Source of the DNA: a virus
DNA length: 64,000 bases
IMG/VR virus record: IMGVR_UViG_3300044535_000725
Coordinates: 1-64,000 of that record
Reading direction: 5' to 3' (one strand)
Shown: positions 1 to 64,000 of the stretch, in pieces
Layout of the letters: each line of letters starts with the position of its first letter
How positions within the stretch are numbered: position 1 is the stretch's first letter
Translations under genes and position numbers: made by a program
The notes under the pieces: generated by a model
Seen by the model: only the letters and a program-made list of their open reading frames with translations
Told to the model about the DNA's origin: nothing
The model's database searches: none

Positions 1-1109
1 TCAGTATTGGTATAGTTGGGCTGGCCTGTGCCTTCGTCAACGGCACTGATATTTCTTGCGGCTTGATTGAGATTATCAATCAAGGTAATACCCATTGTTT
101 CTTGCACAGTAAATTTTAAACTAGCATTCATGTGACTGGCACCAGTGGCCCTGCCCAAGGGGCTAGTGTCCAATGTCACACTGTCAATGTAGTAGTCTAG
201 CGGAAAAAATGGGTTGCGGCCACCATCTGCTGGCGGTGGGCTGGCTGTGGGCTCTTCACCAAATGCACCATATTGTGTGTTACTGGGCGCAAAGCCGTCA
301 AGGTTGCGCACACCCCCCACGTTGTTGGCTGCGCCGCCGCTTTGAAACAAAAGATAATATCCGTCAATCTTTTTGTTTTTGCTGTACATCAAGGACTGAT
401 ATTGTTTGACCGTAAGCATATACACTGACACTGAATAAGTGTAGCTGAAAAACTTATCTAGTGTATTTGTTCTGGGCTTGACATAGACAGTTGTGGTGTT
501 GGTAGCATTAACGTCTACCTGTGCAGATTCTGCAGAGTTTTTGGCAGCATCATCATTGGCTGCGCCAACGCCAGGGGCAGTGGCCAGGGTTGGCGAGTCT
601 GCAGAAATTCTTGCTTGTTCTCCAGCCGCACCTGCGGGGCTGTTGGCTGTGACAGCGGGTGGTGGTTCTGAAATAGGACCTGGAGTTGTTGGACCTGTGG
701 CCTGTGTTTCTGACAGAGTACGAGTGCGCTCTTGGGTGCCAGTGTCACCACCACCAGCGTCTGTGGTTGTGGGTTTTTCAGCATTGGTTGGGGCAGTTGT
801 ATCAGGTGGTGTAACTACTCTGCCGCTGGTGTCAATTTGTTGTGCGGCGGGTTTGTTAGGACCTTGACTACCATCGTCTTGTGCAGTTTGGCTGGCAGTG
901 GCAGGAGGTTGAGGTTGTGTGCCATTTTCTTGTGCAACTGCGGTTCTTAACTCACGTCGAAGTTGAGCTATTTGAGCTCTTAATTGTTCTCTTGTGTTTA
1001 GAAGAGGACTATTAATATCACCAGAAGCTCTTGCGGCTGCTTGCACCGCATCAAATTCTGCCTGAAGCTTGGCAATTTCTGCTTCTATTTCTGCAACAGT
1101 TCTAGCCAT
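1..1109 (-). CDS. Baseplate-associated structural protein, C-terminal part cut by window start
   Basis: The frame is open from an ATG at 1109 to base 1, giving 369 codons with no stop, so the gene continues outside the window. Residues 1-60 look like a coiled coil (MARTVAEIEAEIAKLQAEF...). About 140 residues rich in Pro, Thr, Ala and Gly follow, then a folded part from about residue 205 (KFFSYTYSVSVYML, GYYLLFQSGG, NPFFPLDYYIDSV). I recall this folded part from large uncharacterised virion proteins next to gene 53 in T4-like phages of aquatic bacteria, but cannot confirm it here. It follows gp53 by three bases in the same operon, which fits a baseplate role. No enzymatic motif is visible. Confidence 0.7.
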   Translation of the reverse strand, partial: MARTVAEIEAEIAKLQAEFDAVQAAARASGDINSPLLNTREQLRAQIAQLRRELRTAVAQENGTQPQPPATASQTAQDDGSQGPNKPAAQQIDTSGRVVTPPDTTAPTNAEKPTTTDAGGGDTGTQERTRTLSETQATGPTTPGPISEPPPAVTANSPAGAAGEQARISADSPTLATAPGVGAANDDAAKNSAESAQVDVNATNTTTVYVKPRTNTLDKFFSYTYSVSVYMLTVKQYQSLMYSKNKKIDGYYLLFQSGGAANNVGGVRNLDGFAPSNTQYGAFGEEPTASPPPADGGRNPFFPLDYYIDSVTLDTSPLGRATGASHMNASLKFTVQETMGITLIDNLNQAARNISAVDEGTGQPNYTNT

Positions 1110-1112
1110 GTG

Positions 1113-1412
1113 TTAGAATCCCAGTGCTGTTTTCAGCGTTGAAATTTTTGGCAAATAAATTATTTTGCCCACAGTAAAGTCCAAGGGCGGTGCTTGCAGT
1201 GTGTTGGGATTGCGTTGATAAAACACCCACCACAACGTGGAAGTTTGATACAGGTCATAAGCCAACATATCAGGTCTGTACTGATAAGTTTGGTTGATAG
1301 TAAATGTTAGGTCATCATCTTCTTTGGGTATGGGTCTATTGACCATGACATCTAAAAAGAATTGACTGTAGCCCGTTTGATAATAGGGACTGGTTGATGA
1401 GTATTCAGCCAT
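1113..1412 (-). CDS. gp53: Baseplate wedge subunit gp53-like
   Basis: This 99-residue protein matches the pattern of the T4 gp53 family, a wedge subunit that helps the wedges assemble round the hub. The telling stretch is YRPDMLAYDLYQTSTLWW, followed by VFYQRNPN and then a short LysM-like tail with VGKIIYLP. T4 gp53 is about twice as long, so this is a compact version. The ATG at 1412 overlaps the TAA of the upstream gene by one base and has an AGGAGG site ten bases before it. An in-frame TTG at 1418 is a poorer start. It is the second gene of a minus-strand baseplate operon. Confidence 0.75.
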   Translation of the reverse strand: MAEYSSTSPYYQTGYSQFFLDVMVNRPIPKEDDDLTFTINQTYQYRPDMLAYDLYQTSTLWWVFYQRNPNTLQAPPLDFTVGKIIYLPKISTLKTALGF

Positions 1413-4400
1413 TACCAATAACCTCCTTTGAGCAGATTACCATTGGCAAATGCCTTGAGGCTAAACTGCTTGCTAACTTGTTCGCGTGTTTGCACTGGTA
1501 TCAATGTGATGTCAATTTCCATTTTGGTTGGTACGTATGATGCTCTATTAGTGTTGGAAACTGCTTGTGGTAAAGGCCCTGGCGATGGTACTTGTGGTAG
1601 TGCGCCTTGTGGCAACAGTGCATTGGCCAATCTAATGGCTCCGCTGTAGTTTGTGCCACCTGAATTGGATGCCACTGGAGTTCTGCGATTAAACAAACTG
1701 GTTCCGTAATTGTTGGGACTGCTGGCACGTATGTAGTCCACTTCATTGGGCAAATTGTAATTAAAAGATCCTACCACACAAGGATGTCCAGAGAACTGCC
1801 AATCACCGTAGCCCACTAGATATACCAAGGGTGGTGGCGTACCACGTTGTGCATCTTTGCCATAGAACATTTTGGTAACTGATCTAAAAAAGTGTATTAC
1901 TGACAACAGGTACTGTGCTTCTTGTGTGTCTTGTGCTGTGAACGTTCCGCGAATTTGTACATCACCCACGTTACTGTTCTTGTAGAACAAGCCACGATAG
2001 TTTGAGTGTATGAGATTGTATTGCTCATAATTGGCCGTGTATGACGTGGTGATGTTTGGAGTGTAAGGGAATATCACCCCGTTACTGCCTTTCAAAGGTT
2101 TTAAAATGTCAGCATCGTCTGAATTGTAAAGATAATCGCTGTTCTCGGCCAAGACCAAACGCACACGCCAATCTGTCACGCCTGGCTGTTTGTATCTTGC
2201 TTGCAGTGTTGCTTGTTCTTTGGCCTTGGCCACTGTGGCATTTTGAGATGCGGCATCAACTGCGGCAGCATCATCACGTTCATTAGCAAGATCTCCACCA
2301 CCTTCTTTTGGCAATCCTTCGTCATCACTTGAATTAACGTCTGTGGCTTCATATTGTTCAGCACCTTCGGCTGCGGCTCTTTCTATTTCAGCATCTACAT
2401 CAATTGGACTGGGTTCAACGTCTTCGGCATCATTGTTTTCAACAGCTCGATCAAGTTCAGCTTGAATTTCTTCTTCAGACAACGCAGGATCATTGCGTGT
2501 GTCAATGTCAGCTTGTTCTATAGCCACTGCTTCATCTACACCGCCAAACTCATCAGTCTGGCCTGTAAACAGCCCGGGCTCAACATCTGTGGCTTCCATG
2601 GCCAACTCTTCACGATTTGCTTCTTGCTCAAGTTCAAGACGACGTTGTTCAAACGGATCATCCGCGGCTGCTTGTTCGTCTGGAGTTAACACAATGTCTT
2701 CAACAGGCACCTCAGCCGCAAGTTCTGCTTCAAATCTTGCTTGCTCAAACGGATCTGAATTAGGCTCAACATTTTCAGGATCAAACACTGATTCACCGTT
2801 GGCATTAACTGTTTCGCCAGGATCAAATACATTTTCTTGTAGGCCAGGATCTTCCAAAGCCGCAACTTCATCGGGGCTTTGCCCACTGTCAGGGTCGCCA
2901 CCACCTGCCGCAAATGCGTCTGCATTGGATTCAATCACTAACTCATTTTCAGCAGTATTATCTTCTGCTAGTCTAATATAGTTTTCTTGAGCGGCATTGT
3001 TGGCTTCTAACTCTGCTCTGCGTTCGTCGCTGATATCAGGATCTGCTAGTTCAGCATTGTTTTGATCAATGATACTTTGAGCGTTGGCAATGCCAGCTTC
3101 GTTTTGTGCAATGGCTCCTGATGCTTCGTTGATGTTCTTTAAGTTTGTGTTATCTGTTCCTGGATACAATGCTGCCGCATCGGCTGCGGTTTTTGCATTG
3201 GTTTCTGCTTGTTGTGCGGCAGTTGGAGTACCAGTTCCATTGTAGAACGCATCCGCTTGTTCTGCGCTTAGTGTTGTTGAATCTGTGCCTGTAGCAGGAC
3301 CCACACCTTGGAAATATGTTTCGCCAGTTTCTTCGTTGATAGCAAATCCCGGTTGTAGATTGCCATCATCGTCATAGGCAGGGAATTGGCTGGGGTCGCT
3401 GGCAGGATTAACTGGCTGGTCTGTGTTTCTTTCAAAACCGCGATAGTATGGCTCGCCGTTTTCATCATTGATGGCAAAGCCTGGTTGTAGGTTGCCGTCA
3501 TCATCATATGCCGGGAACTGGCTGGGGTCACTAGCAGGGTTAACTGGCTGATCTGTGTTTTTGTCAAACCCTTGATAGTAAGGTTCGCCGTTTTCTTCGT
3601 TGATGGCAAAGCCAGGTTGTAGATTGCCGTCATCATCATATGCAGGGAACTGACTGGGATCCGTAGTGGGTGCTACTGGAACAGCCGCAGGTGTAGGGGG
3701 CGGAGTTGGGCTGCCAAATAGGCCGCCAAGGAAACTCAATGCATTGTCAATTAATGGTATGCCAGTTTTGATTGTGCCAAACCCCGGGGTAGCCATCAGT
3801 GTCTCGCCTGGTAACTGAGGTATACCTAATCTAGCACGTATGTAAGGGTCAGTAGGGTCTGCACCACCTAGAGCCTGTAACTGGTCTGGTGACAATCCAT
3901 AATACGGATCATTGATGTTGGCGGCCCCAAACTCGTACGGCTCTTGAGCATTGTATGCCAGTTCAGCTTCATAACGGGATTGTTCAAACGGATCTTCGTC
4001 TGGGTTGAACGGCACGTCGTAACTGCGTTCAAATCCTTGATAGTATGGTTCGCCGTTTTCGTCATTGATAGCAAAGCCAGGTTGTAGGTTGCCATCATCG
4101 TCATATGCCGGAAACTGACTGGGGTCTGCTGTTGGGCTTAGAGGTCGATCAGTATTGCGTTCAAACCCTTGATAGTATGGTTCGCCGTTTTCGTCATTGA
4201 TAGCAAAGCCAGGTTGTAGATTGCCATCGTCATCATATGCCGGAAATTGGCTGGGATCCGCGGTAACACTCAGTGGTTGGTCTGTGTTTCTTTCAAAGCC
4301 ACGATAATAGGTACCGCCGTTTTCGTCATTGATAGCAAAACCAGGTTGCAAATTACCATCATCATCATATGCAGGGAACTGGCTGGGATCGCTGGCAGGG

Positions 4401-5425
4401 TTGACTGGAGTGTCCTGAGCGTCTTGACTAGGGAAGCCACGATAGTATGGTTCGCCGTTTTCGTCATTGATAGCAAAGCCCGGTTGTAGGTTGCCATCAT
4501 CATCATATGCTGGAAACTGACTGGGATCTGCTGTGGTTGGCAAAGGTGTGTCTGTCTTGGGCGGTGTTACAACTGGTACCGCCAATGCCGCAAATCCCAG
4601 ACCTGTAGTGGCCGCAGTAGTTGATGCTGTGGGCTTGGGCCCAAACAATCCACCAATGGCAGATGCAAAATTACTAAACACTGAACCAATACCGCCAGCA
4701 ATACCTCCCACAATGCCCAGTGCTGTGTCAATCAAAGGAACCCCAGTTTTGATTGTGCCAAATCCGCCAGTGGCAAATAGCGTGGATCCTGGCAATTGAG
4801 GAATACCTAGTCTAGCACGTATGTACGGATCTGTAGGATCTGCTCCACCAAGGTCTTGCAATTGTGTGGGAGTTAATCCATAGTAGGGATTGTTAATTGG
4901 TGTTGCATTTTGTTGAGCGGCAATGGCTTCATCTAATCCCCCAAACTCATTAAAATTTGGATCAAAGCCTGAAGTCTGTTGTGTCAGTGGGCCTAGGCCA
5001 CGATAGTATGTGCCACCTGTTTCGTCATTGATGGCAAATCCTGGTTGTAGGTTGCCGTCATCATCATATGCAGGAAATTGACTGGGATCAAAGGCCGGAT
5101 TAACTGGCTGATTTGTCACATCCTGTGACGGGTAGCCACGATAGTATGGCTCGCCGTTTTCATCATTGATGGCAAAGCCCGGTTGTAGATTGCCATCATC
5201 ATCATATGCAGGAAATTGACTGGGATCGCTAGCTGGACTAACTGATTGTTCGTTACTGGGCGGCCCATTTTGCGGCCCAAGCACACTGGTTTCAGTATCA
5301 TAGTTGTAGTTGCCAAATTCTTCTTGAGTGATACCAGCCTGTGCCAAGGCATCGCGAGGAGTTTGTCCTTGTGCTATAAGTCTGTTTACTTCTGCCGCTT
5401 TTGCTGGATCGTATCCCTGTGCCAT
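1412..5425 (-). CDS. Repeat-containing baseplate/tail-tube junction protein (gp48/gp54-like C-terminus)
   Basis: This protein has 1337 residues. The C-terminal 270 or so (from DWRVRLVLAEN) form a tube-like domain: PYTPNITTSYTANYEQYNLIHSNYRG, seen in two parts, then SVIHFFRSVTKMFYG, GHPCVVGSFNYNLP and a final MEIDITLIPVQTREQVSKQF. This resembles proteins that cap the baseplate and start the tail tube (T4 gp48/gp54, 320-364 residues). The N-terminal thousand residues are extra. They hold nine near-identical copies of a unit beginning DPSQFPAYDDDGNLQPGFAI, two copies of a PYYGL...PYIRARLGIPQLPG block, and a long acidic Glu/Asp/Ala-rich linker. A TAAATA motif lies 19 bases upstream. Assignment to gp48 rather than gp54 is uncertain; the tube-domain call is firmer. 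Confidence 0.7.
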   Translation of the reverse strand: MAQGYDPAKAAEVNRLIAQGQTPRDALAQAGITQEEFGNYNYDTETSVLGPQNGPPSNEQSVSPASDPSQFPAYDDDGNLQPGFAINDENGEPYYRGYPSQDVTNQPVNPAFDPSQFPAYDDDGNLQPGFAINDETGGTYYRGLGPLTQQTSGFDPNFNEFGGLDEAIAAQQNATPINNPYYGLTPTQLQDLGGADPTDPYIRARLGIPQLPGSTLFATGGFGTIKTGVPLIDTALGIVGGIAGGIGSVFSNFASAIGGLFGPKPTASTTAATTGLGFAALAVPVVTPPKTDTPLPTTADPSQFPAYDDDGNLQPGFAINDENGEPYYRGFPSQDAQDTPVNPASDPSQFPAYDDDGNLQPGFAINDENGGTYYRGFERNTDQPLSVTADPSQFPAYDDDGNLQPGFAINDENGEPYYQGFERNTDRPLSPTADPSQFPAYDDDGNLQPGFAINDENGEPYYQGFERSYDVPFNPDEDPFEQSRYEAELAYNAQEPYEFGAANINDPYYGLSPDQLQALGGADPTDPYIRARLGIPQLPGETLMATPGFGTIKTGIPLIDNALSFLGGLFGSPTPPPTPAAVPVAPTTDPSQFPAYDDDGNLQPGFAINEENGEPYYQGFDKNTDQPVNPASDPSQFPAYDDDGNLQPGFAINDENGEPYYRGFERNTDQPVNPASDPSQFPAYDDDGNLQPGFAINEETGETYFQGVGPATGTDSTTLSAEQADAFYNGTGTPTAAQQAETNAKTAADAAALYPGTDNTNLKNINEASGAIAQNEAGIANAQSIIDQNNAELADPDISDERRAELEANNAAQENYIRLAEDNTAENELVIESNADAFAAGGGDPDSGQSPDEVAALEDPGLQENVFDPGETVNANGESVFDPENVEPNSDPFEQARFEAELAAEVPVEDIVLTPDEQAAADDPFEQRRLELEQEANREELAMEATDVEPGLFTGQTDEFGGVDEAVAIEQADIDTRNDPALSEEEIQAELDRAVENNDAEDVEPSPIDVDAEIERAAAEGAEQYEATDVNSSDDEGLPKEGGGDLANERDDAAAVDAASQNATVAKAKEQATLQARYKQPGVTDWRVRLVLAENSDYLYNSDDADILKPLKGSNGVIFPYTPNITTSYTANYEQYNLIHSNYRGLFYKNSNVGDVQIRGTFTAQDTQEAQYLLSVIHFFRSVTKMFYGKDAQRGTPPPLVYLVGYGDWQFSGHPCVVGSFNYNLPNEVDYIRASSPNNYGTSLFNRRTPVASNSGGTNYSGAIRLANALLPQGALPQVPSPGPLPQAVSNTNRASYVPTKMEIDITLIPVQTREQVSKQFSLKAFANGNLLKGGYW
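3300..5235 (-). repeat. Nine copies of a 44-45 residue coding repeat in three clusters
   Basis: Within the 1337-residue baseplate gene, the unit DPSQFPAYDDDGNLQPGFAI followed by (N)(D/E)E(N/T)GE.YY.G occurs nine times. Copies are grouped 3+4+2 along the plus coordinates, and within a group they follow each other every 132-135 bases. Two larger PYYGL-type blocks (near 3736-3905 and 4735-4895) separate the groups, so whole cassettes have probably been duplicated. The YDDDGN core is acidic and could bind a metal ion, which is inference. Confidence 0.9.
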
Positions 5426-5443
5426 GATTGTGTTCCTATACCT

Positions 5444-5449
5444 TATTTA
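5444..5449 (-). promoter_or_regulatory. Late promoter-like TAAATA before the baseplate operon
   Basis: Read on the minus strand this is GGTTAAATA, 18 bases before the ATG at 5425. The leader between contains AGGAAC as a modest ribosome binding site. Confidence 0.5.
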
Positions 5450-5483
5450 ACCCAATCTTTTTCGGCGTAGTTTAACAAAAAGG

Positions 5484-5511
5484 TTGACAAATGTTGTTTT
5501 TCTGCTACAAT
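5484..5511 (+). promoter_or_regulatory. Sigma70-type promoter of gp55
   Basis: TTGACA (5484-5489) and TACAAT (5506-5511) are separated by 16 bases. The -35 box is perfect and the -10 box has five of six consensus bases. An AGGAG site at 5523 leads to the ATG at 5540. Early transcription of a late sigma factor by host polymerase is expected. Confidence 0.75.
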
Positions 5512-5539
5512 AAGTACACATTAGGAGACACAGTCAACC

Positions 5540-6442
5540 ATGACTTTATTGCCAAAAACTGCACCTCGCGTGAACTATCTCAACAACAGAGATATCTTAA
5601 AAGAAATACATCACAGCAAAAACACATACTGTTGGTACCAGGATCGAGAACTAGATCATCAGTATGATATGATTTTACCCAGCCTGGACAAAATCAATCA
5701 ACGCACTGTGGCCGAAGCACGTCGCAATCGTGCTGACCGACTCAAGCGTGAAGGTACCATAGTAGACCCCAAAAAAATACCCAACGCAGACATTGTGTTT
5801 CGTATCACTTGCTGGGATCATATTCCCAAGGCGCCTAAAAAAATTACCAAGGCCGAGGCCAAGCGCAGAAAACTAGAAGACATTCTAGATCTAGATGACG
5901 CTACAGAAGATGATCCACTGGCTGACCTGGTTGAAGAGCCTGTGCTGGACATGAATCATGTGCGATTAAATTTCCCCCCATTTGAACACTATCGCTTAGA
6001 CAAAGATAAAGTCCCGTTTATTGTGGGACGTAGTCACTGGAAAGGCGATTTACAAACTGGTGAGTTCAGTAGAGAACATGGCAACATGACCCGCAAGCTG
6101 GCCATGATGTTTATGAAACTGTGCGAAAGATATGCTACAAGGAGTAACTGGCGTGGATACACATACAACGAAGAAATGCGGGGACAGGCCCTGTTACAGC
6201 TCAGCCAAATTGGATTGCAATTTGACGAGTCAAAATCGCAGAACCCTTTTGCGTATTATACTGCCGCTATCACTAATAGCTTTACTCGTATCTTGAACAT
6301 TGAAAAGAAAAATCAAAACATCCGTGATGACATTCTGGAAATGAACGGACTGAATCCTTCATGGACCAGACAGAACTCTGGCAAACATTCAATGGCGGCC
6401 ATGAGCGGAACGGTTACAAGCAGTTTAGACACAAATGACTAA
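5540..6442 (+). CDS. gp55: Late-transcription sigma factor gp55
   Basis: T4 gp55 is the small sigma-family factor that directs host RNA polymerase to TATAAATA late promoters. The family signature is in the C-terminal half: RNWRGYTYNEEMRGQALLQ-like (here YATRSNWRGYTYNEEM), then QNPFAYYTAAITNSFTRI and NGLNPSWTRQ. This is 300 residues against 185 in T4. The first 170 or so are an extra, charged region containing ADIVFRITCWDHIP and PFEHYRLDKD, with no sigma motif I recognise. The C-terminus ends TVTSSLDTND and lacks the short hydrophobic/acidic tail by which T4 gp55 binds the gp45 clamp. The presence of many TAAATA motifs in the window supports the assignment. Confidence 0.88.
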   Translation: MTLLPKTAPRVNYLNNRDILKEIHHSKNTYCWYQDRELDHQYDMILPSLDKINQRTVAEARRNRADRLKREGTIVDPKKIPNADIVFRITCWDHIPKAPKKITKAEAKRRKLEDILDLDDATEDDPLADLVEEPVLDMNHVRLNFPPFEHYRLDKDKVPFIVGRSHWKGDLQTGEFSREHGNMTRKLAMMFMKLCERYATRSNWRGYTYNEEMRGQALLQLSQIGLQFDESKSQNPFAYYTAAITNSFTRILNIEKKNQNIRDDILEMNGLNPSWTRQNSGKHSMAAMSGTVTSSLDTND

Positions 6443-7970
6443 CACAATGGCCGGTACTTACAACGAAATAGCTGTAGTATGGATTGAAGATTTAGAACAC
6501 CAGCCAAGTTCTACTTTGTACAAAGAGTTGATCCCTCACTATAAGCCGGTTTACAACAGCGAAGATCGGTTTATTTTTTATAATTTTTCTCCTGTACAAA
6601 GATCCACGCTGGATCATATTGTTAACGTACTGCAATACATTGACATATCTCCGTATTTTGTTTCTGTGATTACCAATCAATCTGAGACCCAGGAATATTT
6701 TGAATCTTTGGTTGAACCTATTAGGGTAGTACAGCAAGCTCAAGGTAACAAGCACAACACAGTTGAAACAGCCAGGCCAATGTTTAACAACAACAATCAC
6801 ATGTGTGCTCATGCCTGGAGTGGAATTCATGTGTTACCCGACGGAACTACACAGCTATGTTGTGAATTTTCAGGCAATCTCAGAGACAACAACAATCAAG
6901 ATTTTAACATACGCCAGCATACAATAAAAGAAATTGTTAATAGCAAACACATGAATTCCCTGAGAGAAGAATTTAGACAGGGCAAGGTACCATCAGGTTG
7001 TTCCAAGTGTACCTCTATTGAAAACAGTGGTGGGTTGAGTAAACGTCAACTCACTAGATTTAAATTACAAAATATTTGGGGTCACATTGATTGGGAGTCT
7101 GATTCAGATCATAATATTGGATTCATTGGCGGTCATCTTGGCAACCTTTGTAATCTCAAATGTAGAATTTGTAGCGAAGATTTCAGCAGTTCTATTGCCA
7201 CAGAAAAACTTGCCAATAACTCTGAAGAGTACAAAAACAATCCAGTGTATACAATGTTAATCAACAACAATTGGAAAAAACATCGTGGAATGTTCTTTGA
7301 CCAAATCAAGGCAATCCCGCAACTACGCAATTTTGAATTTCTCGGCGGTGAGCCTTTGATGATCAAAGAGAACCTAGAATTTATGCAATATCTTATTGAT
7401 AACAATCTTAGTAAAGATTGCATTTTTGAATTTGTAACAAATGGCACACAGTATCATGACGTGTTCGATCGTGCTAATCAATTTCATCGATTGACTATAA
7501 CCATGAGCATTGACGACATTGATCAAAGGTTTGAGTATCAACGGTCAGGCGCCACATGGGATCAACTACAAAACAATCTTAAAAAATTCATGTCTAATAC
7601 TGGTCTAACTATGGGCATATCAATCACAGTAAATGTGCAAAACGTGCTGTATCTTCCAGAACTGATACAATGGTTGTTAAGTCAAGGTATTGATGATTAC
7701 TTTTACAACATACTACAGACCCCATCCTGGATGTGTATTAGACGGCTAACCCCCCGAGCAAAACAACTGGTAATTAATCGTTTGGCCAATTCTGGTTTAC
7801 CAGAAATTCATCAACAACGATTGAATTTTGTATTAGATGTGGTTAAAAATTCCTTGTTGCAGAGCGACGGTCAAGATTTTGTTAAAAACATCAAATTGGT
7901 AGATAACATAAGGGGCGAAAACTTTGCCCGGGTCCATCCAGAAATAGCTGATGCTATGGGATTTAATTAA
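6435..7970 (+). CDS. Radical SAM protein with N-terminal SPASM/twitch-like domain
   Basis: The radical SAM cluster motif CNLKCRIC (C239, C243, C246) is followed by EFLGGEPLM, a typical GGEP motif. Before it, roughly residues 122-200 look like a SPASM/twitch auxiliary cluster domain: MCAHAWSGIHVLPDGTTQLCC, split here by position, then a helix-rich segment with SLREEFRQGKVPSGCSKC. This order, auxiliary domain first, is known from twitch-domain radical SAM proteins, several encoded by phages. Its substrate is unknown; SPASM relatives modify peptides or proteins. The first eight bases overlap gp55, so the two are co-transcribed. A second in-frame ATG lies at 6447. Confidence 0.82.
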   Translation: MTNTMAGTYNEIAVVWIEDLEHQPSSTLYKELIPHYKPVYNSEDRFIFYNFSPVQRSTLDHIVNVLQYIDISPYFVSVITNQSETQEYFESLVEPIRVVQQAQGNKHNTVETARPMFNNNNHMCAHAWSGIHVLPDGTTQLCCEFSGNLRDNNNQDFNIRQHTIKEIVNSKHMNSLREEFRQGKVPSGCSKCTSIENSGGLSKRQLTRFKLQNIWGHIDWESDSDHNIGFIGGHLGNLCNLKCRICSEDFSSSIATEKLANNSEEYKNNPVYTMLINNNWKKHRGMFFDQIKAIPQLRNFEFLGGEPLMIKENLEFMQYLIDNNLSKDCIFEFVTNGTQYHDVFDRANQFHRLTITMSIDDIDQRFEYQRSGATWDQLQNNLKKFMSNTGLTMGISITVNVQNVLYLPELIQWLLSQGIDDYFYNILQTPSWMCIRRLTPRAKQLVINRLANSGLPEIHQQRLNFVLDVVKNSLLQSDGQDFVKNIKLVDNIRGENFARVHPEIADAMGFN

Positions 7971-7980
7971 ACCAAATACG

Positions 7981-8009
7981 TTGCGATTGTTTGTTTTATC
8001 TGTTAAACT
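7981..8009 (+). promoter_or_regulatory. Sigma70-type promoter immediately before gp47
   Basis: TTGCGA (7981-7986) and TAAACT (8004-8009) are 17 bases apart. Only six bases separate the -10 box from the ATG at 8016, so transcription would start at or next to the start codon. No Shine-Dalgarno sequence is present. Confidence 0.5.
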
Positions 8010-8015
8010 ATATCA

Positions 8016-9032
8016 ATGACAAATCTATTTCGTAAAGCCGCGATCTTCACCGACATCCACTTTGGTCTAAAAAGCAACAGCGTTCAACACAATGAGGATT
8101 GCCTAAACTTTGTCAAGTGGGCAACTGCCAAGGCCCGATCTGAAGGTTGTGAGACCTGCTTGTTCCTGGGCGACTGGCACAACAATCGGGCCAGCCTAAA
8201 TATTGTCACTCTAAACTACAGCTTACGAGCACTGGAGCACATGAATGCTAATTTTGAACGTGTGTATTTCATTCCTGGTAATCACGATTTGTATTATCGG
8301 GATAAACGTGATATACAAAGTGTGGAGTGGGCACGACATCTTCCCAATGTTACTATATGTAACGATTGGTTTAGCGACGGCAATGTTACTATTGCTCCTT
8401 GGTTGTGCGGCGATGATCACAAACGCCTGGCCAAACTAAAAGGTGATTACTTGTTTGGGCATTTTGAACTGCCTGGCTATTTGATGAATGCCATGGTAGA
8501 GATGCCGGATCATGGTGAGATTCGCAGAGAAGACCTTGGGGGTTTTGGGCATGTGTTCACTGGACACTTTCACAAACGTCAAACCAAAAAGAACATTACC
8601 TACATTGGCAACTGCTTTCCACACAACTATGCCGACGCTGGTGATGACGAACGTGGACTTACTGTACTGGAGTGGGGACAAGATCCAGTATATCATGCCT
8701 GGCCTGATCAGCCCACTTACAGAGTTTACGGGCTTGCAACTCTTATTGACAATGCTCAAAAGCTTCTTCAACCCAAGATGCATGTGCGTGTTAATCTAGA
8801 CATTGAGATCAGCTACGAAGAAGCAAACTTCATTAAAGAAACTTTTGTCAAGGACTATGCGCTGAGAGAAATGTCACTAATACCAAACAAGTCATCTGGC
8901 GTTGACACAGACATGGCTCCTGGCGAAGTTAAATTTGAATCAGTAGATCAAATTGTCACTGATCAGATTACCAACATTGAATCAGAATTCTACGACAACA
9001 AACTACTATTGAAAATTTACCAGACTCTATGA
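8016..9032 (+). CDS. gp47: Recombination endonuclease subunit gp47 (Mre11-like)
   Basis: This is the nuclease half of the gp46/gp47 complex, which resects DNA ends for recombination-dependent replication. The calcineurin-like metallophosphoesterase motifs are all in place: D13-x-H15, GDWHNN with D53, GNHD (88-91), GHFE with H149, and GHFH (183-186). The length of 338 residues matches T4 gp47 (339). It overlaps gp46 by four bases (ATGA), so the two subunits are translationally coupled. It may be expressed as a leaderless message from the promoter directly upstream. Confidence 0.92.
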   Translation: MTNLFRKAAIFTDIHFGLKSNSVQHNEDCLNFVKWATAKARSEGCETCLFLGDWHNNRASLNIVTLNYSLRALEHMNANFERVYFIPGNHDLYYRDKRDIQSVEWARHLPNVTICNDWFSDGNVTIAPWLCGDDHKRLAKLKGDYLFGHFELPGYLMNAMVEMPDHGEIRREDLGGFGHVFTGHFHKRQTKKNITYIGNCFPHNYADAGDDERGLTVLEWGQDPVYHAWPDQPTYRVYGLATLIDNAQKLLQPKMHVRVNLDIEISYEEANFIKETFVKDYALREMSLIPNKSSGVDTDMAPGEVKFESVDQIVTDQITNIESEFYDNKLLLKIYQTL

Positions 9033-10792
9033 TTCAAATTAAAAACTTAACTGTTCGAAATTTCATGAGCGTGGGCAATGCTACGCAAGGTGTTGACTTT
9101 GATCGCACAGACCTTACACTTGTTCTAGGCGAAAACTTAGACCTTGGTGGTGACGGCTCGCGCAATGGCACAGGCAAAACCACAATCATCAATGCGTTAA
9201 GTTATGCCTTGTTTGGACAGGCATTAAGCAACATTCGCAAAGACAACTTGGTAAACAAAACCAACGCCAAGGGCATGCTAGTCAGTGTTGATCTTGACGT
9301 TAACAGCATTTCCTATCGTATTGAACGTGGACGCAAACCCAATGTGCTGAGATTTTATGTAAACAATCAAGAAAAAACAGCCACTGACGAAGCACAAGGT
9401 GATTCAAGAGAAACACAAGACGAGATTGAACGCATGCTTGGTATGAGCCATGACATGTTTCAACACATTGTAGGCTTGAACACTTACACTCCGCCGTTTC
9501 TCAGTTTAAAGGCCAATGAACAACGTGTGATCATTGAACAGTTGCTGGGCATTACATTGCTGAGTGAAAAAGCTGATCGTATCAAAGAACTCAATCGTCA
9601 AACTAAAGATGGCATTGCGCAAGAAGAAATGCGTATTCGAGCCACACAAGAAGCCAACAAGCGAATTGAAGAACAAATTGAAAGTCTACGCAAACGTCAA
9701 ACCTTGTGGGTTAAAAAACAAAATGAAGACTGTGCGAATTTTGAACAAGCCATAGCTGACCTTGAACACATTGACATTGACGTTGAAGTACAAGCGCACA
9801 GAGATTTAGAAGCATTCCATGTACGGAAAAAAGCCATAGATGATGCTACTCGTTATATCCGTCAGATAGATGCTGATGATGTCAAACAACAAAAACTGTT
9901 GGACAAACTCCGAACTGAGATTACAGCACTAGACGATCACAAGTGCCATAGTTGTGGTCAGGACTTGCATGACAACAAACAAGATGAACTCAAACAAGCC
10001 AAAGAAGATCTAGTAAAAGAAACTGCTTTACAACTTTTGGCCAACGACACACAGCGTCAAGGACACCAAGACATGTTGACACAGGTGGGTGCGTTGGGCA
10101 CAGCACCCACGGTGTTTTATGACACCTTGGAAGATGCATTAAATCATCGCAATACCTTGAGCACACTTCGCACTAGTTTGGAAGCTCGTCGCAGTGAAAC
10201 TGACCCTTACACTGAACAGATTTCTGACATGCAGGGACAAGCTCTGCAGGTTGTAAGTTACGATCATTTGAATGAGCTAACTAGATTGCAAGAACATCAA
10301 GACTTCTTGCTCAAACTGCTAACATCCAAAGACAGTTTTGTTCGTAAGAAAATTATTGATCAAAACTTGAGCTATCTCAATCAGCGGCTCACACACTACT
10401 TGGATAGAATTGGATTACCGCACACAGTTAAATTCATGAACGACCTTACTGTGAGCATTGAAGAACTGGGCCGTGAGCTAGACTTTGATAATTTAAGTCG
10501 AGGCGAACGTAACCGACTGATTCTCAGCATGAGCTGGGCATTCCGTGACGTGTGGGAAAGTTTGTACAGTCCTATTAATCTGTTGTTCATTGATGAACTC
10601 ATTGACAACGGCTTGGACACACAGGGCGTGGAGAATGCTTTGGGCCTGCTGAAGAAGATGAGTCGTGAGCGTCACAAGAGTATTTGGCTTGTGAGTCACA
10701 GAGACGAGCTGGCCGGTCGTGTGGAGAACATTCTCAAGGTTATCAAAGAAAACGGGTTTACCAGCTACAATACGGATGTTGAACTTGCGTGA
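9029..10792 (+). CDS. gp46: Recombination endonuclease subunit gp46 (Rad50-like ATPase)
   Basis: This is the SMC-type ATPase partner of gp47. The Walker A motif GSRNGTGKTT is at residues 43-52. Long coiled-coil arms flank a zinc hook CHSC (C306 and C309), preceded by DDHK. The ABC signature is NLSRGERNRL near residue 489 and Walker B is LLFIDELIDNGLD near 520. A C-terminal SHRDE gives the switch histidine. The 587 residues are close to T4 gp46 (560). It is coupled to gp47 at its start, and the next gene begins inside its 3' end. Confidence 0.93.
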   Translation: MIQIKNLTVRNFMSVGNATQGVDFDRTDLTLVLGENLDLGGDGSRNGTGKTTIINALSYALFGQALSNIRKDNLVNKTNAKGMLVSVDLDVNSISYRIERGRKPNVLRFYVNNQEKTATDEAQGDSRETQDEIERMLGMSHDMFQHIVGLNTYTPPFLSLKANEQRVIIEQLLGITLLSEKADRIKELNRQTKDGIAQEEMRIRATQEANKRIEEQIESLRKRQTLWVKKQNEDCANFEQAIADLEHIDIDVEVQAHRDLEAFHVRKKAIDDATRYIRQIDADDVKQQKLLDKLRTEITALDDHKCHSCGQDLHDNKQDELKQAKEDLVKETALQLLANDTQRQGHQDMLTQVGALGTAPTVFYDTLEDALNHRNTLSTLRTSLEARRSETDPYTEQISDMQGQALQVVSYDHLNELTRLQEHQDFLLKLLTSKDSFVRKKIIDQNLSYLNQRLTHYLDRIGLPHTVKFMNDLTVSIEELGRELDFDNLSRGERNRLILSMSWAFRDVWESLYSPINLLFIDELIDNGLDTQGVENALGLLKKMSRERHKSIWLVSHRDELAGRVENILKVIKENGFTSYNTDVELA

Positions 10793-11645
10793 CATAAAAG
10801 TATTACACCTAGAGCCCACAGACGTATGCCAAGCCGCATGTGCGTTGTGTGCTAGAGAAACTGACACGAACTTTAAAAAAGATCGTCAGCATCATCTCTC
10901 TATGGATCAGATACTACAAATGTTTGATGCTGAATCTATTACCAAACTTGACAAGATGTTCATGTGCGGCAATTATGGTGATCCTGCGGCAGGTAAACAC
11001 ACATTAAACATTTGTCAAGAATTCCGCAAACTTAATAAAAACATTGTGCTTGGCATGAATACCAACGGTGCTTTGCAAAATACATTTTGGTGGTTTGAAC
11101 TGGGACGATTGTTTAATCAATCACAAGATTACGTTGTGTTTAGTATTGATGGATTGGAAAGTACCAATCATGTTTACAGAAAAAATGTCACATGGTCTAA
11201 GATAATGCAAAACGTAACTGCATTTGTAGAAGCCGGCGGATCAGCACACTGGGACATGTTGGTTTACCGACACAATCAAGATCAAGTTGAAGAATGCGAA
11301 CAACTGGCCCGAGACATGGGTTTCAAATGGTTTAGAGCCAAGGTGTCAAAGCGTGGGTTTACAAACAGACTTGAACAACCAATTGGATGGCAGGTGCCAA
11401 ACGTAAAATCAATCAAGGTCAATTGTCATGCTCTCAATGAGCAAAGTCTATACATTGACGCCCAGAGCCGCACAAGTCCTTGTTGCTGGCTTGGTGCTAG
11501 GCAAAAGGACTTTGTGACAGATTTTAAAGAAGTAGAAAATTCTTGGGCCAGTTTGCAACCCAACATTGTATGCCTAGACACTTGTGGCACTACTGCGGTG
11601 GGCACCAGCTTTAGTCAACAATGGCAACGAGAGGTACAGCTATGA
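10776..11645 (+). CDS. Radical SAM protein, second of three
   Basis: The cluster-binding motif CQAACALC (C18, C22, C25 from this start) follows LHLEPTDV, the usual first strand of the radical SAM barrel. Later segments CGNYGDPA (in place of GGEP), GMNTNGAL and FSIDGLEST fit barrel strands 2-4. A PCCW near residue 235 and C-terminal cysteines suggest a SPASM-like auxiliary cluster. I chose the ATG at 10776 because the longer reading from 10719 overlaps gp46 by 74 bases and only adds residues without family character. The 290-residue protein is tail to head with the next radical SAM gene (ATGA overlap). Substrate unknown. Confidence 0.8.
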   Translation: MLNLRDIKVLHLEPTDVCQAACALCARETDTNFKKDRQHHLSMDQILQMFDAESITKLDKMFMCGNYGDPAAGKHTLNICQEFRKLNKNIVLGMNTNGALQNTFWWFELGRLFNQSQDYVVFSIDGLESTNHVYRKNVTWSKIMQNVTAFVEAGGSAHWDMLVYRHNQDQVEECEQLARDMGFKWFRAKVSKRGFTNRLEQPIGWQVPNVKSIKVNCHALNEQSLYIDAQSRTSPCCWLGARQKDFVTDFKEVENSWASLQPNIVCLDTCGTTAVGTSFSQQWQREVQL

Positions 11646-12649
11646 TAGCCTGGGATCACTGGCATATCGAACCCAGCAGTATATGTGCCTTAAAATGCCC
11701 AAGGTGCCCAAGAGCTGAGCTACCTGAAACTCTGCTAAACAAACAACTTACGTTGAATTTTTTTCGTAAGCAGATTGGAGCAGAAGTGGTGTCAAAAATT
11801 AAAAAAATCACTTTCTGTGGCAATGACGGAGACCCTATATACTGTCGAGAATTCCTAGACATCTGTCGTTGGATTAAGAAAACCAATCCCAAAATACAAC
11901 TGGTGGTGATCACCAATGGCAGTTACAAGCCTGTGCATTGGTGGACAGAATTGGGTGAAATTCTCAATCATGACGACGAAGTGCATTGGAGCCTTGACGG
12001 CTGGGACAATCATAGCAACATTCAGTATAGAGTTCACAGCGACTGGATCAGCATAATGCACGGCATTGAAGCATTTTGCACTGCAAACACATCAACATAT
12101 CGTGTCTGGGCTGCCATTGCATTTAGATTCAACCAAGACAACTTAGATAAAATGCAGTCCTTTGCTAGAGACTTAAAATTTGACTGCTTTCAACTTACAA
12201 AATCTACAAAATTTGGTAGCAAGTATCCCAACGCCTATGGGGCAGTGGACGATCTTGAACCCACTGATTCACAGTTGATAGCATCAGGACATAGATACGA
12301 GCGCGAAAGCACTCAGCTTAACCCAAGGCCAAGACCTGGGCAATCTCTCAAAATGCTGTTTCAACAACGTGCTAGCACACTGAACGGTTATGCAGGGATT
12401 TGCTTGATTGGAAACAAAGGTGTTTTTGTCAACAGTCAAGGAGAATTTTATCCCTGTTGTTGGACAGCCAATCGCTACGATCACAACCAGGCATGGCACG
12501 GACGGTTTAACCTAAACACAAAAACATTTAACGAAATCATACAAGATCCGTTTTGGAGTACTGACTTTTTAAAATTCAACAGTTTGGAATGTCAAACCAA
12601 ATGTACTCCAGACCGTTTATCTGACACTTCACACACATTAGAATGGTAA
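11642..12649 (+). CDS. Radical SAM protein, third of three
   Basis: The motif CALKCPRC (C15, C19, C22) follows WHIEPSSI. Downstream segments FCGNDGDPIYC, VVITNGSYK and WSLDGWDN fit the barrel, and GEFYPCCWTAN followed by CQTKC near the end resembles a SPASM auxiliary cluster. It is clearly a paralogue of the preceding gene: both share EP(T/S)..C, CGN.GDP, NTNG/TNGS and PCCW. The ATG at 11642 overlaps the upstream TGA by four bases; an earlier start at 11621 would overlap by 25. Its substrate is unknown, but two coupled paralogues suggest either sequential or heterodimeric action. Confidence 0.8.
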   Translation: MIAWDHWHIEPSSICALKCPRCPRAELPETLLNKQLTLNFFRKQIGAEVVSKIKKITFCGNDGDPIYCREFLDICRWIKKTNPKIQLVVITNGSYKPVHWWTELGEILNHDDEVHWSLDGWDNHSNIQYRVHSDWISIMHGIEAFCTANTSTYRVWAAIAFRFNQDNLDKMQSFARDLKFDCFQLTKSTKFGSKYPNAYGAVDDLEPTDSQLIASGHRYERESTQLNPRPRPGQSLKMLFQQRASTLNGYAGICLIGNKGVFVNSQGEFYPCCWTANRYDHNQAWHGRFNLNTKTFNEIIQDPFWSTDFLKFNSLECQTKCTPDRLSDTSHTLEW

Positions 12650-12687
12650 ATTTCAACTTACAGGCAGCAAACAGGTAACTACAATGA

Positions 12688-13122
12688 ATGACATGGCTAT
12701 ACAACAATCAACTGGTGGAAACTCTTCCCGAAGATTGCGTGGGCTTTGTCTACTTGATTACAAACATCACAAATCAACGCAAATACATAGGCAAAAAATT
12801 AGCCAAATTTTCTAAGACTACTCAAAAGACAGTCAAACTCAAAAACGGCAACAAGAAAAAACAAAAAATCCGCACCAAGGTGGACAGTGATTGGCGTGAC
12901 TACTACGGGTCTAGCCCTGAACTAACTAAGGACGTGGAACAGATAGGCAAAGAAAACTTCACTCGCGAAATACTTTACTATTGTAACTCCAAATCAGAAT
13001 GCAGTTATATCGAAGCAAGAGAACAATTTTCTCGGCGTGTGCTTGAAAGCAAGGACTATTACAATGGTCACATTCAAGTTCGCGTCCATGGCAGCCACAT
13101 AATCAACAAACTAAGCAGTTAA
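12688..13122 (+). CDS. GIY-YIG nuclease-like protein
   Basis: The start of this 144-residue protein carries a GIY-YIG-type pair, FVYLITN (residues 20-26) and KYIGKK (32-37). A basic stretch follows (KLKNGNKKKQKIRTK), then DWRDYYGSS, NFTREILYYC and YIEAREQF. This arrangement is typical of small phage GIY-YIG proteins related to the T4 Seg homing endonucleases. The host gene is not interrupted on either side, so if it is a homing enzyme it is free-standing. No good Shine-Dalgarno site is seen. The gene ends one base into a highly structured non-coding region. Confidence 0.65.
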   Translation: MTWLYNNQLVETLPEDCVGFVYLITNITNQRKYIGKKLAKFSKTTQKTVKLKNGNKKKQKIRTKVDSDWRDYYGSSPELTKDVEQIGKENFTREILYYCNSKSECSYIEAREQFSRRVLESKDYYNGHIQVRVHGSHIINKLSS

Positions 13123-13565
13123 GACTTGCACAGGTCAATTTCATGTGCCCTAGACCTGGATCTCGGATCGCAGGGAGTGGAAGCCTCGCCGCGCTAGCGA
13201 GCACTCAATCACTATCCTTGACAGGACGACGATCGCAAAATGCCGCGGTTTGATTGTTTGAACAGAATTTTTTAGGCCCAAAGATGTACTAGTGATAGTA
13301 CAGGTTTGATACATGTGTTAGCGTATGTGTGTCAAGCTGCCGTTGTAAAGACAAAATGAGCAGGTACCGGACAACCGCCTGTGCAATTGATTATAGTGAA
13401 TTATAGTCAATTATAGTTTGAACGCTAAGTGACTGTGCTACTCGGATGATGCTACAGATCTTATCTTTGCCCTGTGCGGGCAAAGTGTGACCGATTAATC
13501 TAGATGATACTTAAAACAAACGTTGATGAACGAAGTGATATCAACAGACTTGCGTAGCAAGTCTT
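13121..13565 (+). ncRNA. Candidate large structured RNA, about 445 nt, no known family recognised
   Basis: This is the only gap over 300 bases without a gene. Its ends are complementary: AAGACTTGC (13121-13129) pairs with GCAAGTCTT (13557-13565). Inside are CAGGTC/GACCTG (13131-13136 with 13153-13158); GATCG/CGATC (13166-13170 with 13230-13234); a two-part stem GAGTG/CACTC plus CTCGC/GCGAG (13175-13206); GTACTA-GTGA-TAGTAC (13286-13301), with a GNRA loop; TTGATACAT/ATGTG..TCAA (13306-13335); CAGG..CGG-ACAA-CCG-CCTG (13361-13381); CTTTGCCC/GGGCAAAG (13465-13485); GTTGAT/ATCAAC (13522-13545). A loop (13318-13324) matches 13422-13428 over seven bases, a possible pseudoknot. The GNRA loop and a U-G pair favour the plus strand. 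No tRNA, tmRNA or intron core was recognised. Confidence 0.6.
13390..13419 (+). repeat. Three tandem 10-base repeats ATTATAGT(NN)
   Basis: ATTATAGTGA, ATTATAGTCA and ATTATAGTTT follow directly in the middle of the structured non-coding element. They are AT-rich in an otherwise GC-balanced stretch and could be an unpaired linker in the RNA or a protein-binding site. Confidence 0.8.
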
Positions 13566-13567
13566 TA
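13546..13567 (+). terminator. Hairpin between convergent units, terminator-like
   Basis: AGACTTGC-GTA-GCAAGTCT (13546-13564) is a perfect eight-base stem followed by TTA. It lies next to the stop codon of the minus-strand nucleosidase gene and at the 3' end of the RNA candidate. Its right arm could instead pair with 13121-13129, so two alternative folds are possible. The U-tract is short. Confidence 0.45.
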
Positions 13568-14098
13568 TAACAAGTTTAACTCTTTGAGTTTGTTGACATA
13601 ATGTGATTGCCCTTGAGCTACAGAATTACGCCAATCAGTATTGGCTGTGGCATTGGCTTGATCACTAACATATTTGAAACAAAGAAATTCCACGTGATAT
13701 TTTTCACATGCTTTGGCTATGGAATAGGCTTCCATGTCTACTAGATCTGCTGGTATGTGCAGTGGTGAGTTCATCACAAAGTTATCGCCTGTACTGCATG
13801 TTAATCCTGGTGTGCCAATTGCTATGCTGGATTCAAATGGTGTTTGTCCTGATTCACATCCCAGTCCTTCACAACTCATGTCTCTTTGCACAAATTGAGT
13901 GCATTGATGTAGGCCAGTGCTCACAGTAATGCCCCCGGCTGTGCCAAAGTTGATCACACGTCGGGGACGGTATTTTGCAATGACTTCGCCGGCTGTGATT
14001 GCGGCATTGACCTTGCCCACGCCTGTATAAAACAAGTTCATCATGTGGCCAAGGTCGGGCGCTTCTTCCCGAATGGCAATCAACACAAGGTCATTCAT
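13565..14098 (-). CDS. MTA/SAH nucleosidase-like protein (PNP/UDP phosphorylase superfamily)
   Basis: Family enzymes hydrolyse methylthioadenosine, S-adenosylhomocysteine and also 5'-deoxyadenosine to adenine. The diagnostic parts are TGVGKVNAA (25-33), NFGTAGG (50-56), DMEA (121-124) and VSDQA (144-148). The catalytic residues of E. coli MTAN have counterparts: E11/E12 for Glu12, E123 for Glu174 and D146 for Asp197. At 177 residues it is about 55 shorter than the E. coli enzyme, with loops lost between strands; whether it is active is inference. It is the last gene of the minus-strand operon that begins with gp26, and it overlaps the preceding gene by ATGA. Its product could relieve inhibition of the radical SAM enzymes encoded nearby. 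Confidence 0.8.
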   Translation of the reverse strand: MNDLVLIAIREEAPDLGHMMNLFYTGVGKVNAAITAGEVIAKYRPRRVINFGTAGGITVSTGLHQCTQFVQRDMSCEGLGCESGQTPFESSIAIGTPGLTCSTGDNFVMNSPLHIPADLVDMEAYSIAKACEKYHVEFLCFKYVSDQANATANTDWRNSVAQGQSHYVNKLKELNLL

Positions 14099-14430
14099 AA
14101 GTTTTGATCTGGCCAGTCTCTAAACAGCGCATGCTGAATGTTGCCTGAAACAAATTGATTAAAGCTCTTGTGCTTGACTTCAAGTTCGCCTTCAAGTGGT
14201 GCAACTCGTTTGAAAGCCGAGTCCATTTGACCCATGTCCTGGAACTCCATGAGTATCATCCATTCTGGCATGTCAGCAATGCTACGAAACCCCATCTTGC
14301 AACGAGTGATTCTGTAACTCTCCATCTTGCCTTCAGAGATCAAGTGATCAAAGAAATTTTTCATTCCTGTAACCCATTCAAGGTCTGTGATGTCGCCTTC
14401 TTTGTCTGCCCAAATTGTATAAATGTCCAT
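14095..14430 (-). CDS. DUF6614-like small protein
   Basis: The 111-residue product has the pattern I associate with the DUF6614 family: YTIWADKEGDITDLEW near the start, then YRITRCKMGF, a WMILMEFQDMGQMDSAFKRV segment and a conserved C-terminal HALFRDWPD. The alternation of strands and helices suggests a ferredoxin-like (dimeric alpha-beta barrel) fold. No catalytic residues can be named and the family's function is not known. It is translationally coupled to the nucleosidase gene downstream by a four-base overlap. It is unusual for a baseplate operon to carry it. Confidence 0.55.
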   Translation of the reverse strand: MDIYTIWADKEGDITDLEWVTGMKNFFDHLISEGKMESYRITRCKMGFRSIADMPEWMILMEFQDMGQMDSAFKRVAPLEGELEVKHKSFNQFVSGNIQHALFRDWPDQNL

Positions 14431-14432
14431 AG

Positions 14433-14867
14433 TTACTCCAGTGGTCCTAGTAGTTCAAAGCCTGCCATGCTTTGTTTGTACAAGTGTGCTTGCTCAAGAT
14501 ACAAGTATTGGAATCCACGAGCCTTGTAGATAGCACACTCTGTTTGTAGTGTTTCTATTCCCAGACGTAGTCTAGGATTGTGATAGTTCCATGCAAACTG
14601 GTCGCATAGTGCATTGTGATTGTCGTAGCGTCGGATCAAACTGAATGCCACTAACTTTTCGTTGTCATAGTATCCAATTACATCAGTCATTGAGTCAGTA
14701 TAACGACTGTCAAAGATGGGCATCACTGACGCAAAGTGTTTGTACTTGCAGTAGTCTCTGTAGATCTGATTTAACTTAGGGATGTCTGGGTCACGCAGGT
14801 ACTGCCATTTTACACTGGGTGTGTAATCAGTCTGACCAAGATTGATTCTAGCAAACTGATATGTCAT
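14433..14867 (-). CDS. GNAT-like acetyltransferase fold protein (tentative)
   Basis: This 144-residue protein has a central VIGYYDNEKLVAFSLIRRYD strand pair, followed by a helix with PRLRLGIETLQTECAIYKARG and a final strand QYLYLEQAHLYK. This is the order seen in GNAT folds, where the second helix packs against the acetyl-CoA site. The Q/RxxGxG/A loop is not clearly present, so acetyl-CoA binding is doubtful. It overlaps its upstream neighbour by four bases and is spaced two bases from the next. Function unknown. Confidence 0.45.
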   Translation of the reverse strand: MTYQFARINLGQTDYTPSVKWQYLRDPDIPKLNQIYRDYCKYKHFASVMPIFDSRYTDSMTDVIGYYDNEKLVAFSLIRRYDNHNALCDQFAWNYHNPRLRLGIETLQTECAIYKARGFQYLYLEQAHLYKQSMAGFELLGPLE

Positions 14868-15364
14868 CTGGGATCCTGTCTGTGACGAAACAAGCCTTGC
14901 AAGTATTCTTCTGGCCAGTTATGATAAAATCCTTTGCTGGCCATTAGCCGGGCCTTGGTGTTTAGATCACTTAGACTCTGCACCAATGCCAATGCGTAAG
15001 TTCCTTGGTTCATGCACACACCATTGACTATTTCTGCGTCATCAGGATGATCTTCCAAGGCAATCATGTCTCTGGGCAACAACACTTCCTTGTTGGCCAG
15101 TTCAATGCTGCCAGACAACATGTCATGATTCCACTCTTTGGGATCATAAACATAGATAACAACTTCCCAGTTGCCCATGCCTTGGCGCCCACGATTTTTC
15201 AAATCGTAGTAGGGGTCAGCACCAAGATATACTGCGTAGCTTTTTTTTAGTCGTGCTGATCTTGCATATGGGCACGGAGAAAAGCCGCCCAAGGCCGGAT
15301 GTGGAACTTCTAAAAAGTTCGCTATCCAGTTTTCTATGTCTTGGCGTACAGTTTCTAGTTCCAT
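14864..15364 (-). CDS. Conserved phage protein of unknown function
   Basis: I do not recognise a functional domain in this 166-residue protein. Its N-terminal part reads ETVRQDIENWIANFLEVPHP and then ALGGFSPCPYARSARL, a Pro/Cys-rich stretch that looks like a conserved active or binding site. The middle has WEVVIYVYDPKEW and LPRDMIALEDHPDDAE; the end is basic. It starts with a one-base TAATG overlap on the gp51-like gene and overlaps the next gene by four bases, so it is made with the baseplate hub genes. Confidence 0.6.
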   Translation of the reverse strand: MELETVRQDIENWIANFLEVPHPALGGFSPCPYARSARLKKSYAVYLGADPYYDLKNRGRQGMGNWEVVIYVYDPKEWNHDMLSGSIELANKEVLLPRDMIALEDHPDDAEIVNGVCMNQGTYALALVQSLSDLNTKARLMASKGFYHNWPEEYLQGLFRHRQDPR

Positions 15365-15552
15365 TAGAAGTGTGGCATTTTGCTTTTCTGAGTGGTTTCC
15401 ATGTTTTCTTTAATGAGTTCATTGATAAGTGTACGTTCTTTGTAACTCATGTTCAGCACGTCTTCGTATGTGCCACCACCACGGAGATACCATGACATCT
15501 TGAGACACTGTGCCTTGATGTTATTGGCCTCTTTCTCCATGGCATCTACCAT
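15364..15552 (-). CDS. Small gp51-like baseplate hub assembly protein
   Basis: The product is 62 residues: a helix with a WYLRGGGTYEDVL motif, then MSYKERTLINELIKENMETT and a C-terminal KMPHF. In T4, gene 51 follows gene 26 and its product helps hub assembly; here the gene directly follows gp26, 26 bases downstream. The WY-RGG...SY-ER...EN-ETT pattern is what I recall from short gp51 or hub proteins of T4-like phages of aquatic bacteria. T4 gp51 is much longer (249 residues), so this rests on position and pattern only. Confidence 0.5.
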   Translation of the reverse strand: MVDAMEKEANNIKAQCLKMSWYLRGGGTYEDVLNMSYKERTLINELIKENMETTQKSKMPHF

Positions 15553-15578
15553 TGAAGATATTTCTTCAGGCTTAGAAT

Positions 15579-16424
15579 TTAAGAGGCGGGCGCGAAAAAA
15601 CTTGTTTGGTCTAGATTCAACATCTGATCGTATTCATGATTGCAGTTGCCACAAGTGACATGAATGGGTCTAAACTCGCCTTTTTCTCTCAAGTCTACAA
15701 TTTTTTCTCTAACTTGAGTAAACAGTTTGCGATCACAGTTGTGCAAAAATTCTTCAATGTGAGCAGTTTCGGTAACCAAGGCACTGGGAGTCTTGATGCT
15801 GGCCACACTGTATTTTAGTGCGCCCACGGTGAGTTTGGTGATGTTTTCAAGTGCCTGGTTTAGTTGTGCAATTTTTTCATTGTCGTCAAGATCAGGATCG
15901 TTCTGTACATTGACAATGGTGCGTTGTTGATCAAACTGTTGTTGGTTCACATCGTTTTGTTGACGATAGTTCATGGGCTGAAAAGAAATTTCCAAGTCAC
16001 CGTGTTGCAACGGTGTTTTGTAGTCGCCCAGGGTAATTCCTTCTAGTACTGCTCGCAAATCAATTGTGTACTCTCCGCTGGTGTTGCACTCAGGGCAGGT
16101 ACTGGCCATCTCCATGTCATGTCCATAACTAGCAATACGAATAGACACCAACAAAGTGGGAATGTCGCTGCCAGGGGCTACCCAAGCATCCTTGACATCA
16201 GGTACACAGCTTTGAATCACGCGAGTTACCGCAGATCCGTTAAACAAGGAGTCTGGGGTACGATATGTAATTTCGTCAATGGCAGTCATGGGCAACACTG
16301 GCAATTCCTTGTTGACTGGCAAGTTGAGAGAGCCATCGTCCCAGAATTCTCCGTTGCTGGGCAATCTAACATAGATTGCAGGTTGTCTAAAATATTGTTT
16401 TAGCGGGTTCGCAGTTTGTGACAT
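15579..16424 (-). CDS. gp26: Baseplate hub subunit gp26-like
   Basis: This matches the T4 baseplate (gp26-type) family: RLPSNGEFW near residue 20, then AIDEITYRTPDSLFNG, VIQSCVPD and the zinc-binding pairs CPEC and CGNC, the latter in a C-terminal VTCGNCNHEY stretch followed by LDQTSFF. The protein has 281 residues from the ATG at 16424. A longer reading to 16496 adds a hydrophobic stretch without family character and crosses the divergent promoter region. An AGGTGAAAC ribosome binding site precedes the chosen start. It heads the six-gene minus-strand operon down to 13565. Confidence 0.8.
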   Translation of the reverse strand: MSQTANPLKQYFRQPAIYVRLPSNGEFWDDGSLNLPVNKELPVLPMTAIDEITYRTPDSLFNGSAVTRVIQSCVPDVKDAWVAPGSDIPTLLVSIRIASYGHDMEMASTCPECNTSGEYTIDLRAVLEGITLGDYKTPLQHGDLEISFQPMNYRQQNDVNQQQFDQQRTIVNVQNDPDLDDNEKIAQLNQALENITKLTVGALKYSVASIKTPSALVTETAHIEEFLHNCDRKLFTQVREKIVDLREKGEFRPIHVTCGNCNHEYDQMLNLDQTSFFAPAS

Positions 16425-16433
16425 AGTTTCACC

Positions 16434-16441
16434 TATAAATA
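16434..16441 (+). promoter_or_regulatory. Late promoter TATAAATA of the tape-measure gene
   Basis: A perfect copy of the T4 late promoter octamer, 25 bases before the ATG at 16467. The leader holds ATAGG as a weak ribosome binding site. Confidence 0.75.
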
Positions 16442-16447
16442 TAAAAC

Positions 16448-16455
16448 TACTTATA
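16448..16455 (-). promoter_or_regulatory. Late promoter-like TATAAGTA of the gp26 operon
   Basis: On the minus strand this is TATAAGTA, one mismatch from the octamer, 23 bases before the gp26 start. It forms a divergent pair with the plus-strand TATAAATA. Confidence 0.45.
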
Positions 16456-16466
16456 GGCACCAAACC

Positions 16467-19316
16467 ATGGCAGACGTAAATCAAGAAGCCGCACAAACAG
16501 CGGCGTTACTACAACAAGTTAATAAAGAACTGGCCGCTTTTGGCGAAATCACGCAGGCCACAGCTGAGAAGGTAAAAGATGCCGAAATGAAGTCCAAGTA
16601 TGGCATTGACAATTTCAGCAAGAGTACTGCTACGGCTGCACAAGGTCTGGGGGAATTGGCCAAAGGGGCAGTGTCTACTTTCAAGGCCATGGCCGATGGC
16701 AAAAAAGGTGCCGCGGCGTTTAACGAAGGCCTAGATCACATGACTCAAGCCGCAAGTCTTGCGGCAATTGCGTTGACAATGTTGATTCCGGGTGGACCGT
16801 TAATCAAAGGTCTAGTGGCAGGCTTTACTGCGCTCACTGTGGGTGTGATTCAGGCTCGTGCAGAGTTTCAGAAAATGTCGGCTACCATGTCCGACAAGTT
16901 GTACAAAAGCTACAGTGATCTAGCCAAATCTGGAGCGGCAGCTTCTACTGGCATGACTGGCGTGCTCAAACTCAGCAATCAGTTGAGTTTGACCATGGAC
17001 GAGCTGAGTGACTTGACAGGCATTGTGGCTGGCAACAGCCAAGAACTGGCATTGTTAGGCGGCAGCGCCGCTCAGGGTGTTCAACGATTGGGTGACATGG
17101 GCGAGGCCATGAAAGGCAGTCGCAAAGAATTCTTGGCCATGGGCATGAGCACAGTGGATATTGTTGAAGGCCAAGCAAGATACCTAAAAGAAATGTCACG
17201 TACTGGTCGTGCGCAAAACATGACCAACAAGGAGTTGGCAGCCAGTGCTACAGAATATATTTTCCAACAGAACAGACTGGCTGAACTCACAGGTATGAAC
17301 GCCAAGCAACAGCAGGACGTGCTGGATCGTGCCAAGAGTAGTGAAATGTTCAACGCCAAGATACGTGAACTAGAACTCAAAGGTGATGCTGAAAGTTTGG
17401 CTGCTGCCGCCCAATTGAAAGAAGGTCTGATCATGGCTGCGGCAATTGGTCCAGGCATGGAAGAAGGTTTTAAAGCCATGGTCACTGGAAACTTGCGCAG
17501 TGCTGATGCACAGAAATTAAACTTTACCACAGCAGGCATAGCACAAAAAGAAATCATGGGCATGGCCAACGGAACTAGAACAGCCGCACAAGCATTCACT
17601 GGTATTACTAAGGGCGTGGCTAGACACGAAAAAACTATTGGTATTGCAATGAGCAAACTGAATGCTGGTGCTGGCATACAGTTGTCGTCAGCTGAAATGG
17701 AAAAATCCTCAATTCTCAGTAACATGAGTTACGAAGAAAAGCAGAAATACATTAAAGATGAAGAAGACAAAAAACGCAAAATGTCAAATGACAAGTTGCT
17801 GAAAGGTCAAGTTGACACAGTTGATCGACAGATTGAAATCAACCAAGAAATTAATAAACTTGTTGCTGAAGGTATTCCGGCAGCACAACAAGGCATGATT
17901 GACGTAGCTGAAGCTTCGCTCAAAGCGGCAAAGGCTCTGGCAAGACTGGCTGGCGTTTACAAAGAAGAGCCAGCCAAGCCTGTAGCCAACCAAATGAGCT
18001 CAGTTGGTCGTGACTACGCCCCTAGTAGTCCAGAAGAAGTTAATAATGCTAACATTGCCTTGGACGATCCAGGAGTAAGTGAACGAGACAAGGCCTGGTT
18101 GCGTCAGCAGTTAAAAAATATTGAAAAACGAGAAAAGGGCGGGCCGGTTGACTCCAGTGTTCCTTATATTGTAGGCGAAAAAGGTCCTGAACTGTTTGTG
18201 CCCGACACAGGCGGCAACATTGTTCCCTTGGACATGGCCGGCAATGTCAGTGAGTATACACAGCGTTCAGCTCAAGAGATCAAATCATCAGTAGACGAAA
18301 TCTTAAAAGACTACAAGGCACAGCAAAAGTCTATTGACACTCAAACTACAAAAATGCAACAGTTTAGCAAAGTTGAAGAGCGATACTTTAACAAACTTAC
18401 TGAATTCATGAATGATGTAGTAAACGAAGTTGACAACGAAGGCATGCCCGGAGTGGGACAAGCATTTGGTCAACAATCAGCAGGCAAAACTGGTCTTGGC
18501 GGGATCATGGATATTGTGAACAAGATGGCTGGCGGTAATATGAGTACTGCTGGTTCTGCCACCGCGCTTGCCCAGTCTGGTAACATGCGCACCGGTGCCG
18601 CACAACAAGCTATCATGGGCGGCGGCACTGGATTAAAATCTGGCGGCAGGCCCGCGGCGCCAGGCATGGGTGGTGGATCAGGATTAACGGGAGGTGGTGG
18701 CGCGGCTGGATCAGGTAATCCAAATGATCTTTTACGATTTGGAGGTCATAGCGGTTCAGCAAGTAATTTTGAAGCACTTGATGACAGATTAGAAAAGGCT
18801 GTGATGCTGGCTGCCAGCGAGTATAATTCATTAACTGGTAATAAACTCCAAATTAACAGCGCCAAACGTGACCCAGATGATCAAGTACGATTGTATCAAG
18901 AAACAATTGATGCTGGACGTCCCGGCATTGGCCCAACTGGTATGCCAGTTGGTCGCCCGGGTACTAGTTCACACGAAAAAGGACTAGCAGTAGATATTCA
19001 AAACTACAGTGATCCTGCGGCCATCAAGGCGTTGAATAATCAGGGGTTGCGACAAGTAGTTCCCAAAGACCCGGTACACTTCCAGTTGTCTGGTGAAAAA
19101 GGTATGATAGCCGATGGGCCAGACGAAGGATATCAAGCAACATTACACGGCAAAGAAGCAGTGATACCAATGCAAAACAACAGCGGAGACTTTATAAAGT
19201 TGTTTGAAAACATGGCATCAGACAGCAAACAAATGCTGGCTATGATGCAGGAAATGGTAAAAGCTCAAAAGGATTCAACTAGTGTAGCAAACAAGATGTT
19301 GCGTATGCAAAGCTAA
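16467..19316 (+). CDS. Tail tape measure protein with C-terminal M15-type peptidase domain
   Basis: This 949-residue protein sets tail length and is expected to occupy the tube lumen. It has a hydrophobic segment near residues 90-130 (AASLAAIALTMLIPGG, LVAGFTALTVGV), long helical regions, and the tape-measure motif GGPVDSSVPYIVGEKGPELF near 555-575. Residues about 775-880 look like a D-Ala-D-Ala carboxypeptidase/VanY (M15) domain: NSAKRDPDDQVRLYQ, then SSHEKGLAVDI with H836 and D843, and DPVHFQ with H871. These fit the zinc ligands of LAS peptidases. A second GYQATLHGKEAVIP motif follows. Position next to the portal differs from T4, where gene 29 sits with the baseplate genes. The tape-measure call is strong; peptidase activity is inference. 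Confidence 0.85.
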   Translation: MADVNQEAAQTAALLQQVNKELAAFGEITQATAEKVKDAEMKSKYGIDNFSKSTATAAQGLGELAKGAVSTFKAMADGKKGAAAFNEGLDHMTQAASLAAIALTMLIPGGPLIKGLVAGFTALTVGVIQARAEFQKMSATMSDKLYKSYSDLAKSGAAASTGMTGVLKLSNQLSLTMDELSDLTGIVAGNSQELALLGGSAAQGVQRLGDMGEAMKGSRKEFLAMGMSTVDIVEGQARYLKEMSRTGRAQNMTNKELAASATEYIFQQNRLAELTGMNAKQQQDVLDRAKSSEMFNAKIRELELKGDAESLAAAAQLKEGLIMAAAIGPGMEEGFKAMVTGNLRSADAQKLNFTTAGIAQKEIMGMANGTRTAAQAFTGITKGVARHEKTIGIAMSKLNAGAGIQLSSAEMEKSSILSNMSYEEKQKYIKDEEDKKRKMSNDKLLKGQVDTVDRQIEINQEINKLVAEGIPAAQQGMIDVAEASLKAAKALARLAGVYKEEPAKPVANQMSSVGRDYAPSSPEEVNNANIALDDPGVSERDKAWLRQQLKNIEKREKGGPVDSSVPYIVGEKGPELFVPDTGGNIVPLDMAGNVSEYTQRSAQEIKSSVDEILKDYKAQQKSIDTQTTKMQQFSKVEERYFNKLTEFMNDVVNEVDNEGMPGVGQAFGQQSAGKTGLGGIMDIVNKMAGGNMSTAGSATALAQSGNMRTGAAQQAIMGGGTGLKSGGRPAAPGMGGGSGLTGGGGAAGSGNPNDLLRFGGHSGSASNFEALDDRLEKAVMLAASEYNSLTGNKLQINSAKRDPDDQVRLYQETIDAGRPGIGPTGMPVGRPGTSSHEKGLAVDIQNYSDPAAIKALNNQGLRQVVPKDPVHFQLSGEKGMIADGPDEGYQATLHGKEAVIPMQNNSGDFIKLFENMASDSKQMLAMMQEMVKAQKDSTSVANKMLRMQS

Positions 19317-19322
19317 TCACGG

Positions 19323-19328
19323 TAAATA
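19323..19328 (+). promoter_or_regulatory. Late promoter-like GGTAAATA seven bases before gp20
   Basis: GGTAAATA spans 19321-19328. Seven bases (atagact) lie between it and the portal ATG, and no Shine-Dalgarno site is present. Confidence 0.55.
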
Positions 19329-19335
19329 ATAGACT

Positions 19336-21108
19336 ATGGCAGATCAAAATAAACCCGGCTGGAAAAAGTATTTTAAAGTAGCAGACACTTCAGGTGTGAT
19401 GAGTCCTATCAACGGACGAAACAGCTATGGCCTGCCAGGGTTTGAAAAGAACGACGGGCAAGCAACACAAGCTGACTTTGTGTTTCGTAACTATGCTAGC
19501 CGACTGCCCGAAGTGTACTCAGGCCATCCCAATCGTGTTGAACGTTATAATCAGTACGAAAACATGGACATGGACTCAGAAATCAATGCTTGCCTAGACA
19601 TCATTGCTGAGTTCTCTACACAAATGAATGAGTCAAATGGTACGCCATTTGACGTAGACTACAAAGACAAACCCACTGATCACGAGATTGACATTATCAA
19701 GAAACAGTTACAGCAGTGGGTCAAACTGAACAAACTGGATCAGCGCATATTCAAACTGTTCCGCAACACCATCAAGTACGGTGATCAAGTGTTTGTGCGT
19801 GATCCAGAAACATTTGAAATGTACTGGGTAGACATGACCAAGGTTGCTAGAGTGATTGTAAACGAAAGCGAAGGCAAGCGTCCTGAGCAGTATGTGATTC
19901 GTGACATCAACCCCAACTTCCAAAACATGACTGTGGCTGCTAAGACCACCACAGACTACATGACCAATCCGGTTACAGGGTCAATTTCAGGTGCCGCAAA
20001 CTACACCATGCCCAACGGTGGCACAGGTGGTGGTGTGGGCAACAGTCGCTTTATGACTGCCATGAACGAAACTTGCCTGGATGCCAAGCACGTGATACAC
20101 ATGAGCTTGAACGAAGGCCTGGACGTGTTTTGGCCATTTGGACGCAGTGTACTAGAGCAAATTTACAAAGTATTCAAGCAAAAAGAACTGCTGGAAGATG
20201 CTGTGCTGATCTATCGTGTACAACGTGCTCCAGAACGACGAATCTTCAAGATTGACGTGGGCAACATGCCATCACACTTGGCCATGCAGTTTGTGGAACG
20301 TGTAAAAAATGAAATGCATCAGCGACGTATTCCCACAATAACAGGTGGTGGTACCAACATGATGGATGCCAGCTACAATCCACTCAGCATCAACGAAGAC
20401 TATTTCTTTCCCCAAGGACAAGACGGTCGCGGAAGCAGTGTTGAAACACTGCCTGGTGGCCAGAACCTAGGCGAAATTGACGATTTAAAGTATTTCAACA
20501 ACAAAATGGCTCGTGGCCTGCGTGTGCCTTCAAGCTATTTGCCCACTGGTCCTGACGACTCAGACCGTGCCATGAGCGACGGAAAAGTAGGCACAGCACT
20601 GATACAAGAGTACAGATTCAACCAGTATTGTGAACGTTTACAAGCGTTGATTGCACAAAAACTAGACGACGAATTCAAGATGTTCTTGAAGTGGCGCGGG
20701 TTCAACATTGACTCTGGCCTGTTTTCAATCAAGTTCAATGCTCCACAAAACTTTGCCAGCTATCGTCAAAGCGAGCTAGACAACACAAGAATTCAAGCAT
20801 TCATGCAAATGGAACCGTTGCCGTACATGAGCAAACGCTTTATGCTGGAACGCTTCTTGGGATTGACCGAAGAAGAAATCAAAGAAAACGAACAAATGTG
20901 GCGCGAAGAGCGAGACCAGCCTGACATGCAAACCACTCAAGGTCAAGATCTGCGCAGTGTGGGCATAACCCCCGGCGGCCTAGAGGCAGACGTTGAAACT
21001 GGTGAAGAAATGTCACAAATGGAGCCAGCTGGTGCAATGCCTGGATCAGCTGAAGTAGCTGGTGTAGCACCTGGAGCCGCACCTGGCGCGGCACCGCCAG
21101 CTGTATAA
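19336..21108 (+). CDS. gp20: Portal vertex protein gp20
   Basis: The portal forms the dodecameric ring through which DNA enters the head and to which the neck attaches. Family signatures include YENMDMDSEINACLDIIAE, IKYGDQVFVRDP, VDMTKVARV, AVLIYRVQRAPERRIFKIDVG (in two parts), FPQGQDGRGSSVETLPGG and DDLKYFNNKMARGLRVPSSYL. At 590 residues it is a little longer than T4 gp20 (524), with an Ala/Pro/Gly-rich C-terminal tail. It is followed by the standard head cassette of small core proteins, protease, scaffold and capsid. Confidence 0.95.
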   Translation: MADQNKPGWKKYFKVADTSGVMSPINGRNSYGLPGFEKNDGQATQADFVFRNYASRLPEVYSGHPNRVERYNQYENMDMDSEINACLDIIAEFSTQMNESNGTPFDVDYKDKPTDHEIDIIKKQLQQWVKLNKLDQRIFKLFRNTIKYGDQVFVRDPETFEMYWVDMTKVARVIVNESEGKRPEQYVIRDINPNFQNMTVAAKTTTDYMTNPVTGSISGAANYTMPNGGTGGGVGNSRFMTAMNETCLDAKHVIHMSLNEGLDVFWPFGRSVLEQIYKVFKQKELLEDAVLIYRVQRAPERRIFKIDVGNMPSHLAMQFVERVKNEMHQRRIPTITGGGTNMMDASYNPLSINEDYFFPQGQDGRGSSVETLPGGQNLGEIDDLKYFNNKMARGLRVPSSYLPTGPDDSDRAMSDGKVGTALIQEYRFNQYCERLQALIAQKLDDEFKMFLKWRGFNIDSGLFSIKFNAPQNFASYRQSELDNTRIQAFMQMEPLPYMSKRFMLERFLGLTEEEIKENEQMWREERDQPDMQTTQGQDLRSVGITPGGLEADVETGEEMSQMEPAGAMPGSAEVAGVAPGAAPGAAPPAV

Positions 21109-21111
21109 ATA
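21104..21111 (+). promoter_or_regulatory. Late promoter TATAAATA five bases before the 21117 gene
   Basis: The octamer overlaps the portal stop codon and ends five bases before the next ATG. It would give a leaderless message for that gene and could also feed the downstream head genes. Confidence 0.65.
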
Positions 21112-21116
21112 TTGAT

Positions 21117-21335
21117 ATGATACTCAACGAGTTTTGGCACAAAGAACCTGGCGCCTATCAGGATCTTGACAACGACAACAGCCAAACACAACTAGGCGAT
21201 TTGCGTAAAACGCATCTTACACTGCGCCAACTCAACAAGTTGCGCAAAATGAACGACGTCCGTACTGTTGAGTACAAAGAAAAATTAAAATTGGTGCGTC
21301 AGCAGTATGCACCCGCACCTGCCCCGCCTGCGTAA
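21117..21335 (+). CDS. Small protein between portal and core genes (gp67 position)
   Basis: The 72-residue product begins MILNEFWHKEPGAYQDL and has a basic helix, LGDLRKTHLTLRQLNKLRKM, then a Pro/Ala tail. In T4 the small head-core protein gp67 is encoded at this place, but gp67 is acidic whereas this protein is basic in its centre, so homology is not claimed. Conserved small proteins of this type occur at this locus in T4-like phages of aquatic bacteria, as I recall. No Shine-Dalgarno site precedes it; the late promoter sits directly upstream. Confidence 0.6.
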   Translation: MILNEFWHKEPGAYQDLDNDNSQTQLGDLRKTHLTLRQLNKLRKMNDVRTVEYKEKLKLVRQQYAPAPAPPA

Positions 21336-21393
21336 TAAATTCTAAATATTCGCCTTTTTCACACCTTAAACCACTGCTTTTTCTCCTACTGGG

Positions 21394-21399
21394 TAAATA
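21394..21399 (+). promoter_or_regulatory. Late promoter-like GGTAAATA before the core/protease/scaffold/capsid genes
   Basis: GGTAAATA at 21392-21399 stands 29 bases before the ATG at 21429. The leader contains a strong TAGGAG site, in contrast to the leaderless-looking promoters. Confidence 0.6.
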
Positions 21400-21428
21400 A
21401 ACACATACTTTACCTATAGGAGTTTTCT

Positions 21429-22256
21429 ATGAATAGATTTGAACAATTAATCGAATACGTGATTAATGATGAAGAGGCGAAAGCCAAAGAACTTTTCCAT
21501 GACATTGTTGTAGAAAAGTCACGCGAGATTTACGAAAACCTCATGCAAGAAGAAGCTGAGGAAATCGAAGAAGGCGCCGACGAAGACATCGAAGAAGGCG
21601 ACATGGGCGGTGATGCTGCCGATAACCTGATTGATGATGTTGAAGCTGAAGAACAGCAAGACATGAGCATGGAAGGCGAAGAAGACTTTGGTGGCGACGA
21701 CGAAGGTGGCGACGACATGGGCGGAGACGACATGGGCGGTGACGACATGGGCGGTGACGACATGGGCGGTTCAGAGCCAGCATCCAAAGACGACATCATG
21801 AATTTGGAAGACAAATTGGACCAGTTGATGGCCGAATTTGAAGACCTAATGGGCGGTGGTGATGACATGGGCGACGGCGACGGTTTTGGTCCTGAAGAAG
21901 GCGGCGACGCTATTGAAATGGACGACACTGAAGAAATGGGCATGATGGAAGCTGTAACACTAAAATCAGCCCCAAAGCCAGTGACTTCTGAAGAAGGCGG
22001 TGTCAACAAGAAGTCTACTGTAGCCGCTAACGCAGGTGCTAAAGGCCCAATTGGCAACTCAGTCAAGCCAGTACACGCTGGTGGCGAAATGGGTGGCAGA
22101 CATGACACTCCAGCCTACAGCAACAACACAAAAGATCTGATTGGCAAAGTTGGTAACACACCAGCTCAAGGCACACAAAGTCCAAAGCCAGCTACCAAGC
22201 CACAACTTGGTCAAGCCAGCGGACAAAACAACAGAAGCCCAGTGGCAAAGAGTTAA
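21429..22256 (+). CDS. Acidic prohead core protein candidate
   Basis: The protein has 275 residues. Its N-terminus is helical (FEQLIEYVINDEEAKAKELF), followed by a Glu/Asp-rich region, a Gly-Asp-Met repeat stretch around residues 95-114 (four copies of DDMGG), a second helix (DDIMNLEDKLDQLMAEFEDL), another acidic stretch and a Ser/Pro/Lys-rich tail. It lies between the portal and the prohead protease, where T4 encodes core proteins gp67 and gp68. Such acidic, low-complexity proteins fit the internal core that the protease later degrades. Homology to gp68 cannot be shown from sequence alone. Confidence 0.6.
   Translation: MNRFEQLIEYVINDEEAKAKELFHDIVVEKSREIYENLMQEEAEEIEEGADEDIEEGDMGGDAADNLIDDVEAEEQQDMSMEGEEDFGGDDEGGDDMGGDDMGGDDMGGDDMGGSEPASKDDIMNLEDKLDQLMAEFEDLMGGGDDMGDGDGFGPEEGGDAIEMDDTEEMGMMEAVTLKSAPKPVTSEEGGVNKKSTVAANAGAKGPIGNSVKPVHAGGEMGGRHDTPAYSNNTKDLIGKVGNTPAQGTQSPKPATKPQLGQASGQNNRSPVAKS
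21711..21770 (+). repeat. Four tandem 15-base coding repeats
   Basis: GACGACATGGGCGGA/T is repeated four times without a break and encodes (DDMGG)4 in the acidic core protein. The near-identity of the DNA suggests recent slippage or recombination. Confidence 0.9.
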
Positions 22257-22263
22257 TTAGTCA

Positions 22264-22899
22264 ATGAAAACTCTAAGAGAACAACTTACCTTTACACAAG
22301 CCAATATCCAGGTGCTGGAAGAATCCAGCACGGATGGGCAAGGTAAGAATCTCTATCTCAAAGGTATCTGCATTGAAGGCAACAAGCGCAATGCAAATGA
22401 CCGGGTATATCCCTTACATGAAATCAGCAAAGCGGTTAACACTATTAATCAACAGATTAAAGAAGGTAACTCAGTTTTAGGTGAAGTTGATCATCCTGAT
22501 GATCTCAAGATTAATCTAGACCGTGTGTGCCACAGTGTTGAAGGTATGTGGATGGATGGCGATACTGGATGCGGCAAGTTAAAGATTCTTCCAACCCCCA
22601 TGGGTGAGTTGATCAAGACGCTGTTGACATCTGGTGTAAAATTGGGAGTTTCAAGCCGCGGAAGTGGCAACGTTGACGATAGAACAGGACATGTTAGTGA
22701 CTTTGAAATAGTTACTATAGATGTGGTTGCCCAACCCAGTGCACCTAATGCATACCCCAAAGCAATTTACGAAAGCATGATGAACATGAAATATGGTCAC
22801 AGACTGCTTGAAATTGCTCGGGAAGCTGGCGAGGACAGCAAGGTACAGAGATACCTAAAGAATGAAGTTGTAAAACTCATTCGGGATCTTAAAATATAA
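22264..22899 (+). CDS. gp21: Prohead core protease gp21
   Basis: This serine protease matures the head by cleaving scaffold, core and capsid proteins. The family motifs are GEVDHPDD with H77 and VSSRGSG with the nucleophile among S130/S131, followed by VVAQPSAPNAYPKA. NANDRVYP (43-50) is another conserved part. The 211 residues match T4 gp21 (212). It is the second gene of the head cassette and precedes the scaffold gene by 12 bases. Confidence 0.93.
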   Translation: MKTLREQLTFTQANIQVLEESSTDGQGKNLYLKGICIEGNKRNANDRVYPLHEISKAVNTINQQIKEGNSVLGEVDHPDDLKINLDRVCHSVEGMWMDGDTGCGKLKILPTPMGELIKTLLTSGVKLGVSSRGSGNVDDRTGHVSDFEIVTIDVVAQPSAPNAYPKAIYESMMNMKYGHRLLEIAREAGEDSKVQRYLKNEVVKLIRDLKI

Positions 22900-22911
22900 G
22901 GAGAACCAGGC

Positions 22912-24000
22912 ATGTTAGATGCAATCAAACCATTGCTTGATAGTAACCTGATCACCGAGGAAACTCGACAAGAGATTAATGAAGCATGGGAAACCAAGCT
23001 AAATGAAGCTCGTGAACAGGCCCGTGTAGAACTCCGCGAGGAATTTGCACAACGCTATGAGCATGACAAGTCAGTCATGGTTGAAGCCTTAGATAAGATG
23101 GTTACAGAAGGTCTAGCCGCAGAGATTCACGCCGTTGCCGCTGAAAAGCAAGCACTGGCAGAAGATCGCGTCAAGTTCCAAAGCAAGATGAAAGAATCAG
23201 CACAGAAGTTTAACGGCTTCTTGGTTACTAAACTTGCAGAAGAAATTGGCGAACTGCGTAAGGATCGTAAAATGCACACTGAAGGTCTAGCAAAACTAGA
23301 AAACTTCATGGTGCATGCTTTGGCTCGTGAAATTCAAGAGTTTGCCGCAGACAAGCGTGACGTAGTGGAAACAAAAGTCCGCTTGGTTCGTGAAGCTCGT
23401 GAAAAACTTGAGACTCTTAAGACACGTTTCGTTAAGGAAAGTGCAGAGAAAATGAGTCAAGCTGTTAGCCGTCATTTAAAGGCTGAGCTCAATCAGTTAC
23501 AAGAAGATATCAAGGTTGCTCGTGAGAACAACTTTGGTCGTCGCATCTTTGAAGCATACGCAAGTGAATTTGGTGCTACTCACCTCAATGAGAAAGCAGA
23601 AGTTCGTAAGCTGTATGCACAGTTAGAATCTAAAGATGGACAATTGGCCGAGGCCATTAAACTCACCGAAAAGGCGAAAGTCGTAGTTGAGTCAAAAGAA
23701 CGCGAACTGCGTATGATCAAAGAATCCAATGAGCGTGACAGCACATTGGAAATGTTGCTGGCTCCCTTAAACAAGGAAAAAGCAGATGTCATGCGTAATT
23801 TGCTCGAAAGCGTACAAACTACCCGTTTGAAAAACGCTTTTGAAAAGTATCTACCAGCAGTGTTAGAAGACAGATCTGTAAAAGCCACCAAAGTGATTAC
23901 CGAACAAGTTTCTGTTGCAACTGGTAATAAAACTGTTAACAGTACAGCTACGGAAGAACGCAGTAATGTGATCGACCTCAAGCGTCTGGCAGGTCTATAA
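22912..24000 (+). CDS. gp22: Prohead scaffold protein gp22
   Basis: The internal scaffold is expected here, between protease and capsid. The 362-residue protein is almost entirely charged helix (many Glu/Lys/Ala heptads such as LVTKLAEEIGELRKDRKMHT and VRLVREAREKLETLK), with a C-terminal LEMLLAPLNKEKADVMRNLL and a final NVIDLKRLAGL. T4 gp22 is 269 residues, so this one is longer. A good AAGGAG site precedes the ATG. Confidence 0.88.
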   Translation: MLDAIKPLLDSNLITEETRQEINEAWETKLNEAREQARVELREEFAQRYEHDKSVMVEALDKMVTEGLAAEIHAVAAEKQALAEDRVKFQSKMKESAQKFNGFLVTKLAEEIGELRKDRKMHTEGLAKLENFMVHALAREIQEFAADKRDVVETKVRLVREAREKLETLKTRFVKESAEKMSQAVSRHLKAELNQLQEDIKVARENNFGRRIFEAYASEFGATHLNEKAEVRKLYAQLESKDGQLAEAIKLTEKAKVVVESKERELRMIKESNERDSTLEMLLAPLNKEKADVMRNLLESVQTTRLKNAFEKYLPAVLEDRSVKATKVITEQVSVATGNKTVNSTATEERSNVIDLKRLAGL

Positions 24001-24018
24001 ATTTTTTAGGAGACTTAA

Positions 24019-25221
24019 ATGTCACAAGAACTATTAGAAAGTCGCTGGGGCGAGACCAAAGAAGCTCTGCTTGAAGGTCTGAACGGCTCAAAGCGCAACA
24101 GCATGGGTGTTATCTTAGAAAACACTCGCAAGTATTTGAAAGAGAACGCAAGTTCTGGTTCAACAGCCGCTGGCAACATTGCCACACTTAACCGTGTGAT
24201 TTTGCCAGTTATCCGTCGTGTTATGCCTACCGTTATTGCTAACGAGTTGGTTGGCGTTCAGCCCATGACAGGCCCAGTTGGTCAAATCCACACTCTGCGT
24301 GTGCGTTATGCCAACAGTTTGACAGACTCTTCAGCTGCCGCTACAAGCGTTACAGCTGGTGAAGAAGCATTGAGCCCATTCAAGATTGCCACAGCATACT
24401 CTACAGTTCCTAGCGGTGCTGCCGGTGCTACTGCAACTGGCTACACTGGCGGTGCTACAGCTACCATGGAAGGTACAGGCGGTCGTCAGATCTCTGTGCA
24501 AATCTTGAAGCAAGCTGTTGAAGCTCGCACACGTAAGCTACAAGCTCGTTGGACATTTGAATCTGCACAAGACGCACAAGCCATGCATGGTATTGACGTT
24601 GAAGCAGAAATCATGGCTGCACTTGCTCAAGAGATTACCGCTGAAATTGACCAAGAGATTCTTTTGAGCTTGCGCTCATTGGCATCTACTGAGTTCACAT
24701 ACAACCAAGCTACTGTTTCAGGTACAGCTACATTCGTTGGTGACGAACACGCCGCATTGGCAGTTCTGATCAACCGTGTTGCTAACTTGATCGCCCAACG
24801 CACACGTCGTGGCGCTGGTAACTACGCTGTTGTATCTTCAGCTGCCTTGACAGTATTGCAAAGTGCTACAACTAGCGCATTTGCACGTACTACAGAAGGT
24901 ACATTTGAAGCACCTACAAACACCAAGTTTGTTGGTACATTGAACGGCGCAATGCGTGTGTTCGTTGACTCTTATGCAAGCGACACAACACCTGTGTTGG
25001 TCGGTTACAAAGGTTCTTCAGAAGCAGACGCTCCAGCATTCTACTGCCCATACATTCCTTTGATGTCTTCAGGCGTTGTGTTGGATCCAAGCACATTCGA
25101 ACCAGTTGTGTCATTCATGACACGTTATGGTTACATCGAGTTGACAAACACTGCATCTAGCTTCGGCAATGCTGGTGACTATGTTGGCGAGATCGCTGTG
25201 TCTAACCTTTCATTCTCCTAA
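24019..25221 (+). CDS. gp23: Major capsid protein gp23
   Basis: This HK97-fold protein builds the head. Recognisable parts are NTRKYLKENA, TLNRVILPVIRRVMPTVIANELVGVQPM (two parts), KLQARWTFESAQDAQAMHGID, EIDQEILLSL and the C-terminal MTRYGYIELTN. It is 400 residues against 521 for T4 gp23, as in other compact relatives. Gp21 cuts after (L/I)xE; L40-K-E42 is a good candidate for maturation cleavage, which is inference. A strong AGGAG site precedes the ATG and a terminator follows. No separate gp24 vertex gene is seen. Confidence 0.95.
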   Translation: MSQELLESRWGETKEALLEGLNGSKRNSMGVILENTRKYLKENASSGSTAAGNIATLNRVILPVIRRVMPTVIANELVGVQPMTGPVGQIHTLRVRYANSLTDSSAAATSVTAGEEALSPFKIATAYSTVPSGAAGATATGYTGGATATMEGTGGRQISVQILKQAVEARTRKLQARWTFESAQDAQAMHGIDVEAEIMAALAQEITAEIDQEILLSLRSLASTEFTYNQATVSGTATFVGDEHAALAVLINRVANLIAQRTRRGAGNYAVVSSAALTVLQSATTSAFARTTEGTFEAPTNTKFVGTLNGAMRVFVDSYASDTTPVLVGYKGSSEADAPAFYCPYIPLMSSGVVLDPSTFEPVVSFMTRYGYIELTNTASSFGNAGDYVGEIAVSNLSFS

Positions 25222-25255
25222 TCCGAGAATCCAACCCAGGGATGGGAAGGAAGAA

Positions 25256-25276
25256 AAGCCCCGCAAGGGGCTTTTT
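25256..25276 (+). terminator. Rho-independent terminator after gp23
   Basis: AAGCCCC-GCAA-GGGGCTT is a seven-base GC-rich stem with a four-base loop followed by TTT. It is the clearest intrinsic terminator in the window and closes the head operon. Confidence 0.9.
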
Positions 25277-25282
25277 CTTTGG

Positions 25283-25288
25283 TAAGTA
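25283..25288 (+). promoter_or_regulatory. Variant late promoter-like GGTAAGTA before the 25295 gene
   Basis: GGTAAGTA (25281-25288) differs by one base from the GGTAAATA motif and ends six bases before the ATG, with no Shine-Dalgarno site. The same A-to-G change occurs in the gp26 promoter. Confidence 0.35.
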
Positions 25289-25294
25289 TTCCGC

Positions 25295-26275
25295 ATGATA
25301 CACAACCTTGATCTACTGTGCTACTACTCAAATCGTAACTATCTTACTCAGTGGTTTCATGATGATGTCATGGTGATTGTGGACAATGAAACATTGCCGT
25401 TGCGTAACGAACTCTATCGTGAACGTGGTGATCAAACAGAAAGTCAACGTCTGCAACAGTTGATCGATCAGCACCCAATCAAGAAGCATGTGGTTGATGT
25501 GACTCATAATGTGTTCCCTACGCACATTTTAGAAACAGATCCTGCTAGGCCAATTTTGACCAACAATTGTGAGTATTATTATCAGCCCAGGGCAGGTGTG
25601 ATATTCTTTCCTATATTTCTTTGGGCATTTAGTTTACGCAATCACCTGTGGTGGAACGCATTTAGTTTTGATGCAGGCTCAAACAAGATACGAGAAATAA
25701 TGTGTCTTAACAATCGTCCACGCTGGCATCGAACTTGGTTGTGGGCAGAGTTTAATCGCCGCAACACAATCTCCATGCTAACTTATAGTTTTGCCACACT
25801 AGAATCTGGCAGCAAACCCTACAGCTATCCTTGTCCACTGTTGTTGCCTGGGGAAGATCCGGATACCACACGCAATGATGTTGGTGTAGATTTAAAAATC
25901 TATCATGAAACCGCAGTAAACCTAGTGACTGAAACCAGTGTGGATCAAGTGTATCTAACTGAAAAAGCCTGCAAGCCTTTTGTGGCTAGACAAATACCCA
26001 TCATGGTGTGTGGTGCTGGTACAAACAAGTTTCTTAAAGATATTGGCCTGGACATGTTTGAAGACATTGTGCCTTGGCAGAGTTGGGACAGCGAAACTGA
26101 CAGTCAAATGAGACTGGAAAGCATTGCTAGCTTTGTTGACTGGTGGGTTCGCAGTGGCACAATCATGGGCACTTACCAAGCAATGTTGCCTAGAATTGAA
26201 CGCAACAAACAATATTTTCACAGCGAAGAATTTAGAAAACGCATCATGCATCAAATGGATCAACTGCGGCCATAA
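25295..26275 (+). CDS. Fucosyltransferase-like glycosyltransferase (tentative)
   Basis: The C-terminal third contains VYLTEKACKPFVARQIPIMV, then GTNKFLKDIGLDMFEDIVP, a pattern shared with alpha-1,3-fucosyltransferase-type enzymes, in which the TEK segment binds the nucleotide sugar. The N-terminal part is variable and contains several aromatic segments. It has 326 residues. Phage enzymes of this kind could decorate virion or host glycans; the target is unknown. It stands alone between the capsid terminator and a convergent glycosyltransferase gene, sharing a long hairpin with it. Confidence 0.5.
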   Translation: MIHNLDLLCYYSNRNYLTQWFHDDVMVIVDNETLPLRNELYRERGDQTESQRLQQLIDQHPIKKHVVDVTHNVFPTHILETDPARPILTNNCEYYYQPRAGVIFFPIFLWAFSLRNHLWWNAFSFDAGSNKIREIMCLNNRPRWHRTWLWAEFNRRNTISMLTYSFATLESGSKPYSYPCPLLLPGEDPDTTRNDVGVDLKIYHETAVNLVTETSVDQVYLTEKACKPFVARQIPIMVCGAGTNKFLKDIGLDMFEDIVPWQSWDSETDSQMRLESIASFVDWWVRSGTIMGTYQAMLPRIERNKQYFHSEEFRKRIMHQMDQLRP

Positions 26276-26278
26276 TAA

Positions 26279-26321
26279 AGCCCCAGCATCCATGTCGGTC
26301 AGTCGAGGAGAAGCTGGGGCT
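26279..26321 (+). terminator. Bidirectional terminator-like hairpin between convergent genes
   Basis: AGCCCCAGC (26279-26287) pairs perfectly with GCTGGGGCT (26313-26321) across a 25-base loop. It begins four bases after the end of the plus-strand gene and lies 39 bases from the end of the minus-strand gene. There is no U-tract. Confidence 0.55.
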
Positions 26322-26359
26322 GATAATGTAGTTTAACGACCTATCGTAGCGGTATCATA

Positions 26360-27508
26360 TTAAATTTTGAACCATGAAAGATATTGAGCAATCTTCTTGG
26401 TAACACTTTCCCAGTCTCCTATCCGGGGCTGTCTAAACAGTCTGGCACTGGAGTACCAAGGACTGTCATCACGTTTGAGTAACCAACGCCAGTCAGTGGC
26501 ATAAGCATTGAGCATAACCCAAGCTGGTCTGCCCAGGGCACCGGCCAAGTGTGTGATAGCAGTGTCCACACTGATCACCACGTCCAAGTGTATCATCAAG
26601 GCCGCTGTGTCAGCAAAGCTGGTAATGGCTCCGGGATAACGAGTCACACCAGCATCACTCAAGGCCAGCTCCTCGTCATCAGTAGCATCAACTTGCAAGT
26701 TGATCCACTCGTATTCAGGGTTGGCTCTGATCATTTCCAGTATCACAGGGAACGGCACACCTTTGTGTTGATTGAGCCAAGCGTCTCTACGTCCACTCCA
26801 GGAGAAGCCCACACGCATGCGAAGTTTTGGCCCCAGTCGTTCCTGCCAGTTTCGAGAAAGATTAGGCAGCGCATTGAGATAACTCTGTATTGGTGGCAAG
26901 TTATCTAAGGTAATTCCCAGGATACCTGGGATACTCATTATGGGAACCCATAGGTCAAATTCACCTGGGTCATCGTTGTACCCGCCAACCCATTCCATGA
27001 TGTTGCTGGTGTTTAGCAATGGAATCATCCCGTCGGTTACTTGCAGTTTGACTCGGGCACCCATGGCATGCAGATTGTAGATAAATCTGCAAAACTGTAT
27101 GTTGTCCCCGTGCCCTTGTTCGCCCACAACCAAGATAGTTTTGTCTCGAATGTCTTCGCCACGCCAGCGAGGTTGTGAGAACTTGGGCTCAGTGCCAGCC
27201 AAGTGCTCGTAGTCCCAACGATGCTCGTATTGTGGCCAACCACGTTGATAGTCGCCCATGAGCAAATAAGTCACTGCAAGATTAAAATGTGCTGTGACGT
27301 TTTTGGGATCAAGAATAGCCGCATGCTGTAAAAACGGCACAGCACTTTCAGGGCGACCCATTTCACGCATGACGTTTCCGTAGTTGTTAAACGCAGCCGC
27401 ACTGTCAGGATCTTGCACAAAGGCCATGGCATAACATTGCAAGGCTTTTTCAGGTTCGTTACTGGCACGATGCTGGTTGCCAGCTTCAATAAGTTCGTTA
27501 GTATTCAT
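26360..27508 (-). CDS. TPR-containing glycosyltransferase (GT9-like)
   Basis: Residues 1-105 are three tetratricopeptide repeats (for example AAAFNNYGNVMREMGRPESA and VTAHFNLAVTYLLMGDYQRG, then WPQYEHRW). The rest resembles the heptosyltransferase-like C-terminal domain often fused to TPRs: DKTILVVGEQGHGDNIQFCR, LRMRVGFSWSGR and VDTAITHLAGALGRPAWVML. Such proteins transfer sugars from nucleotide donors; substrate unknown. It has 382 residues. The start has no Shine-Dalgarno site; a TAAATA motif ends five bases before the ATG. Confidence 0.75.
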   Translation of the reverse strand: MNTNELIEAGNQHRASNEPEKALQCYAMAFVQDPDSAAAFNNYGNVMREMGRPESAVPFLQHAAILDPKNVTAHFNLAVTYLLMGDYQRGWPQYEHRWDYEHLAGTEPKFSQPRWRGEDIRDKTILVVGEQGHGDNIQFCRFIYNLHAMGARVKLQVTDGMIPLLNTSNIMEWVGGYNDDPGEFDLWVPIMSIPGILGITLDNLPPIQSYLNALPNLSRNWQERLGPKLRMRVGFSWSGRRDAWLNQHKGVPFPVILEMIRANPEYEWINLQVDATDDEELALSDAGVTRYPGAITSFADTAALMIHLDVVISVDTAITHLAGALGRPAWVMLNAYATDWRWLLKRDDSPWYSSARLFRQPRIGDWESVTKKIAQYLSWFKI

Positions 27509-27513
27509 AGGGA

Positions 27514-27519
27514 TATTTA
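27514..27519 (-). promoter_or_regulatory. Late promoter-like CGTAAATA five bases before the TPR glycosyltransferase
   Basis: On the minus strand, TAAATA is followed by TCCCT and the ATG at 27508, which predicts a leaderless message. Confidence 0.55.
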
Positions 27520-27551
27520 CGCTCCTAGGCTATGCTATTTTACATTTTTGC

Positions 27552-27557
27552 TAAATA
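27552..27557 (+). promoter_or_regulatory. Late promoter-like GCTAAATA upstream of the 27650 gene
   Basis: TAAATA stands 92 bases before the ATG at 27650. The leader ends with an AAGGAG site, so this would be a long-leader late transcript. Confidence 0.4.
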
Positions 27558-27649
27558 CTTGTCAACACAATAGGGTGTTTTATGCTGAGACTAATACCCA
27601 CAGCGTAGCGACTAGAACTCGCATCGGACTTCTTTAAGGAGAAAACAAA

Positions 27650-28399
27650 ATGGGTCGTCCTCTAAAAATACAAAAATCAAGCACTGGATCAGGCAACAGC
27701 GGCGCAGCCGTTGGCGTGGATCTTGGCTATCCTAACTTCAACAGTTTAACAAATCCTGTTTTTAACAGCCCAGTTCAAACTCTAAACGGCACTCAATATC
27801 TTGGTGTTGTTGGCGGCGCAGGCCCTACAGATACCCCAAGCGCAACCAATCCACGTGTTGACGTTACTGTTAACATTGCCAACCCTTCGGGCACAGGTAT
27901 TGGTGTGGCACAAGGCTATATCATCCGTCAAAAAGGTTCTCGCAAATATCTAGTGGGTGATGTTACTGGTGTCAACGACGGAAGTTTTGTTGTTGGCCAG
28001 GCTTATCAAATTGTGTCTGTGGGCACCACTGATTGGACAGCCGCTGGCGCACCCGGTAACTTTGGTGTAGGCACTGTGTTCACTGCCAGTTCAGTTGGCG
28101 GAGCAGGTTCGGGTACCGTTAATTCTGTAGGTGTGTGTGTTTTGACAAATTCTGCAACCCCAACAGTGGGATTGATGAGCATCAGCTATATTGATGACGC
28201 TTCATCTGAAGTGTTTATTTCCAAGTTGTCCAACAAATTCTTGTTGGGCTTTGAAGGCGGAAATGGATTCACTGCGGCAGAAGTTGTTGCTGACACACGT
28301 CAAGTGGCCAACTTCTTTACTGATGAAGGCTCAGTTATCAAGTCTGGTACTGCACAAACCACTATCAACGTGGCTTTGATACAGAACGTTACTTCTTAA
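27650..28399 (+). CDS. Virion structural protein, function unknown
   Basis: The 249-residue product begins MGRPLKIQK and is rich in Gly, Ser, Thr and Val. The segment from about residue 115 (FVVGQAYQIVSVGTTDWTAAGAP and following GTVFTASSVGGAGSGTV) is a beta-rich motif that I know to recur in phage structural proteins. The C-terminus has KFLLGFEGGNGF. It could be a head decoration or fibre-associated protein. A strong AAGGAG site precedes the start and a terminator-like hairpin follows. Confidence 0.6.
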   Translation: MGRPLKIQKSSTGSGNSGAAVGVDLGYPNFNSLTNPVFNSPVQTLNGTQYLGVVGGAGPTDTPSATNPRVDVTVNIANPSGTGIGVAQGYIIRQKGSRKYLVGDVTGVNDGSFVVGQAYQIVSVGTTDWTAAGAPGNFGVGTVFTASSVGGAGSGTVNSVGVCVLTNSATPTVGLMSISYIDDASSEVFISKLSNKFLLGFEGGNGFTAAEVVADTRQVANFFTDEGSVIKSGTAQTTINVALIQNVTS

Positions 28400-28417
28400 T
28401 TTATCAAGTAACCAATT

Positions 28418-28447
28418 CCTCCCAGCTACATACTGGGAGGATTTTTT
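28418..28447 (+). terminator. Terminator hairpin whose 3' arm is the next gene's ribosome binding site
   Basis: CCTCCCAG (28418-28425) pairs with CTGGGAGG (28433-28440) across a seven-base loop, followed by ATTTTTT. GGGAGG in the right arm is the only Shine-Dalgarno site of the ATG at 28448, at a spacing of seven bases. The element can therefore end upstream transcripts and hide the site in readthrough RNA. Confidence 0.8.
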
Positions 28448-29035
28448 ATGGGCCCAGCATTTGTACTTGGTAACGGCATCAGCCGCAAAGAAGTTGATTT
28501 AGCAGTGTTAAAAACTTGCGGGCGTGTCTACGGATGCAACGCTATCTACAAAGAGTTTGAACCAGATGTGCTGATCAGTACTGATGCTCCCATTAGCTTG
28601 CGTATCCAACAAGATGGGTACAGTCAAACTCACATACACTACACAAGAAAACCCTTGCCCGATACTGGCGCCAGACGCATAGCTCAAGACTATTTTGGCT
28701 ACAGCTCAGGACCCATTGCTGTGGGACAAGCCGCGCTGGATGGACACAGAGCAATCTATCTTGTTGGGTTTGACATGGGTCCAACTCAAACAGGCAAGTT
28801 CAACAATGTGTATGCTGACACAGAATTTTACAAAAAAAGCGCATCAAACCCCACATACACCGGCAATTGGGAACGCCAGATGCAACGAGTCATGAAAGAT
28901 TTTCCCAAATGTGGATTTTTTAGAGTTCAAGGAAAAACCACAGCAAATTTATCCAGCTTGCAGGGTATTGTAAACTTGGTTCACATGCCCATGGAAGACT
29001 TCTTAAACCGTATAAATAACACAAAGGAACTCTAA
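28448..29035 (+). CDS. Uncharacterised protein, possibly Rossmann-type glycan enzyme
   Basis: The 195-residue protein begins GPAFVLGNGISRKEVDL and continues with CGRVYGCNAIYKEFEPDVLI, DAPIS and a central GPIAVGQAALDGHRAIYLVGFDMG. This pattern (nucleotide-like glycine loop, GCN, PD) is found in a family of phage and bacterial proteins related by some to DUF115 or sialyltransferase-like folds. I cannot name its reaction. Its ribosome binding site is inside a terminator hairpin, and it abuts the first fibre gene with no gap. Confidence 0.5.
   Translation: MGPAFVLGNGISRKEVDLAVLKTCGRVYGCNAIYKEFEPDVLISTDAPISLRIQQDGYSQTHIHYTRKPLPDTGARRIAQDYFGYSSGPIAVGQAALDGHRAIYLVGFDMGPTQTGKFNNVYADTEFYKKSASNPTYTGNWERQMQRVMKDFPKCGFFRVQGKTTANLSSLQGIVNLVHMPMEDFLNRINNTKEL
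29011..29018 (+). promoter_or_regulatory. Late promoter TATAAATA of the first fibre gene
   Basis: A perfect octamer inside the 3' end of the previous gene, 17 bases before the ATG at 29036, with an AAGGAAC ribosome binding site between. Confidence 0.7.
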
Positions 29036-30544
29036 ATGGCTATCTACAAGCGTGTTGCTGGCAACGTCGTCATTACAACTATTGGGAACACTGATACAAT
29101 TACCATTCAGGGTGTGACTGCCAACACCGCTACAGTGATCATCGACGGAAACCTCAGTGTTTCAGGCAACGCTACATTGTCAGGTAACATTTCGGGTGAC
29201 AACCTCTTTAATGGAACTAGCAGTATTGCTATTCCTGTGGCAAATGGAAATGCCAATATTACCATTGGCGGTACGTCTAATGTGGCAGTATTTGCCACAA
29301 CTGGTCAGTTTGTAACTGGATTGGTCAGCGTCACAGGTAACATTACTGGCGCCAACCTAGTCACAGCCGGGTTGATCACAGCAACCGGTAACATCACAGG
29401 TGCAAACATCAACACCGGCGGCAATATTTTGCTCAGCCAAACTTCAGATGCAGCCAGTGATCGAACTATTAGATTCAGTGATGCAAATACTGTTATAACC
29501 ACAGTGGGTGCCAATATTGGTGCAGTTGAGTGGTTCACCAGCGATGCAACTGGTGCCACAGCTCGTGTAACTGCCGCAATCCGTGCTGTTTACTCGGACA
29601 TCAACGGTAACGCCAATATCTTGTTCCAAAGCAATGCAGGATCAAACACAACTAGGCTAGCAATCATTGGTGCTTCAGGCAACGTGGGTGTGGCCAACAC
29701 AGCACCTCTACACACTTTTGCAGTTTCTGGAAACACTTATGTTTCTGGAACAGAAACTGTGATTGGAAACGTGACTCCGGGTAACTTGACCACAGCTGGG
29801 CAGGTGTCTGCCACAGCCAACATCACTGGTGGAAATTTGGTTACTGGGGGCGCAGTAAGTGCCACAGGCAACGTCACAGCCAACAACATTGTTATTTTAA
29901 CTGGCGCAACTGCTGGAACTGCTGGTTTTTCAGCTACCGGTAACGTCACAGGCGGTAACGTCAACAGCAACGACAAAATGAGTGCTACTGGCAACGTTTA
30001 TGCTGGCGGAAACTTGGTAACACAGGGCTATGTCAGCGCAACTGGCAACTTGCTGGGACTAGAATTACGAACAGCTAATGCCAACGTTTCTGGCAACAGC
30101 TACGGTGCAGGTATTGGTGTTGAAAACATTGTGTGGCAGAGTGCGTCGTTTGACATTAGCTCAGCCAGCATGGCTAACATTGGGGTACTGCAATTCAGTG
30201 CATTGGCAAATCAAGCCTATAAGTTTGAAAGTTTAATGTATCTTACCACCAACGGATCATCAACCACCACTGCATTTTCCGTAAACTTCCCCAGTGGAAG
30301 CTGTAATTACACAGTGGAATCTCAAACTGGTGCTGCCGCATCTTGGGCGGCTGCAACTTCCAGCACGTCTGATACCACAGGAACCACACAGTCCATGGCT
30401 GCCACAACTGCGCAACGTGCGGTAAGAATCAACGGCACATTCTACCATACTGCCAACACAACTGTGATTCTTCGAGCGCAAACCAGCCTTGCAAACGTCA
30501 CAGTTGCATCTGGCTCTCACCTGACCTATACTAGAATTGGCTAA
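29036..30544 (+). CDS. Repeat-built tail fibre protein
   Basis: The 502-residue protein has Gly/Asn/Thr repeats of about 20 residues (variants of SATGNITGGNLVTGG), which should form a beta-helical or triple-beta-spiral shaft. An early module NGTSSIAIPVANGNANITIG leads into GLVSVTGNITGAN; related modules appear in the two larger fibre genes. The C-terminal 135 residues (from WQSASFDISSASMANIG, ending GSHLTYTRIG) look like a jelly-roll-type tip seen in phage fibres. It is the first of the fibre block. Host-receptor binding is inferred. Confidence 0.75.
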   Translation: MAIYKRVAGNVVITTIGNTDTITIQGVTANTATVIIDGNLSVSGNATLSGNISGDNLFNGTSSIAIPVANGNANITIGGTSNVAVFATTGQFVTGLVSVTGNITGANLVTAGLITATGNITGANINTGGNILLSQTSDAASDRTIRFSDANTVITTVGANIGAVEWFTSDATGATARVTAAIRAVYSDINGNANILFQSNAGSNTTRLAIIGASGNVGVANTAPLHTFAVSGNTYVSGTETVIGNVTPGNLTTAGQVSATANITGGNLVTGGAVSATGNVTANNIVILTGATAGTAGFSATGNVTGGNVNSNDKMSATGNVYAGGNLVTQGYVSATGNLLGLELRTANANVSGNSYGAGIGVENIVWQSASFDISSASMANIGVLQFSALANQAYKFESLMYLTTNGSSTTTAFSVNFPSGSCNYTVESQTGAAASWAAATSSTSDTTGTTQSMAATTAQRAVRINGTFYHTANTTVILRAQTSLANVTVASGSHLTYTRIG

Positions 30545-30566
30545 AACTCTAATCCTGGGTTTCTGG

Positions 30567-30572
30567 TAAATA
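30567..30572 (+). promoter_or_regulatory. Late promoter-like GGTAAATA before the giant fibre gene
   Basis: GGTAAATA (30565-30572) stands 21 bases before the ATG at 30594. AGAGGAC is the ribosome binding site. Confidence 0.6.
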
Positions 30573-30593
30573 CACAGAGGACCTTGATTATCT

Positions 30594-33500
30594 ATGGCAC
30601 AACAAATCATTGACGTTGGCGCAACAGCCAATGATGGAACTGGTGAACCGTTGCGACAGGCATTTGATGCCGTAAACAACAATTTCAGCCAGATTTTCGC
30701 CGCGGGACCGGTTGACAGCAATGTTGTTATCGCCAACAATACCATATCAATTAATGGTATCAACGGTAACTTAATATTACAAGCTAACGGTATTGGCAAC
30801 GTAGTTTTTAACAGTTCAATGCGTCCCAGCATTGACAGCGTATTCAACATTGGCGATGCCAACTATCGCGTAAACACTATTCATTCACAATATTTTGTGG
30901 GTAATGGTTCACAGCTTACAGGCGTAGTTGCGGCCGCCGCACCGTATATTGCCAACGGAACCAGCAACATTGCAGTTAATGCAAGCAATGCTACAGTTAC
31001 AATTCAAGGCACCAGTGACACAGTAGTTTTCAATCGTTTCAATACCACTTTCAAGGGCAATTTGCTGCCTGCGGCAAACGTAACATACAATCTAGGTAGC
31101 GCAACTGCGGCCTGGAAAGACTTGTACCTAAGCGGTAACACGCTGTACTTGAATAATTCAACAATTACATCCAATGCCACTGCGGTAACTATCACAAACC
31201 AACAGGGCGGAACATTTGTTCTAAGTGGTAACGGGGCCTACAGCGGCACATCAAATGCCATTGTAAACGGTACCACCAACATGACTGCGGCTGCTAGTGG
31301 AAATATTTCAGCCACAATTGGTGGAACTAGCAATGTATTGGTGGTTACCCCTACTGGCATTAATGTTTCAACAGTTTCTGCCACAGGCAATGTCACTGGA
31401 AATTATATTCTTGGTAACGGTAGCCAGCTAACTGGTTTACCAGCCACTTACGGCAATGCCAACGTGCAGGCCTACTTGCCCACATACACTGGTAATCTGG
31501 TCAGTCTAACTGGTCCTGTAACCACTTCAGGTAACATTACTGGTGCTTACATTATTGGTAACGGTAGCCAGCTAACTGGCTTACCAGCACAGTATTCAAA
31601 CGCCAACGTACAAGCATACTTGCCTACTTACACAGGCAACTTGTCAGGCAACAACTTGTCATTAACAGGTATTGTGTCTGTTACTGGCAATGCCATTGTA
31701 GGCAACATCACCAGCAACGGCGCAATGACTGCCGCAGGCAACATTGTTTCAGTAGGCGGCATCTTTATTGGTAACGGTGCTGGCTTGACCGGGGTCGTTG
31801 CCAGCTCCAACGTTGGTTCCGCAGTAAAAATTTCAAACGGTACAACTGAACTTAACATTCCTGCGGCCAATGGCAACATTGTTGGCAACATCAGCGGTGT
31901 GGTTGGTGTTGTTGAAATCAGTCCAACTCAGGTCAGTGTTCAGGGCAATATTGTTGCTAGTGCATTGGTTACTGGTAATAATATCACAGCATTGGCCAAT
32001 GTTTCGGCTGCTGGCAATGTAACTGGTGGCAATGTCATTAGTTCTGCCTTGGTACAAGGTACCACAATCAGCGCCACAGGCAATGCAGTAGCAGTAAACA
32101 TCAACGCATCTGCCAACGTTTCTGCCGCAGGTAACATTGCTGGTCAGTATTTTATTGGTAATGGTAGCCAGCTTACCGGCTTGCCAGCCACTTACGGCAA
32201 TGCTGATGTTTCAACTTATTTGGCCAGCGGCACAGAAACCGCAAACATCATTACCACAGCCAATATTAGTGGCGCATATTTTATTGGTAATGGTAGCCAA
32301 CTTACAGGATTACCGGCCACTTACGGCAATGCACAAGTGGCCACATTCTTGGCCGCATTTGGGTCAAACACAATAGTGACCACAGGCAACATCACAGGTG
32401 GTAATGTCAATACTGGCGTGATCACACTCACAAACGGTGCAACAATTAAAAACACTGTTGGCAACGCTATAGCCATTGGTCGACTTGCTGGCAATACTGC
32501 CCAAGGCACCTATGCTACGGCCATTGGCGATGCTGCCGGATTTGCTAATCAAGGTGCTGATGCAGTGGCTCTTGGTGGTAGTGCTGGACAAAACTCACAA
32601 GGTGCCTATTCAATAGGGATTGGCTACGCGGCTGGACAAAACTCACAAGGCACTCAAGCATTGGCCGCTGGATTGCGAGCTGGCAGCACCAGCCAAGGCG
32701 CTGGTGCAGTGGCTCTTGGAGCCTACGCTGGTCTTAATGGGCAAGGCACGTTTTCTGTAGCTATTGGTCATCAGGCCGGCAACAATTTACAGGCCAACAA
32801 TTCAATCATATTGAATGCCACTGGCGCTATTTTAGATCAAACCACAGCCAACACATTCACAGTGGCTCCTGTTAGAAATGATGTGGCCAACACGGCCCAG
32901 GTCATGTTCTACAACGCTACCAGTAAGGAAATCACTTATGGCAATACCATAAGTGTTGCTGGGAATGTTACTGGTGGTAACTTCTTTACAGGTGGATTGA
33001 TTGTTGCGACTGGTAACGTTACTGGTGGTAATTTCGTAACCGGCGGTACAGTAAGTGCATCTGGTAACCTTAGTGCAATTGGCAACATCACAGGCGGCAA
33101 TCTAAGTGGTACAAGCATTACTGGTACGCTAACAACAGCAGCCCAAACAAACATCACAAGTGTTGGTACTCTTGGTGCATTGACTGTCACTGGAAATATT
33201 GGCGGTGGTAATGTTAACACCGTAGGTCTGGTCAGCTCTACTGGCAATGTAATTGGTGGAAATATTCAAACTGCTGGGCAAGTAACTGCTACTGGTAATA
33301 TCACAACCACAGCCAACATTGCTGGTGGTAACTTGGCATTGACTGGTGGATTCAATGCCACAACACTCAGTGCCAGCGGCAACGTAGCAGGCGGCAATCT
33401 AACAACAACAGGAACTGTAAGTTCTTCAGGCAACATCATAACAGCAGGTTACTTTGTTGGTAACTTTGCAGGTAACATCACAGGTAACTTGGTTGTTCCT

Positions 33501-36500
33501 GGATCAAACACACAAGTTCTTTACAACAATCAAGGCAATGCTGGCGCTGTAGCTGGTATGACATTTAACACTGATGGACCAAACTTGTTCACAGTGCTGG
33601 GCAACATTCAAGGTGGCAATTTAAGAACCGCAGGACTGGTAAGTGCTGGCGGCAACGTTGATGCTGGCAATCTAAACACTGCTGGCTGGGTAGTTGCAAC
33701 CGGTAACCTAAACACTCTGGCCAACGTTAACGGCGCTAATTTAGTTGCATCAGGATTGATCTTTGCTGTTGGCAACATCAGTGGCGGCAACTTGTCGGGT
33801 ACAAGTATTACGGGTACACTGACCACTGCGGCTCAAACAAACATCACAAGCCTGGGTACCCTGGGCAGTTTAACAGTCACTGGCAATATTGGCGGTGGCA
33901 ATTTGAATGCCACTGGACTGAGTCTGAGTGGCAACGTTGTGAGTGCTATCAACACTGTGGCCAACATCACAACCACTGCCAACATCAGTGGTGGATACAT
34001 TTTGGGCAATGGTAGTCTGCTGACTGGATTGCCAGCCACCTACAGCAATGCCAACGTGCAGGCCTATTTGCCCACATACACTGGCAATTTGGTATCCTTG
34101 GCTGGTGATGTTACAACCATAGCCAACGTCACTGGTGGCAACTTGATCACTGGCGGCCAGGCCATAGCAACTGGCAACATCACCGGTGGAAATCTAAGAA
34201 CTGCTGGGTTGATCACAGCAACAGGTAACGTTACCGGCAATTACTTTATTGGTAATGGTAGTTTGCTAACTGGTATTGTTACTACACCAACACAGTTAGT
34301 AAATGGTACATCCAACGTTAGTGTGGCAGCCAGCGGCAACACCACAGTGGGTGTGGCTGGAACCACAATCGCTACATTTGCTGGAACTGGCGCCAACGTA
34401 ACTGGATTGATCAGCGCCACTGGCAACATCACAGGTGGTAATATCAGCACCGCTGGTTTAGTAACTGCAACTGGTAATGTTAACACAACCGCTGGCGTAC
34501 TTGCTACAGGCAATGTGCGCGGCGGCAACGTAACCAGCGCAGACTTGGTACAAGGCGTAACTGTAAGTGCTACTGGTAACGTAACGGGCGGGAACATAAC
34601 CACAGCAGGATTGATAACTGCAACTGGAAACATAATTGGTGGCAATTTGAATGCCACAGGATTGAGCCTGAGTGGTAACGTTGTTAGTGCTCTTAACGTA
34701 ACAAGCAACATCACTGGCGGCAACCTTAACACCAGCGGAATTGTTAGTGCCACAGGCAATATCACTGGTGGTAACATTAGCACAACTGGTACAGGCGGTA
34801 ACATCACTGGCGCCAACGTTATTTCTGCCACAACACTTAGTGCAACAGCAAACGTTGCTGGTGGAAACATAACCACAGCAGGTTTGGTCACTGCAATTGG
34901 TAATATCATTGGTGGCAATTTGAATGCCGCAGGCTTGAGCCTGAGTGGCAACGTACTCAGTGAGATCAACTCCACAAGCAATGTTACCACAACAGCCAAC
35001 ATCAGCGCCAACTATTATATTGGTAATGGTAGTTTGCTAACTGGTATCAGTGCTGGAAGCACTTACAGCAATGCCAACGTGCAGGCCTACTTGCCCACAT
35101 ACACTGGTAATTTGGTATCATTACTGGGCGACGTTACTACAACTGCCAATGTTAATGGCGGCAATCTTAATACAACTGGCTTGCTATTGGTCACAGGCAA
35201 CATCCGCGGCGGCAACGTCAACACTGTTGGCCTGGTCAGCGCCAACAGCATCAGCGCCAACACAATTACAGCCGCCTTAACAATTACAGCTACACAAACA
35301 ATAAGTGCTGTGGCCAATGTCATTGGTGGAAATTTAACCACAGCCGGTCAAGTCAGTGCCACTGCAAACATCACTGGTGGTAATTTGATCACAACTGGTT
35401 TGTTGCAAACTGGTGAATTCAATGCCACAGGCAATGCTGTGGTCAATGGTAACTTAACGGTCAACGGCAATATTGCCTATGTAAACGTACAAACCCTGGC
35501 AGTACAAGATCCAATCATTGCTCTGGGACGTGGAGCCAACAACACCCCACTCACAGTTGATGATGGCAAAACTCGCGGTGTTGACATGTGGTACTATGAT
35601 ACCGCAGAAAAGCAAGCCTTTGTTGGTTGGAATGACGCAACTGGCAAACTATTTGCGGCAGCCAACGTATCAATTGCCAACGAAATTGTCACTGTAAACT
35701 CTTATGGAACATTTGTTGTTGGCGACATTGAAGGCACTTCGGTAAGTGTTACAGGCAACGTCACTGGTGGTAACCTGATCACTGGTGCAAATATTGTTTC
35801 TGGCAATATCAGTGCAGTTGGTAATATAACTAGTGGCAACTTAAACGCAACTGGGCTGAGCCTAAGTGGCAATGTAGTATCACCACTCAACGTGACAGGC
35901 AACGTGGCTGGAGGCAATTTGTTGGCGGTGGGCTTGGTACAAGGTCAAACGGTCAGTGCTGTGGCCAACGTAATTGGTGGAAACATCAACACATCTGGAT
36001 TGGTCAGCTCTGTTGGCAATGTAATTGGTGGTAACATCAACACCGGCGGTATTATCAGTGCCACCGGCAATGTATTTGGCAATAACGTGTTTGCAACCAA
36101 TTTGGTGCAAGGTGGCACACTCAGTGCATCTGGTAACGTAATTGGCGGCAATGTCAACGGTGTTGTGGTGAGTGCAACTGGCAACGTGATTGGCGGCAAT
36201 ATTAACACAGCTGGTATTGCCAGCGTTGTGGGCAATGCGCTGGTAGGAAATTTGACCACAGTAGGCTTGGTCAGTGCCACAGGTAATATCACTGGTGGCA
36301 ACTTGATTGCCACATCTTTGTTGCAAGGTACCAACTTGAGTGTAACTGGAGCAGTCAACACAGGTACATTGACTGCATCTGGTAACATAAACAGCACAAA
36401 TATTTTGAATTCTGGCTTTATGTCTGCCACAGGCAACATAGTATCTGCGGCAAACATTATTAGCAGTAATGTTACAGTTACATCAGGGGTTACAGTTGGA

Positions 36501-37937
36501 ACCACACTCAGTGCTACAGGCAACATCACAGCCGCAAACTTTGTCACAGCTGGTAGACTAGACGTTGATGTTATATCAGCGATTGGCAACGTCACAGGCG
36601 GAAATCTAATAACGCCAAATACAATCAGTGGTCTAACAATATTTGCCAGTGGTACAATAAGTGCTGTGGGCAATATCACTGGTGGTAACATTATTGATCA
36701 AGGCCTGCTCTCAGTGGTTGGTAACATTGATGGCGGAAACTTGCGTACTTTAGGCTTGGTCAGCGCCGCGGGTTCAATCACTACTGGAAACACAATCAGT
36801 GCAACTGGAAATATCACTGGCGGCAACATAATTTCTAATGGTGGCATTAGTAGTTCGGGTGGAATCAGTAGCGTTGGCAACATTGTTGCACCAAACTTTA
36901 TTGGTAACATTGTTGGTAATCTAAGTGCTCCAGGCTCAAACAGTCAAGTGGTGTTTAACTTAAACGGCACTATCAGTGCTGACAGCGGGTTAACATATGA
37001 CTATGTTGCAAATGCTCTAACAGTGGGTGGCAAGATTGTCAGCACCAATGCCGCAAATATTGAATCTGCTGGTCAGTTGGTAGCAGTTGGCAATATTTTA
37101 ACCAGTTCTGGTAACATATCAGGTGGCAACATTGTGACTGGTGGTACTGTTATTGCTACTGCAAACATCACAGGTGGCAATCTTACTACTGGTGCTGAAG
37201 TTGTGGCAACTGGTAATATCATTGGCGGCAACATCAACACAGCTGGTATTGCCAGCGTTGTGGGCAACATAATTGGCGGCAATATCAATGGATTAGGGGC
37301 TGTTAGCGCAGTGGCCAACATCACAGGCGCTAACGTTAACACAGCTGGCCAAGTATCAGCAGTGGGCAATGTCACTGGTGGCAACGTTATCAGTGTAGCA
37401 CTGATTCAAGGCGCTACTCTAAGCGCAACAGGTAATGTCACAGGCGGCAACATCAACGCAAGTGGAAACATCAGCGCCACTGCCAACGTCATTGGCGGCA
37501 ACATACGCTCTGCTGGTCTAGCCAGCATAGTTGGAAATGTCATTGGTGGCAACTTAACTACAGCAGGTATTGGTAATATTGCTACATTGGAAATTACCAC
37601 TATAGCCAATATCAAAGCAACCACAGCCGCGTCAAGCACAATTACTGGCGCTCTTCAAGTGGCAGGCGGCGCAGGTGTTGTTGGCAACATTTGGGGCGGA
37701 AACGTCAACACTGCTGGACAATTGAGTGCTACTGGCAACATCACTGGTGGCAATCTAAACGCCGCGGGCTTGAGTCTAAGCGGCAACGTTGTGAGTGCAT
37801 TGAATATGACCACTGGAATAACCACAACTGGCAACATTTCTGCCAATAATATAGCCGCTACAACAGGCATAAGTATTGCTGGAAACCCAGTGTCCACAGT
37901 GGCGGATGCAACTGCATTGGCAATAGCTTTAGGATAA
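30594..37937 (+). CDS. Giant modular tail fibre protein
   Basis: This protein has 2447 residues. The N-terminus (QQIIDVGATANDGTGEPLRQ, AFDAVNNNFSQIF) is typical of fibre attachment regions in T4-like phages. Most of the rest is a repeat of about 20-22 residues around (S/T)ATGN(I/V)TGGN(L/I)NTAGLV. Inserts include several GNGSQLTGLPATY modules; a YadA-like head segment near residues 620-740 (AIGDAAG, GIGYAAG, ALGAYAG, AIGHQAG); and a domain near 1619-1716 (VQDPIIALGRGANN, DGKTRGVDMWYYDT). GLSLSGNVVS blocks recur. No chaperone or lysozyme domain is visible. This is probably the long side-fibre shaft; the number of repeats may change by recombination. Confidence 0.85.
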   Translation: MAQQIIDVGATANDGTGEPLRQAFDAVNNNFSQIFAAGPVDSNVVIANNTISINGINGNLILQANGIGNVVFNSSMRPSIDSVFNIGDANYRVNTIHSQYFVGNGSQLTGVVAAAAPYIANGTSNIAVNASNATVTIQGTSDTVVFNRFNTTFKGNLLPAANVTYNLGSATAAWKDLYLSGNTLYLNNSTITSNATAVTITNQQGGTFVLSGNGAYSGTSNAIVNGTTNMTAAASGNISATIGGTSNVLVVTPTGINVSTVSATGNVTGNYILGNGSQLTGLPATYGNANVQAYLPTYTGNLVSLTGPVTTSGNITGAYIIGNGSQLTGLPAQYSNANVQAYLPTYTGNLSGNNLSLTGIVSVTGNAIVGNITSNGAMTAAGNIVSVGGIFIGNGAGLTGVVASSNVGSAVKISNGTTELNIPAANGNIVGNISGVVGVVEISPTQVSVQGNIVASALVTGNNITALANVSAAGNVTGGNVISSALVQGTTISATGNAVAVNINASANVSAAGNIAGQYFIGNGSQLTGLPATYGNADVSTYLASGTETANIITTANISGAYFIGNGSQLTGLPATYGNAQVATFLAAFGSNTIVTTGNITGGNVNTGVITLTNGATIKNTVGNAIAIGRLAGNTAQGTYATAIGDAAGFANQGADAVALGGSAGQNSQGAYSIGIGYAAGQNSQGTQALAAGLRAGSTSQGAGAVALGAYAGLNGQGTFSVAIGHQAGNNLQANNSIILNATGAILDQTTANTFTVAPVRNDVANTAQVMFYNATSKEITYGNTISVAGNVTGGNFFTGGLIVATGNVTGGNFVTGGTVSASGNLSAIGNITGGNLSGTSITGTLTTAAQTNITSVGTLGALTVTGNIGGGNVNTVGLVSSTGNVIGGNIQTAGQVTATGNITTTANIAGGNLALTGGFNATTLSASGNVAGGNLTTTGTVSSSGNIITAGYFVGNFAGNITGNLVVPGSNTQVLYNNQGNAGAVAGMTFNTDGPNLFTVLGNIQGGNLRTAGLVSAGGNVDAGNLNTAGWVVATGNLNTLANVNGANLVASGLIFAVGNISGGNLSGTSITGTLTTAAQTNITSLGTLGSLTVTGNIGGGNLNATGLSLSGNVVSAINTVANITTTANISGGYILGNGSLLTGLPATYSNANVQAYLPTYTGNLVSLAGDVTTIANVTGGNLITGGQAIATGNITGGNLRTAGLITATGNVTGNYFIGNGSLLTGIVTTPTQLVNGTSNVSVAASGNTTVGVAGTTIATFAGTGANVTGLISATGNITGGNISTAGLVTATGNVNTTAGVLATGNVRGGNVTSADLVQGVTVSATGNVTGGNITTAGLITATGNIIGGNLNATGLSLSGNVVSALNVTSNITGGNLNTSGIVSATGNITGGNISTTGTGGNITGANVISATTLSATANVAGGNITTAGLVTAIGNIIGGNLNAAGLSLSGNVLSEINSTSNVTTTANISANYYIGNGSLLTGISAGSTYSNANVQAYLPTYTGNLVSLLGDVTTTANVNGGNLNTTGLLLVTGNIRGGNVNTVGLVSANSISANTITAALTITATQTISAVANVIGGNLTTAGQVSATANITGGNLITTGLLQTGEFNATGNAVVNGNLTVNGNIAYVNVQTLAVQDPIIALGRGANNTPLTVDDGKTRGVDMWYYDTAEKQAFVGWNDATGKLFAAANVSIANEIVTVNSYGTFVVGDIEGTSVSVTGNVTGGNLITGANIVSGNISAVGNITSGNLNATGLSLSGNVVSPLNVTGNVAGGNLLAVGLVQGQTVSAVANVIGGNINTSGLVSSVGNVIGGNINTGGIISATGNVFGNNVFATNLVQGGTLSASGNVIGGNVNGVVVSATGNVIGGNINTAGIASVVGNALVGNLTTVGLVSATGNITGGNLIATSLLQGTNLSVTGAVNTGTLTASGNINSTNILNSGFMSATGNIVSAANIISSNVTVTSGVTVGTTLSATGNITAANFVTAGRLDVDVISAIGNVTGGNLITPNTISGLTIFASGTISAVGNITGGNIIDQGLLSVVGNIDGGNLRTLGLVSAAGSITTGNTISATGNITGGNIISNGGISSSGGISSVGNIVAPNFIGNIVGNLSAPGSNSQVVFNLNGTISADSGLTYDYVANALTVGGKIVSTNAANIESAGQLVAVGNILTSSGNISGGNIVTGGTVIATANITGGNLTTGAEVVATGNIIGGNINTAGIASVVGNIIGGNINGLGAVSAVANITGANVNTAGQVSAVGNVTGGNVISVALIQGATLSATGNVTGGNINASGNISATANVIGGNIRSAGLASIVGNVIGGNLTTAGIGNIATLEITTIANIKATTAASSTITGALQVAGGAGVVGNIWGGNVNTAGQLSATGNITGGNLNAAGLSLSGNVVSALNMTTGITTTGNISANNIAATTGISIAGNPVSTVADATALAIALG

Positions 37938-37940
37938 AAA

Positions 37941-38276
37941 ATGGCAAATACTTTTACAAGAAAACTCAGCAGAGGCGTAGGAACAACAGCAACACAAGTT
38001 GGAGGATACACCGTGCAAGCCTCTACAACTGCGGTGGTAGTGGGGCTGACTATTACCAACCTTACTGGTAGTGCAATTACTGCAAACGTTTTTATAAATG
38101 ATGTCAGTATTGCCAACACCTCAATTGTGACCAATGCTCCCATCAGCTCTGGTGCAAGTTTAGTGCCAATTGGCGGTGATCAAAAAATTGTTTTGATAAC
38201 AGGCGACAAAATTTACGTACAAAGCAGTGCGGCTTCAAGTATTGACGCTATTCTGAGTATTATGGAAATTACATAA
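37941..38276 (+). CDS. Small beta-rich virion protein
   Basis: The 111-residue protein is Thr/Val/Ile-rich: KLSRGVGTTATQVGGYTV, VVVGLTITNLTGSAITANVF, KIVLITGDKIYVQS and SIDAILSIMEIT. It has the strand pattern of a small Ig-like or jelly-roll domain, as in phage decoration and fibre-adaptor proteins. It sits between two large fibre genes, four bases after the first and overlapping the second by one base, so a fibre-joint role is plausible. Confidence 0.6.
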   Translation: MANTFTRKLSRGVGTTATQVGGYTVQASTTAVVVGLTITNLTGSAITANVFINDVSIANTSIVTNAPISSGASLVPIGGDQKIVLITGDKIYVQSSAASSIDAILSIMEIT

Positions 38277-41200
38277 TGAGTTATATCGGCCTTACCCCCA
38301 ACGAACAACTGCTGAATACCAGCACACAGTTCGAAAGCGGAAACGGTTTTGTTTCCCAATACACATTGAATCGTGCGGTGGCCAGCGCCAGCGACGTTGA
38401 TGTTATTGTGGGCAATGTACCGCAAGTGCCGTTTATTGATTACGAAGCTGGCAATACTTCAATTATTTTTGTTACTTCACCGCCACTTGGTGATCAAAAC
38501 GTTGCAATTACCTATCGTGGCGGCGCTCTCAATACCCTAGATTTAACAGCCACAGTATTTGGAGCAGGCACAATTGGCAATCCCAGTGTGTACAGTGTGG
38601 CCGCAAACAATACTGGCTTGTATTGGCCAGCCCCTGGTACCTTGGCAGTCACCGTTTCGGGTGCAAATCGTGCTTTGTTTAACGCCAACGCAGTTTCAGT
38701 TAACACCACAACTGGTGGCATTACCACTGTGGGCGGTATTGGCCTTGGCGGTAACTTAAACGTTGGCAACAACATAGTAATCTACGGAAACACTGAAAGC
38801 TCAAGTGTAACAACTGGTGCGTTAAAAGTAGGTGGCGGTACTGGCATTGTGGGTAACCTCAACGTTGGCGGCGATATCACCTGCGTGGGCGACTTTACAG
38901 TTAACGGAACATTTACCACAACTGGTACTGATAGCTTGGAAGTTACAGACCCGTTTATCTTTTTGGCCAACGCCAATCCTGGCGACACATATGACACTGG
39001 TGTTGTATCACAGTTTTATGACGGAGCAGCCAATAGATACACTGGTTATTTTAGAGACATTACTGATGCCAAGTACAAACTTTTTGGCAACCTAACAGTC
39101 AAGCCAGGAACCACAGTTGATACTACTGATCCAAGTTTTAAATTCAATGACTTGGTGCTGGCAAATCTCAGCGCCACTGGAAATGTCAATGGGGCATATT
39201 TTGTGGGCAACGGAGCAGGTCTCACTGGCATCAGCTCAAATCCAACTAGAATTTTCAACACCAATACAGAAGTTACCATTCCAAGTATCAATGGCAACAT
39301 TATAAGCAACGTAAACAGTGTTACCATTGCTGTGGTCAGTTCTACTGGTTACGCAATAACTGGAAACTTAGACGTTAGTGGTGTTGGTACTATAACTGGT
39401 AACCTAAGTGCAGGCAACGTCAGCACAGCTGGCGAATTCAGTGCTACTGGCAACGTTACTGGTGCTGGCAACGTTTCGGGCGGCAACGTCATCACAGGTG
39501 GTAGAGTTATTGCTACAGGCAACGTCAGTGGCGGTAATTTAATAGCCACTACTGTGATAACTGCTGGTGGTAACATCACAGGCGGAAATATCAAAACTGG
39601 TGGTTTTGTGTCTGCCGCAGGAGACATTTATGGCGCTGTTGTTAACGCTAGTAATGTGATTGTAACTGTTGATGCTGGTGTAGGTGGTAATCTCACAACT
39701 GGTGGTACTATCAGTGCATCAGGAGATATTACCACAGCAGGTGCATTGTTTGCCACAGGCAACCTGTCAATTAGTTATCTAAATGCCACGGGTATTAGCC
39801 TGAGCGGCAACGTGGTTAGCAATATAATCAGCAATAACATAATTCAAACCGCAAGCTATGTACAGGCTGGTAACATATTCTCCACAGCCAACGTCAGTGC
39901 AGCCGGCAATGTGATGGCTGGTAACGTGCTGGCGAACAGACTGGTACAGAGTACAGATTTTATTGCTAGTGGTAATGTAACTTTTTCAGGTACAACACAA
40001 ACAATCAGTCTTGGTGAAAGCCAATCAAGTGGTGTAATCAACATTGGTGGCGCATCACAAACTGGCCAAATCACTATTGGTCAAAGCACTGCCAACCAAG
40101 CCGCAAATATTGCTACTGGTGCGGTGGCCAGCGATAGAGTCAAAACAATCAATATTGGTACCAACGGTGTTGCAAACTCTATCACCAATATCACGCTTGG
40201 CACAGACGCAGGTAACGGCAACGTAACGTTTACAGCAAACACTCTGGTGCGAATTGCCAACATAAGCGGATCTGCACTCAGTGCCGCAGGCAACATTATA
40301 GGTGGCAATTTAACAACTGGCGCACAAGTCAGTGCTGTAGGCAATGTCACAGGTGGCAATATCGTCACAGGTGGCGCAGTGCTGGCAACTGGACAAGTCA
40401 GTGCCACTGCTAACGTTGTGGGTGGTAACATTGTGACTACTGGTGCAATGAGTGCAGGTGGACTGATCAGTGCCACAGGCAACATCACCGGCGGCAATAT
40501 CAACACAGCTGGATTGGTCAGCGCCACAGGTAACGTAACTATTGGCACAGCCAACGTGTTGGCTGGTAATGCTGTTATTACTACTTTGGTTCAGGCCACA
40601 ACACTCAGCGCAACAGGCAACGTTACTGGTGGCAACTTGAATGCCGCAGGACTAAGTCTAAGTGGCAACGTTATAAGTTCATTAATCAGTGCCGCAAACG
40701 TCACAACTACTGCAAACATTCAAGGTGCATATGTACTGGGTAACGGTAGCCAACTTACAGGCATTGATGCCACAAGTATTCAGAATGGTACATCAAATGT
40801 GCGGGTGGTCAGCTCAGGCGGCAACGTTGCAATTGGCATTGGTGGTACAGCTAACGTAGCTGTGTATGCTACAACAGGTGAGTATGTAACTGGATTGATC
40901 TCGGCGTCAGGCAACATTGCTGGCGGCAACCTAATACAAGGTGGAACACGAGTTTACAAGTGGACCACATCCACTAGTGCTCCTACAAACGCTGTTCCAG
41001 GTGATAACTGGTATAATTCAAGTTCAGACAAGTTATACCTGTACATCTATGACGGTACTGGTAACCAGTGGGTTGATCAGAGTTTCCCAACCACACTTTC
41101 TAGCCTGGCAATCAACAACAACTTGACTGTGACAGGATCAGTAACAGCCGCAAGTTTTAACTTTACCAGCGGCAACATCAGTGTCAGCAACTTGTTTAAC

Positions 41201-41659
41201 TCTGGTGCCAACGGTGTTGGCAACATTGGTAACGCTACAACAACATTCAACACTGTGTTTGCCAAAGCAACCACAGCACAGTACGCTGACTTGGCAGAAA
41301 ATTATCTAGCAGATGCCAACTACGAGCCAGGTACAGTGGTGGTATTTGGCGGCAACAAAGAAATCACAGTAAGTAGTATTGATCATGACCCTCGCATAGC
41401 TGGTGTTGTTTCTACTGATCCTGCTTATTTGATGAATAGTGGACAGAAAAACGGAACACCAGTTGCTCTGGCAGGGCGTGTGCCTTGTAGAGTGCAAGGT
41501 CCTGTAAACAAAGGAGACAGATTGGTTAACGTGGCACCTGGTATTGCTGGCAAATTTGATCCTGCCAAAGCAGAGTTAGGTTGCGTGGTAGGCAAAAGTC
41601 TAGCCGATCTACTTGAAGATAAAGTGGCAACAATTGAAATAGCAGTGGGACGAACATAA
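38276..41659 (+). CDS. Tail fibre protein with autonomous C-terminal tip domain
   Basis: The 1127-residue protein starts with an adaptor-like region (MSYIGLTPNEQLLNTST, FESGNGFVSQYTLNRA). A module near residues 205-300 (VTDPFIFLANANPGD, VSQFYDGAANRYTGYFRD) corresponds to the DPII...DGK domain of the giant fibre. Then come GN(I/V)TGGN repeats. The last 190 residues contain GDNWYNSSSDKLYLYIYDG and a tip with AQYADLAENYLADANYEPGT, VVFGGNKE, RIAGVVSTDPAYLMNS and VALAGRVPCRV. That tip domain is known from many fibre proteins of T4-like aquatic phages and is duplicated in the next gene. Confidence 0.8.
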   Translation: MSYIGLTPNEQLLNTSTQFESGNGFVSQYTLNRAVASASDVDVIVGNVPQVPFIDYEAGNTSIIFVTSPPLGDQNVAITYRGGALNTLDLTATVFGAGTIGNPSVYSVAANNTGLYWPAPGTLAVTVSGANRALFNANAVSVNTTTGGITTVGGIGLGGNLNVGNNIVIYGNTESSSVTTGALKVGGGTGIVGNLNVGGDITCVGDFTVNGTFTTTGTDSLEVTDPFIFLANANPGDTYDTGVVSQFYDGAANRYTGYFRDITDAKYKLFGNLTVKPGTTVDTTDPSFKFNDLVLANLSATGNVNGAYFVGNGAGLTGISSNPTRIFNTNTEVTIPSINGNIISNVNSVTIAVVSSTGYAITGNLDVSGVGTITGNLSAGNVSTAGEFSATGNVTGAGNVSGGNVITGGRVIATGNVSGGNLIATTVITAGGNITGGNIKTGGFVSAAGDIYGAVVNASNVIVTVDAGVGGNLTTGGTISASGDITTAGALFATGNLSISYLNATGISLSGNVVSNIISNNIIQTASYVQAGNIFSTANVSAAGNVMAGNVLANRLVQSTDFIASGNVTFSGTTQTISLGESQSSGVINIGGASQTGQITIGQSTANQAANIATGAVASDRVKTINIGTNGVANSITNITLGTDAGNGNVTFTANTLVRIANISGSALSAAGNIIGGNLTTGAQVSAVGNVTGGNIVTGGAVLATGQVSATANVVGGNIVTTGAMSAGGLISATGNITGGNINTAGLVSATGNVTIGTANVLAGNAVITTLVQATTLSATGNVTGGNLNAAGLSLSGNVISSLISAANVTTTANIQGAYVLGNGSQLTGIDATSIQNGTSNVRVVSSGGNVAIGIGGTANVAVYATTGEYVTGLISASGNIAGGNLIQGGTRVYKWTTSTSAPTNAVPGDNWYNSSSDKLYLYIYDGTGNQWVDQSFPTTLSSLAINNNLTVTGSVTAASFNFTSGNISVSNLFNSGANGVGNIGNATTTFNTVFAKATTAQYADLAENYLADANYEPGTVVVFGGNKEITVSSIDHDPRIAGVVSTDPAYLMNSGQKNGTPVALAGRVPCRVQGPVNKGDRLVNVAPGIAGKFDPAKAELGCVVGKSLADLLEDKVATIEIAVGRT

Positions 41660-42354
41660 TGGCATTTCCAGTATCACCAACAAACGGACAAACCGCAACA
41701 GTCAATGGTGTGGTATACACTTATACCACTGCTCTTGGTGCCTGGACTGTGACCACCAGCAACGGTGGCGATATATCAGCTAGTACTGTTGCCAGTAGCG
41801 GTGCTATAACTGGCAGCACAACACTCAGCGTAGTGGGCAACATCACTGGCGGCAATATTGCTACTAGTGGCTCAGTAGCAGTGAATGGTCTAACAAATAC
41901 CGGTGGCAACGGCGTGGGCAATATTGGCAATGCATCTATATATTTTAACACAGTATTTGCTAAATCTACCAGCGCACAATACGCTGACTTGGCAGAATAT
42001 TATCATGCTGACGCTGACTACGAACCTGGTACTGTGGTCAGCTTTGGTGGACACAACGAAGTAACAATCAGTGCAGTATCCAGCGATGCAAAAGTGGCAG
42101 GCGTGGTATCAACCAACCCAGCGCACATAATGAATTCTGGTCAAAATTACGAAAACGGTGTAATTGTGGCCTTGGCTGGTCGAGTACCAACTAAGGTAAC
42201 TGGCCGAGTAAACAAAGGGGACATGATGGTCTCGGCTGGTAACGGTCATGCACAGGCATGTACCACTCCTGCAATAGGATCAATCCTGGGCAAGGCCCTG
42301 GAAGATTTTGATGGTGCCAACGGCGTAATTGAAGTTGTTGTTGGCAAATTATAA
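41659..42354 (+). CDS. Short fibre protein carrying a second copy of the tip domain
   Basis: The 231-residue protein has a short N-terminal part (PTNGQTATVNGVVYTYTTAL), one GNITGGN repeat, and then the same tip domain as the preceding protein: AQYADLAEYYHADADYEPGT, VVSFGGHNEV, KVAGVVSTNPAHIMNSG and VALAGRVPTKVTG. The two tips differ in many positions, so the copy is not recent. The ATG overlaps the upstream TAA by one base. Confidence 0.75.
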   Translation: MAFPVSPTNGQTATVNGVVYTYTTALGAWTVTTSNGGDISASTVASSGAITGSTTLSVVGNITGGNIATSGSVAVNGLTNTGGNGVGNIGNASIYFNTVFAKSTSAQYADLAEYYHADADYEPGTVVSFGGHNEVTISAVSSDAKVAGVVSTNPAHIMNSGQNYENGVIVALAGRVPTKVTGRVNKGDMMVSAGNGHAQACTTPAIGSILGKALEDFDGANGVIEVVVGKL

Positions 42355-42363
42355 GGAAACGAA

Positions 42364-42756
42364 ATGGCTTATTTAGGTTACACACCGCAGATTGGACAGT
42401 ATAGAAAAATGGACAACTTGACCTTTGATGGTACAACCTCCACTTTTAATATCACTATTGATGGTGTGGCATTTACCCCGCCTACATCGTATTCAATGAT
42501 GGTAAGTTTGAATTACATAGTGCTGAACCCAGGCGTGCAGTTCAGTACCACTGGAGCAACTATCAGTTTTGCTAGCCCGCCAGCCGCGCTCACTGCGTTT
42601 TTTGGATTGATTTTTGGTGATACTCTGTTTACCGGCACACCCAGTGATGCCACAGTAACTGACAGCAAAATTGCTGTGGGCACAATCAGTTACAATAAAT
42701 TCAGTAACGACACACAAGCGACGCTGACCGCTAATCAAATAATTTTTGGAGTTTAA
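42364..42756 (+). CDS. Small fibre adaptor-like protein
   Basis: The 130-residue protein begins MAYLGYTPQIGQYRKMDNLT and has SYSMMVSLNYIVLNPGVQF and SPPAALTAFFGLIFGD. It resembles the N-terminal 90 residues of the 1127-residue fibre (YIGLTPNEQLL...VAITYRGG), so it may be a free-standing copy of that adaptor domain. An AAGGAAAC ribosome binding site precedes it. Confidence 0.6.
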   Translation: MAYLGYTPQIGQYRKMDNLTFDGTTSTFNITIDGVAFTPPTSYSMMVSLNYIVLNPGVQFSTTGATISFASPPAALTAFFGLIFGDTLFTGTPSDATVTDSKIAVGTISYNKFSNDTQATLTANQIIFGV

Positions 42757-42759
42757 CAA

Positions 42760-45700
42760 ATGGCACGAGAAAGAATATACGAATACGTTTTTAGCCCTGG
42801 TACTTCAGGGCTAGGCACCATCAAGGTGCCGGGACGTTACAACCTTGCTGACTTCTTGGCCGTATACAACACAACCGATCAGATCAGCATCTACAACTTT
42901 GGTGCGCAGACACAGGGCGGTACAGTGGCCTGGAGCGGGCAAGGCGGAACCACAGATTTCCCCTATGCCTATGGCGGTGTAACAACTCTGACACTTGAAT
43001 TTGATACCAGCTTGATGGCTGCTGGAGACAAACTGGCAATTTATGTTGAAAGCCAAGAACTTATAACCAAGGCCTGGGCATTTGGTCTTGACGCAATTGG
43101 TCGCGAACGTGTGTCAAATCCACAAAGTTTGATTGACGCTGACTTTGAATATGGATTGCAAAACACCAAGTGGCAAAATGCCGCAATAACCAATCAAATT
43201 CCCAACTTTTATGAAAACATTGGTCTTGATATAAACATCCAAACCAACGGTTATGTCAGCATGTTGGCTGGTGACAATTTGATCACATCCAACATTGACA
43301 CAGCATGTAACTTGCAAAACCCTGGAACACCAGCTTGGGTGGCTGCCGATTTTGCTTTGCTAGTAAGTCAAACTGTGGGCAACACCACAGCTTTGGTCAG
43401 CAATTATCTCACAGCCAACGTTAGCAGTTCAGCTGAACGCACATTTACTGTGGCCAGCACAACTGGATTAACTGCTGGTGACAACATTATCCTTATTGGC
43501 CGTCCTGCCAGCGGCGGTACTACTCTGGCTGTGGCCAACATTACCAGCACTGCAACTACCTCAGTTAACTGTGCCAACGCCGCAGGTATTCTTGACGGCA
43601 GCTATATCATTGTTCAAACTGATACACCAAACGTGTACGAAACCATGGCAATTACCAACGTTTCTGCCAACGTGCTCACAGTGACTCGTCAAACAAACAA
43701 CACCAATGGTGCCGGCGCAAACATCACAATTGGCAATGCAATTTATCCTGTAAGCACACTAGAAGTTGCACAGGTATTTGAAGTCACAGATGGTACCACA
43801 CTGCAACTCACACGTGGTTGGTATAACATTCCAGCCGCAAACGCATTTGCCACAGGCACTGTGTTTCAGCGTTTGAGTAGCAACGTTGAGCTGGTAAACA
43901 TGAGTGCAATCAACACCGCAGTCAACGGCTCACAAACACTGACTCGTGGTCAATTTTACACCACAGCACTGACTGGTGCTGGCGTAGGATCTCCACTAAT
44001 TCGCATGACTGGTTTGTATTTTGCGTCAGGCAATGCCAACATTCCACAAGTGGCTGTAAACGCTGACGCACACGGCCTGATCGCGGGCAACTACTGTTCA
44101 ACTTTTAACACAACAAACTCCAACACTGAGGGTGTTAACTTTGTTAGCTATGCAAACGACAACAACTTTGCATTCTACCCCAAGCGTTCACCAACTCTTG
44201 CGGCAGGATATCCACTGAATCAAAATGACACCAGTGTTCGACAGGCATTTGCGTTTACTGGTGCTGACTTGGATATTGCAAGTATTGTCAGTGACGGTGC
44301 AAACCCCAGCACAATCACAGTAACAACCACCTATGCACACGGACTAAATCCAGGCACCCCAATCATGGTTAACCTGAGTTCAGGTACCAACCAAGAATAT
44401 GCTGAAGGCAGTTTCTTTGTGATCTCAGTGCCCAGCACAACCACATTCACCTACACTGCCAAGACTGGTGCTGTAGTAAGTGGCAGTTTGGCCGGAACAA
44501 TCAACATTCGCAGTAACGCAACATTCCAGCCAAGACCATTTGATGGCGGTGTTATCATGAGCGCCGGATCGCCAACTCGCGGCGCTTCCGCATTCCGTCA
44601 AACTAAAAAGTATTTTCGTTACCAATCTGGTAAAGGTATTTTGTTCTCATCAGGTACCATGTTGCAACCAACATTTGACATTGCGGCATTATCAGCTGAC
44701 GGAACAAACGTTAACAGCAATATTTCAATTACCACTGATGTTGAACATGGCTTAAATCCTGGGGCAGTAGTCACTATCTCTGGCGTTACTACTGGTGGGT
44801 ATGATGGTTCTGGGTATGTGGTAACAACAATCACGAGTGATTTGACTTTTGTGGTACAAGCACAGTATGTTCTTAGCAGTGCTAGCCCTACCCTGGGACA
44901 GCAACCGCGGGTCAACATCACTGCCTGGCACGGCGCAAGTATACGTGCTGGTATTTTTGACGACCAAAATGGCTTGTTCTGGGAAGAAGACGGCCAGTCA
45001 CTCAACGTAGTACAACGGTCAAGTACATTTCAGATTGCTGGCCTAGTGTCTGTTGGTGCAGGATCAAACTTGGTAACTGGCGATGGCACATGCCGCTTCC
45101 AGGACCAGCTCAATCAAGGTGACATTGTGGTTATAAGAGGTATGACTCACACAGTCACAAGTATTCTTGGTCAACAGCGTATGACTGTGGTTCCACCATA
45201 CCGTGGTGTTACCAACCAGACTCGTGTGAAAATGACACTGAGACTTGAACAACGTATTCGACAAGAAGATTTCAACGTTGACCCGTTGGATGGCACAGGA
45301 GTATCTGGATTCACAATTGACCCAAGCAAAATGCAGATGTTGGGGATCGAATACAGCTGGTACGGTGCTGGTTATGTGACCTACATGGTTCGTGGACAGT
45401 TTGGTGAGTTTATTCCAGCACATAAAATTACCAACAACAACCGCAACAACGAAGCATACATGCGTTCAGGTAACTTGCCTGCACGATATGAAGCTTCTAA
45501 CGACACTGCAATATCCAGTCTTAATGGTGTGTTGAGTGACAGCGACACAACAATTTATCTACGTGATGCCACAGACTACCCTGGCGCATCAGTTACATAT
45601 CCTGTGTTTTGCATGATTGAAAGTGAAATTATCAAGTACTCAGGGATAAATTACAATGCAAACACTCTGACTGGTGTTACTCGTGCGGCAACGTTCCAAC

Positions 45701-46731
45701 AGTGGGCAGAGGGTCAAAGTCGCAGTTACACATCCAGTGCGGCTGTGAGTCACGCTGACAACACTGGTGTTATCTTGATCAGCAATACTTGTGTACCAGT
45801 GGTTAACCATTGGGGTAGTGCAGTTGTCATGGACGGCGGGTTTGACGAAGACGCAGGTTATCAGTTTACATTTAACCGTACCAACTATGGTATGCCAGCA
45901 ACATCAGGCAACAAGTCAGTGCCATTTGCCATGCGATTGAGTCCCAGTGTATCAAACAGTATTATTGGTAACTTGGGCCAGCGTGATCTTATTAATCGTG
46001 CGCAGTTGGCCTTGAGTTCACTGATCATCAACTTGCAAGTGGCAAACTCACGTTTCTTGATTGAAGGTATTTTGAATCCTGCCAACTTGGACAGTTACAA
46101 CACAGAATGGACTGGTCTCAACAACATATCTGGCGGCTTCCAGCCTAGCTTTACTCAGTTTGCAGTTGCGCCAATTTACACAGCGTCAACCACAGGTGGT
46201 TTGGTAGGTTCAGTCTTTGGGTCAACTGGTGGTTTCTCCAAATCAGGTACCAAAGCCAGTCGCTCTAGCCAGGCGTCTTTTACTGGTATTACTCCCACCA
46301 ACGTGTCAAGCTCAGGGTCAGGCGGTATTCTTACTGTGACATTGTCTGCTACTGGCACAACAACTTACTCAAACTTGAACACACAGATCACTGTGACCAC
46401 AGCTGGTACTGGGTATGCAGTGGGCGACACACTCAAGATCTTGGGAACCTCCCTGGGCGGCTCAACAACCACAAACGATTTAAACTTGACTGTGGTTGCT
46501 ATTGTTAGTGAATTGAGTGGCGGTGAAAGACTGTTTGCGATTCCAGTGTCAACCACAAACTCTGGGTTGTTGGATTTGTCATCAGTCAAGCAAATTGGTA
46601 CCAGTGCTATCCCTGGACAAGGCACGTATCCTGACGGTCCTGAGGTCTTGGCAATTCAGGTTACTGCGTTGTCAACAATTGTTAACCCAACCGCAGACAT
46701 ACAGATTCAGTTCCAAGAGAGTCAGGCCTAA
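42760..46731 (+). CDS. Large virion protein of the baseplate/fibre network
   Basis: The protein has 1323 residues. It begins MARERIYEYVFSPGTSG and has an N-terminal beta domain. The motif IDADFEYGLQNTKWQN (from about 125), followed by NQIPNFYEN, recurs in big structural proteins of T4-like aquatic phages, where it is usually placed in the baseplate region. Two Ig-like segments near residues 510-570 and 640-710 share the pattern ...THGLNPGT(P)IMVNLS / VEHGLNPGAVVTISGV. The C-terminus is Ser/Thr-rich. Exact homology to a T4 protein (gp7 has been suggested by size) cannot be shown here. Confidence 0.65.
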   Translation: MARERIYEYVFSPGTSGLGTIKVPGRYNLADFLAVYNTTDQISIYNFGAQTQGGTVAWSGQGGTTDFPYAYGGVTTLTLEFDTSLMAAGDKLAIYVESQELITKAWAFGLDAIGRERVSNPQSLIDADFEYGLQNTKWQNAAITNQIPNFYENIGLDINIQTNGYVSMLAGDNLITSNIDTACNLQNPGTPAWVAADFALLVSQTVGNTTALVSNYLTANVSSSAERTFTVASTTGLTAGDNIILIGRPASGGTTLAVANITSTATTSVNCANAAGILDGSYIIVQTDTPNVYETMAITNVSANVLTVTRQTNNTNGAGANITIGNAIYPVSTLEVAQVFEVTDGTTLQLTRGWYNIPAANAFATGTVFQRLSSNVELVNMSAINTAVNGSQTLTRGQFYTTALTGAGVGSPLIRMTGLYFASGNANIPQVAVNADAHGLIAGNYCSTFNTTNSNTEGVNFVSYANDNNFAFYPKRSPTLAAGYPLNQNDTSVRQAFAFTGADLDIASIVSDGANPSTITVTTTYAHGLNPGTPIMVNLSSGTNQEYAEGSFFVISVPSTTTFTYTAKTGAVVSGSLAGTINIRSNATFQPRPFDGGVIMSAGSPTRGASAFRQTKKYFRYQSGKGILFSSGTMLQPTFDIAALSADGTNVNSNISITTDVEHGLNPGAVVTISGVTTGGYDGSGYVVTTITSDLTFVVQAQYVLSSASPTLGQQPRVNITAWHGASIRAGIFDDQNGLFWEEDGQSLNVVQRSSTFQIAGLVSVGAGSNLVTGDGTCRFQDQLNQGDIVVIRGMTHTVTSILGQQRMTVVPPYRGVTNQTRVKMTLRLEQRIRQEDFNVDPLDGTGVSGFTIDPSKMQMLGIEYSWYGAGYVTYMVRGQFGEFIPAHKITNNNRNNEAYMRSGNLPARYEASNDTAISSLNGVLSDSDTTIYLRDATDYPGASVTYPVFCMIESEIIKYSGINYNANTLTGVTRAATFQQWAEGQSRSYTSSAAVSHADNTGVILISNTCVPVVNHWGSAVVMDGGFDEDAGYQFTFNRTNYGMPATSGNKSVPFAMRLSPSVSNSIIGNLGQRDLINRAQLALSSLIINLQVANSRFLIEGILNPANLDSYNTEWTGLNNISGGFQPSFTQFAVAPIYTASTTGGLVGSVFGSTGGFSKSGTKASRSSQASFTGITPTNVSSSGSGGILTVTLSATGTTTYSNLNTQITVTTAGTGYAVGDTLKILGTSLGGSTTTNDLNLTVVAIVSELSGGERLFAIPVSTTNSGLLDLSSVKQIGTSAIPGQGTYPDGPEVLAIQVTALSTIVNPTADIQIQFQESQA

Positions 46732-47201
46732 CCAACAAGATCTTGTTCAACCAACAAGATCTTGTGTTGCACTGCTTCAATGTTCACAGTGTTCCACAAG
46801 CCAGGATGCATGGGCTTGGGAAAATGTCCTGAATCAAGCCAAGCATAGCCAAGGTGCTCGTTGTTTAGCGTGGGCATGAATTCGTCAGCTATCAAGCAAA
46901 TCCAAGTGTGATATTCGAACAAACTGTCTGCTGAGGTAAATGTTTCTAGTGGAATCAGTCTATGAAACATAGGGAATATTCCAAGCTCTTCAATACACTC
47001 GCGTTTCATACCGTCAAGCAAGGTTTCCCCGGACTCTAGTTTGCCGCCAGGCAAGCCCCAGGCCCCGGGATGTTTTGAATCATTACGTAAGAGATAAAGA
47101 TACCGATCGGTGCGCTGGCTGCGAAACCAAACGCCTACAGCCTTTAAAGCACTATGCTCCACTGGCCCCCTGGATACACCCCTTGATAACTTTTTACCCA
47201 T
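46728..47201 (-). CDS. Nudix hydrolase
   Basis: The Nudix box is complete: GKLESGE then seven residues, then RECIEELGI (residues 53-75), matching Gx5Ex7REUxEExGU. Such enzymes hydrolyse nucleoside diphosphates linked to another moiety; the substrate is not predictable here. It has 157 residues and a conserved WGLPGGK before the box. The ATG at 47201 lies 58 bases inside the upstream gp15 gene; a GTG at 47159 is an alternative start. The last residues are encoded by a palindromic direct repeat, and the gene overlaps the convergent large virion gene by four bases. Confidence 0.85.
   Translation of the reverse strand: MGKKLSRGVSRGPVEHSALKAVGVWFRSQRTDRYLYLLRNDSKHPGAWGLPGGKLESGETLLDGMKRECIEELGIFPMFHRLIPLETFTSADSLFEYHTWICLIADEFMPTLNNEHLGYAWLDSGHFPKPMHPGLWNTVNIEAVQHKILLVEQDLVG
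46731..46766. repeat. Two direct repeats each containing a 12-base palindrome
   Basis: ACCAACAAGATCTTGT occurs at 46731-46746 and 46750-46765. ACAAGATCTTGT is self-complementary in both. They lie at the junction of two convergent genes and encode the last residues of the Nudix protein, so they could act as a two-way terminator or protein site. Confidence 0.8.
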
Positions 47202-48544
47202 GCTTCACCATTCCATTCATACTGTGTACCAGTAGTTATGTTAGTTACATATTGTTCTGCAGGTTGTCCGTCGGCTCTAAAAACCACTTGCCAATAGTTG
47301 TTGGCATATTCAATAATGTCATTGGCCTGGGCTATTAGTGGTCGTCCGTTGGCACCTTGCCAAGCTGTGGCCACGTTGCTGCCAGTACCACTGCCGGTGG
47401 CCTCAGTCAGCAAGTATCTTTGCCCGTCCAGGGCTGAATCCAAACCCTGTTGCGGCCCGCTGGTCAAGGGATTGATCACAGCGTCAACTGGGTCCAAGGT
47501 GTTTTGCGGCGCAGTATCTAAGTCAATATCAAAAATCAACAATCTGTTGTCATTGGGATTGAGGGCAATTGTGCCTATAACTTCAGTGCCATCGCGCTGT
47601 TCAAGACGTATTTGACTGATACCCGGTCTTAGAGTCCCGTACAAATCAATCACAGCAGGCCACAACAACGGACTGTCAGATATGACCGTGGTTGGAGTCA
47701 GTGCGTCATTGCTGGGTTCTTGTACAAGACTGGTTTGTTGCAAAACCTGCAACTGATTACCAATTAGCGCCACAGCCCAGTTATAAGGAGTGATTACAAC
47801 TCTAGTGCCCAGCAACAAATCACTGTTGGTCACAGCTTCATTTAAATCACCTTGGGCATCATACATGCTCATGATCACACGTTCTACTACGCCCAGCTTC
47901 TTGACCTTGGCTGGACTACTGATCCAAATTGGCAGAGTAAATTTCAACGTGCAAATGTCAATGGGATTGTCGGCACCCACTGGAATAGTGCGTGAGCTCC
48001 ACTGAGTACTTTCAAGTTCGACCATGCTGAGACTGGTCCAGTCAAGATAATTGTCAGTACTTTGTACTTCTAAACTGGGATTGAATAGCGTCAAAATTTG
48101 TTCCAGTAACTGAAACTTTTGATTGGTATTTGAAGTCCAAATATCCAAAGTTATACCTAACTTGTAAGGCACAGGCATCAGGCGTTCAACAGTAAATGCA
48201 TTGCCTTGCGTGGTTTCGTATGTTTCTGTAGCAGAATCGTATGTGCGCTGACGCACATTGACCTTGCTTACAAAGTAGGGCTCTTGCATTCTAGGGCGAT
48301 CGTAATCAAGCGAGGTGATATAAAATGTCATCAAGGGGGTTGACGGCAGCTGATTTGCAGAGTTGTTTTGAATCACAGTTTGTGCATTACGACTTGAATC
48401 TCCGTAGCGAACTGGAACCCGCAACAAGGCAGCCGCGTTTGTACCATCAGTTTCGTTGCCATACTCAACTTGAAAGTTACTCATGATTCTTGTGAACTGT
48501 AGTAAGAATCTTCGTATTTGGGCATCGTAAAAAAATTGTTGCAT
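47144..48544 (-). CDS. gp15: Tail sheath stabiliser/completion protein gp15-like
   Basis: T4 gp15 caps the tail and stabilises the sheath before head joining. The N-terminal 225 residues fit the gp15-type family: QQFFYDAQIRRFLLQFTRIM, VEYGNETDG, RVPVRYGDSSRNAQTVIQNNSA (two parts), PLMTFYITSLDYDRPRMQ, VSKVNVRQRTYD, RLMPVPYKLGITLDIWTSN and LPIWISSPAKVKKLGV. The protein is 466 residues against 272 in T4, with a C-terminal extension that begins near residue 235. It overlaps the gp14-like gene by one base (TAATG), so neck genes are co-translated. Confidence 0.78.
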   Translation of the reverse strand: MQQFFYDAQIRRFLLQFTRIMSNFQVEYGNETDGTNAAALLRVPVRYGDSSRNAQTVIQNNSANQLPSTPLMTFYITSLDYDRPRMQEPYFVSKVNVRQRTYDSATETYETTQGNAFTVERLMPVPYKLGITLDIWTSNTNQKFQLLEQILTLFNPSLEVQSTDNYLDWTSLSMVELESTQWSSRTIPVGADNPIDICTLKFTLPIWISSPAKVKKLGVVERVIMSMYDAQGDLNEAVTNSDLLLGTRVVITPYNWAVALIGNQLQVLQQTSLVQEPSNDALTPTTVISDSPLLWPAVIDLYGTLRPGISQIRLEQRDGTEVIGTIALNPNDNRLLIFDIDLDTAPQNTLDPVDAVINPLTSGPQQGLDSALDGQRYLLTEATGSGTGSNVATAWQGANGRPLIAQANDIIEYANNYWQVVFRADGQPAEQYVTNITTGTQYEWNGEAWVKSYQGVYPGGQWSIVL

Positions 48545-49917
48545 TATGTGTTCTGTTGTCCAGGTTGTGTGCCGGGTCTTGGATCTGGATCTAGATGTCC
48601 ACCTTGATCTCCATTGTCAGCACGTGGTTTGAGCAAATCGCTAAGACTTTGACGACTAGGTATAGCACCCAGGTCTGGCGTATTCACTGTGTATGTATTG
48701 TTAACAAAACCTGAGCGTAAAGTTGTGTTGGCTGGCCCATTATTGAGATCTGTTCGCACTCCACTCTCCTGTTTGATCCAACGTCTAACTGCACCATTGT
48801 ATCTAAACAAACGATTGGGGAAATAATCCAAACGCAAGCAGTAGTCTCCATCCACGGCCTGAGTAGGGAATGTAACACCGCTGGTTACTGGCAAACCATT
48901 TGGAGGTACAGTACTACCAGTCAAATAGCCCAAAATATAACTATCTGGGCTCACGCTCATTCCGCCTTGAGTGCCATCCACAGTTTGCGCACCATCAGTA
49001 GTGAGAGATGTTGGGTTGCCAGTTTGTCCAATTGCATTGTCAGACATCAGATAGAAACTGCCAGTTTCGTAACCACTAAGCGGAACTTCAACGTCAGCTT
49101 GTTGTAGTATAGCATCGTTGATTTGATTGTCTTTGGGGCGAGTGCTCATGCCATCGCTGATGCTTTGTGGCGTGTATTCTTGCCAGTATTCAGTATTGGT
49201 TATATCAATACCAGCTGGGGTATTTTTTATGGTCTTGTAGTAAACGTCACCATAATTTGCAACCCAGCCCATGGGATAGTAATTGTCATTGTCCCAGATA
49301 TTTTCACTCACAAAAGGCTTGTCAAGAATGCTCTTGTATTCTTGTTGATTGTTGAGTGGGGTAGCCTTAACACGCCAGGTGTGTGGCATCCAAGTCTGAC
49401 TCATGCCTTCTGTTGCATAGTTGGCGTCTTGAATCACATAGTACTTGGGCAAGGCCTTGGGAGTGGCAGCATTAAGCGGATGATAATCAATCAAGTTTGT
49501 GACTTCAATTACGTCGCCGTTCATGAGCTTGCGACCCAGGGAGTCAATCATGTCGTTGTAGTGAAACGTAATGAACAAGGTATCGTTGTTCAAGAACAAG
49601 CCAAACTGTGTTAGGTCAAAGTCCACGTCTTGGTGGGTGTAAACTCCACGCATGATGTAGATATCATCAGCGTACACACGATCACGGTTTTCCAACAACA
49701 GCAGGTCTTGAATATTTAACGGGCTCAGCTCGTCATAAATGGGCTGTGTAGCATCGCCGTTGCCACTCAAGGCGCTGTCCTCACCCCCAGGCTGTGGACC
49801 CAAATACTTGTGGACATAAATGTCCAACCCGCCCACAGTGTACATTTCACTGATGGTGCGGTCTAAAAATTGGTAATCACGTGTGCGATTGGGGCGATAA
49901 AGGCTTAGGCGTGGCAT
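48544..49917 (-). CDS. gp14: Neck protein gp14-like
   Basis: The N-terminus (RDYQFLDRTISEMYTVGGLD, IYVHKYLGPQ) and the following PIYDELSPLNIQDLLLLENRDR fit the gp14-type neck family, which sits between portal and tail. Further conserved parts are VYTHQDVDFDLTQFGLFL, DVIEVTNL and YVIQDANYATEGMSQTWMPH. It has 457 residues against 256 in T4; the last 200 residues are Gly/Asp/Pro-rich and variable. There is no Shine-Dalgarno site; a TAAATA motif ends six bases before the ATG. Gp15 follows directly; gp13 is on the other strand nearby. Confidence 0.72.
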   Translation of the reverse strand: MPRLSLYRPNRTRDYQFLDRTISEMYTVGGLDIYVHKYLGPQPGGEDSALSGNGDATQPIYDELSPLNIQDLLLLENRDRVYADDIYIMRGVYTHQDVDFDLTQFGLFLNNDTLFITFHYNDMIDSLGRKLMNGDVIEVTNLIDYHPLNAATPKALPKYYVIQDANYATEGMSQTWMPHTWRVKATPLNNQQEYKSILDKPFVSENIWDNDNYYPMGWVANYGDVYYKTIKNTPAGIDITNTEYWQEYTPQSISDGMSTRPKDNQINDAILQQADVEVPLSGYETGSFYLMSDNAIGQTGNPTSLTTDGAQTVDGTQGGMSVSPDSYILGYLTGSTVPPNGLPVTSGVTFPTQAVDGDYCLRLDYFPNRLFRYNGAVRRWIKQESGVRTDLNNGPANTTLRSGFVNNTYTVNTPDLGAIPSRQSLSDLLKPRADNGDQGGHLDPDPRPGTQPGQQNT

Positions 49918-49923
49918 AGCTTG

Positions 49924-49929
49924 TATTTA
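49924..49929 (-). promoter_or_regulatory. Late promoter-like CATAAATA six bases before gp14
   Basis: On the minus strand CATAAATA (49931-49924) is followed by CAAGCT and the ATG at 49917, again with no ribosome binding site. Confidence 0.6.
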
Positions 49930-49936
49930 TGGGCGG

Positions 49937-49965
49937 TTGACCAATAAATCTAGAACTGCTATAAT
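49937..49965 (+). promoter_or_regulatory. Near-consensus sigma70 promoter of the 49994 operon
   Basis: TTGACC (49937-49942) and TATAAT (49960-49965) are 17 bases apart. The 49994 gene has a CAGGAG site ten bases before its ATG. The divergent late promoter for gp14 overlaps its upstream edge. Confidence 0.8.
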
Positions 49966-49993
49966 ACATGCTTAACCACTCCAGGAGTATGTT

Positions 49994-50281
49994 ATGAAAG
50001 CCGCTAACTTTTTAACAAAGTACACGGGCCCAAAAGGCAAGGGATTTATACAGTCCTATGACAAAATAAAAGCCACAGAAAAATGGGTAGAGTACGCTCT
50101 TGACATTGTGGATATGAGCCGTATAATAATGACAGTGGACTTTGACACTAAATGGCGCTTGGCAGAAGCACTAGAAACAGCAGAGCGCAAAAAAGCCTGG
50201 ATGTACAAGCACAAAAATTTTGACGTCAAACGTGCCGCTAGACTTTTTGACGCTGTCAAGCACTTGCCCAAAACTAAGTAA
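49994..50281 (+). CDS. Small helical protein of unknown function
   Basis: The 95-residue product is basic and probably all-helical: MKAANFLTKYTGPKGKGF, then YDKIKATEKWVEYALDIVDM and a C-terminal KRAARLFDAVKHLPK. No known domain is recognised. It is the first gene after a strong early promoter and is followed nine bases later by a second unknown gene, so both should be made early. Confidence 0.6.
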   Translation: MKAANFLTKYTGPKGKGFIQSYDKIKATEKWVEYALDIVDMSRIIMTVDFDTKWRLAEALETAERKKAWMYKHKNFDVKRAARLFDAVKHLPKTK

Positions 50282-50289
50282 GGAAACAC

Positions 50290-51426
50290 ATGAGTACCAC
50301 ATTCAAAATTAAAATGCTTAATCCACGTAGCGCAGACACCAACATTCTGGGTGGGGAGCCAACTTGGCAAATCCAGCCCACTGACTTTCGCATCAGTAAA
50401 ATGAGTAATGCATTTAGTTGGTACAATTATTTTTATGGCAAAAAAGATGCCCGTGACATGATTGTAAACTACCTAGAAACACATGACCGCAAAGAAGATG
50501 TGCGACTGCTCAAAGGTATTCCAGATTCAGCTATTCGCTTGACCACAGGTTGGTTGTGCCGTATGAGCATGGTGGGCTTGGAACTGCATGACACAGAACA
50601 GCTCAAGTTAGAAAATCAACTGCGCGAAATACTAGACAGCAAACAAAACGAAATTGCGCCCGAAGCAGTGGTGGAAGATGCCACACCAAGAATTACCATT
50701 CAAGACCGACTGCGTGAAAAAGTAAATGAGTGCATAGGCGAGCTTGACGGTTTGTTTGACGATTTTTTGGAGACAGGTGCCAAGATGTCAGCTGACTACA
50801 AGCCTGTTACACTTTTGCGAAGCATGAATGTGGCACCACAAATGGTTAGTATTATTGCAGATGTTTGGAAACGCAAGCTCACAGAGTTTGAGCGTGTGGT
50901 AGAAGGCAAAGATGCACAACTGGTGGAGGGTTACAGTCATCTCTCCAAAATTCAACTGCGCAATGTGATCAAGTTTTGCGAAGCTGTGGTCAACGACTGC
51001 GGTGCTTATGTGCAGATCAAGAAAGTGGAACGCAAGCCACGTAAAGTAAAGGCAGTACCTCCAGAGAAACGTGCCGCAAAGTTCAAGCACATTGTGGACT
51101 TTGCGGAACTCAAACTCAAAGGCTTGCCAGCCGCAAGTCTGGTGGACAAAACAGAAGCTTGGTTGTATGACACCAAGAAACGCAAGTTGATCCATGTTGT
51201 TGCAGACAGCCACACACAGGCATTCACTGTTAAGAGCAACAGTATCATTGGATTTAGCACTGTGGATACCATGCAAAAAACTGTGCGTAAACCACAGGAT
51301 GTTATCAAAGCTGTGCAAGCCGCAGGCAAGCCAGCGGCACGTAAGATATTTAAAGATCTAACTACCACAGAAACAGCATGGAATGCTCGTGGCACTGAGA
51401 ACCTTGTAGTGCTCAAGAGCTGGTAA
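50290..51426 (+). CDS. Uncharacterised conserved T4-like phage protein
   Basis: The protein has 378 residues. The N-terminal part includes WYNYFYGKKDARDMIVNYLE and LTTGWLCRMSMVGLELHD; the middle is helical (RLREKVNECIGELDGLFDDF); the basic segment KKVERKPRKVKAVPPEKRA precedes a C-terminal domain with KTEAWLYDTKKRKLIHVV and ending NLVVLKSW. The C-terminal strand pattern repeats SNSIIGFS. I recall similar proteins in T4-like aquatic phages without known function; nucleic-acid binding is possible from the basic region. The start has an AAGGAAAC site. Confidence 0.6.
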   Translation: MSTTFKIKMLNPRSADTNILGGEPTWQIQPTDFRISKMSNAFSWYNYFYGKKDARDMIVNYLETHDRKEDVRLLKGIPDSAIRLTTGWLCRMSMVGLELHDTEQLKLENQLREILDSKQNEIAPEAVVEDATPRITIQDRLREKVNECIGELDGLFDDFLETGAKMSADYKPVTLLRSMNVAPQMVSIIADVWKRKLTEFERVVEGKDAQLVEGYSHLSKIQLRNVIKFCEAVVNDCGAYVQIKKVERKPRKVKAVPPEKRAAKFKHIVDFAELKLKGLPAASLVDKTEAWLYDTKKRKLIHVVADSHTQAFTVKSNSIIGFSTVDTMQKTVRKPQDVIKAVQAAGKPAARKIFKDLTTTETAWNARGTENLVVLKSW

Positions 51427-51429
51427 ATA
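51424..51429 (+). promoter_or_regulatory. Late promoter-like GGTAAATA before gp13
   Basis: GGTAAATA (51422-51429) overlaps the stop codon of the preceding gene and lies 24 bases before the gp13 ATG. Confidence 0.55.
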
Positions 51430-51452
51430 AAGGGGAACGGAGCTTCCCTTTT
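51429..51452 (+). promoter_or_regulatory. Hairpin covering the ribosome binding site of gp13
   Basis: Bases 51429-51437 (AAAGGGGAA) pair with 51444-51452 (TTCCCTTTT), nine pairs with one G-U, around a six-base loop. The stem ends one base before the ATG at 51453 and includes the AGGGG site. Confidence 0.65.
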
Positions 51453-52217
51453 ATGGCTGACGAAAACACACTGGCACAAGCCAAACAAAACTTAATTGAG
51501 TACGTAAAACTCCAACTGGCAGATCAAATCATTGATCTTGAGTTGGACCCTGCTCACTATGAAGCCGCGTATCAAAAAACTATAGGTACCTATCGTCAGC
51601 GAGCCAATGCCGCTTATGAAGAAGCTTATATTTTTATGATGTTGGTTGAAGACGAAAACATCTACACACTGCCACAAGAAGTGCATAGTGTGCGTCAAAT
51701 ATTCCGCAGAACTTTTGGCAACAGCACTGGACCGTTTGCAAGCAACTTTGATCCGTTTGCCCAGGCGTCAGTCAACGTTTATCTCATGAACTTCAACACA
51801 GCCGGTGGTCTTGCCACTTACGATTTCTACTCACAGTATGTGGAATTGGCTGGACGCATGTTTGGCGCATACATGAACTATACCTGGAATCCAGTTACAA
51901 AAAAACTACAATTGATCCGTGATCCCAAAGGCACTGGCGAATCTGTGTTGTTGTGGGTGTACCAACTCAAGCCAGAAATCCAACTGCTTGCTGACTATCA
52001 AATTTCACAGTGGATCAAGGACTACATGGTGGCCAATTCCAAGATGATTATTGGTGAAGCTCGTGAAAAGTTTGCTCAAATTGCTGGCCCACAAGGCGGC
52101 GGACAGCTAAACGGTGCCGCAATGAAATCTGAAGCCAAAGAAGCCATGGCTGACTTGATTGAGCAACTCAAACTGTATGTGGATGCAAGTCAGCCACTTA
52201 CCTGGGTAATTGGTTAA
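51453..52217 (+). CDS. gp13: Neck protein gp13-like
   Basis: This 254-residue protein fits the gp13-type neck family that joins the head to the tail (T4 gp13 has 309 residues). Characteristic parts are AQAKQNLIEYVKLQLADQII, LDPAHYEAAYQKTIGTYRQR, VHSVRQIFRR, PVTKKLQLIRDPKGTGES and VANSKMIIGEAREKFAQIAGP. The C-terminus is helical. A hairpin masks its ribosome binding site. Together with gp14 and gp15 on the other strand, the set of neck proteins is complete in this region. Confidence 0.78.
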   Translation: MADENTLAQAKQNLIEYVKLQLADQIIDLELDPAHYEAAYQKTIGTYRQRANAAYEEAYIFMMLVEDENIYTLPQEVHSVRQIFRRTFGNSTGPFASNFDPFAQASVNVYLMNFNTAGGLATYDFYSQYVELAGRMFGAYMNYTWNPVTKKLQLIRDPKGTGESVLLWVYQLKPEIQLLADYQISQWIKDYMVANSKMIIGEAREKFAQIAGPQGGGQLNGAAMKSEAKEAMADLIEQLKLYVDASQPLTWVIG

Positions 52218-52225
52218 CAAACAAA

Positions 52226-52254
52226 TTGCAATTCTTGTCAAGCTGTGTTATAAT
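52226..52254 (+). promoter_or_regulatory. Sigma70-type promoter immediately before the exonuclease
   Basis: TTGCAA (52226-52231) and a perfect TATAAT (52249-52254) are 17 bases apart. The ATG at 52260 follows after five bases, so the transcript should start at the codon. Confidence 0.65.
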
Positions 52255-52259
52255 GCAAC

Positions 52260-52781
52260 ATGGACTTGATGATCGACATGGAAGGCCTTGCAACAGGCCC
52301 CGAAACTTGTATACTTACTATAGCCGCTCAGGCGTTTAACCCATTCAGCGATGGGTATTATCCTGACAAGTTTTACTATGCTCGAGTTGATCTTGAAAGT
52401 CAGCCCAATCGTAAAATTGAACAAGGCACAATTGAATGGTGGGCCACTCAAAAAGAAGCACAAGCAGAAGCCTTTGCTGAAGAAGGGCGCATACCTTTGG
52501 ATCAGGCTCTGGACGGGCTAGGCCGGCTGATTTGGCACTCCAAGCGCATTTGGGCCCAAGGCCCCACATACGACATGACCATTCTAGAACATGCTTACAA
52601 AAGCTACAACAAGCCCATCCCTTGGCAGTACTATTCAGTTCGGGACAGTCGTACAGTTTTTAGTCTATGGCCTGGACTTGAAAAACCGCCCACAAGCCAT
52701 CATGCACTAGAAGACTGCCGCAGACAAATTGGCTTGTTGCAAGACACTCTTAAATATTTCAACATAAAGGAACTGGCATGA
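52260..52781 (+). CDS. 3'-5' exonuclease of the DEDDh/DexA type
   Basis: The family degrades DNA or RNA from the 3' end; T4 DexA is the best-known phage member. Catalytic residues are visible: D6 and E8 in MIDMEGL, D105 in AQGPTYDMTIL, and H147/H148 with D152 in HHALEDC, giving the DEDDh pattern. The 173 residues are shorter than DexA (227). It has no Shine-Dalgarno site, and its last four bases overlap the dNMP kinase gene. Nucleotide recycling together with the kinase is a likely role. An internal ATG at 52269 would still keep D6 and E8 near its start. Confidence 0.8.
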   Translation: MDLMIDMEGLATGPETCILTIAAQAFNPFSDGYYPDKFYYARVDLESQPNRKIEQGTIEWWATQKEAQAEAFAEEGRIPLDQALDGLGRLIWHSKRIWAQGPTYDMTILEHAYKSYNKPIPWQYYSVRDSRTVFSLWPGLEKPPTSHHALEDCRRQIGLLQDTLKYFNIKELA

Positions 52782-53422
52782 TCATTGGCATCTGTGGTTT
52801 TATTGGTTCTGGCAAAGATACCATAGCTGATTATCTTGTGAATTTGCATCACTTTCGTAGAGAAAGTTTTGCCAACAGTTTGAAAGATGCAGTGGCACAT
52901 GTGTTTGGTTGGGACAGAACCATGCTGGAAGGGCGCACTAAACAAGCTCGTGAATGGCGTGAGCAAGTAGATCCTTGGTGGGCAGAACGCTTGAACATGC
53001 CTAATTTAACACCTCGCTGGATACTACAATACTGGGGTACAGAAGTGTGTCGTCAGGGCTTTCACGATGATATGTGGATTGCCAGTTTGGAAAACAAATT
53101 ACGTAACAGCCAAGATGATGTGGTTATTAGCGATTGCCGTTTTCCCAATGAAATCAAAGCCATAAAAAATCAAGGCGGTATGATTATCTGGGTGCGTCGT
53201 GGAGAGTTACCCAGTTGGTATATTATGGCCTGTAAAGCCAATGACGGAGACATATTTGCCGCAGAAAAACTCAAATCGCTAGGGATACACGCTAGTGAAA
53301 GTTCGTGGGCAGGTACAAAGTTTGATGCTATTCTTGACAATAATGATACCCTGGATCACCTTTATCAACAGATCAAGCGTCTGGTTCAAGATCTCCCAAA
53401 CGCCACGGCAAGTCACTCCTAG
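52778..53422 (+). CDS. Deoxynucleoside monophosphate kinase (gp1-like)
   Basis: The P-loop GFIGSGKDT is at residues 7-15. Further motifs are LKDAVAHVFGWDR, LEGRTKQAREWREQVD, LTPRWILQYWGTEVCR and VVISDCRFPNE, as in T4 gp1-type kinases that phosphorylate dGMP, dTMP and 5-hydroxymethyl-dCMP. It has 214 residues (T4 gp1 has 241). It is translationally coupled to the exonuclease; the pair could turn host DNA into dNDP precursors. Its 3' end overlaps the convergent zinc protein gene by 50 bases. Confidence 0.88.
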   Translation: MIIGICGFIGSGKDTIADYLVNLHHFRRESFANSLKDAVAHVFGWDRTMLEGRTKQAREWREQVDPWWAERLNMPNLTPRWILQYWGTEVCRQGFHDDMWIASLENKLRNSQDDVVISDCRFPNEIKAIKNQGGMIIWVRRGELPSWYIMACKANDGDIFAAEKLKSLGIHASESSWAGTKFDAILDNNDTLDHLYQQIKRLVQDLPNATASHS

Positions 53423-53717
53423 CAACTTCCTCCACACAGTTTTTGCAGATTGATTTTAGATTTTTCAGCGCCACGTTGTTTAGATCACCGTCAGCATGAT
53501 ACACCAACATCTGTGCTGAATACCTGGCCTTGAAGCCACAACGGTCACACTGCATTTTTTTCTTATAGCCCGCTTGCTCCCAGCGGGCTTGCCTCTTCTT
53601 GAGTCCGCGACCCTTGCGTTGACAAGTTTCGCAACGACTGCGATAGTGTGTGCGATCTTCTTTGATGTAGTTCACAGCACAGGGGCGTTGGTTGCAGGCC
53701 TGACAAATGGGTCTCAT
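53373..53717 (-). CDS. HNH-like zinc protein
   Basis: The 114-residue protein has eight cysteines in CxxC pairs: C5/C8, C29/C32, C57/C60 and C91/C94. Between the last two pairs is MLVYHADGDLNNVALKNLKSIC, shown in part: H74, D76, N80 and N86 fit an HNH core, but the terminal His after CKNC is missing. It may be an HNH nuclease or a structural zinc protein. It is transcribed against the kinase and ends 50 bases inside it. A TAAATA motif ends four bases before the ATG, with no Shine-Dalgarno site. Confidence 0.65.
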   Translation of the reverse strand: MRPICQACNQRPCAVNYIKEDRTHYRSRCETCQRKGRGLKKRQARWEQAGYKKKMQCDRCGFKARYSAQMLVYHADGDLNNVALKNLKSICKNCVEEVARSDLPWRLGDLEPDA

Positions 53718-53721
53718 GGTG

Positions 53722-53727
53722 TATTTA
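53722..53727 (-). promoter_or_regulatory. Late promoter-like CTAAATA four bases before the zinc protein
   Basis: On the minus strand ACTAAATA is followed by CACC and the ATG at 53717. Confidence 0.55.
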
Positions 53728-53782
53728 GTGTCTGGACCTTTGCTAAAGGGCGGCGTAGAACACCATTTTTGGCATTTACCAA

Positions 53783-53788
53783 TAAATA
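53783..53788 (+). promoter_or_regulatory. Late promoter-like AATAAATA before gp18
   Basis: AATAAATA (53781-53788) stands 25 bases before the sheath ATG at 53814. An AAAAGGAA site lies in the leader. Confidence 0.6.
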
Positions 53789-53813
53789 TCTACAACTTGA
53801 AAAGGAATTCATT

Positions 53814-56800
53814 ATGGCTCTAGTATCTCCAGGCGTAGAAGTAACAGTAATTGACGAAAGTCAATACATACCTTCAGCTGTTAACACAGTACCTTACTTT
53901 ATGGTTGCCACAGCGCAGAACAAAGTATCTAGTGACGGTATCACTGTTGCGGCCGGTACACTTGCGGCAAACGCAAATAAAACTTACTTGATCACCAGCC
54001 AGCGTGATTTGGCAGCCACATTTGGTGTTCCGTTCTTTTACAACACCACAACTGGCACACCAATCAATGGTTACGAGCTCAACGAATATGGCCTGCTTGC
54101 GGCATACTCTGCCTTGGGTGTGTCAAATCGTTGCTATGTGCAACGTGCCAATATTGACCTTAGCGAACTAACTGCTAGCTTGAATCGCCCTGTTGGCAAC
54201 GCAGCCAATGGTACATACTGGCTTGATACTGCTGACTCAAGTTTTGGTATTTTTGAATGGAATCAAACCACAGCAGTTTTTGAAAACAAAGTACCTTTGA
54301 TTATTACTGACACCGCTGAAGTCACAAACTTTAGTGGTGGCAACCTAACCCCTATTGCATCTGTTGGCAGCATTGGTGACTATGCTATAGTTGCGGTGAC
54401 CACTGTGTTGCAAGGTTATTACAAGAAATATGACAATACCTGGGTCCTGATCGGTGATGACGACTGGAAAATGGCTTGGCCCACAGTGGCTGGCTCCAAC
54501 GCACCGGCTACCTTGACTGTTGGTGCCAACATATACATCAATGACAACTTGGTCACAGTTGGTGCCACAAATACCGTTGCTGGCTTTGTTGCAGTTATTA
54601 ATGCGGCTGCTATTGCTGGCGTTTTTGCTAGATCAGTAAATGGTCAGCTGTATCTCTATGCTGACAGCACCGCAGCCAATGACGGCTCATCACTGACAAA
54701 CAATGGTTTGATTGCAGTTGATCCAGGCCCAAACAGCGGCGCGGCTTTGTTGACTGCCCTGGGTATCACCACAGGTGAATATGCGGCACCAGAATACTTC
54801 CCAGGCTACAGTTACCAAGCTCCACGTTGGAGAACAACTGACACTGACGGCGGCCGCCCAACTGGTTCTGTGTGGCAAAACGTAAGCGTGGCCAACAATG
54901 GTATGAGCCTGGCTGTTAAATCATGGAGCACTGCTCTTGGAACTTGGGTGCAACAGGCTTGCCCAGTATACAATGGCGATAGCGCCGCTATCTATGGGCT
55001 AGATCCCACAGGTGGTGGTAAAAATATTCCTGTAGGAACTACCTATGCAAGTCCAAGAGCATTGTTCTATCAAACAACACCATTGGTAACATTGGCTTTT
55101 GAAATTTATGAGCGCATTGCTCTGGGCCAAACAGTTGTTACTGGTACTACTGCATTTACTTCAACTGAAAATGCATTTGTAACCGGTGACCAATTTACTA
55201 TGGCAGCTACTGAACCAGGAACTGCTACTAGTGTTTCGGCAACTGTGACCTTGGGTGGCCAGACTGTAAGTGCTTTCTTAGCCGCAGTCAGCGCCGCAGG
55301 TATTGCCAACGTCAGTGCGTCAGTGAACACAGCTGGTAACATTGTGTTCACACACGCCACTGGTGGTAGTATTAGCCTGGTAAACTCTGCAGGCGACGTA
55401 GCAGTGACCACAGCTGGTTTTACTTCTGCAACACCGTATGTTCGTCCCAACACACAAGTAAGTGGCGGCGTGGTACTGACAAACTTTGTGGGTACACCAC
55501 AGTTTACATACACAGCCAGCGACACTGCTCCGGATCAAGATCCAGCAGACGGTCGTCTATGGTACTACAGCTCAGTGAGTGATGCAGATATCATGATTCA
55601 AGACAACGGAACCTGGCAAGGTTATCAAAACGTAACCAACGATGCTCGTGGTTACGACTTGAGTTTGACCAATGCTAGTGGACCAATTATTGCGGCAACT
55701 GCACCAACCACACAAAATGACACAGCTGAGTCACCATTGGCCTACGGCGATTTGTGGATAGACACTAGCGACTTGGAAAACTATCCCAAACTCTATCGTT
55801 GGGAACCAGTAAGTGGCACTGATCAGTGGGTAGAAATTGACACCAGCGACCAAACCACACAAAGTGGTGTGTTGTTTGCTGATGCTCGTTGGGCACCAAA
55901 TGGAACTACAGACCCTGTAGCAGATGCTTACCCAACTATTGAAAGTTTGCTCACAAGTGACTACTTGGATCTAGATGCTCCAGATCCTGCACTGTATCCA
56001 CAAGGTGTATTGTTGTTTAACACACGTCGCTCAGGTTACAACGTCAAGAGCTTCCAGAGCAATTACTTTAATGCCACAGATTACCCTGATGATACATTGC
56101 CTGTAGTTACCAGCACATGGCTCACAGCCAGTGGCAACAAAGACAATGGCAGCATGTGGTCAGGTCGCTTGGCACAGCGTCAATTGATTGTGCGAGCTCT
56201 CAAGAGCGGTGTTGACACTTCAGTTGCCGCACGTGAAGAACAAAACGGATTCAACATCATTGCAACACCTGCATATCCTGAGTTGACACCAAACATGATT
56301 GCATTGAGTAACGAGCGTAACAACACACTGTTTGTTGTGGCCGACACACCAATGCGTCTTGGTGCAGACGGCAACAGCCTTGTTGAGTGGGCAACCAACA
56401 ACAATGGTCTGGGCTTGATCACTGAAGATGGTAACTCAAGTACCAGCAACTATGCAGGTGCTTTCTATCCAAGTTGCCAAACAAATGACCTAAGTGGTAA
56501 CACTGTGGTACAACCTCCAAGTCACATGATGGTACGCACAATTCTGCGTAGCGATGCAGTGAGCTATCCATGGTTGGCACCAGCAGGCACACGTCGTGGT
56601 GTGGTTGACAATGCTAGCGCAATTGGTTACATTGAAGCAACTACAGGTGAATTCCAGCAGATTGGTGTGAGCCAAAGCATTCGTGATATACTGTACGAGC
56701 GTAACATCAACCCAATTACCTTTATTCCAGGTGTGGGTATTGTTAACTTTGGTAACAAAACCACTACTACCACAACCACTGCACTGGATCGTATCAACGT

Positions 56801-57107
56801 GGCACGACTGGTTGCATTCTTGCGTGGTCGATTGGAAGAAGTTGGCAAGTTGTACTTGTTCGAGCCCAACGATGAAATTACTCGTAACGAAATCACCAAC
56901 ACTGTTAATAGTTTGATGATTGACTTGATTGCCAAACGTGCAATCTATGACTACCTAGTGGTTTGTGACTTGAGCAACAACACGCCAGCACGTATTGATC
57001 GCAATGAGTTGTGGGTTGATATTGCCATAGAACCAGTGAAAGCGGTGGAATTTATCTATATTCCATTGCGCATCAAGAACACTGGTGAGATCTCTGGTGG
57101 AGCGTAA
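53814..57107 (+). CDS. gp18: Tail sheath protein gp18
   Basis: The contractile sheath protein is 1097 residues from the ATG at 53814 (T4 gp18 has 659). The start is typical (MALVSPGVEVTVIDESQYI). Conserved C-terminal parts are YPELTPNMIALSNERNNTLF, VQPPSHMMVRTILRSD, GVVDNASAIGYIEA and INPITFIPGVGIVNFGNKT, ending with the long-helix region of sheath proteins. Two inserted segments, near residues 232-305 and 456-535, share the pattern of flagellin hook IN motifs (TLTVGANIYINDNLV...AVINAAAIAGVFA; VTLGGQTVSAFLAAVSAAGI). An in-frame extension upstream to 53574 lacks family character. A TAAATA motif and AAGGAA site support this start. Confidence 0.93.
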   Translation: MALVSPGVEVTVIDESQYIPSAVNTVPYFMVATAQNKVSSDGITVAAGTLAANANKTYLITSQRDLAATFGVPFFYNTTTGTPINGYELNEYGLLAAYSALGVSNRCYVQRANIDLSELTASLNRPVGNAANGTYWLDTADSSFGIFEWNQTTAVFENKVPLIITDTAEVTNFSGGNLTPIASVGSIGDYAIVAVTTVLQGYYKKYDNTWVLIGDDDWKMAWPTVAGSNAPATLTVGANIYINDNLVTVGATNTVAGFVAVINAAAIAGVFARSVNGQLYLYADSTAANDGSSLTNNGLIAVDPGPNSGAALLTALGITTGEYAAPEYFPGYSYQAPRWRTTDTDGGRPTGSVWQNVSVANNGMSLAVKSWSTALGTWVQQACPVYNGDSAAIYGLDPTGGGKNIPVGTTYASPRALFYQTTPLVTLAFEIYERIALGQTVVTGTTAFTSTENAFVTGDQFTMAATEPGTATSVSATVTLGGQTVSAFLAAVSAAGIANVSASVNTAGNIVFTHATGGSISLVNSAGDVAVTTAGFTSATPYVRPNTQVSGGVVLTNFVGTPQFTYTASDTAPDQDPADGRLWYYSSVSDADIMIQDNGTWQGYQNVTNDARGYDLSLTNASGPIIAATAPTTQNDTAESPLAYGDLWIDTSDLENYPKLYRWEPVSGTDQWVEIDTSDQTTQSGVLFADARWAPNGTTDPVADAYPTIESLLTSDYLDLDAPDPALYPQGVLLFNTRRSGYNVKSFQSNYFNATDYPDDTLPVVTSTWLTASGNKDNGSMWSGRLAQRQLIVRALKSGVDTSVAAREEQNGFNIIATPAYPELTPNMIALSNERNNTLFVVADTPMRLGADGNSLVEWATNNNGLGLITEDGNSSTSNYAGAFYPSCQTNDLSGNTVVQPPSHMMVRTILRSDAVSYPWLAPAGTRRGVVDNASAIGYIEATTGEFQQIGVSQSIRDILYERNINPITFIPGVGIVNFGNKTTTTTTTALDRINVARLVAFLRGRLEEVGKLYLFEPNDEITRNEITNTVNSLMIDLIAKRAIYDYLVVCDLSNNTPARIDRNELWVDIAIEPVKAVEFIYIPLRIKNTGEISGGA

Positions 57108-57115
57108 TAGAGAAA

Positions 57116-57139
57116 TGGGGGCTGTTTTTTCGGCCCCCA
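57116..57139 (+). terminator. Hairpin after gp18 with the U-tract in its loop
   Basis: TGGGGGC (57116-57122) pairs with GCCCCCA (57133-57139). The loop TGTTTTTTCG contains six T bases; there is no U-tract after the stem. It may slow polymerase or protect the sheath mRNA 3' end. Confidence 0.5.
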
Positions 57140-57146
57140 GTTCAGG

Positions 57147-57152
57147 TAAATA
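57147..57152 (+). promoter_or_regulatory. Late promoter-like GGTAAATA before gp19
   Basis: GGTAAATA (57145-57152) stands 22 bases before the ATG at 57175, with a strong TAGGAG site between. It follows the gp18 hairpin directly, so tube and sheath can be expressed at different rates. Confidence 0.6.
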
Positions 57153-57174
57153 AACATATAGGAGATAACGAATA

Positions 57175-57801
57175 ATGGCAAGCGCATCACTTAACAAAAT
57201 GTCAGTACCACTGGGAGGGCAAGCCACCCAGGGCCTATTGATGCCCAAGCTCAAATATCGATTTAGAGTATTTTTTGAGAACTTTGGCATATCAAAGCCC
57301 ACAACAGAATTGACCAAGCAGGTTATCAGCGTAGCTCGACCAAACTTGACATTTGAAGAAATTGCAATTCCTATCTATAACAGCACACTAAAGCTGGCTG
57401 GACGTCATACCTGGGCAGACGTTGCTTGCTCTATTAGAGATGATGCATCAGGCAGTGTGACCAAGTTGATAGGCGAACAGTTCCAGAAACAAATGGACTT
57501 TTTAGAAATGGCATCTGCGTCATCAGGAATTGACTACAAATTCTTGACCAAGATCCAGGTACTTGACGGTGGCAACGGAGCTTCAGAACCAGTGGTTTTA
57601 GAAACCTGGGAACTGTATGGCTGCTACCTCAAAGGCGCAGACTACGGTGAATTGAATTACAGTAGCAACGAAGCAGTCACAGTTAACTTGACCATTGCTT
57701 ACGATAACGCCAACCAGTCACCTAACGGTAGCGGTGTTGGTACAGAAATTGGTAGAACCCTTGGTGACGTTGTAACAGGCGCGGGCATTGGTAATACCTA
57801 A
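57175..57801 (+). CDS. gp19: Tail tube protein gp19
   Basis: The 208-residue protein fits the T4 gp19 family: MPKLKYRFRVFFENFG, VISVARPNLTFEEI, AIPIYNSTLKLAGRHTWADV and DASGSVTKLIGEQFQKQMDF, then ETWELYGCYLKGADYGELNY. It polymerises into the rigid tube inside the sheath. T4 gp19 has 163 residues; the extra length is in the N-terminus and the Gly-rich tail. It follows gp18 as in T4. Confidence 0.9.
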   Translation: MASASLNKMSVPLGGQATQGLLMPKLKYRFRVFFENFGISKPTTELTKQVISVARPNLTFEEIAIPIYNSTLKLAGRHTWADVACSIRDDASGSVTKLIGEQFQKQMDFLEMASASSGIDYKFLTKIQVLDGGNGASEPVVLETWELYGCYLKGADYGELNYSSNEAVTVNLTIAYDNANQSPNGSGVGTEIGRTLGDVVTGAGIGNT

Positions 57802-57812
57802 GGCAGGTTAAT

Positions 57813-58955
57813 ATGCCAACATTTGGCCAGGAATTCTTCAAGGGATTCACCACAGTTGACAGTTTGCGTGATTATCGTCACGCAAACAAAACCTTTACCG
57901 CAAATTCGTTTGAGCTCAAGCCACGGTACAAGTTTTTATTCCATGTCAGCTTTACACTAAACTATCAAGAGATCCCAACTTTAAAAGCAGCCATGGGATC
58001 AGACGGTGTTAAAAATGTCAGTCTTGTGGTAAAAACAATTGACCTTCCCAAGTACACAATAGCCACTGAGACGCTTAACCAATACAATCGTAAACGTGTA
58101 ATACAAACCAAGATCAACTATGATCCTGTGAGTATTACTTTTCACGATGACTCAGGCGACCTAGTGCGTACCATGTGGTACAACTACTATGCTTACTACT
58201 ACAAAGATCCAAGCCAAAATTATCTTTCACCCAACAGCCAAAACGGCAGCATGGGACCAAGCGCAAACAGACAAACTGGTTTTGGATACAACGCCCGAGA
58301 CATCTATGATGACAAACGTCAAGTCAGCGACTGGGGTTACATTGGCGAAGCCTTTAATGATGGCAATACGTCATTGTTGACCAATTCAGGCAAGCCACCA
58401 TTCTTTCGCGACATCAGAATTTATGGCATGGATCAACACAAGTACGCTGAGTATGTGTTGATCAATCCGTTGATATCTAGTTTCCAGCACGATCAATATG
58501 ACTACAGTCAAGGTAGTGGCACTATGACCAACACCATGCAACTCAGCTACGAAACAGTAAAATATTACACCGGCGCCATTGGTAGCCAGCGTCCAGATAT
58601 CAACGTGCAAGGCTTTGCTGATCCTGCACACTATGATACAACGTTGAGTCCCATTTCAAGACCAGGCAGCAATGCCACAATCATGGGCCAAGGTGGTTTA
58701 TTGGACGCAGGAGCAGGTATTTTGCAAGACTTACAAAGCGGTGGACCACTGGGTGCTATTGGTGCTGTACAAAAGGCCGGTACAGTGTTCAACACATTCA
58801 AAGGCAAAAACATCAAGAGTATTGCGGCTTCGGAAGCCACACGACTGGGCACAGACGTTGTCAAAGGATCAATACCTGGAGCAGTGAAGTCTATGCAAGG
58901 CCGTCCCAATGGTATGTTCTTCCCAACACCCAATGGGCCAACCACCAATCCTTGA
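57813..58955 (+). CDS. Second tube-like virion protein
   Basis: The 380-residue protein contains a tube-like core near residues 30-130: LKPRYKFLFHVSFTLNYQEI, VSLVVKTIDLPKYTIATETLN and YDPVSITFHDDSGDLVRTMW, a pattern shared with gp19-family proteins. A later part, DIRIYGMDQHKYAEYVLINP and QYDYSQGSGTMTNTMQLSYE, may be a second similar fold. The C-terminal 120 residues are Gly/Ala-rich. It lies 11 bases after gp19. It could be a tube-initiating or terminating ring rather than the main tube; this is inference. Confidence 0.65.
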   Translation: MPTFGQEFFKGFTTVDSLRDYRHANKTFTANSFELKPRYKFLFHVSFTLNYQEIPTLKAAMGSDGVKNVSLVVKTIDLPKYTIATETLNQYNRKRVIQTKINYDPVSITFHDDSGDLVRTMWYNYYAYYYKDPSQNYLSPNSQNGSMGPSANRQTGFGYNARDIYDDKRQVSDWGYIGEAFNDGNTSLLTNSGKPPFFRDIRIYGMDQHKYAEYVLINPLISSFQHDQYDYSQGSGTMTNTMQLSYETVKYYTGAIGSQRPDINVQGFADPAHYDTTLSPISRPGSNATIMGQGGLLDAGAGILQDLQSGGPLGAIGAVQKAGTVFNTFKGKNIKSIAASEATRLGTDVVKGSIPGAVKSMQGRPNGMFFPTPNGPTTNP

Positions 58956-58958
58956 TGC

Positions 58959-58966
58959 TATAAATA
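58959..58966 (+). promoter_or_regulatory. Late promoter TATAAATA before the 58979 gene
   Basis: A perfect octamer, 12 bases before the ATG at 58979. No Shine-Dalgarno site is seen in that interval. Confidence 0.65.
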
Positions 58967-58978
58967 CTCCACAGTATT

Positions 58979-59338
58979 ATGTCTAGCATTAATTTTACCA
59001 ACTTCAACCTTGATCAAACAGTACGAGTGTTTGACAGTTTCTACGAGTATGAACTCAACATACCAGCCAACGAGTATGACATTGTACATTCGTTCTTTTT
59101 GCAAGAAATGACTGACAAAACTGCCGCTGGCAACTTCACAGTGAGCTTGTTTAGAGTAGCGGACGAAACCAAAATACCTGCCTTGGATTTGTTGGCAGGA
59201 TTCTCTGGCGCCAACGGCATGAGCCTTAACGCTAATCTGGCCTACTATCTCAACAGTATACGCAACAAAGCCACACTGCTGGGCGTGGGTGTACCAGTTA
59301 CGCCAAATTTTTATGCGGCTAGAAATGTGGTGCAGTAA
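58979..59338 (+). CDS. Small virion-associated protein of unknown function
   Basis: The 119-residue protein begins MSSINFTNFNLDQTVRVFDS and contains VHSFFLQEMTDKTAAGNFTVSLFRVA (given in part) and LLAGFSGANGMSLNANLAYYLNS. The pattern suggests a small alpha/beta fold. It sits between the tube-like gene and gp4 and overlaps gp4 by one base, so it should belong to virion assembly. No T4 counterpart is recognised. Confidence 0.6.
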   Translation: MSSINFTNFNLDQTVRVFDSFYEYELNIPANEYDIVHSFFLQEMTDKTAAGNFTVSLFRVADETKIPALDLLAGFSGANGMSLNANLAYYLNSIRNKATLLGVGVPVTPNFYAARNVVQ

Positions 59339-59769
59339 TGGCCAAGTGGGCACAAGGGTTTTATGATGTAATGAACCCCCAGAAGTATGTGGGCTCTGGC
59401 AAACCTAGATTCCGCAGTGGCTGGGAACTGAGCTTCATGCGTTTTTGTGACAATAACGATCACATATTGCAGTGGGCCAGCGAAGCAGTGCAAATACCCT
59501 ACAGACACCCGCTGACTGGCAAACAAACCATATACGTGCCAGACTTCTTGATCACCTACCGCACTCGCAACAACACCATGCGAGCTGAACTGATCGAAAT
59601 CAAACCCAAAAAACAAAGTGTAATTGAGTCAAAAATGAACAGCCGTGATCGAGCTGTGGTAGCTATTAACTATGCCAAATGGCAGGCCGCAACCAAATGG
59701 TGCAAACGCCAGGGCCTGGCATTTAGAGTTATCACAGAAGATCAAATGTTCCACAACGGTCGAGCATGA
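59338..59769 (+). CDS. gp4: Head completion protein gp4 (nuclease-like)
   Basis: T4 gp4 acts at the last step of head filling. The 143-residue protein begins MAKWAQGFYDVMNPQKYVGS and continues RFRSGWELSFMRFCD, YVPDFLITY and ELIEIKPKKQSV. E30, D69 and E87-x-K89 fit a PD-(D/E)xK nuclease centre, as in TnsA-like proteins. T4 gp4 has 150 residues. It is followed by the small terminase gene, both belonging to DNA packaging and head maturation. Confidence 0.88.
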   Translation: MAKWAQGFYDVMNPQKYVGSGKPRFRSGWELSFMRFCDNNDHILQWASEAVQIPYRHPLTGKQTIYVPDFLITYRTRNNTMRAELIEIKPKKQSVIESKMNSRDRAVVAINYAKWQAATKWCKRQGLAFRVITEDQMFHNGRA

Positions 59770-59774
59770 GTCAC

Positions 59775-59780
59775 TAAATA
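59775..59780 (+). promoter_or_regulatory. Late promoter-like CTAAATA four bases before gp16
   Basis: CTAAATA is followed by TGGC and the ATG at 59785. No ribosome binding site lies between. Confidence 0.55.
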
Positions 59781-59784
59781 TGGC

Positions 59785-60285
59785 ATGACTCGCAAACTTG
59801 AAGAACTTTTTGACCTGCCCCCAACTGAAGAAGAAGTAGACCTTGCTCTACCTGCACTTTCCACCAACAAAGAAACCCTGCAAGCTCTAGACGACGCTAT
59901 TGATAAAATAGACAATGCATTACCTGCTGTCAAGGGTCTAGATGCCACTGATACAGAAATGGACGAGCTGAGTGATCTAGCAAAATCCAGCTACAAAGAT
60001 CTCATGGATCTTGGCATGCAAGTGGATTCAAGATTTGCCAGCGAAATCTTTGGTGTTGCCAGCAATATGCTAGGGCATGCTATCACAGCAAAAACAGCCA
60101 AGCTAGACAAAAAACTCAAGATGATTGATTTACAAATGAAAAAAATGCGGTTGGATCAACAACAGCAGGCACTTGAAGCCAAGGACCCCGAAGCTGCCAC
60201 ACAAACAGCGCACGGCGTGGTATTGAGTCGCAATGATCTACTAGAGCGCATCATTGGCAAAGGCCAAAAAGCGCAAAAAGAATAA
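59785..60285 (+). CDS. gp16: Small terminase subunit gp16
   Basis: The protein has 166 residues, the size of T4 gp16 (164). It is mostly helical: LEELFDLPPTEEEVDLAL near the start, a central coiled coil with LSDLAKSSYKDLMDLGMQVD, DSRFASEIFGVASNMLGHAI and KLKMIDLQMKKMRLDQQQQA, and a C-terminal VVLSRNDLLERI. This central helix pair forms the oligomerisation core that recognises DNA for packaging. The large subunit gp17 is not in the window. Confidence 0.85.
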   Translation: MTRKLEELFDLPPTEEEVDLALPALSTNKETLQALDDAIDKIDNALPAVKGLDATDTEMDELSDLAKSSYKDLMDLGMQVDSRFASEIFGVASNMLGHAITAKTAKLDKKLKMIDLQMKKMRLDQQQQALEAKDPEAATQTAHGVVLSRNDLLERIIGKGQKAQKE

Positions 60286-60288
60286 ATA
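60283..60288 (+). promoter_or_regulatory. Late promoter-like AATAAATA before the 60307 gene
   Basis: AATAAATA (60281-60288) overlaps the gp16 stop codon, 18 bases before the ATG at 60307. ACAGGA is a weak ribosome binding site. Confidence 0.55.
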
Positions 60289-60306
60289 TACAACAGGATA
60301 CCAGAT

Positions 60307-60912
60307 ATGAAACCATTTGCAAAATACCTAGCAGAAAGCGAACGTACATACAACTATCGCATCAAAGTGGTTGGCGACGTTCCCGCAGGCTTCTTCAAAG
60401 AGCTACGAGACAAATGCCAACAATTTGACATTGTCAAAATGGGCGATGCCAAAAGCACACCAGTGCGCAAAGTCATTCCAGACTTTCCAGCATTTCCCAA
60501 CCAGGCAGTTTCAAGAGTGGATGTGGAATTCAAGTACCCAGCTGTTGAGCCACAAATCAAACAGTTGGCACAGTTGTTGGGGCTGGATCCAAATCGTATT
60601 GTGATGATGGCTACTCCATACGAAGAAAGTATGGACGCTGAATCTGTCAAGATTGAAGATCAAAACAAAGACTTGTTAGACTCTCCTTATCCTGCACCCG
60701 ATGCTGAACAACGAGCATTGAAGAAAGATTATGCAACTGGTCCTTACGATCATGAAGTTGTGAAAAACGCATACAAGACCAATTTTACTGTGGCTGGGGG
60801 CAAGACACCTCCTGCCAAGACCACAAATGAATTGCCCATGGGCAACAAGAGCCCAATGACCAATATCAAGCGTTCCCCCAAGCCAGCAACTGGCGCAAAC
60901 CCTAGAGGATAA
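60307..60912 (+). CDS. Uncharacterised protein near the terminase gene
   Basis: The 201-residue protein begins MKPFAKYLAESERTYNYRIK and continues VVGDVPAGFFKELRDKCQQF, then VDVEFKYPAVEPQIKQLAQL. This first half has an alternating strand-helix pattern like a ferredoxin-like fold. The second half is charged and disordered, with many Pro, Lys and Asn. No T4 counterpart is recognised. A KYLAE-like beginning is shared with the last gene in the window (MRAQEFIAEEAV), a common feature of small internal or capsid-associated phage proteins as far as I know. Confidence 0.6.
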   Translation: MKPFAKYLAESERTYNYRIKVVGDVPAGFFKELRDKCQQFDIVKMGDAKSTPVRKVIPDFPAFPNQAVSRVDVEFKYPAVEPQIKQLAQLLGLDPNRIVMMATPYEESMDAESVKIEDQNKDLLDSPYPAPDAEQRALKKDYATGPYDHEVVKNAYKTNFTVAGGKTPPAKTTNELPMGNKSPMTNIKRSPKPATGANPRG

Positions 60913-60917
60913 TTGAA

Positions 60918-63206
60918 ATGACATTTTTTTACAACCTAAACAAAAAACTCGACACCATTCGTGCCACGCCAGAACTGACTCACAAACAATTGAACGAACG
61001 TGACATGAGTCGTGCGGCCAAGGGCTATGAGAAGTACGGCAAAGAGGGCATGGAAGCCTTGGCCAAAGCTGGCCGAGAAGGCAAATCGTTGGATCCAGTT
61101 CGTGCCAAGTATGACAAGTACGATAACACTGAAGTAGACGAAGGCATGGGCGACATGATAAAGAAAGCAGGCGGCATGGCCAAGAAAGTTGGCGGCGCCA
61201 TACTAGACAAAGTTGGACACGGCAGCGATGCTGACATGATCCGTGACCTGCAACGCAAGATGGGTGTGCCACAAACAGGCAAGAAGCCAGAACAAAAAAC
61301 AACCGAAGCTGCCAAATACCGTGACCCCAAGTACAAAGACAAATTGTACACAGTAGAACCACTAGACTACACCTACGGCCCTGACGCCGATGAGCTCTAT
61401 TATAATCCAAAACCCGATGACTATGAAGGTAGAAAACGCAAAATAGGCGGCAGCGAATTTGACCACAACGATCCACTACGCAAGGGCTTTGGGCGCGGCG
61501 GCAGCGGCAGTCCTGTAGAAAAAGGACCAAGAAAAGGTTTGCCTTCTCGCAATCAAATCACCAGCCTCAAAGGCAGTATCAAAGACGCACACGGAACACA
61601 CGCAGAACCCAATTTGCCAGAAGCCGGTGCACCAATGACACCTAAACAAAAGTCATTTGCCAAACTTGCACCACCTGCAAACAAAATCACTTTTGCTGAC
61701 AAGATTGCCGGCGCCAAAAAAGAAGTTGATGAAATGCTAGGCGATGTGGCTGCAGAAGCCATGAAAGGCGCACTCAGCGGTGGTCAAAAGAAATTAGACA
61801 AGAACAACAACGGCAAACTAGACGCCAATGACTTTGCTATGTTGCGCAAAGGCGGCAAGCAAGAAACCACTGAAGAAGATGATGATAACAATCCGTTTAC
61901 ATCATGGAAGAAGCCACGTGCAGAAAAACCTCAGGTTGGATCAATTGAACGTGGCCACAAGCATGATATTGAGCACACTTCTACAGGCCGTAAAGTAACT
62001 CGCAGAGTTGATGACCAAGGCAACTCAGTAGGCGCTGATGACGCCGGTGATGCTCAGGCAGAAAAACGTGGTCGTGGTCGTCCCAAGAGCACAGATGGTC
62101 CACGTCAGGAACGTGTGACTGCCAAGAGCCGCAAAGCTGACCGTACCACATTCCAAAGCAAGAAAACCAACGAAGGCGATGACGAAAGCGATGACATCAA
62201 ACAAGCTATGGCCATGTTAAAGAAAGCTGGCTACAAAGTTAGCAAGGCAGCCGATGGTGCTGAGCAAGTTGACGAAAAAGCAACTAGCAAAAAGCAACAA
62301 AGATTCATGGGCATGGTACATGCCGCACAAAAAGGCGAAAAGCCTGCCAGCAAAGAAGTTGGTAAAGTTGCCAAGACAATGAAAAAATCAGATGCTGAAG
62401 ACTTTGCCAGCACCAAGCACAAAGGCTTGCCCGAAAAGAAAAAGCCTGAAGGCAAAAAGAAAGAAAAAACTGAAGAAGCAGGCGGAACATCAACCCCCAC
62501 AGCGTCAAGTGGCTTTAGCTTTGGTCAAGGCATTTATGATTCAATGAATCATGATTTGGAAAACATGATCAAAGAAAGCATGAGCCGTTTGAACGAAAGC
62601 ATGAATGTCAGCATGAACATGAATTCAGATGCTCAAGGCGGTCCTGGCAAAAGTCTTACTGTAACTGCCACAGACGATGACGCATTGAAACTGGGTACAC
62701 TGTTGAAAAACGCTGGACTTGGCGGCGGCGATGAAGGCTACGGCGGATCTGGGCACCAGTCTGCTTGTGGCTGCGGCACCCCTGACTGCTCATGTGGCGA
62801 TCAAGAAATGGACGAAGCCTATGGTGACAATGTTGTAGATCAAAATGCTCCAGACTATCCTACAGACACTGAACAAGCTGAAGATAACTTTGAATACTCA
62901 GGCGGCTTGAACAAGCCCAAGTCAACTGGACAATCAACTGTGCCAGTATTGGCCAGCCAAGAAGAACGTCAAGAAAGTTATGCTGCCGAAGAAGAAGATG
63001 CTATCAAGCGCATGATGGAAATGGCCGGCGTTAAAGAAGCCAAGAAGCCCGATGCTAACAAAGATGGCATTCCAGATTACGCTCAAGACGGAAAAGGTTC
63101 AAAAGACCTTGGAAAAGCAAAAGACAAAGAGAAAAAAGTGGACGAAGGCATATTGGCTGCTACCGCTAATCTTTGGAAAGAATATAAAGTTCAGGCTGGA
63201 GTCTAA
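60918..63206 (+). CDS. Large disordered, charged virion/internal protein with DUF3008-like segment
   Basis: The protein has 762 residues and is rich in Lys, Glu, Asp and Gly. The N-terminus reads LDTIRATPELTHKQLNERDM and MSRAAKGYEKYGKEGMEALA. Residues about 457-510 (KKQQRFMGMVHAAQKGEKPA, then SDAEDFASTKHKGLPEK) match the DUF3008 pattern. Two segments look like calcium loops: DKNNNGKLDANDF and DANKDGIPDYAQDG. A cysteine cluster CGCGTPDCSC lies near 616-625. It may be an internal head protein or a DNA-condensing protein; this is inference. An AGAGGA site precedes the start. Confidence 0.6.
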   Translation: MTFFYNLNKKLDTIRATPELTHKQLNERDMSRAAKGYEKYGKEGMEALAKAGREGKSLDPVRAKYDKYDNTEVDEGMGDMIKKAGGMAKKVGGAILDKVGHGSDADMIRDLQRKMGVPQTGKKPEQKTTEAAKYRDPKYKDKLYTVEPLDYTYGPDADELYYNPKPDDYEGRKRKIGGSEFDHNDPLRKGFGRGGSGSPVEKGPRKGLPSRNQITSLKGSIKDAHGTHAEPNLPEAGAPMTPKQKSFAKLAPPANKITFADKIAGAKKEVDEMLGDVAAEAMKGALSGGQKKLDKNNNGKLDANDFAMLRKGGKQETTEEDDDNNPFTSWKKPRAEKPQVGSIERGHKHDIEHTSTGRKVTRRVDDQGNSVGADDAGDAQAEKRGRGRPKSTDGPRQERVTAKSRKADRTTFQSKKTNEGDDESDDIKQAMAMLKKAGYKVSKAADGAEQVDEKATSKKQQRFMGMVHAAQKGEKPASKEVGKVAKTMKKSDAEDFASTKHKGLPEKKKPEGKKKEKTEEAGGTSTPTASSGFSFGQGIYDSMNHDLENMIKESMSRLNESMNVSMNMNSDAQGGPGKSLTVTATDDDALKLGTLLKNAGLGGGDEGYGGSGHQSACGCGTPDCSCGDQEMDEAYGDNVVDQNAPDYPTDTEQAEDNFEYSGGLNKPKSTGQSTVPVLASQEERQESYAAEEEDAIKRMMEMAGVKEAKKPDANKDGIPDYAQDGKGSKDLGKAKDKEKKVDEGILAATANLWKEYKVQAGV

Positions 63207-63207
63207 T

Positions 63208-63378
63208 ATGACATATAAACCCTACAACGAAAATTTAAACACAACCACACAGCAGAACCCTCACAGTCCTGCTACCAGTGGGTACAAGCAACAACCAGTG
63301 GAAATTCCTGGAGTGTTGCATCAAACACGTGAGTTGTTTCAACCTGTGGTGATTCAACCCAATCAGGATAGCAAATAA
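63208..63378 (+). CDS. Short protein between two virion genes
   Basis: The 56-residue product begins MTYKPYNENLNTTTQQNPHS and ends VVIQPNQDSK. It is Gln/Pro/Asn-rich with no domain. I chose the ATG at 63208, two bases after the preceding stop, because a longer reading from 63052 lies inside the 762-residue gene. It overlaps the next gene by one base, a sign of coupled translation. Confidence 0.6.
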   Translation: MTYKPYNENLNTTTQQNPHSPATSGYKQQPVEIPGVLHQTRELFQPVVIQPNQDSK

Positions 63379-63677
63379 TGGCTGCCGTTCAAGTTGTTAA
63401 CACCGCGGGCAATGTATTATGGACAACAGACAAAGCAGAATTTAACGCTGTCACTAATGATGTTACCTATCAAGTTTTTGCCACTGCACTAGGTACTGCT
63501 AATGCAGTGGGCAATTTATATGCCAATGTAGTTAGAGTTCCTGCTGGATCAACACACTACGTTTATGTTGGTGCAGGAAATTATCTTATCATAGTTGGGA
63601 CCACATTTACTGCTCTCGCATGCGGCACAGCAAGTTCTGCGCAATCTGGAGTGATTGGGTATGGAAGCACTCCCTAA
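63378..63677 (+). CDS. Small beta-rich virion protein
   Basis: The 99-residue protein is rich in Val, Ala, Thr and Gly: AAVQVVNTAGNVLWTTDKAE, TYQVFATALGTANAVGNLYA and VYVGAGNYLIIVGTTFTALA. A strand-rich fold like a head or tail decoration protein is likely. No family is recognised. The start codon shares a base with the preceding stop. Confidence 0.55.
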   Translation: MAAVQVVNTAGNVLWTTDKAEFNAVTNDVTYQVFATALGTANAVGNLYANVVRVPAGSTHYVYVGAGNYLIIVGTTFTALACGTASSAQSGVIGYGSTP

Positions 63678-63679
63678 CA

Positions 63680-64000
63680 ATGCGAGCACAAGAGTTCATT
63701 GCAGAAGAAGCAGTTGGCAAGATTAGCAAACGCAATCAGAATGCCACAGTGGGTCTCAACAAGTTTAGAGACAAACAGTTTGCTGACCGTGTGTATGAAC
63801 TCAACAGAATCATGATGGCCGTGGCATCAACAGATGGCACATTTGTTCCTGATCTAGATAGCGAGTCATGGGCAGGACGCAACAACATTGCGGCACCTTA
63901 CACTCCAGAAGAACAGAACATGTTGAAGAAAGCCTATCAAGCAGTGGGCAGCCATCACGAAGATTTAAATCAAGGTGATCTTAACTCACAAGAACATCCA
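63680..64000 (+). CDS. Uncharacterised protein, 3' end cut by window
   Basis: The frame is open for 107 codons to the window end. It begins MRAQEFIAEEAVGKISKRNQ and continues NATVGLNKFRDKQFADRVYE, LNRIMMAVASTDGTF and DSESWAGRNNIAAPYTPEEQ. I recall this arrangement from uncharacterised proteins of T4-like aquatic phages that occur near structural genes. The motif LNRIMMAVASTDG appears to be a conserved core. No function can be given. Confidence 0.65.
   Translation, partial: MRAQEFIAEEAVGKISKRNQNATVGLNKFRDKQFADRVYELNRIMMAVASTDGTFVPDLDSESWAGRNNIAAPYTPEEQNMLKKAYQAVGSHHEDLNQGDLNSQEHP

Follow-up and report, generated by a model that had tools for sequence, protein, structure and literature searches.

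A structured phage RNA of about 390 nt that extends the Polynucleobacter-1 motif and ends in a concerted tandem module

The motif Polynucleobacter-1, found in Burkholderiales and in fresh water, was described in 2010 by Weinberg et al. as 'probably RNA, probably cis-regulatory' (PMC2864571), and has since stood in Rfam as the orphan family RF01718. Much larger RNAs are known from phages. In the passages of PMC12286853 that describe them, GOLLD is a large structured RNA with a conserved 3′ and a variable 5′ region, to which no function is assigned, and ROOL is likewise large, has multiple pseudoknots and lacks a known partner. Noncoding RNAs are also abundant in the contest between the lytic phage ICP1 and its PLE satellites, where both sides make them, as distinct transcripts (PMC7567579).

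The locus analysed here lies on a 64,860-base virus contig of IMG/VR with T4-type genes (SbcC/SbcD-like gp46/47, T4 baseplate), the first 64,000 nt of which are referred to as the window. It resembles Polynucleobacter-1 in its freshwater origin, and the Burkholderiales loci of the present analysis match RF01718 too. However, the family model ends at 141 nt, whereas here about 250 further structured nucleotides follow, with two pseudoknots and a tandem module; furthermore, the motif is common in viral contigs, but matched in only five of 399 sampled Burkholderiales genomes, one of these below the family cut-off. Like GOLLD, the RNA is large, structured and phage-borne, with a conserved 3′ part, a less constant 5′ part and a function likewise unassigned; in contrast to many GOLLD members, which are longer than 800 nt and located near tRNA islands, the window contains no tRNA detectable with ARAGORN, and the 3′ module is duplicated. 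With ROOL it shares size, multiple pseudoknots and the lack of a known partner, but its ends are unpaired and the Rfam ROOL model does not match. Unlike the transcripts of ICP1 and PLE, a single RNA family, known here from sequence alone, appears in both the phages and the candidate satellites.

Extent and structure of the RNA

A preliminary description, made without database searches, had proposed a novel, highly structured plus-strand RNA of 445 nt between 13121 and 13565, free of any notable reading frame, and had suggested an Rfam covariance search and a collection of homologues as checks. The Rfam search (cmscan) assigned 13123-13259 on the plus strand to the complete RF01718 model (positions 1-141) at 118.1 bits (E 5.1e-25), well above the family cut-off of 37 bits, and found no family for 13260-13565 even at E up to 1. 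The element is therefore not wholly new, as its first 137 nt were already catalogued; the novelty first claimed for it holds for the remaining ~250 nt. An alignment of 55 non-redundant homologues could be extended to about 13513, with conserved structure reaching far beyond the catalogued motif to that point, meaning the structured RNA lies within the interval first proposed, but its conserved core stops short of 13565. On this alignment, RF01718 represents just the 5′ third of an RNA of about 390 nt (approximately 13122-13513). No open reading frame of at least 60 amino acids lies between 13122 and 13565, the longest stop-to-stop frame being 55 codons.

Since the minimum free energy lies only modestly below that of shuffled sequences (z -2.1 on the plus and -2.6 on the minus strand), folding energy alone is no proof of an RNA. 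The comparison of homologues is far more decisive. Across 62 pairs in 12 helices, 97.0% of pairings were standard, against 85.5 ± 0.3% in shuffled and 37-44% in slid alignments. Both sides changed in 37 of the 62 pairs (25.2 ± 2.0 when shuffled), double-change cells numbered 369 (90.7 when shuffled), and the covariation score was 0.361 (0.147 when shuffled); none of 500 shuffles attained the observed value of any of these four measures. As the 62-pair structure was partly derived from the same sequences, a tree-aware test of all column pairs was added, with substitutions re-placed on the tree as the null, which is our own approximation of R-scape. Thirteen column pairs were significant at E ≤0.05: nine were standard base pairs, of which five fall outside RF01718; three were pairs of equal bases, in the tandem module discussed below; and the last, columns 93-105, set C/U against U/C. 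The homologues were gathered by sequence patterns, so the conservation of the pattern bases themselves follows from the way of collection, but most of the covarying helices lie outside them. When a covariance model of the 3′ part was trained on 29 relatives, the window being left out, it recovered the window at 107 bits (E 1.5e-22). The suggested check by covariation was thus passed; the existence, strand, extent and structure of the RNA can be regarded as established, and we are almost certain that the RNA is real, structured and around 390 nt long.

Features of the locus, in window coordinates
Feature	Position	Strand	Evidence and remarks
SegE-like GIY-YIG gene	12688-13122	+	PF19835, 115.6 bits; directly upstream of the RNA
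Full-length RNA core, ~390 nt	13122-13513	+	55-homologue alignment, pair counts, tree-aware covariation
5′ domain, RF01718 Polynucleobacter-1	13123-13259	+	Rfam covariance model match
Stem P1	13128-13132/13144-13148	+	4 of 5 pairs change both sides; 99.6% paired
Stem P2	13155-13158/13171-13174 and 13159-13161/13167-13169	+	99.7% paired
Stem P4	13206-13211/13251-13256	+	Encloses 13216-13217/13224-13225 and P4b 13231-13236/13245-13250; P4 region (13206-13256) 99.4-100% paired, double changes in 7 pairs
Hairpin P5	13286-13301	+	6 bp, GUGA (GNRA) loop 13292-13295; sequence, MFE fold; one stem pair at the same place significant in the tree-aware test (columns 165-175)
Long hairpin P6 (helix 7)	13303-13338	+	MFE fold; loop carries the 5′ strand of P7; all 5 alignable pairs change both sides
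Pseudoknot P7 (helix 8)	13318-13324 (TTAGCGT) with 13422-13428 (ACGCTAA)	+	7 of 7 pairs change both sides; 96.8% paired
Pseudoknot P8 (helix 9)	13342-13346 (GTTGT) with 13371-13375 (ACAAC)	+	3′ strand in the loop of hairpin P9; 97.5% paired, double changes in 3 pairs; significant pair in the tree-aware test
Stem P10	13355-13359/13416-13420	+	Encloses hairpin P9 13362-13364/13378-13380; 5 of 5 pairs change both sides, the strongest covariation in the alignment
Module copy 1	13440-13451	+	ACUC-[GGAUGAU]-G; variable 7-mer 13444-13450
Hairpin P11	13465-13485	+	CUUUGCCC/GGGCAAAG; between the module copies; 94% paired
Module copy 2	13498-13509	+	AUCU-[AGAUGAU]-A; variable 7-mer 13502-13508
Two variable 3′ hairpins	13522-13527/13540-13545 and 13546-13553/13557-13564	+	Sequence
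Phosphorylase-superfamily gene	13565-14098	-	Stop at 13565, bounding the RNA interval

Individual parts of the preliminary description fared differently. The GUGA-looped hairpin is present, with GUGA or GCGA loops recurring there in many relatives, as is the 8-bp stem 13465-13472/13478-13485. The nine base pairs said to join the ends (13121-13129 with 13557-13565) are not conserved: all nine form in only two of 53 homologues, a distribution like that of shuffled partners. These paired ends were also rejected on structural grounds, as their 5′ strand overlaps the covarying stem P1 and their 3′ strand is part of the local 8-bp hairpin at 13546-13564. Paired ends had been the basis for likening the element to GOLLD and ROOL. 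The earlier failure to match it to either was borne out by Rfam, neither model being found at the locus. A further helix, P12, which would connect the stretches preceding the two repeats, was discarded, with pairing no better than in shuffles. The sequence of the 3′ hairpins is not conserved, similar hairpins being recognised in relatives by eye; 13522-13564 is either the 3′ end of the RNA or a spacer.

The 5′ domain can diverge or be replaced. Four loci have diverged 5′ domains still recognised as RF01718 at 69-81 bits. Nine others (class C) have an unrelated 5′ half, in which no Rfam family was matched in the five loci scanned, and three of these nine directly follow SegE; yet their 3′ parts score 42-72 bits with the 3′ model built without the window. 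Hence the 5′ domain is exchangeable, while the 3′ core is constant. No Rfam family accounts for the ~250 nt of the 3′ part, for the pseudoknots, for the distribution across phages or for the class whose 5′ domain has been swapped.

Genomic setting in phages and Burkholderiales

Well over 150 viral contigs, which may be fragments, carry the RNA; at least 120 match the pattern of the 5′ domain, and at least 120 that of the 3′ part, some of the latter by chance. Its copy number and synteny are likewise established. Exactly one copy was present in each of 30 viral records of 33-355 kb, 29 of which have one SegE-like gene, the remaining 81-kb record carrying the RNA with no PF19835 match. The gene order runs gp47, gp46, variable genes, the SegE-like gene, the RNA, a variable gene and a minus-strand baseplate gene. 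In 105 of 116 loci the gene immediately upstream is SegE, with other genes intervening in several, making SegE the usual, but not an obligate, neighbour. The first downstream gene varies in type and lies on the plus strand in 52 loci and on the minus strand in 48; the position between convergent transcripts remarked on in the preliminary description is thus true of the window, but of only about half of its relatives (48 of 100). Among isolated phages, blastn against INPHARED gave no match, and the 3′ model did not match six isolates with SegE homologues.

Several other features of these regions were observed. Within 130 nt after the second repeat, 14 of 53 phage loci contain TATAAATA. Genes just 3′ of the RNA often start with MKIxELLxE or similar (in L042, 447-1245 after the RNA start, and in at least three other loci), beginnings which we take to resemble T4 capsid-targeting peptides. 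In the window, two consecutive radical SAM-like genes (10719-12649) lie upstream of the RNA, and a freshwater-2 element (RF02980, cis-regulatory; 67.8 bits) occupies 27563-27652, directly before the ORF at 27650-28399.

The presence of the RNA in bacterial elements is also established. The 5′ pattern matched 11 contigs of bacterial assemblies, nearly all of them Burkholderiales, with two copies in Limnohabitans sp. Bal53 and three shortened copies among the bacterial loci. A DUF6641-type gene lies divergently to the RNA in almost every locus examined; in several, a small tyrosine recombinase follows downstream, with a larger integrase at a greater distance. Both elements scanned encode a T4-type clamp-loader-like ATPase (phrog_168, E 5e-16 and 2e-21). 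Three small integrative elements with DUF6641 and integrases (L282, L283 and L285) are candidate satellites of T4-like phages. All 11 bacterial loci scanned have a T4-late-like TAAATA box at 54-69 nt before the RNA, versus none of 53 phage loci, in which no late-promoter box was found within 120 nt upstream. The tandem module is kept in all 11 full-length bacterial versions, with six to eight of eight bases alike. These bacterial versions go undetected by the 3′ phage model, so that homology of their 3′ parts is argued from the common layout, the module and the 5′ domain; for the same reason, the failure of that model to find anything in the 399 Burkholderiales genomes is uninformative. A pattern of the bacterial core matched none of the viral contigs scanned.

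DUF6641 was rejected as a partner common to both settings, being absent from 23 phage records, in a search that matched no control genome either; hence there is no evident shared protein partner. In some bacterial elements (L283, 8671-9075, and L159) a second small gene starts with MRISEIANAEEQ or MRIDEFASAEEQ, like the N-termini encoded after the RNA in phages, and could be a packaged cargo protein. On their gene content and promoter-like box, it is reasonably probable that these elements are satellites of such T4-like phages, in which case they probably carry their version of the RNA to use or mimic that of the phage.

The duplicated module at the 3′ end

The 3′ core is closed by two copies of a short module, approximately 50-60 nt apart, which flank hairpin P11. 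Of 145 unique loci, 135 have the same variable 7-mer in both copies, across 12 different sequences (GGATAAT, AGATAAT, GGATGAT and GGATGAA among them), identity not having been required of them, and most exceptions appear to be mis-located. The window is among the few loci with unequal copies, GGATGAT against AGATGAT, with a single G/A difference. The agreement extends to module positions -6, -5, +8 and +9, which match between copies above every shuffle, whereas CUC/UCU and, mostly, the G/A at +7 differ constantly between copies, as transitions. The concerted change of the two repeats is thereby established, and their equal-base covariation is significant in the tree-aware test.

This pattern is not explained by a third strand pairing with both repeats, a candidate that was rejected: no strand complementary to the 7-mers exceeded chance in the RNA or its flanks (within about 1.5-1.8 kb), and neither the 7-mer nor its complement was enriched in a phage's own locus compared with other loci. 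Nor is the module a decoy of the CsrA type, as the 7-mer often starts with AGA, GCA or GAA, so no GGA core is maintained. Most simply, the two copies would each contact one and the same partner in trans.

Possible function and meaning for phage biology

Our reading is that the RNA, a single-copy structured molecule with a constant place in the genomes of one clade of freshwater T4-like phages, would act in trans as a ribonucleoprotein scaffold or decoy during infection. Its fold combines an exchangeable 5′ domain with a conserved 3′ core containing two pseudoknots, the end of which presents the same 7-nt sequence twice through the tandem module. The two copies would dock the same partner, either a dimeric or repeated phage protein or an RNA in trans, and drift in the specificity of this partner would require both 7-mers to change together. 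Small integrase-bearing Burkholderiales elements carry their own version behind a T4-late-like promoter box. Expression, trans action, partner and satellite role are all inferred. We give an even chance to the overall proposal of a trans-acting phage RNA that docks one partner twice, with satellites bearing a version of their own; docking through the two module copies is, taken separately, a tentative suggestion.

The label given in 2010 would instead make the RNA a cis-regulatory element, located in the SegE operon's 3′ UTR or in the leader of the gene that follows. In most loci the start of the RNA does lie no more than a few bases from the stop codon upstream, and Table 1 of PMC2864571 marks Polynucleobacter-1 'y' ('probably') for cis-regulation. 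However, the changing type and strand of the downstream genes favour free-standing action in trans, as does the fact that SegE can be separated from the RNA by other genes, or be missing. An RNA of ~390 nt with two pseudoknots is moreover large for a bacterial leader, which counts against the same alternative. This work therefore argues for a free-standing RNA, contrary to the earlier label, at least in phages, and we regard cis-regulation as distinctly unlikely. The neighbouring gene might alternatively be the key, with the RNA serving the SegE endonuclease as a guide or intron-like component of a homing system. The two are directly adjacent in 105 of 116 loci, and in 105 of 114 AB-class loci gathered without using that gene; yet a guide RNA or intron for the endonuclease was rejected because the RNA persists where PF19835 is missing. 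Moreover, genes intervene in several loci, six isolate phages have SegE homologues with no match to the 3′ model, the nearby ORFs listed for the bacterial versions include no GIY-YIG gene, and no group I or II intron family was found around the locus at E up to 1. A homing role is accordingly improbable.

An oligomeric RNA cage like those of GOLLD and ROOL, forming a new class of RNA-only assembly, would suit a large, phage-borne RNA with several pseudoknots and no obligate protein neighbour, and the conservation of its 3′ over its 5′ part recalls GOLLD as outlined in PMC12286853. It is nevertheless unlikely, as the Rfam models of both were unmatched (at gathering thresholds over the window, and at E up to 1 around the locus), the RNA is smaller, tRNAs and paired ends are absent, and a duplicated module is not among the GOLLD or ROOL features described in those passages. 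The concerted direct repeats also resemble DNA repeats bound by proteins, raising the alternative that the locus is a site for iterons, recombination or packaging, with incidental RNA structure. The changes on both sides of most pairs, and the fit of G-U pairs and GNRA loops to one strand, make this highly improbable. The preferred reading is still that of a trans-acting RNA with a twice-presented recognition sequence. That one RNA gene is common to lytic T4-like phages and the integrative satellites parasitising them, with its exchangeable 5′ domain, pseudoknotted 3′ core and concerted duplicated recognition module, is a possibility to which we assign somewhat less than an even chance.

No earlier description seems to exist of the ~250 nt beyond RF01718, of the concerted duplicated module or of the relatives in satellite-like bacterial elements. 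What was an orphan bacterial motif in Rfam becomes a widespread, full-length phage RNA with a set place in the genome, correcting both the boundaries and the probable cis-regulatory label of Polynucleobacter-1, and extending the short list of known large structured phage RNAs. The concerted repeat provides a specific, testable handle on what the 7-mer contacts, and the satellite-like relatives offer a route to function through what phage and element share. If the satellite reading is true, the RNA would represent a battleground between phages and their satellites at the level of phage noncoding RNA.
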